17,881 nucleotides of DNA from an uncultured Panacagrimonas sp. (GTDB lineage Bacteria > Pseudomonadota > Gammaproteobacteria > Nevskiales > Nevskiaceae): the NCBI GenBank assembly GCA_946481265.1, contig CAMLNE010000042.1:1-17881 (forward strand), written 5' to 3'. The notes beneath the pieces are model-generated. The model was given only the letters and a program-made list of their open reading frames with translations. It did not search any database and was not told the DNA's origin. Position 1 is the first letter of the stretch. Every line of letters starts with the position of its first letter. The position numbers were made by a program, and so were the translations under genes. Positions 1 through 17,881 of the stretch are shown one piece after another.

Positions 1-339
1 CTGCGCGCCGCGGCCGATGTGGATCATGTCCTCGTGGCCCTCGGTCGTGATGAAACCGATGCGGGGACCCTGGCGCTGCAGCAGGCGGTTGAGCGCCACC
101 GTCGTCGAGTAACGGACGATGTCGATGCGCGGCAGCAGTTCCTCGATCGTGAGGCCCACCTTCTCGGCACCCGATTCGACGGCGTTGACGAAGCCGACCG
201 ACAGATCGTGCGGCGTCGTCGGCGATTTGACGATGGTGCGCTCGCCGTCGAGCGTGAGCACGAAGTCGGTGAAGGTGCCGCCGACATCGATGTCGATGGA
301 GTTCATCATCGACGTGGTCTTGGTCTTGCTCGCGCTCAT
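1..339 (-). CDS. HyuA-like ketone carboxylase subunit, N-terminal part (runs off the left edge)
   Basis: Only the first 113 codons are present. The protein belongs to the hydantoinase A / 5-oxoprolinase family, whose members in acetone and acetophenone carboxylases bind ATP and help phosphorylate the carboxylation partners. Visible is the first phosphate-binding motif of the actin-like ATPase fold, DIDVGGTFTD at about residues 16-25, then the family pattern SPTTPHD and the conserved RYSTTVALN. The ATG overlaps the stop codon of the upstream small subunit (ATGA), with GGAGG seven bases before it, so this start is well supported despite a second Met pair at residues 11-12. The overlap implies translational coupling. 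It is a paralogue of the complete HyuA-like gene at 1848-3842, so the operon encodes two different HyuA chains, as acetophenone carboxylase does. The true substrate cannot be told from this fragment. Confidence 0.88.
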   Translation of the reverse strand, partial: MSASKTKTTSMMNSIDIDVGGTFTDFVLTLDGERTIVKSPTTPHDLSVGFVNAVESGAEKVGLTIEELLPRIDIVRYSTTVALNRLLQRQGPRIGFITTEGHEDMIHIGRGAQ

Positions 340-719
340 GCCACGTCCTCCGCGATCACCAGCTTGCCGTCCTTCACGCCCAGGTCGCCCGACTCGAGAC
401 GCTTCCGGAGACTGTCGACATCGAGTTCGATGTCGTGCGTGATGGGATGGCCCGGCGGCAGGTACTCGGTCTCGATCTGCCGGCCGCAGCTCGGGCAGTA
501 GAACTCGAGGATGCGCGACCAGTCCGGGTCGGGCGAAAAGCTGTAGGCGCCCTCCAGCACCGGCGCATGGATCTCGCGCGGATCGCGCTCGGCGACCAGG
601 CAGCCTCTCTTGTAGTTCTCGCGCGCCGAAATCAGCGGATGCTCACAGCTGTGGCAGAGCCACAGCTCGCGGTCGATGTCGAGGTCGAGATACTCGGTGA
701 AGCGGATGCGCGGTGTCAC
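336..719 (-). CDS. Small zinc-ribbon subunit of an acetone/acetophenone carboxylase-like enzyme
   Basis: A 127-residue acidic protein with two CxxC pairs, C22-x2-C25 and C75-x2-C78, which would bind one zinc. It resembles the small (gamma-type) subunit of acetone and acetophenone carboxylases (Acetone_carb_G-like), a structural component of the carboxylase core. The gene lies directly before a HyuA-like subunit and overlaps its start by four bases, which supports the assignment. I chose the GTG at 719 because a strong GGAGGAGGAA stands six bases before it. A TTG 24 bases further out is also in frame, but the ribosome binding site would then lie inside the coding region. An inverted-repeat element separates it from the hydrolase gene upstream. 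The family call rests on the cysteine spacing, size and context rather than a catalytic motif. Confidence 0.8.
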   Translation of the reverse strand: MTPRIRFTEYLDLDIDRELWLCHSCEHPLISARENYKRGCLVAERDPREIHAPVLEGAYSFSPDPDWSRILEFYCPSCGRQIETEYLPPGHPITHDIELDVDSLRKRLESGDLGVKDGKLVIAEDVA

Positions 720-747
720 GGTGTGTTCCTCCTCCAACGTCAACGGC

Positions 748-858
748 TAACGCAGAGGCGCAAAGAACAGCGAAAAGGAGGACGCAAAGAGATTGGAGGA
801 ATCTTTACCAACAAATCTTTGCGTCCTTTCTTTTCATCTTTGCGCCTTTGCGCTTGCC
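748..858. repeat. Imperfect inverted repeat built of CGCAAAG units (MITE-like or structural repeat)
   Basis: The left arm (about 748-792) and the reverse complement of the right arm (about 814-856) align over some 43 bases with few differences. Both carry GGCGCAAAG followed about 20 bases later by GGACGCAAAG. The loop is roughly 20 bases. Base composition is A-rich on one arm and T-rich on the other, unlike the GC-rich genes around it. It fills almost the whole gap between the hydrolase stop (860-862) and the small carboxylase subunit. Similar CGCAAAG-rich intergenic elements occur in other proteobacterial genomes to my knowledge, but I cannot name the family. No transposase is present. In the operon mRNA it would form a long hairpin. 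Confidence 0.75.
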
Positions 859-859
859 T

Positions 860-1741
860 TCATCTTTTAAGGTGCTCGGTGAAGAACTCCGCCGCGACCT
901 TCGCGGACGGCGCCACCCATTCGGGCGTGTAGATCTGGTAATGCGTGATCGGGTACTGCACCCACTTCTTGGGCTCGCCCGCCTTGTCGAACACGGCCTT
1001 GTAGCCGTCGATCTTGCACAGGTCGTCCTTCTCGGCACCGATCAGCATCAGCGCGCGCGGCGAGATCTTGTGGACCACGTCGATCGGGCGGTATTCGAGC
1101 GTCCCTTCGGCCGACTGCCAGGGAATCTCGCAGTAGAAGTCCGGCATCACCTTGAGCGCTTCGGCGAAGAATTCCTTGGTCTGCGGGCTGGCCAGCAGGC
1201 TCGCGGTGTCGGCGCCACTGCCCTTGCCGGTGAGCACGCGCTGCGTGCGGTCCTCGGCGATCTTCGCGAGCAGCGCCTTGCGCTCCTCGGGCGTGCGGAT
1301 GTCCATCATCAGCCGCCAGCCGTCACCGAAACCGACCTGCCCCACCGCGCACTTCACGCGCTCGTCGATGCCCGCCGTGTAGACGACGTGCGCGCCGCCG
1401 TTGGAGGTGCCCCAGATGCCGATCTGGTCCGGGTTCACCTCGTCCTGCGCCTGCAGATAGGTGATGGCGTTGCGGATGTCGTCGATCTGCTCGAGCGCCT
1501 GGATGCGCCACTTCGGTCCTTCGCTGCCATTGAAGCCGCGGTAGTCGAAGGTCAGGCAGGGAAAGCCGGCGGCGACGAAGACCTTGGCGTAGTCCGGCAG
1601 GATCAGCGGGCGGATGCCGCTGTAGCCGTGACACAGCACGATCCCCGGGCGCTTTTCCCCCTTCTTCATGTCGTCGGGCAGGAAGTAGTCGCCGACGATC
1701 TTGAAACCTTCACTGTAGAAATGAACTTCGCGCTGTTTCAT
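860..1741 (-). CDS. Alpha/beta hydrolase (dienelactone hydrolase-like), inside the carboxylase operon
   Basis: A 293-residue alpha/beta hydrolase, probably cytosolic because no signal peptide or membrane segment is seen. The nucleophile elbow is GTSNG with Ser113. The oxyanion region is CHGYSG (residues 37-42). The acid is probably Asp239 or Asp240 in GAEKDD, and the base His267 in ITHYQ, giving a full Ser-Asp-His triad in the right order with a lid region between about 140 and 210. The start at 1741 follows GAGGAG by a good distance; longer in-frame starts at 1765 and 1801 lack such a site. It lies between two subunits of a ketone carboxylase-like enzyme, with 106 bases to the upstream HyuA gene. 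It may hydrolyse an ester, lactone or 1,3-diketo product formed in the same pathway. The substrate is unknown. Confidence 0.88.
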   Translation of the reverse strand: MKQREVHFYSEGFKIVGDYFLPDDMKKGEKRPGIVLCHGYSGIRPLILPDYAKVFVAAGFPCLTFDYRGFNGSEGPKWRIQALEQIDDIRNAITYLQAQDEVNPDQIGIWGTSNGGAHVVYTAGIDERVKCAVGQVGFGDGWRLMMDIRTPEERKALLAKIAEDRTQRVLTGKGSGADTASLLASPQTKEFFAEALKVMPDFYCEIPWQSAEGTLEYRPIDVVHKISPRALMLIGAEKDDLCKIDGYKAVFDKAGEPKKWVQYPITHYQIYTPEWVAPSAKVAAEFFTEHLKR

Positions 1742-1847
1742 CGAAATGCTCCTCGTTCGTGCCATCCGACAGGGATCGGCTGGCACAGAGGTTGGCAGCA
1801 AGAAGCAGGCATGACCGCTTGGGGCGAACCCGATGCGCCGGGCCCGC

Positions 1848-3842
1848 TCAGGCGCCCTTCTTCATCGCCGCGTTGCCGTAGGCGTCGACCGTCAACACCC
1901 ATCCGGGCGGCACCGGGCAGGTCAGCGTGGCGCCGTTGATCATCGCGGGGCCGGTGACGGTGTCGCCGACATTGAGCTGTTCCCATACATGGGCGGGCAG
2001 CGGCTCGGCACCGCGACCGTTGAACTGCATCGGCCGCGTCGCGGGCTTGACGCTCTCGCGCCGCTCATCGCGCTTCTGCAGCTGCTTGGCGCCGACCTCG
2101 AAGCGGGCCGTCAGGCGCAGCAGCATCAGCGGCTCGCCTCCCTTGTCGAGACCGGCGGCGCCGATCGCCCGGGTCGCGGCCGCGACGAACTCGCTGGGGC
2201 TGCCTGCGCTGGCGGCCTGCGCCAGCTCGAAGCGGCAGCTGCCCGTCACGTTCGCGTCGCGACCGAATTCGAGTTCGTAGCGATAGATCGCGGCGGCCGG
2301 GTCGAAGCCCTCTCCCTGCAGATCGCGCACGGCCTGGGTATGCAGGCGCTCGGCAGTCTTGAGGATCGCGTCCTGATGGGCCGGCTGCCACTCGAGGCCG
2401 ACACCGCGCTCGTACACATGCGCCACATCCGACACCGAGGAGCCGAAGGCGCCGAACACGGGACCGAAGTCGAAGGCAAACGCGCGCGAGATTCCCAGGC
2501 GTTCGGCCACCAGCGCGCCGAACATCGGACCGTTGCCGCCGAACGCGAACAGGGCCGGGCTGCCGGCCTCGATCTTCGCCTCGGCCAGGGTGCTGGCGAT
2601 CAGCTCGGCCATGACGGTGACCGCCTCGTCGCGGATCAGCAGCGCGGCCTGTTCGACCGACAGGCTCAGGGGCTTGGCGATCTTCGAGTCGATCACCTTC
2701 CGGGCGTGCTCCACCGAAAGGTTGCGACGCCCCCCCAGGAAGCTGGCAGGGTCCAGGTAGCCGAGCAGCAGGATGGCATCGGTCAGGGTGGCTTCACGCC
2801 CTCCCAGCGCATAGCAGGCCGGGCCGGGCGCAGCGCCCTGGCTCTCGGGGCCCAGGCGCAGGCGGCCGTCCTTCACGCGCGCCACCGAGCCGCCGCCGAT
2901 CGCCGCGGAGCGCAGCATGGCGAACGAGGTCTGCACGGGAATCTCCATGAGATTGCCGCCGCGCTGGTAGACCGGTTCGCCCTTGCGCACGATCGAGCAC
3001 TTGGTCGTGGTGCCGCCGACATCGAAGCAGACCACGTCCTCGAGCCGGTATTCGCGCGCCACGAAGGCGCCGCCGAAGGTGCCGAACACCGGGCCGGATT
3101 CGATCGTGTCGACCGCCTTGGTCTTGCCGATGCGCGCCACGCCGCCGCTGGTCTGGCCGATCAGCAGGGTGCCGCGCCAGCCGAACTCGTCGCGCAGCAC
3201 GTCCTCCGCCTTGAACAGCGAGGTGGCCAGCCGCGAGTGCGTGTAGGCGTTCATCGCCGAGTAGTGGGCCCGCGTCTGGTCGTGGCCGATCTGCGCCATC
3301 TCGGAGCCGAGCAGCACCGGCACGGAACCGATGATGTGGTCCGGATACTGGCTCTCGATCACCTGCTTGATCGCGACCTCGCCGCGGTTGTCGGGAAAGC
3401 TGCCGGCCAGCGCCACGCAGATGCGGCGCACGCCGGATTCGAGCAGGGACTTCACGCCGAGCAGGATGTCCTTGGGCTGCGGGTTCTCAGGCAGGCCGAT
3501 CACGGCGTCGGCGGCGACGAGTTCGTCGATGATCGCGGAGCGGCCCTGGCCGTACAGGTCTTGCTCGTGGCCCCGCGTCACCAGCAGGCCGACCTTGGCG
3601 CCGCGACGTTCGGCCAGCACATTGGTGGTGATCGTCGACGACCAGCGGATCAGCGAGACGCGCGGCAGGAATGCCTCCAGCGTGTCGACCCCGTACAGCT
3701 TGCCGGCCTCCTTCAGGCAGGCCTGGAACGAGACCGTGAAATCGTGCGGCGTGGTGTCGACCTTGATGCAGTGGCGCGTCGCGCCATCGGTGATCAAGGC
3801 ATCGGTCATCGTGCCGCCCGTATCGATGTCGATCGTGAGCAT
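1848..3842 (-). CDS. HyuA-like ATP-binding subunit of a ketone carboxylase (acetone/acetophenone carboxylase type)
   Basis: A 664-residue, roughly 70-kDa member of the hydantoinase A / 5-oxoprolinase family. The actin-like ATPase motifs are intact: phosphate-1 [10 protein letters not shown] (5-14), phosphate-2 [10 protein letters not shown] (272-281), and the IGGGS turn (315-319). The family pattern [13 protein letters not shown] (336-348) and a C-terminal domain ending with a [14 protein letters not shown] segment complete the expected layout, so it looks full length. In this family the subunit uses ATP in carboxylation or hydrolysis of ketones, hydantoins or oxoproline. GAGGAG about ten bases ahead of the ATG supports the start. 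It is the first gene of the minus-strand operon; 163 bases separate it from the gene upstream. The neighbouring small zinc-type subunit and second HyuA copy favour a ketone carboxylase over a hydantoinase. The HyuB partner must lie outside the window. Confidence 0.9.
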
Positions 3843-4005
3843 CGGCAGACTCTCCTCGTTGCGGTCTCGCGGTCCCGGAAGGACGCGCGGATCGCGTTAT
3901 CGTTGCAGCAAGGTTAGTCAGCCGGCACCGGGGCCGTCAGCTGGACCGATTCCCTAAGGATCTAGGCGAAAACCCGTAGTGCGGCGCAACACGACCGCGC
4001 CAGAC

Positions 4006-4989
4006 CTACAGCAAGCCCTCGGCCACGAGCCAGGCGTGGGAGTCCGCCACCATGTCGCGCAGGGGGCGCGAGTGATAGCCCAGGTCGTGGCGCGCCCGCG
4101 CATCGTCGCAGCGGTAGTCGACGGTGAAGACCTCGATGACCTCCGGTGTGTAGATCGTGGAGGAGCCGAGCACGGCGGCGATCTCGGACTGCAGCCGCGC
4201 GTAGCGCATCAGCAGATCGTTCGGCAGGCGGCGCGCGACGTGGTCGATGCCAAGGCATCCGGCCATTGCCTCGAGCACCGTGTGCAGGTCCGCCTCGGCG
4301 CCGCCGAGGATGTAGTGGGCACCGCGGGCGCCGTGGCTCGCGGCGGCCAGGTGTGCGGCGACCACGTCCTCCACATGACACCAGGTCATGGTCCCGCGAT
4401 CCGGCGTGTAGGGCATCAGGCCGTCGCGCAGCAGAAAGAAGAATGCGCCCCAGGTGGTGCGATCGTAGGGGCCCAGGATGCCGGCGGGATTGAGGACGGT
4501 TGCGTGCAGACCGTCGCGTGCGGCTGCGCGCACAAGCTCCTCAGCCTGCCACTTGCTGCGCGCGTAGTTCATCGTGGACTGCGTCGCCAGCTGCGGCGTG
4601 GCCTCGGTGATGATTCCCTCGTGAGCACCGTAGGTCCCCAGCGTCGAGGTGTAGACGAAGCGGCGCGCACCGCGCTCGCGCGCCGCTTCGAGCATGTGCC
4701 GCGTGCCCTCCACGTTGATGCGGGTCTGCTCGCGATCCCCGGCGGCCTGGAAACTCAGGTCCGAGGCGACATGGAACACCGCGTCGACGCCGGCGGGCAT
4801 CGCCGCCCGCACCGAGGCGCCATCGACCAGGTCGCCCACCACCCGCTGCACCGGGAACCGGCCGAGGACGCTCAGGTCGGAGCTGGGACGGTGCAGGACG
4901 GTGACGTTCCAGCCAGACCTCACCAGGTGCCCGACCAGGTTGGTACCGACGAAACCGGTGCCTCCGGTCACGAACGCGGTTCGGGTCAC
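4006..4989 (-). CDS. Extended SDR, dihydroflavonol reductase/epimerase-like NAD(P)-dependent oxidoreductase
   Basis: A 327-residue Rossmann protein. The extended-SDR glycine motif TGGTGFVG is at 8-15, followed by the DL pair at 53-54 (GDLVDGAS) that contacts the adenine ring. The catalytic motif is Y142-x3-K146 (YARSK), with Ser/Thr near 114-116 (YTSTLGTYG). It resembles the dihydroflavonol-4-reductase/3-beta-HSD/HpnA group, which reduce or oxidise carbonyl and hydroxyl groups on bulky substrates. The GTG start at 4989 has GGAGGG about seven bases upstream and lies directly before the Rossmann strand; a longer frame to 5136 would add a basic stretch with no domain and would cross the terminator at 5105-5128. 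It is therefore a separate transcription unit from the repeat protein. The exact substrate is unknown. Confidence 0.85.
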   Translation of the reverse strand: MTRTAFVTGGTGFVGTNLVGHLVRSGWNVTVLHRPSSDLSVLGRFPVQRVVGDLVDGASVRAAMPAGVDAVFHVASDLSFQAAGDREQTRINVEGTRHMLEAARERGARRFVYTSTLGTYGAHEGIITEATPQLATQSTMNYARSKWQAEELVRAAARDGLHATVLNPAGILGPYDRTTWGAFFFLLRDGLMPYTPDRGTMTWCHVEDVVAAHLAAASHGARGAHYILGGAEADLHTVLEAMAGCLGIDHVARRLPNDLLMRYARLQSEIAAVLGSSTIYTPEVIEVFTVDYRCDDARARHDLGYHSRPLRDMVADSHAWLVAEGLL

Positions 4990-5104
4990 GCCGGCCCTCC
5001 GTTGCGATGCGCGCGGCCGCGGGCCCTGCGGCATCACGCGGGGTCTGGAATCCGCCACGAGCCTCCTGTACGCGCGCCCGCATGTCAACGCGGCCGGTCC
5101 CCTG

Positions 5105-5128
5105 AAAAAGCCCCGCCGCGGCGGGGCT
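5105..5128 (-). terminator. Intrinsic terminator after the repeat-protein gene
   Basis: A perfect 20-base GC palindrome (5109-5128, half-site agccccgccg) is followed on the minus strand by five T. It stands 27 bases past the stop codon of the exported repeat protein and ends its transcript before the SDR gene. Confidence 0.85.
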
Positions 5129-5154
5129 CCGGGCATCGGCCAGGGCCGGTTCGC

Positions 5155-6057
5155 TCAGTCGGTGCCCAGCGTGCTGGAGTCGTTGAGACCCAGGAAGCCG
5201 TTGTCGCCCGGATCGCGGTTGCGGTCGGTCCCCAGCGTGCTCGAATCGCCGGCGCCGAACAGACCGCCGTCGTTGTCCCGGTTGTCGTCGGTGCCCAGGG
5301 TGCTGGAATCGTCCACCCCGAGGAAGCCGTTGTCGTCATCGTCGTTGGTGTCGCGCTCGGTCCCGCGCAGGCGTTCACGACGGCGCTCGCGGGCGTCTTC
5401 CAGGCGCGCGAGACGATCCTCGCGGAGTTCCTGGAGCCGTTCCTGGCGCTGCTCGCGCGCGTCCTGCGCATCGGCTGCCAGGGCGGCCAGAAGACCTTGC
5501 CGGTCTTGCCTCATCTCTTCCATGCGTTCCCGCCGCTCTTCCCTGGCTTCGCGGGCGTCTTCGGCTGCATCGCGCAGGCCGTCGAGCAGCGCCACGCGGT
5601 TCTCGCGTCGCTCTTCGCGGCGTTCCTCGCCCGCCTCGCGCAGGCTCTCGAGCAGGTTGACGCGGTTTTCGCGACGCTGTTCGCGGGCATCGCGCAGGGC
5701 CTCGAGCAGCGGCCGCTCACCGCGCTCGAGCCCCGGCAGGGCCGGCAGGCCCTGCTCGCCGCTGGGCTCGAGCAGGGCCAGCAGCCCGTCGCCGCCAAGC
5801 AGCGATGCGTCCGAGCCCTCGGTCCGCAGGTTCAGGCGCAGGTTGAGACGGTTGTCGTCGCCCGTCAGATCACCGAGTGCCCCCAGTGTCCCGGTCAAGG
5901 TCTGGTCGACGGCGCCGGTGAGGTTGTGCACCAGCCCCTGCAGGCCAGCGCCGTTGCCGATCGGCCTCAGTGCGACGGTCTGGGCCTGTGCCGCGCCGGT
6001 GCACAGCATCACCGCCGCGGCGAGCGGCTTCAGGAAAAAGCGTGGGGTTGTCTTCAT
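5155..6057 (-). CDS. Exported Arg/Glu-rich coiled-coil protein with three C-terminal DSSTLGTD repeats; function unknown
   Basis: I do not recognise a family for this 300-residue protein. Residues 1-25 form a Sec signal peptide: basic N-region, Ala-rich core, AQA before Q26. Residues 30-110 are Leu/Gly-rich, with NLTGAVDQTLTGTLG suggesting amphipathic repeats. Residues 117-231 are an extremely charged helical stretch of imperfect units of about 22-32 residues, each opening with an LLxxLR-like segment and continuing with RE-rich runs such as REERRENR. An Asp-rich linker (about 237-242) leads to three 15-residue repeats ending in DSSTLGTD at 243-257, 264-278 and 286-300, so the last repeat is the C-terminus. 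AGGAG about ten bases before the ATG supports the start. Terminators flank it on both sides, so it is probably monocistronic with its own promoter in the 420-base leader. It is probably periplasmic or surface-associated. Confidence 0.85.
   Translation of the reverse strand: MKTTPRFFLKPLAAAVMLCTGAAQAQTVALRPIGNGAGLQGLVHNLTGAVDQTLTGTLGALGDLTGDDNRLNLRLNLRTEGSDASLLGGDGLLALLEPSGEQGLPALPGLERGERPLLEALRDAREQRRENRVNLLESLREAGEERREERRENRVALLDGLRDAAEDAREAREERRERMEEMRQDRQGLLAALAADAQDAREQRQERLQELREDRLARLEDARERRRERLRGTERDTNDDDDNGFLGVDDSSTLGTDDNRDNDGGLFGAGDSSTLGTDRNRDPGDNGFLGLNDSSTLGTD
5158..5331 (-). repeat. Three tandem 63-66-bp repeats coding the DSSTLGTD units
   Basis: The 3' end of the exported protein gene holds three units with a spacing of 21-22 codons. 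The protein cores are near-identical (FLG or LFG, then DSSTLGTD), while DNA identity is lower at third positions. That indicates selection on the peptide rather than a very recent duplication. The Asp/Asn/Arg linkers between units vary. Confidence 0.85.
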
Positions 6058-6300
6058 CGATGATGGCTCCTGGAAACAAGGGAAATGGAACGGCTGACGT
6101 TCAGGTTCATCGTCGAGACATCCGTCCCACGATGCGTAGCCGCGGTTTCGCAGGTGCCGTGCCCGCACTGGCGGGGCGCATCGGCCTCCCATCACTGCGC
6201 GACGCATAGTCGATGCGGGGCGCCGGCTCGTTTTGCACCGGGCGGACGACCGGAGCGCCCCCGGCCGCGGGTGATGCGAAGCAAGCGCGCGGACCGGCGC

Positions 6301-6356
6301 GCATTTCATCGAGCGCTGCGAGGCGAAGCCTCGAAGCGTGGCGCTATCGAAGATGC
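6301..6356. repeat. Imperfect palindrome in the leader of the repeat-protein gene
   Basis: The 420-base gap 6058-6477 holds no convincing gene. Besides the porin terminator at its right end it contains this nested palindrome: gcat/atgc outside, atcgagcgc against gcgctatcga in the middle, and a cgaggc-gaa-gcctcg hairpin at 6319-6333 in the core. It could be an RNA structure in the 5' leader of the exported protein, or a REP-like repeat. I see no clear sigma70 promoter in the gap. Confidence 0.5.
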
Positions 6357-6427
6357 TCAGGGCGGGAATCGAGTCGCGCTCGTGCGTGCTCGGCCCGCCC
6401 TGCCCATTCCACGACCGGCTCCAGAGC

Positions 6428-6456
6428 AAAAAAACCGGCGGCCTCGCGGCCGCCGG
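6428..6456 (-). terminator. Intrinsic terminator of the DUF1302-like gene
   Basis: A perfect nine-base stem (ccggcggcc at 6435-6443, ggccgccgg at 6448-6456) with loop tcgc is followed on the minus strand by seven T. It stands 21 bases past the stop codon of the outer-membrane protein gene. Confidence 0.9.
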
Positions 6457-6477
6457 CTCGGTCACCTCACCGCAAAC

Positions 6478-8349
6478 TCAGAACTGGTAGCCGATGCGGA
6501 CCGCCAGCTCGTCAGCGTATTCCAGCGTCTGGATGATGTTCTCGTTGTCGTCTCCATGCAGGTTCCCCTGCAGGAAGTTGTAGAACACCTCGAAGGTCCA
6601 GGTGGTGTTGGGCGCATAACGCAGGGCGGGCTGCACCAGGATGCCGCCACGCGTGTCGTAGAGCACCGCCCCATCGAAGCGCCAGGCCAGCGTGGGCGAG
6701 GGCTGCTGCATGGCGAACACCAGGCCGTTCCAGCCGCCGTCGACACCGGGGGCGACCCGGTCACGATTACCTCCCATGCCGCTCAGGTGCCGGCCGTACA
6801 GGTCAGACTCGGTGCGATGCATCCACTGGAACACCAGGTAGGTCGCCGGGAAGCTCTGGCTGAAGCGCTGGTACTTTTCCAGCACCAGGGCGCCGATCCA
6901 TTCGTCTTCCTCGATGTACTCGTGCGAGAGCGTCGGGTTGGTGAAGTTGCGATCCGGCGTGAACGTCGCCTCCAGGTTCAGGATCAGCTGGTCGAAGAAC
7001 GAGCCGGGCGCGGCGCTGAACACGTAGCCCACACCGGCGCCGATGTTGGTCTCGCGCTTGTACTCGCGCGCGAGGTGACCGCGCAGACCCCCGGAGAGCT
7101 GGAAGAACAGGTCGAGTTCTGCTGCCGCCAGTTCCTGGGTCGGCACCGAGGCGGCGCCCAGCAGTGCGGTGGCAGGAAACTCGTCGATGCTCGCGTTGAG
7201 CCCGGTCAGGCCGTTGAGCCGTGCGTTGCCGGAAAAGGCGAACCATTCCTGCGCCGACACCACGCCAGTCGGATCCACCTCGAAGGCGGTGTCCTGCAGG
7301 ATCGCGCCCGACCCGGGCAGGGGCGCGATGTCGCGATTGACACCCGCCCGCGTCCAGCGAAACACGCCGTCCGGGTTGTAGCGGCGCGTCACCGCGAACT
7401 GCGTGCTCAGCGCACCGAAGTTGCCGCGCGCGCGGATACCGCCGTTGAACTTGTCGTCGTAGTTGACATTCCACTGGTCGTGGATCGTGAACTGCGAGGC
7501 GATCGTGTTGTACGGCGTGTTGGCGTTGGGATAGATCGTCGGCAGGAAGTGCTGCACGAAGGCGTCCACTTCCCATTGCGTGGAGGCTTGCCAGGTGGTG
7601 CGGATGCCCAGCGATCCGATGCGCTCGTCGGCGTATTCCTCGGGCGTGTAATCGACGAACAGGTGACGGCGCAGGTCCAGGCCGTTGGGCAGATCGAGCA
7701 CGCGGAAGAACAGGGCCTGGCCCCAGGCGATCTGCTGTTGTCCCATGCGAATGAGCAGCGGACCGCTCTGGTAGTCCAGGTACAGCGACTGCAGGTCGAC
7801 CATGTAGCGCCGGCCCGCGATCTCGAGCGGGTTGGTACTGCCGCCGTCGCGATACTTGCGGTACTCGAAGTACTCGGGTTCCTGGTAGTTGAAGCCCGCC
7901 GGATCGGCCCCGGGAACATCGTCCGGATCGAATTCGTCGTAGGGCGCGTAATCGAAGATGCCGCGGACTCGGGCGAAGAGACGGAAGTTGTCGCTCAGCG
8001 CACCGGTGAGGTCGAATTGGCCTCGCAGCTGCATGAGGTTCCATTCGTTGTCGGCCGGCTCGCCGCTGCGCACGACGGTATCCGCACTGCCGCCGAGCAG
8101 GCTGCTGTCGCGCGCAACCTCCTTGCCGTTGAACGGGTTGCCGCGCTGGTTGACGATGTTCTCGTCATTGGTCGTGCGCAGCGCGGACTCGAAACGGACG
8201 AACCCGCCGGTGGTCCACGAGATTCCGCCGCTGTCCTGGGGTTCGGGAGGATCGTCCTGTGCGAAGGCAGGCAGCGCGGCGGCTCCTGTTCCCAACGACA
8301 GTGCCGCAATACAACAGCGCATCGCCTTGCCGCCGACCTGAATCGCCAT
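6478..8349 (-). CDS. DUF1302-like outer-membrane beta-barrel protein
   Basis: A 623-residue exported protein. A signal peptide ends in ALPAFA (cleavage after residue 30). The mature part opens with strands of the GGFVRFES type and continues with alternating aromatic beta-strands, for example LRGQFDLTG and FRLFARVRGIFDY. It ends in IGYQF, the terminal Phe that the BAM machinery recognises. Pattern and length fit the DUF1302 family, often seen in proteobacteria that degrade steroids, aromatics or hydrocarbons and usually paired with a DUF1329 lipoprotein; none is visible here. Two ATGs are adjacent (8352, 8349). AGGAG is only three bases from the first but six from the second, so I chose the second. 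It probably forms a channel or import route for a hydrophobic substrate. The ribosome binding site lies in a hairpin, described separately. Confidence 0.85.
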   Translation of the reverse strand: MAIQVGGKAMRCCIAALSLGTGAAALPAFAQDDPPEPQDSGGISWTTGGFVRFESALRTTNDENIVNQRGNPFNGKEVARDSSLLGGSADTVVRSGEPADNEWNLMQLRGQFDLTGALSDNFRLFARVRGIFDYAPYDEFDPDDVPGADPAGFNYQEPEYFEYRKYRDGGSTNPLEIAGRRYMVDLQSLYLDYQSGPLLIRMGQQQIAWGQALFFRVLDLPNGLDLRRHLFVDYTPEEYADERIGSLGIRTTWQASTQWEVDAFVQHFLPTIYPNANTPYNTIASQFTIHDQWNVNYDDKFNGGIRARGNFGALSTQFAVTRRYNPDGVFRWTRAGVNRDIAPLPGSGAILQDTAFEVDPTGVVSAQEWFAFSGNARLNGLTGLNASIDEFPATALLGAASVPTQELAAAELDLFFQLSGGLRGHLAREYKRETNIGAGVGYVFSAAPGSFFDQLILNLEATFTPDRNFTNPTLSHEYIEEDEWIGALVLEKYQRFSQSFPATYLVFQWMHRTESDLYGRHLSGMGGNRDRVAPGVDGGWNGLVFAMQQPSPTLAWRFDGAVLYDTRGGILVQPALRYAPNTTWTFEVFYNFLQGNLHGDDNENIIQTLEYADELAVRIGYQF

Positions 8350-8378
8350 CATCTTCTCCTCTCGAATAGGAGGATGGC
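8345..8378 (-). promoter_or_regulatory. Hairpin masking the ribosome binding site and start codon of the DUF1302-like gene
   Basis: On the mRNA, gccatc plus ctcct (8378-8368) can pair with aggag (8360-8356) and gatggc (8350-8345). This makes 11 base pairs, closed by a seven-base loop (attcgag) and interrupted only by a five-base bulge (aagat). The Shine-Dalgarno AGGAG and the second ATG are both inside the stem. This could be an RNA thermometer or a site opened by a protein or small RNA. The pairing is seen in the sequence; regulation is inferred. Confidence 0.6.
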
Positions 8379-8759
8379 GCTCGCCCGGCATTCGGTCGAC
8401 CGCGCTCGTGCACCGTCCTCATGGACTGCTGTGTGTGTGGCTTGAATCCCCCATGCATTCCGGCTCGCAGGGCGGCCGGATTTCGTTGATTGCGGATCGA
8501 GGCGCCCCCAGAGGCCCCTTCGTCCGACCACACTGTAGGACAACTTTTCGGGAAACGGCACTGGCCATCCGCCCGACGGTCGGACAGGGCCGGTCAGGGG
8601 TCGATGCGGCTGTCGGCCGCCCCGGCACCCGGGCAGATGAAAAACGAAGTTGGAGCCGGCTTTGCGGCACGCGGCCGCCTACGGTGCCGGGACGGCTGCC
8701 CGGCGCCGTTCATCGGGATGGCAGGAAATCCGGGCGGCGGATTTCCTGCCGGTCAGGCC
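8379..8759. other. Gap upstream of the DUF1302-like gene; holds hairpins but no gene
   Basis: No credible coding region is seen. A 12-base perfect stem (ggcaggaaatcc at 8720-8731, ggatttcctgcc at 8739-8750, seven-base loop) stands ten bases past the stop of the acyl-CoA synthetase. It lacks a T-run on either strand, so it is a weak terminator candidate or an mRNA 3' stabiliser. An eight-base inverted repeat, gtccgacc (8522-8529) and ggtcggac (8578-8585), might be an operator. I found no convincing promoter for the porin gene here. Confidence 0.6.
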
Positions 8760-10316
8760 TCAGATGGCCCGCTTCTGCCCCTTCCAGAAGGACTCGCGGA
8801 TGTCCTTCTTGCGCACCTTGCCGACGGCGCTGCGCGGCAGCGCATCCCAGAATTCGGCGCTCTTCGGGCACTTCACGCTGCCAAGGCGCTCCTTGCACAG
8901 CTTGAGGATCTCGGCCTCGCTGGCCTTGGCCCCCGGCTTGAGTTCGACCACGGCCTTGACCGCCTCGCCCCACTTGTCGTCCGGCACGCCGATCACCGCG
9001 CAGTCCTGCACCGCCGGATGCGACCAGATCACCTGTTCGATCTCGCTCGGATACACATTGAAGCCGCCCGAGATGATCATGTCCTTCTTGCGATCGACGA
9101 TGTAGAGAAAGCCGTCGTCGTCGAGATAGCCGATGTCGCCGGTGTGGTGCCAGCCGAAGGCCGAGGCCTCCTTGGTGGCTTCCGGGTTGTTGTGGTAACC
9201 GAGCATGACGAGGTTTCCGCGAACCACGATCTCGCCGTGTTCACCGGGCCCCAGCAGCTTGCCGTCGTCGTCCATGATTCCCACCGATGTCATCAGGGTG
9301 GGACGGCCGCAACTCGCCAGCCGGTGCTCGAGCTCCGGATTGCCGATCACCTCGTGATCGCGCGGGGTCAGGCAGGTGCACAGCATCGGCGCCTCGGCCT
9401 GGCCGAAGGTCTGCGCCATCACCGGGCCAAAGATCTCCAGGCATTGCTTGAGCTTGTCCACCGACATCGGCGCCGCCGCATAGATGAAGGCTTCGAGCGA
9501 GGAGTAGTCGTGCTTGCGGATGTCGGGGTGGGCAAGCAGCACGTAGATCGCGGTGGGCGGCAGGAACAGGTGCGTCACGCCCTCCTTCTCGATCGCATGC
9601 ATCACGTGCTCGGCGTCGAAGTGCGGCAGGATCACGTGCGTGGCGCCCGCCGCCATCAGGATCATCGCCACGCCACCGGCCGCGTGGGTCATCGGCGCGA
9701 TCACCAGGTGAACCGGCGGCTTGTCGATCGGCAGCGACGAATAGAAGTTGGAGATCATCGTCTCCCAGGTCAGGTGCGACCAGAGCGTGCCCTTGGGCCG
9801 GCCCGTGGTACCACCCGAACTGAAGATCGACGCGACCGAATCGCGCGTGGCCGGCACATCCGGATCGGTCTGCGCCGCATTGGCGACCCAGTCCTCCAGG
9901 CACAGCGTGTCGGACCCCGGGCTGCGCGCGTCGATGCAGACGTACTGCCGGATCTTCGGGCACTCCTTGCGGAACAGCGCGACGTTGTCTTCGAACTCGG
10001 AGTGGTAGAACAGGACCTCGACGTCGCAGTTGTCGAGGATGTACGCGTTCTCGGTGGCCACGTTGCGCGCGTTCACCGGCACCCAGGCGCCGCCGGCGCG
10101 CAGGATGCCGAGCAGGCATTCGAAGGCGACGGCGCAGTTGGGGCTATAGACCGCCGCCTTGTGCTCCGGCTTGAGACCATCCGCGATCAGGGCGTTGCCG
10201 ATGCGGTAACTGCGCTGCTGCACCTCGCGGTAGCTGCGCGTCAGGCTCGCGTCCTTCAGGCAGGCGCGGTCGGGATTGAGGCGGACGCCTCGGTCGAAAA
10301 AATCGATGATTCGCAT
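8760..10316 (-). CDS. ANL-family acyl-CoA synthetase (FadD-like AMP-dependent ligase)
   Basis: A 518-residue ligase that would activate a carboxylic acid to its acyl-CoA through an acyl-adenylate in the cytosol. The P-loop SSGGTTGRPKG is at 166-176. The A5 motif reads FGQAEAP (304-310), where most relatives have YGxTE. HTGDIGYLDDDG is at 391-402 and the hinge region DRKKDMIISGG at 408-418. The catalytic Lys500 lies in PRSAVGKVRKKD, so the enzyme looks active. The length is normal. The ATG at 10316 fits the family's N-terminus, with GGAG about 11 bases before it; the longer frame upstream adds a non-conserved basic stretch. It is divergent from the histidine kinase gene over 283 bases in which I see no firm promoter or operator. 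The substrate is probably a fatty or aryl acid, perhaps the carboxylase product. Confidence 0.92.
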   Translation of the reverse strand: MRIIDFFDRGVRLNPDRACLKDASLTRSYREVQQRSYRIGNALIADGLKPEHKAAVYSPNCAVAFECLLGILRAGGAWVPVNARNVATENAYILDNCDVEVLFYHSEFEDNVALFRKECPKIRQYVCIDARSPGSDTLCLEDWVANAAQTDPDVPATRDSVASIFSSGGTTGRPKGTLWSHLTWETMISNFYSSLPIDKPPVHLVIAPMTHAAGGVAMILMAAGATHVILPHFDAEHVMHAIEKEGVTHLFLPPTAIYVLLAHPDIRKHDYSSLEAFIYAAAPMSVDKLKQCLEIFGPVMAQTFGQAEAPMLCTCLTPRDHEVIGNPELEHRLASCGRPTLMTSVGIMDDDGKLLGPGEHGEIVVRGNLVMLGYHNNPEATKEASAFGWHHTGDIGYLDDDGFLYIVDRKKDMIISGGFNVYPSEIEQVIWSHPAVQDCAVIGVPDDKWGEAVKAVVELKPGAKASEAEILKLCKERLGSVKCPKSAEFWDALPRSAVGKVRKKDIRESFWKGQKRAI

Positions 10317-10599
10317 TGACCCTGCTCTCCGGGGGGTATGTCGGGCACGAGCCCGAGCGTGCAGCGCCCGCGTCTGCGGCGCCCCACCTGATTGGACGGT
10401 AAGGCGCATGATCCGCACGCGGCTGCGACAGGGACACTTGGGGCGCACCCTAGCCTGCATCTTCGCTTGCCCTGCACTTCCCCACGCCGCTGTTCGCGAG
10501 CGGTGACGGCGGGGCTTGCAGGCGGGCGCCACCGCCGCCGGCGTTATCATCCCGGTCCGTTCCCCGGCCTGCCGCACCTGACGGACAATCGCCTTGCAG

Positions 10600-12249
10600 A
10601 TGGGCCTCTCCAATGCGCCGCTCGATACGCTGTCCCGATCCGCCGAAACCGACCGGCTGATCTACGAGCAGGTGTTCGACAACGCGCTGGTCGGCATCTG
10701 CTGCATGCAGCAGCGGCGTTTCCTGCGCGTCAACGCGCGCATGGAAGAAATACTGGGTTACGGGCCGGGCGAACTGCTCGGCCGCTCGGTGCGCCTGGTC
10801 TACGCACGGCAGGAGGATTTCGATGAGGTCGGCCGGGTGATCGAGGCCTTTCCCACCAGCAACCGCTACGTTCACGAGCGGCCGCTGCTGGCCAAGGACG
10901 GCTCGCTGCTGTGGTGCCTGATCTCCGGCCGCATGATCGATCCGCGGGATCCGGACACGACCTCGGTGTGGGTGGTGCAGGACATCTCGGCCAAGAAGAA
11001 GGCGGAGGACCAGCTCGCCCGCGCCAACCAGCGCCTCGAGCAGATCGTGCAAAGCCGCACGCTGAACCTGCAGAAGACCAACGCCACGCTCAAGCTGGAG
11101 GTCGAGCGACGCCGCGAATCCGAGCGGGCGATGATCGAAAGCCGGGAGAAGTACCGGGTGCTGATCCGCAATGTTCCGCTCGGCATCGCGATCACCGATG
11201 GCGGCGGCGAAGTGGTCGAGATCAATCCGGCGATGCAGGCCCTGTTCGGCGTCGCCGATCTGGACCGATTCAACACGATGGCGGCCGAAACGGACTGCAA
11301 CGTGCAGGGCGAGGCCGGATCGGTGAGCCTGCGGGAGCTGATCCACGCCTGCTCACCGAGCGTGACGCGGCGCGTCGAGCACCTGACCGTGCGCTGGACG
11401 ATGCCGGATGGCGGGTCGCGCTGGTTCGACGTCGCCGGCGTCCGCGTGCCGGTGCGCGACCTCGGCTGCGCGCTGGTGTTTCTCGATCGCACCGAGCAGC
11501 GCCGTGCGCGGGCGCGCCAGCACGCCCAGCAGCAGCAGCTGGCGCATGCCACGCGCCTGTCCATGATGGGCCAGTTCGCCTCTGCCCTCGCGCACGAGCT
11601 TGGCCAACCGCTCAATGCCTGCATCAGCTATGCCGCCGGCATCGAGCATCGGCTGGGACCGGAGCTGCGCAAGCGCCCCGATGCGCAGGAGGCGTTGTCG
11701 CGAATCCAGCTGCACCTGCACCAGGCCGGCGACGTGGTGAAGAACGTGCGTGCCTTCGTGGCCAAGCACAAGCCGGAGGACGAGGAGATCGACCTCGCCG
11801 CGCTGGTGCACGGCACGCTCGACCTGTTGCAGATCCAGCTTCGCGAGGCGGCCGTCGCGGTGCGGCTACGCATCGCCGATGACCTGCCGCACCTGCGCGG
11901 AACACGGGTCGAGCTGCAGCAGGTGCTGGTCAACCTGCTGGTCAATGCGATCGATGCGATGCGCGAGGCGAACACCCGGCATCCGCGAATCGAGGTCACG
12001 GTGTCCCGCATGGGACGCACGCGCGTGCGGCTGGCGGTCGCCGACAACGGGCCCGGCATCCCCGAGGACCTGCACGAGTCGATCTTCCAGCCCTACACCA
12101 CGACCAAGACAGGCGGCCTGGGCATGGGCCTGATGATGTGCCGCACCATCGTCGAGTCGCACGGCGGCGAACTGCTGGTCGATACGAAGCGGAAGAAGCG
12201 CGGCGCCGCCCTGCGCTGCATCCTGCCGCTCCGCCCGGGCCAGCCCTAG
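10600..12249 (+). CDS. Cytosolic PAS-PAS sensor histidine kinase (FixL/TodS-like class)
   Basis: A 549-residue kinase with no membrane segment or signal peptide. PAS domain 1 spans about 20-130, with NARMEEILGYGPGELLG typical of the fold. A charged coiled coil covers about 132-185. PAS 2 covers 184-298. The HisKA domain contains H332 in the HELGQPLNA box, the subtype found in FixL- and DctB-like kinases. The ATPase domain has an N-box with N445/N449, the G1 box DNGPGIP (482-488), and TTTKTGGLGMGL (500-511). The PAS domains presumably bind a small ligand or cofactor; no haem-binding His can be assigned from the sequence alone. The start is uncertain: the ATG at 10600 and a TTG at 10594 both lack a good ribosome binding site. 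The stop TAG abuts the regulator's ATG, so the two are translated together. Confidence 0.92.
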   Translation: MGLSNAPLDTLSRSAETDRLIYEQVFDNALVGICCMQQRRFLRVNARMEEILGYGPGELLGRSVRLVYARQEDFDEVGRVIEAFPTSNRYVHERPLLAKDGSLLWCLISGRMIDPRDPDTTSVWVVQDISAKKKAEDQLARANQRLEQIVQSRTLNLQKTNATLKLEVERRRESERAMIESREKYRVLIRNVPLGIAITDGGGEVVEINPAMQALFGVADLDRFNTMAAETDCNVQGEAGSVSLRELIHACSPSVTRRVEHLTVRWTMPDGGSRWFDVAGVRVPVRDLGCALVFLDRTEQRRARARQHAQQQQLAHATRLSMMGQFASALAHELGQPLNACISYAAGIEHRLGPELRKRPDAQEALSRIQLHLHQAGDVVKNVRAFVAKHKPEDEEIDLAALVHGTLDLLQIQLREAAVAVRLRIADDLPHLRGTRVELQQVLVNLLVNAIDAMREANTRHPRIEVTVSRMGRTRVRLAVADNGPGIPEDLHESIFQPYTTTKTGGLGMGLMMCRTIVESHGGELLVDTKRKKRGAALRCILPLRPGQP

Positions 12250-12870
12250 ATGTCCGACACCGTCCACATCTTCCTGGTCGACGACGAGCCCGACGTCACG
12301 CGCGGGCTGTCCTGGCTGCTCGAATCGGTCGGGCTGCAGGCACAGGCCTACCACCAGGCCGACGCCTTCCTGGCAAGCCTGGAGCAGCTCGACGGCCCCG
12401 CCTGCGCCGTGCTCGATCTGCGCATGCCCGGCCTGTCGGGCATCGAAGTGATGGAGCGCCTGGTCGCGCGACGGCCGGACGTTCCGATCATCTTCCTGTC
12501 CGCGCACGGCGACGTTCCCAGCGCGGTACGCGCGATGAAGCTGGGCGCCTTCGATTTCCTGCAGAAACCTTTCAACCCGCAGCAGTTCCTGGAGTGCATC
12601 AACCGCGCGCGGCAGCTGGCGGTGGAGCGTCACGGCGAATGGCTCAAGCGGCGCGACTACGACCAGAGCCTGGCGCGCCTGTCGGCGCGCGAGCGCGAAG
12701 TGGTGGAACTGATGCTCGACGGCGGCAGCAGCAAGGAGATCGGGCGCAAGCTCGACATCAGCCCCAAGACCGTCGATGTGCATCGCGCCAACATTCTGCG
12801 CAAGCTCGAGGTGGCCAATGCACGCGAATTGACCAGCCGGTTCCGGGCGGCGGTGAAGAAGGACGCCTGA
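12250..12870 (+). CDS. FixJ/StyR/TodT-like response regulator with LuxR-type HTH
   Basis: A 206-residue two-domain regulator, the partner of the kinase directly upstream. The receiver domain has acidic D11-D12, phosphoacceptor D56 in VLDLRMPG, S84 and K106 (LQKPF), all the residues needed for phosphorylation. A linker at about 122-142 leads to a LuxR/FixJ HTH (143-200) with LSAREREVVELM and the recognition part SPKTVDVHRANILRKL. The ATG follows the kinase stop with no gap and no separate ribosome binding site, implying translational coupling. Relatives with soluble PAS kinases control styrene, toluene or nitrogen-fixation genes. Here the targets are probably local catabolic genes such as the divergent acyl-CoA synthetase, which is inference. 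Confidence 0.93.
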   Translation: MSDTVHIFLVDDEPDVTRGLSWLLESVGLQAQAYHQADAFLASLEQLDGPACAVLDLRMPGLSGIEVMERLVARRPDVPIIFLSAHGDVPSAVRAMKLGAFDFLQKPFNPQQFLECINRARQLAVERHGEWLKRRDYDQSLARLSAREREVVELMLDGGSSKEIGRKLDISPKTVDVHRANILRKLEVANARELTSRFRAAVKKDA

Positions 12871-12874
12871 GGGC

Positions 12875-12892
12875 CCTCCCCGTTCGGGGAGG
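12875..12892 (+). terminator. Possible terminator hairpin after the response regulator
   Basis: The seven-base stem cctcccc/ggggagg with loop gttc begins four bases after the stop codon. There is no T-run after it, so termination may be partial and some readthrough into the esterase gene is possible. Confidence 0.45.
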
Positions 12893-12984
12893 CGCAAACC
12901 GGCTCACCCGAAGGGCATGATCGGGGCATCCGCCATGTCGCGGATCGCGCACCACCCTAACGATTCGAAACAGGAGAACGAACG

Positions 12985-14151
12985 ATGAGCCTCAACACGA
13001 CGCTGGACCGGCTGCTGACCGATGCCTGTGCCGGCAACCGCATCCCGGGCGTCGTCGCCACGGTGGCCGACGACCAGGGCGTGATCTACGAGGGCGCCGC
13101 CGGCCTGCGTTCCTGCGACAAGCCGGAGAAGATGAACGTCGACACCGTGGCCTGGTACGCCTCGATGACCAAGGCGATCACCGCGGCCGCCGCCATGCAA
13201 CTGGTGGAACGCGGCAAGCTGTCGCTGGAGGAACCGGCCGGCAAGGTCATTCCCGCGCTCGGCAAGGTGCAGGTGCTGGAAGGTTTCGATGCGGACGGCA
13301 AGCCCAGGCTGCGTCCGGCACGGGGCACCGTCACGCTGCGCAACCTGCTGACCCACAGCTCGGGCTTCGGCTACGAGATCTGGACCGCCGATGCCGCGCG
13401 CGAGCTCGAAAGCCGCGGCGCCGACAACGTCCTGAGCGGCACGCCGGCGACACTCGATCGGCCGCTGCTGCACGATCCGGATACCTGCTGGGACTACGGT
13501 GTCGGCATCGACTGGGCCGGCCGCATGGTGGAGGAGGCCAGCGGGCGGCAGCTCGGCGACTTCATGCGCGCCAACCTGTTCGAACCGTTGGGCATGAAGA
13601 GTGTCGGCTTCCGGCTCCGCCCGGAGCAGCGCTCCAACCTGGCCGGCCTGCATGCCCGCCTGCCGGACGGCAGCATCGTCCCCAATCCGATGGAAATCGG
13701 CCAGGAATCGCCGGTCGAGATGGGCGGGCATGCGCTCTACGGAACCCTGCCCGACTACCTGCGCTTCACCCGCATGATCCTGGGTGGCGGCATGCTCGAG
13801 GGCAGCCGGGTGCTGGAAGCGCGGACAGTCGCGACCCTGTCGCAGAACCACCTGGGCGAGCTGCTCGTTCCCCCGATGCCGGCGGCGCCCCCGTATTCCA
13901 ATGCAGTGGAATGGTGGCCGGGCATCCCCTGCAAGTGGGGCCTGAGCTTCCTGATCAACACCAAACCCACTCCCCAGGGCCGCTCGGCGGGCAGCCTGTC
14001 CTGGGCCGGCCTGGCCAACAGCTACTATTGGATCGATCCGGTCAAGAAGCTGACCGGGGCGGTTTCCACCCAGATCCTGCCCTTCTACGATGCTCCGGTG
14101 GTGCAACTCTTCGGCGATCTCGAAACCGCCGTCTACCAAGCCCGGAGCTGA
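12985..14151 (+). CDS. Family VIII-like serine esterase (beta-lactamase fold)
   Basis: A 388-residue protein of the class C beta-lactamase/EstB superfamily. The nucleophile motif is S60-M-T-K63 and the second-motif Tyr is Y171 in DYGVGID, closer to EstB-type esterases than to the YxN of beta-lactamases. The third motif appears to be W340-A-G in SLSWAGLANSYYW, where esterases often have WGG. No signal peptide is present, so it is probably cytosolic, which argues against an antibiotic-degrading role. AGGAG eight bases before the ATG supports the start. It would cleave short or bulky esters. The 114 bases before it contain the regulator's hairpin but no clear promoter. Its stop lies 11 bases before an opposing terminator. 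Carboxylesterase is the best reading; a D-aminopeptidase-like role is possible. Confidence 0.88.
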   Translation: MSLNTTLDRLLTDACAGNRIPGVVATVADDQGVIYEGAAGLRSCDKPEKMNVDTVAWYASMTKAITAAAAMQLVERGKLSLEEPAGKVIPALGKVQVLEGFDADGKPRLRPARGTVTLRNLLTHSSGFGYEIWTADAARELESRGADNVLSGTPATLDRPLLHDPDTCWDYGVGIDWAGRMVEEASGRQLGDFMRANLFEPLGMKSVGFRLRPEQRSNLAGLHARLPDGSIVPNPMEIGQESPVEMGGHALYGTLPDYLRFTRMILGGGMLEGSRVLEARTVATLSQNHLGELLVPPMPAAPPYSNAVEWWPGIPCKWGLSFLINTKPTPQGRSAGSLSWAGLANSYYWIDPVKKLTGAVSTQILPFYDAPVVQLFGDLETAVYQARS

Positions 14152-14162
14152 ATCGGACGCAC

Positions 14163-14190
14163 AAAAAAAGACGCCACCTTTCGGTGGCGT
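14163..14190 (-). terminator. Strong intrinsic terminator facing the esterase gene
   Basis: An eight-base stem (acgccacc at 14171-14178, ggtggcgt at 14183-14190) with loop gaaa is followed on the minus strand by C and then seven T. The T-run exists only in the minus direction, so it serves a transcript starting between here and the LysR gene. It may also help stop convergent plus-strand transcription. Confidence 0.85.
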
Positions 14191-14345
14191 TGAGTGCGGT
14201 CCCGCATGAGGCGGGACTGGAGGAGACCGTCCGACTTGCTGATTTCACTCGCTTTCTGCGGTGGTGAAACCTCTGGGTGCGGCATCGAAGACCAGGTTCC
14301 CTGGCGTTGCGGAGGAGCCCTTGCTCCGTCTGCCGCGCTTCGATG
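14163..14345 (-). ncRNA. Candidate structured small RNA, about 183 nt, no family recognised
   Basis: Transcribed on the minus strand from about 14345. The 5' end catcgaag (14345-14338) pairs with cttcgatg (14290-14283) to close a first domain that contains ggagc-aagg-gctcc and ccagg-gaa-cctgg hairpins. Next comes a bulged hairpin, ggtttcac (14271-14264) with gtgaaatc (14248-14241), containing an inner cgc/gcg stem. A seven-base hairpin, gtcccgc/gcgggac (14217-14199), follows. The RNA ends in an intrinsic terminator. A promoter-like pair stands at the right distance upstream. No long minus-strand gene lies here that could use this terminator, because the flanking genes are both plus strand. 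It does not match 6S, 4.5S, tmRNA or RNase P as I know them. A trans-acting regulator is one possibility. Confidence 0.6.
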
Positions 14346-14351
14346 AGATGT

Positions 14352-14380
14352 ACTCTACGCCTCGTGCTGCACTGCATCAA
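14352..14380 (-). promoter_or_regulatory. Predicted sigma70-like promoter of the small RNA
   Basis: TTGATG (14380-14375), a 17-base spacer, and TAGAGT (14357-14352) read on the minus strand, four of six matches in each box. The predicted start, about seven bases on, falls at 14345, exactly where the first RNA stem begins. Confidence 0.5.
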
Positions 14381-14410
14381 TTGAGTTGTTCTAGCGGCCT
14401 TGTTTAGAAA
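14381..14410 (+). promoter_or_regulatory. Predicted promoter of the LysR gene, back to back with the small-RNA promoter
   Basis: TTGAGT (14381-14386), an 18-base spacer, and TAGAAA (14405-14410). The -35 box directly abuts that of the minus-strand promoter, forming catcaattgagt. The predicted start near 14417 leaves a leader of about eight bases, matching the lack of a ribosome binding site before the LysR ATG. Confidence 0.4.
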
Positions 14411-14424
14411 ATCTTAACTACGAA

Positions 14425-15399
14425 ATGCGGCTTCCCCCTCTCAATGCGCTTCGCGCCTTCGAATCCGCTGCCCGGCATCTGAGCCTGCGCAAGGCGGCCG
14501 CCGAGTTGCACGTGACGCCGGCGGCGATCAGCCACCAGGTCAAGTCGCTCGAACTGGCGCTCGGCGTGTCGGTGTTCAAGCGCCTGCCTCAGCATGTCGA
14601 ACTGACCCCGGCCGGCGAAGCCCTGCTGCCCCGCCTGAGCGCCGCCTTTCAGCAGATGAGCGACGCGGTGAATGCGGTCCAGCGGCTGCAGCATTCCGGT
14701 CGGGTCACGGTCGCCGCACCGCCGGCGCTGGCCGCCAAATGGCTGGCGCCCCGCCTGCACCGCTTCGCGGCCCTGTATCCGGACATCGACATCAACATCA
14801 CCGCCGACGGTGCGCTGATCGACAGCGTGCGCGAGGACAGCGGCGATCGCGGCAACCTGCTGGAGAACGCCGACCTGGCGATCCGCTCCGGCCACGGCGA
14901 GTACGAGGGCTATGTCGTCGAGCGACTGTTCCAGATCCATGCGATCCCGATGTGCAGCCCGCGTCTGCTGACCGGCCCGCATCCGCTGCGCGAACCGATG
15001 GATCTGCGCCACCACACGCTGCTTCACCACGCGACCGGCCTGGACCAGACCGACGCGGAACGGCCGAACTGGAGCGTGTGGCTGAAGGCTGCCGGCGTGC
15101 GCGGCGTCAACCACCGGCGGGGACCGATCTTCAACCAGGTGGCGATGGCGATGGAGGCGGCGGCAGACGGATTGGGCGTGGTGCTCGGCATTCCGGTGGT
15201 CGCCGCGGCCGATCTCGAATCCGGCCGCCTGGTGATGCCCTTCGCGCTGAGCCTGCCGATTGCCGCTTCCTACTTCCTGATCCACAGCCGCAAATCGGCA
15301 GGCGACCCCAGCGTGGTGGCCATGCGCGACTGGCTGCAGGCCGAGGCCCGCAGCGAGCGCGGGGCAGAGCCGCCGGTACAGCAGCCGCGCGCCGACTGA
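14425..15399 (+). CDS. LysR-family regulator, GcvA-like
   Basis: A 324-residue transcription factor. The N-terminal winged HTH (1-62) has the GcvA-type opening LPPLNALRAFESAARH and the recognition helix HVTPAAISHQVKSLE. Effector-binding lobes cover about 90-300, beginning at GRVTVAAPPALAAKWLAPRL, with the GcvA-like WSVWL segment near 210. The C-terminus is a short disordered tail. The ATG is fixed by the family's usual N-terminus, but no Shine-Dalgarno is seen before it, so the mRNA may be nearly leaderless. It is divergent from the small-RNA candidate and convergent with the SDR gene 15 bases past its stop. LysR proteins often act on divergent neighbours, so the small RNA is a natural candidate target. 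The effector is unknown. Confidence 0.92.
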   Translation: MRLPPLNALRAFESAARHLSLRKAAAELHVTPAAISHQVKSLELALGVSVFKRLPQHVELTPAGEALLPRLSAAFQQMSDAVNAVQRLQHSGRVTVAAPPALAAKWLAPRLHRFAALYPDIDINITADGALIDSVREDSGDRGNLLENADLAIRSGHGEYEGYVVERLFQIHAIPMCSPRLLTGPHPLREPMDLRHHTLLHHATGLDQTDAERPNWSVWLKAAGVRGVNHRRGPIFNQVAMAMEAAADGLGVVLGIPVVAAADLESGRLVMPFALSLPIAASYFLIHSRKSAGDPSVVAMRDWLQAEARSERGAEPPVQQPRAD

Positions 15400-15414
15400 G
15401 CGCCGGATTCCCGG

Positions 15415-16212
15415 TCAGTCGGCGCCGAAGTCGACCGACTCGAAACAGAACGCCATGGTGAAGCCGCCGTCGATGGCGATGTCCTGCCCGGTGATATAGG
15501 ACGAGTCATCGCTCGCAAAGAACAGCACCAGCCGCGCGACCTCCTCGGTCCGGCCGAAGCGGCCCAGCGGTGCCATCTGCCGAGAGCGACGCGCGAACTG
15601 CGGCTCGACCATGTCCGGGCTGCGCCAGCGCGGCGTCTCGATGATGCCCGGGCAGATCACGTTGGAACGCACGCCGCTCGGACCGAAGCGCTTGGCCAGC
15701 TTGCGGCTCAGGCCCAGCACGCCGGCCTTCGCCGCGCTGTAGGCCTCGCTCGCGAACTCGATGCCCAGGCGCGCGCCTGCGATCGAGGCATTGCTCACGA
15801 TCGCGCCATGACCGGAGCGCGCGAGAATCGGCGCAGCCTCGGTGGCCGCCGCCCAGTACGCACTCAGCCCGCTTTCGAGCATCAGGTTCCAGCGCTGGTC
15901 CTCGGTGAAGTCGGCGCTGGGATTGGTCATCGCGTTGTTGAACAGGATGCCCAGCCCGCCGAGCGTGGTGTCGGCGTCGTGCACCATGCGGCGCACCGCC
16001 GCACGGTCGGTCACGTCGACATGTCGGTAGTGCGCCATGCCGCCGGCCGCGCGGATCTCCTTGACGATCCGCTCGCCGGCGGCGTCGTCGATGTCGGCGA
16101 TCATCACCGCCGCCCCTTCGGCTGCCAGCAGTCGGGCGCTGGCCTCGCCGATTCCCGAGGCGCCACCCGTCACCAATGCCTTGCGGCCTTCCAGTTTCTT
16201 GTCCTGCGTCAT
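15415..16212 (-). CDS. Classical short-chain dehydrogenase/reductase
   Basis: A 265-residue classical SDR. The cofactor motif TGGASGIG is at 15-22, with Asp40 at the end of strand beta-2 (MIADID) favouring NAD over NADP. The structural motif is NNAM (92-95) instead of NNAG. The catalytic residues are Ser143, Tyr158 and Lys162 (YSAAK). The C-terminal ITGQDIAIDGG is typical. It would oxidise a secondary alcohol or reduce a ketone. Its ATG overlaps the stop of the upstream GST-like gene by four bases (ATGA), so the two are coupled and form one operon with the SDR at 17127-17810 further upstream. The substrate is not evident. Confidence 0.92.
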   Translation of the reverse strand: MTQDKKLEGRKALVTGGASGIGEASARLLAAEGAAVMIADIDDAAGERIVKEIRAAGGMAHYRHVDVTDRAAVRRMVHDADTTLGGLGILFNNAMTNPSADFTEDQRWNLMLESGLSAYWAAATEAAPILARSGHGAIVSNASIAGARLGIEFASEAYSAAKAGVLGLSRKLAKRFGPSGVRSNVICPGIIETPRWRSPDMVEPQFARRSRQMAPLGRFGRTEEVARLVLFFASDDSSYITGQDIAIDGGFTMAFCFESVDFGAD

Positions 16213-17063
16213 CGCGTCACACCCGGGCCGTCGTGCGGCGCCTTGAACAGTTCTTCGAGTCGATGGTCGGCCTCCGGATAAGGCGGCCGGCGCTTCTTGA
16301 GATTCTCCGCCAGGTACACCGCGGCTTCCTCGCGGTCCTTGCGCAGCTCAGGATAGTACTTGTCGAAGATCCGGTCCGTGTACGCAACGAGATTCGGCTT
16401 GGTCTTCGGGTACTGGCCGATGGGACTCGGAAACGGCGTGAACATCACGTGCACGAGGCCGGCATACACATTGGCATCGAGCGAACTCGGCCTGTCACCG
16501 AACAGATAGGGCTTGTCGCCAAGCAGGTCCGACATGGCGTCGGTCAGCCTGGCCGCGATCATCTCCACTTCCTGCTCGCTGTTGCGGCCCGTGCCGTGGT
16601 GCCAGAACTGCGTCAGCAGGTGGTCACGGAAGTCCGCCACCGGCTTGGCGCGCTGCTCGACCGGCAGCCAGGCCAGGAACTTCACCCACAAGGGATCGTA
16701 GATCGCGAAGTCCTCGTCACGACGATAGCGCGTCTGCACGACGATCCAGTACCAGAATTCGCCGATGGCGCGGTTCATGATCGCCGCCTGCGCCTTCTGC
16801 TCCTTGCTCAGCCAGCCGTCGAGCGGATCGCCGTACTTCTCTTCCAGGTAGTACTGGATCAGCTGCGTGTCGGACACGTCGGTGCCGTCGGTATCGACGA
16901 TCCACGGCAGCTTGCCCTTCGGCGTGGCCGTGAGGTCGCCGCGGTACAGGATCTCAGCCTTGAACGGGATTTCCGCCATGCGCAGGTAGGCGTCGGTGAA
17001 CGACACGAACGGGCTCATGTCCGAACAACCCCAGGCCGGCAGGTAGCCGTACATCTTCATCAT
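16209..17063 (-). CDS. Glutathione S-transferase-like protein of the metaxin/Fax group
   Basis: A 284-residue protein with a thioredoxin-fold N-terminal domain (about 1-75), opening with YLPAWGCSDMSPFV. The cis-Pro motif GKLPWIVD is followed by the D-T-Q glutathione-type position (SDTQLIQYYLEEKYG). A helical C-terminal domain (about 85-240) contains the metaxin/Fax-type segment LFGDRPSSLDANVYAGL. The N-terminal Cys or Ser of WGCSDMSPF is a candidate thiol-activating residue. The start at 17063 follows AGGAG by eight bases; the second ATG is at 17060. It lies between two SDR genes in one operon. Cleavage or conjugation of an oxidised substrate would be consistent, as in beta-etherase systems, but this sequence is not LigE- or LigF-like and the role is open. 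Confidence 0.85.
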   Translation of the reverse strand: MMKMYGYLPAWGCSDMSPFVSFTDAYLRMAEIPFKAEILYRGDLTATPKGKLPWIVDTDGTDVSDTQLIQYYLEEKYGDPLDGWLSKEQKAQAAIMNRAIGEFWYWIVVQTRYRRDEDFAIYDPLWVKFLAWLPVEQRAKPVADFRDHLLTQFWHHGTGRNSEQEVEMIAARLTDAMSDLLGDKPYLFGDRPSSLDANVYAGLVHVMFTPFPSPIGQYPKTKPNLVAYTDRIFDKYYPELRKDREEAAVYLAENLKKRRPPYPEADHRLEELFKAPHDGPGVTR

Positions 17064-17126
17064 GGGTCTATCTCCTCTTGTCACTTTCAAGCTCCGTTCC
17101 GCCGTGCGAAACGGAGTCCTCGGATT

Positions 17127-17810
17127 TCACCAGGGCAGCGACTGGCCGTTGGCGTGGCGGAAGCTGCCCGTCGTCTCGAGGCTCAATTCGTCGAGCCTCG
17201 CGATGAGTCCCTTTGCGGCGACCTCGGGCTCCACCAGCATGCCGACGGTCGCCTGGTCGGTCAGTGCCGCCGTCATCTGCGTGCGCACGCTGCCCGGATG
17301 CAGGCACATCACGGCGATGCCACGCGGCTTGAGCTCGTGCGAGAGATTGATCCCGGCCATGTTGGCCGCCGCCTTGGAGATGCGGTACCCGTAGAGCCCA
17401 CCGCTGCCGTTCTCGCTCAACGAGCCGACTCGACTGGTCACCAGGCCGATCTTGCCGCCCTTGCCCATGCGCGGCAGCAGGGCCTGGGTGACGCGCAGGG
17501 GCCCGAGCGTGTTGACGTCGAACTCCCTGTGGAAGGCGTCGAAGTCGAATTCGCCGAGCTTGCGTTCGATCACGAGTCCCGCGTTGTGAACGAGCACGTC
17601 GACCTTGCGGTCGCCGATCTGGCGCAACAGTTTCTGCACCGCCGCATCGTTCGTGATGTCGATTCCCGGTGCGACCTCGACTCCCTTCGCGGTGAGCTCC
17701 GCGGATTCGCCGAAGCAGGCCGCGATCGCGGTGTCACCGCGGGCGGCAATCTGCACGCTCATTGCGGCGCCGATGCCGCGGTCCGCTCCCATGATCACCC
17801 ATGTCGCCAT
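17127..17810 (-). CDS. Short-chain dehydrogenase, C-factor (CsgA)-like
   Basis: A 227-residue SDR. The cofactor motif is GADRGIG (8-14) and the HNAG motif is at 75-78. Ser126 in VTSRVGS and Tyr142-x3-Lys146 (YRISK) form the catalytic set. The HPGSVRTQM segment after it is typical of the C-factor/sniffer-like group. It is shorter than classical SDRs, as expected for that group. The ATG at 17810 has only a weak AGGGA about 11 bases upstream. It heads the minus-strand group SDR / GST-like / SDR, with 63 bases to the next gene. It may reduce or oxidise a small carbonyl compound; the substrate is unknown. Confidence 0.9.
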   Translation of the reverse strand: MATWVIMGADRGIGAAMSVQIAARGDTAIAACFGESAELTAKGVEVAPGIDITNDAAVQKLLRQIGDRKVDVLVHNAGLVIERKLGEFDFDAFHREFDVNTLGPLRVTQALLPRMGKGGKIGLVTSRVGSLSENGSGGLYGYRISKAAANMAGINLSHELKPRGIAVMCLHPGSVRTQMTAALTDQATVGMLVEPEVAAKGLIARLDELSLETTGSFRHANGQSLPW

Positions 17811-17856
17811 TCGCAGTGCTTTCCCTTGCTGACGCTGTGTTGATGCTGAAATCCAG

Positions 17857-17881
17857 GGCGGCCGTCAGGCCGCCTTGGCCT
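17857..17881 (-). other. Right edge: hairpin and possible last codons of an upstream minus-strand gene
   Basis: ggcggcc (17857-17863) and ggccgcc (17868-17874) form a seven-base stem without a T-run. On the minus strand the last bases read as codons for Ala-Lys-Ala-Ala and then TGA (17867-17865), which could be the end of a gene lying outside the window. Too short to be sure. Confidence 0.25.

Follow-up and report, generated by a model that had tools for sequence, protein, structure and literature searches.

The gap between an esterase gene and a LysR-type regulator gene in an uncultured Panacagrimonas sp. raises the question of whether it houses an RNA gene of its own and, if so, which regulators would govern that RNA and which genes it would act upon. 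The gap lies within a stretch of 17,881 nucleotides (GenBank assembly GCA_946481265.1, contig CAMLNE010000042.1), referred to here as the window, and an earlier sequence-only reading had placed in it an undescribed, structured small RNA gene divergent from the LysR gene. The RNA gene in this gap is real. Judging from comparison across genomes, it is likely to encode an anti-Shine-Dalgarno (anti-SD) sRNA that occupies the gcvB position, answers to a GcvA-like activator and to PhaR, and through PhaR to PHB, and damps catabolic and uptake genes.

The RNA gene and its conserved 3' module

Read 5' to 3', the minus strand of the gap presents a palindrome, a dyad with a TGCNNNGCA core on the -35 element, the -10 element, the RNA itself (about 183 nt), and its terminator (Table 1). 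The promoter pair with its 17-nt spacer, the closing stem, and the terminator stem with its T run are all present where the sequence-only reading had put them, while the anti-SD motif, the PhaR-type operator on the -35 element, the GcvA-type palindrome, and the GcvA family of the LysR protein had escaped it.

Table 1. Features of the esterase-lysR gap and its flanking genes (positions in the window)
Feature	Position	Strand	Remarks
GcvA-type palindrome TTAAGATTTTCTAAA	14403..14417	-	consensus WTTAG-N5-CTAAW, 1 mismatch; centre at about -65 relative to the predicted RNA start, just before the lysR start codon
PhaR-type operator TTGATGCAGTGCAGCAC	14364..14380	-	16/17 positions of YTKNTGCRNYGCANMAR; overlaps -35
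-35 hexamer TTGATG	14375..14380	-	
-10 hexamer TAGAGT	14352..14357	-	spacer to -35 of 17 nt
Predicted primary transcript, about 183 nt	14163..14345	-	start and end predicted
Variable 5' domain	14232..14345	-	closing stem 14345-14338/14290-14283 plus hairpins; alignable in two nearest relatives only
Closing stem strands	14345-14338 with 14290-14283	-	CATCGAAG pairs with CTTCGATG
Conserved 3' double-hairpin module	14161..14231	-	87.3 bits with model R2, whose 8 building sequences include the window
Unpaired anti-SD motif CTCCTCC	14219..14225	-	
Hairpin 1 GTCCCGC-CTCAT-GCGGGAC	14199..14217	-	
Terminator hairpin	14163..14190	-	stem 14190-14171, T run to 14163
Divergent lysR gene, GcvA family	14425..15399	+	NF008352 313.5 bits, cut-off 288
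Beta-lactamase-family esterase gene	12985..14151	+	ends 12 nt past the predicted RNA end; also adjacent in L001 and L090

Homologous loci were collected by a LysR-based scan of genome contigs, in which 80 of 335 loci were kept, and by blastn against 85 Nevskiales genomes. In a Panacagrimonas MAG (L001), the RNA occupies the same gap with 73% identity, next to a LysR that is 84% identical, and a second homologous gap, 82% identical to the window, was found by blastn in genome G033 (L090); esterase and LysR flank the RNA in both, as they do in the window. The blastn search also returned a tandem pair in G034 and incomplete matches in G018, G045, and G047, and a copy in G048 was added by pattern search. 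A plasmid collection gave no match.

The alignment of nine sequences is conserved in two blocks, at the promoter and in the 3' module, with a middle part between them that varies in length and sequence, and the TGCNNNGCA core of the PhaR-type operator is present in all nine, the window included. The 5' domain is alignable in three sequences only, more distant copies failing to align and the L001 and L090 pieces being shortened in one comparison; its closing stem keeps 7 of 8 pairs in L001 and 6 of 8 in L090, through unchanged sequence and without compensation. The conserved core comprises the last 70 nt, with an unpaired CUCCUCC, a hairpin, and the terminator hairpin, in the layout GTCTCCTCCAG-hairpin-CGCAC-terminator. 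A first covariance model (R1), built on the whole nine-sequence alignment, was dropped, as RNAalifold folded its anti-SD motif onto the terminator, and a second (R2) was built from 8 sequences of the 3' module.

Model R2 matches 75 of the 85 Nevskiales genomes with 142 matches (E<=0.05, weak ones included), and 110 matches from 100 sources, giving 96 distinct rows, entered the covariation alignment, with 47 of the 49 phaR-linked matches included and other loci partly absent. The compensatory changes that the sequence-only reading had called for are found in the 3' module: in hairpin 1, all seven pairs show two-sided changes, 99.7% of the cells are paired, and the sequence is almost wholly replaced. 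The covariation score of the whole structure is 0.654, compared with 0.177 for shuffled alignments and at most 0.208 for slid versions, in an alignment fitted to R2, which favours structure, and with related rows counted repeatedly. CTCCTCC occurs in 103 of 106 distinct copies (108 distinct copies minus two with short upstream sequence). Covariation, synteny, and promoter conservation together bear out a structured small RNA gene divergent from LysR.

The contrary reading, in which chance hairpins and a spare terminator lie in a gap with no RNA gene, could draw on the strict sigma-70 scan, which called no promoter here, and on the terminator scan, which recovered the window terminator, although 0.7 such sites are expected per shuffled 1.2 kb and a single site is not rare. 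The window promoter is indeed weak on its own, because its hexamers match the sigma-70 consensus at only 8 of 12 positions (our own count). Against it stand the conservation of that promoter, the covariation seen in 96 distinct rows, and the occurrence of R2 matches in 75 of 85 genomes, 46 of which have a copy linked to phaR (described below), and almost no credibility is left to this reading. The predicted fold of the window RNA has an energy of -74.9 kcal/mol, compared with -59.8 kcal/mol in shuffled sequences (z -3.65), and none of 200 shuffles was as good.

A CsrA/RsmA-binding role had also been suggested for the RNA. Decoy RNAs of that kind carry several conserved GGA motifs in hairpin loops. 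The single AGGGA-like stretch that favours such a decoy lies in the unconserved 5' domain, while the 3' module has no repeated GGA loops on inspection of the alignments, and the suggestion was rejected as extremely improbable.

Among 369 Gammaproteobacteria searched with R2, 11 match, G001 included. Judged by eye, six matches outside Nevskiales (L260, L261, L262, L265, L267, and L268) resemble double hairpins with CU-rich starts, three (L263, L266, and L269) do not, and L264 is ambiguous. At L118 (G034, contig C207), two near-identical tandem sRNA genes lie about 400 nt apart with a composite promoter on each, and neighbouring sRNA copies also occur in G043, G029, G061, G007, and G008. A further composite-promoter copy is that of Solimonas terrae (G002, C16:167945-168012).

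PhaR-type operators, phaR linkage, and the GcvA-type palindrome

The dyad upstream of the sRNA copies fits both the operator consensus of PhaR, YTKNTGCRNYGCANMAR, as excerpted from PMC12849132, and that of PhbF, TGNTGCNNNGCAA, as excerpted from PMC3206438. In the window it stands at the promoter, and its TGCNNNGCA core overlaps or adjoins promoter elements as in the PhaR regulon of phasins and other genes, whereas the window member of such a regulon is an sRNA gene (excerpts of PMC12849132, PMC3206438, and PMC12542648); MmgR is the only PhaR-controlled sRNA named in the excerpted parts of these three papers.

When TGC and GCA are required and up to 3 mismatches are allowed at the other positions, a PhaR-type box lies within 200 nt upstream of 44 of 47 phaR-linked copies (44/2350 in shuffled sequences; 3/47 in the downstream control) and of 44 of 59 other copies (88/2950 shuffled; 3/58 downstream), the shuffled rates being 2-3%. 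It is absent in 3 of the former and 15 of the latter, and perfect matches number 0/47 and 15/59, respectively. At several phaR-linked copies, the box overlaps the -10 element (TTGACA...TATACTGCACTGCAACA). A search of eight genomes returned 32 boxes versus 4 for the reversed pattern, and in six of the eight the box lies in the promoter of a phasin-like gene; four of these six proteins pass Pfam Phasin_2, and the remaining two, which have no Pfam match, were judged by eye. Further promoters with a PhaR-type box and a related upstream element were seen at L142 (G047, C27) and L156 (G052, C35).

The phaR gene itself (PF07879) is present in 81 of the 85 Nevskiales genomes, and 49 of the 142 R2 matches, in 46 genomes, lie within 2.5 kb of it, every one downstream and on the same strand, with about a dozen of the 49 being weak (E > 0.001). 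A phaR-linked copy is absent in 39 of the 85 genomes at this sensitivity, and 4 of those 39 are without phaR. The two nearest relatives of the window's organism, G001 and G033, are positive for phaR, with no phaR-linked R2 match in either; the presence of phaR in the window's organism is assumed from them.

The second element of the promoter recalls enterobacterial gcvB, which is divergent from gcvA and activated by GcvA (excerpts of PMC1557403) and has the repeat ATTAG-n5-CTAAT in the E. coli gcvA-gcvB gap (excerpts of PMC5002191). The window resembles this arrangement in that the sRNA gene and a GcvA-family LysR gene diverge, a palindrome of that type, here with one mismatch, lying between them, and differs in the anti-SD seed and the extra PhaR-type operator (excerpts of PMC5002191, PMC1557403, and PMC3658693). 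With a consensus based on these loci as well as on the literature (WTTAG-N5-CTAAW), the palindrome with up to 1 mismatch was found at 10 of 13 copies beside a divergent LysR versus 12 of 93 other copies. When up to 2 mismatches are allowed, 24 of 106 copies have the palindrome exactly 41 nt from the PhaR core (from 25 listed pairs, one copy appearing twice), and no such pair arose in 200 mononucleotide shuffle sets. The palindrome pattern has eight matches in eight genomes, six of them at these sRNA promoters, and the PhaR core is absent in two GcvA-linked copies (G042 and G046).

A LysR start lies adjacent and divergent in 11 of 55 loci without phaR linkage, in addition to the window, and eleven loci with the composite promoter have no LysR in the fetched flank, which was mostly 300 nt long. 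The GcvA cut-off of 288 is passed by the LysR proteins of the window and of five of six relatives (L001, L118, L092, L097, and L095), with L106 failing. At L106 and L151 (G052, C29), a palindrome and a PhaR-type box stand without the sRNA module before a short ORF with a strong SD, and a LysR 42% identical to that of the window lies nearby.

These likenesses raise the reading that the RNA is a highly diverged GcvB, forming a classical gcvA-gcvB pair that senses glycine and represses amino-acid transporters, without PHB input. The GcvA-family LysR above its cut-off, the divergent layout, and the ATTAG-n5-CTAAT-like repeat favour it, as does the length of GcvB, which is similar to that of the window RNA. 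The core conserved here, however, is the anti-SD CUCCUCC, unlike the G/U-rich seed of GcvB, and 12 loci lie beside a gcvA-like gene in the fetched flanks compared with the 49 matches beside phaR. GcvB is not among the 6 Rfam matches up to E 10 at positions 13700-14900, and an identification as GcvB by sequence was rejected on that account; a diverged GcvB is considered very unlikely.

Possible kinship with anti-SD double-hairpin RNAs

The Rfam search proposed in the sequence-only reading recognised no known family: at positions 13700-14900, none reached its gathering score, the best being RF02278 with 22.1 bits of 50. The description as undescribed holds to that extent but not for the mode of action, in which the RNA would work like described anti-SD double-hairpin sRNAs. 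The RF02278 model aligns end to end with the last 66 nt of the window RNA, where a CU-rich anti-SD stretch is followed by two hairpins, the second being the terminator. In relatives, RF02278 scores 22.6-25.4 bits in five copies at four of seven loci and 21.9-23.3 bits at three of six further loci, and other families appear on some copies, namely BjrC174 with 28.3 bits of 45 (L118) and ncS54 with 23.6 of 43 (L278). RF00519 obtains 16.1 bits of 41 in the window, 22.3 in L081, and 22.2 in L337. The nearest kinds are the Burkholderia double-hairpin RF02278, rhizobial MmgR, and enterobacterial GcvB, the kinship to RF02278 being putative.

The RF02278 RNAs, represented by NcS27 and bdhR1 of Burkholderia and S17 of Bordetella, share with the window RNA the CU-rich anti-SD start, the hairpin, and the terminator hairpin, and are alike also in having a long precursor with a short stable form and several copies per genome, whereas the hairpin sequence of the window differs and its family is tied to phaR and to a GcvA-like LysR (excerpts of PMC5688073, PMC10987360, and PMC11722255). 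According to excerpts of PMC11722255, S17 is a 190-nt RNA (S17L) that RNase E cuts into a 67-nt form, which is complementary to the ribosome-binding sites of target mRNAs; Hfq and the Bvg state both affect the amount of S17, the Bvg state being the only signal given for it, and no growth inhibition was shown on overexpression. In view of this dependence on the Bvg state, relatives may have a main input other than PhaR. Overexpression of NcS27 slowed growth on several carbon sources and affected phenylalanine and tyrosine catabolism (excerpts of PMC10987360). A motif shared upstream of three Burkholderia RF02278 copies is left unnamed in the excerpts of PMC5688073, in which PHB is not found, and PhaR is not found in the excerpts of PMC11722255 and PMC10987360. 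Among the open-licence papers listed, in their titles, abstract starts, and passages, no link between RF02278 and PhaR and no Nevskiales sRNA was found, the Sass 2019 paper on NcS27 lying outside this set.

MmgR of Sinorhizobium is repressed by PhaR (AniA) through a promoter dyad and limits PHB (excerpts of PMC12542648 and PMC8401924), and its family, alpha-r8, has a common 10-mer with an anti-SD signature (excerpts of PMC12559287). A PhaR-type promoter dyad, present in the window and across its family, and the anti-SD signature are thus common to the window RNA and MmgR / alpha-r8 (RF00519 suhB), whereas MmgR is a 77-nt, NtrC-activated RNA of Alphaproteobacteria and the window RNA is paired with a GcvA-like LysR (excerpts of PMC12542648, PMC8401924, and PMC12559287).

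In Burkholderiales, RF02278 was found in 99 of 150 genomes (E<=0.001), with 59 above its cut-off among the matches listed. A PhaR-type box (up to 2 mismatches, 200 nt upstream) precedes 22 of 90 copies, compared with 76/9000 in shuffled sequences, the 90 being L167 and L170-L258 among the matches listed, five of them below the family cut-off, with L168 and L169 left out. Because the neighbourhood of the copies is itself enriched, with boxes in the 200 nt downstream of 4/60 at up to 1 mismatch and 5/60 at up to 2, shuffles alone overstate this contrast. Six sub-threshold copies, among the matches listed and by our own reading, lie 264-1105 nt from phaR and divergent from it; five of them (L409-L413; G208, G165, G203, G113, and G159) start 0-66 nt after the stop of a Phasin_2 ORF, one of which barely passes, and the sixth has a PhaR-type box of its own. 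At least part of the RF02278 family therefore has a phaR link. Standing after a phasin stop and beside divergent phaR, the CTCCTCC double hairpins of L409-L413 are candidate 3'-UTR-derived sRNAs of phasin mRNAs.

RF02278 RNAs reportedly owe their 'toxic' label to a 2012 screen and are said to be linked with growth arrest. The window RNA might be an ordinary diverged member of this kind, a starvation-responsive anti-SD RNA at which neither the PhaR-type nor the GcvA-type site plays a particular part, and the common layout, the CUCCUCC start, and the full-length model alignment at 22.1 bits agree with that reading. Yet no score exceeds roughly half of the gathering score of 50, some copies score as well or better with other families, Nevskiales have far more PhaR-type boxes and phaR linkage than chance would give, and the Burkholderiales RF02278 copies are themselves enriched in boxes, albeit with the downstream control of 5/60, so that an RF02278 RNA without these inputs is regarded as rather unlikely.

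Proposed circuit and candidate targets

Under the preferred reading, an anti-SD sRNA under GcvA-like and PhaR control, the RNA would be made as a transcript of about 183 nt from the 'gcvB position' of the GcvA-like LysR and, on the model of Bordetella S17, may be processed to a stable 3' fragment of about 70 nt. The unpaired CUCCUCC, lying between the 5' domain and the covarying hairpin, would pair with the SD of chosen mRNAs and block their translation, probably with Hfq. From the palindrome near -65, the LysR would switch on the RNA while holding down its own gene, and PhaR on the -35 operator would, by analogy with MmgR, repress the RNA until PHB granules draw PhaR off, after which the RNA would damp catabolic and uptake genes during carbon storage. 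Both operators are recognised by their match to a consensus, and we infer binding by PhaR and LysR, the sign of regulation, the processing, the role of Hfq, and the targets from these comparisons. The sign of the PhaR effect is uncertain because PhaR can also activate, as with phaP3 of R. eutropha (excerpts of PMC12849132). The sRNA probably lets the cell dampen the use of carbon sources as its carbon store fills.

We give even chances to a wider proposal: that a circuit exists across the proteobacteria in which the PHB-granule sensor PhaR governs anti-SD double-hairpin sRNAs and these switch off carbon catabolism, the window representing a branch at the place of gcvB. In such a circuit, the sRNA genes of Nevskiales would lie just behind phaR; those of Burkholderiales would be partly under PhaR boxes and would in addition be found within phasin 3' UTRs next to phaR; and rhizobial MmgR would be the alphaproteobacterial form. 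In the window branch, GcvA and PhaR operators at the fixed 41-nt spacing would join amino-acid or one-carbon sensing to carbon storage. The operator and the phaR linkage propose an input, PHB, for RF02278-type RNAs. If this is true, the RNA couples carbon storage to the translation of catabolic genes in Gamma- and Betaproteobacteria, as in rhizobia, a coupling that bears on bioplastic production. The presence of this type of sRNA beside a gcvA-like gene further suggests that the RNA of a LysR-sRNA pair can be replaced while the regulator is retained.

Lists of targets based on SD complementarity serve as leads only. The pattern TGGAGGAGA-N(2-10)-ATG has 63 sites in seven RNA-bearing genomes versus 1 for the reversed pattern, a control that leaves SD bias uncorrected, and any gene with a strong SD can qualify. 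From 30 fetched target loci, 23 had an ORF longer than 60 aa, 20 were scanned with Pfam, and 18 gave a match. The candidate targets include an aromatic amino-acid hydroxylase (in two genomes), AMP-binding ligases, a ring hydroxylase, and glyoxalase/dioxygenase-superfamily proteins, as well as SpoVR, DUF1302, regulators, and others. SpoVR-like genes with sRNA-complementary leaders were seen at L395 (G001, by Pfam) and, by eye, at L396 (G034) and L399 (G048); the leader site TGGAGGAGAACACGATG occurs in G001 and G048, and the same site is listed in G033 and G047.
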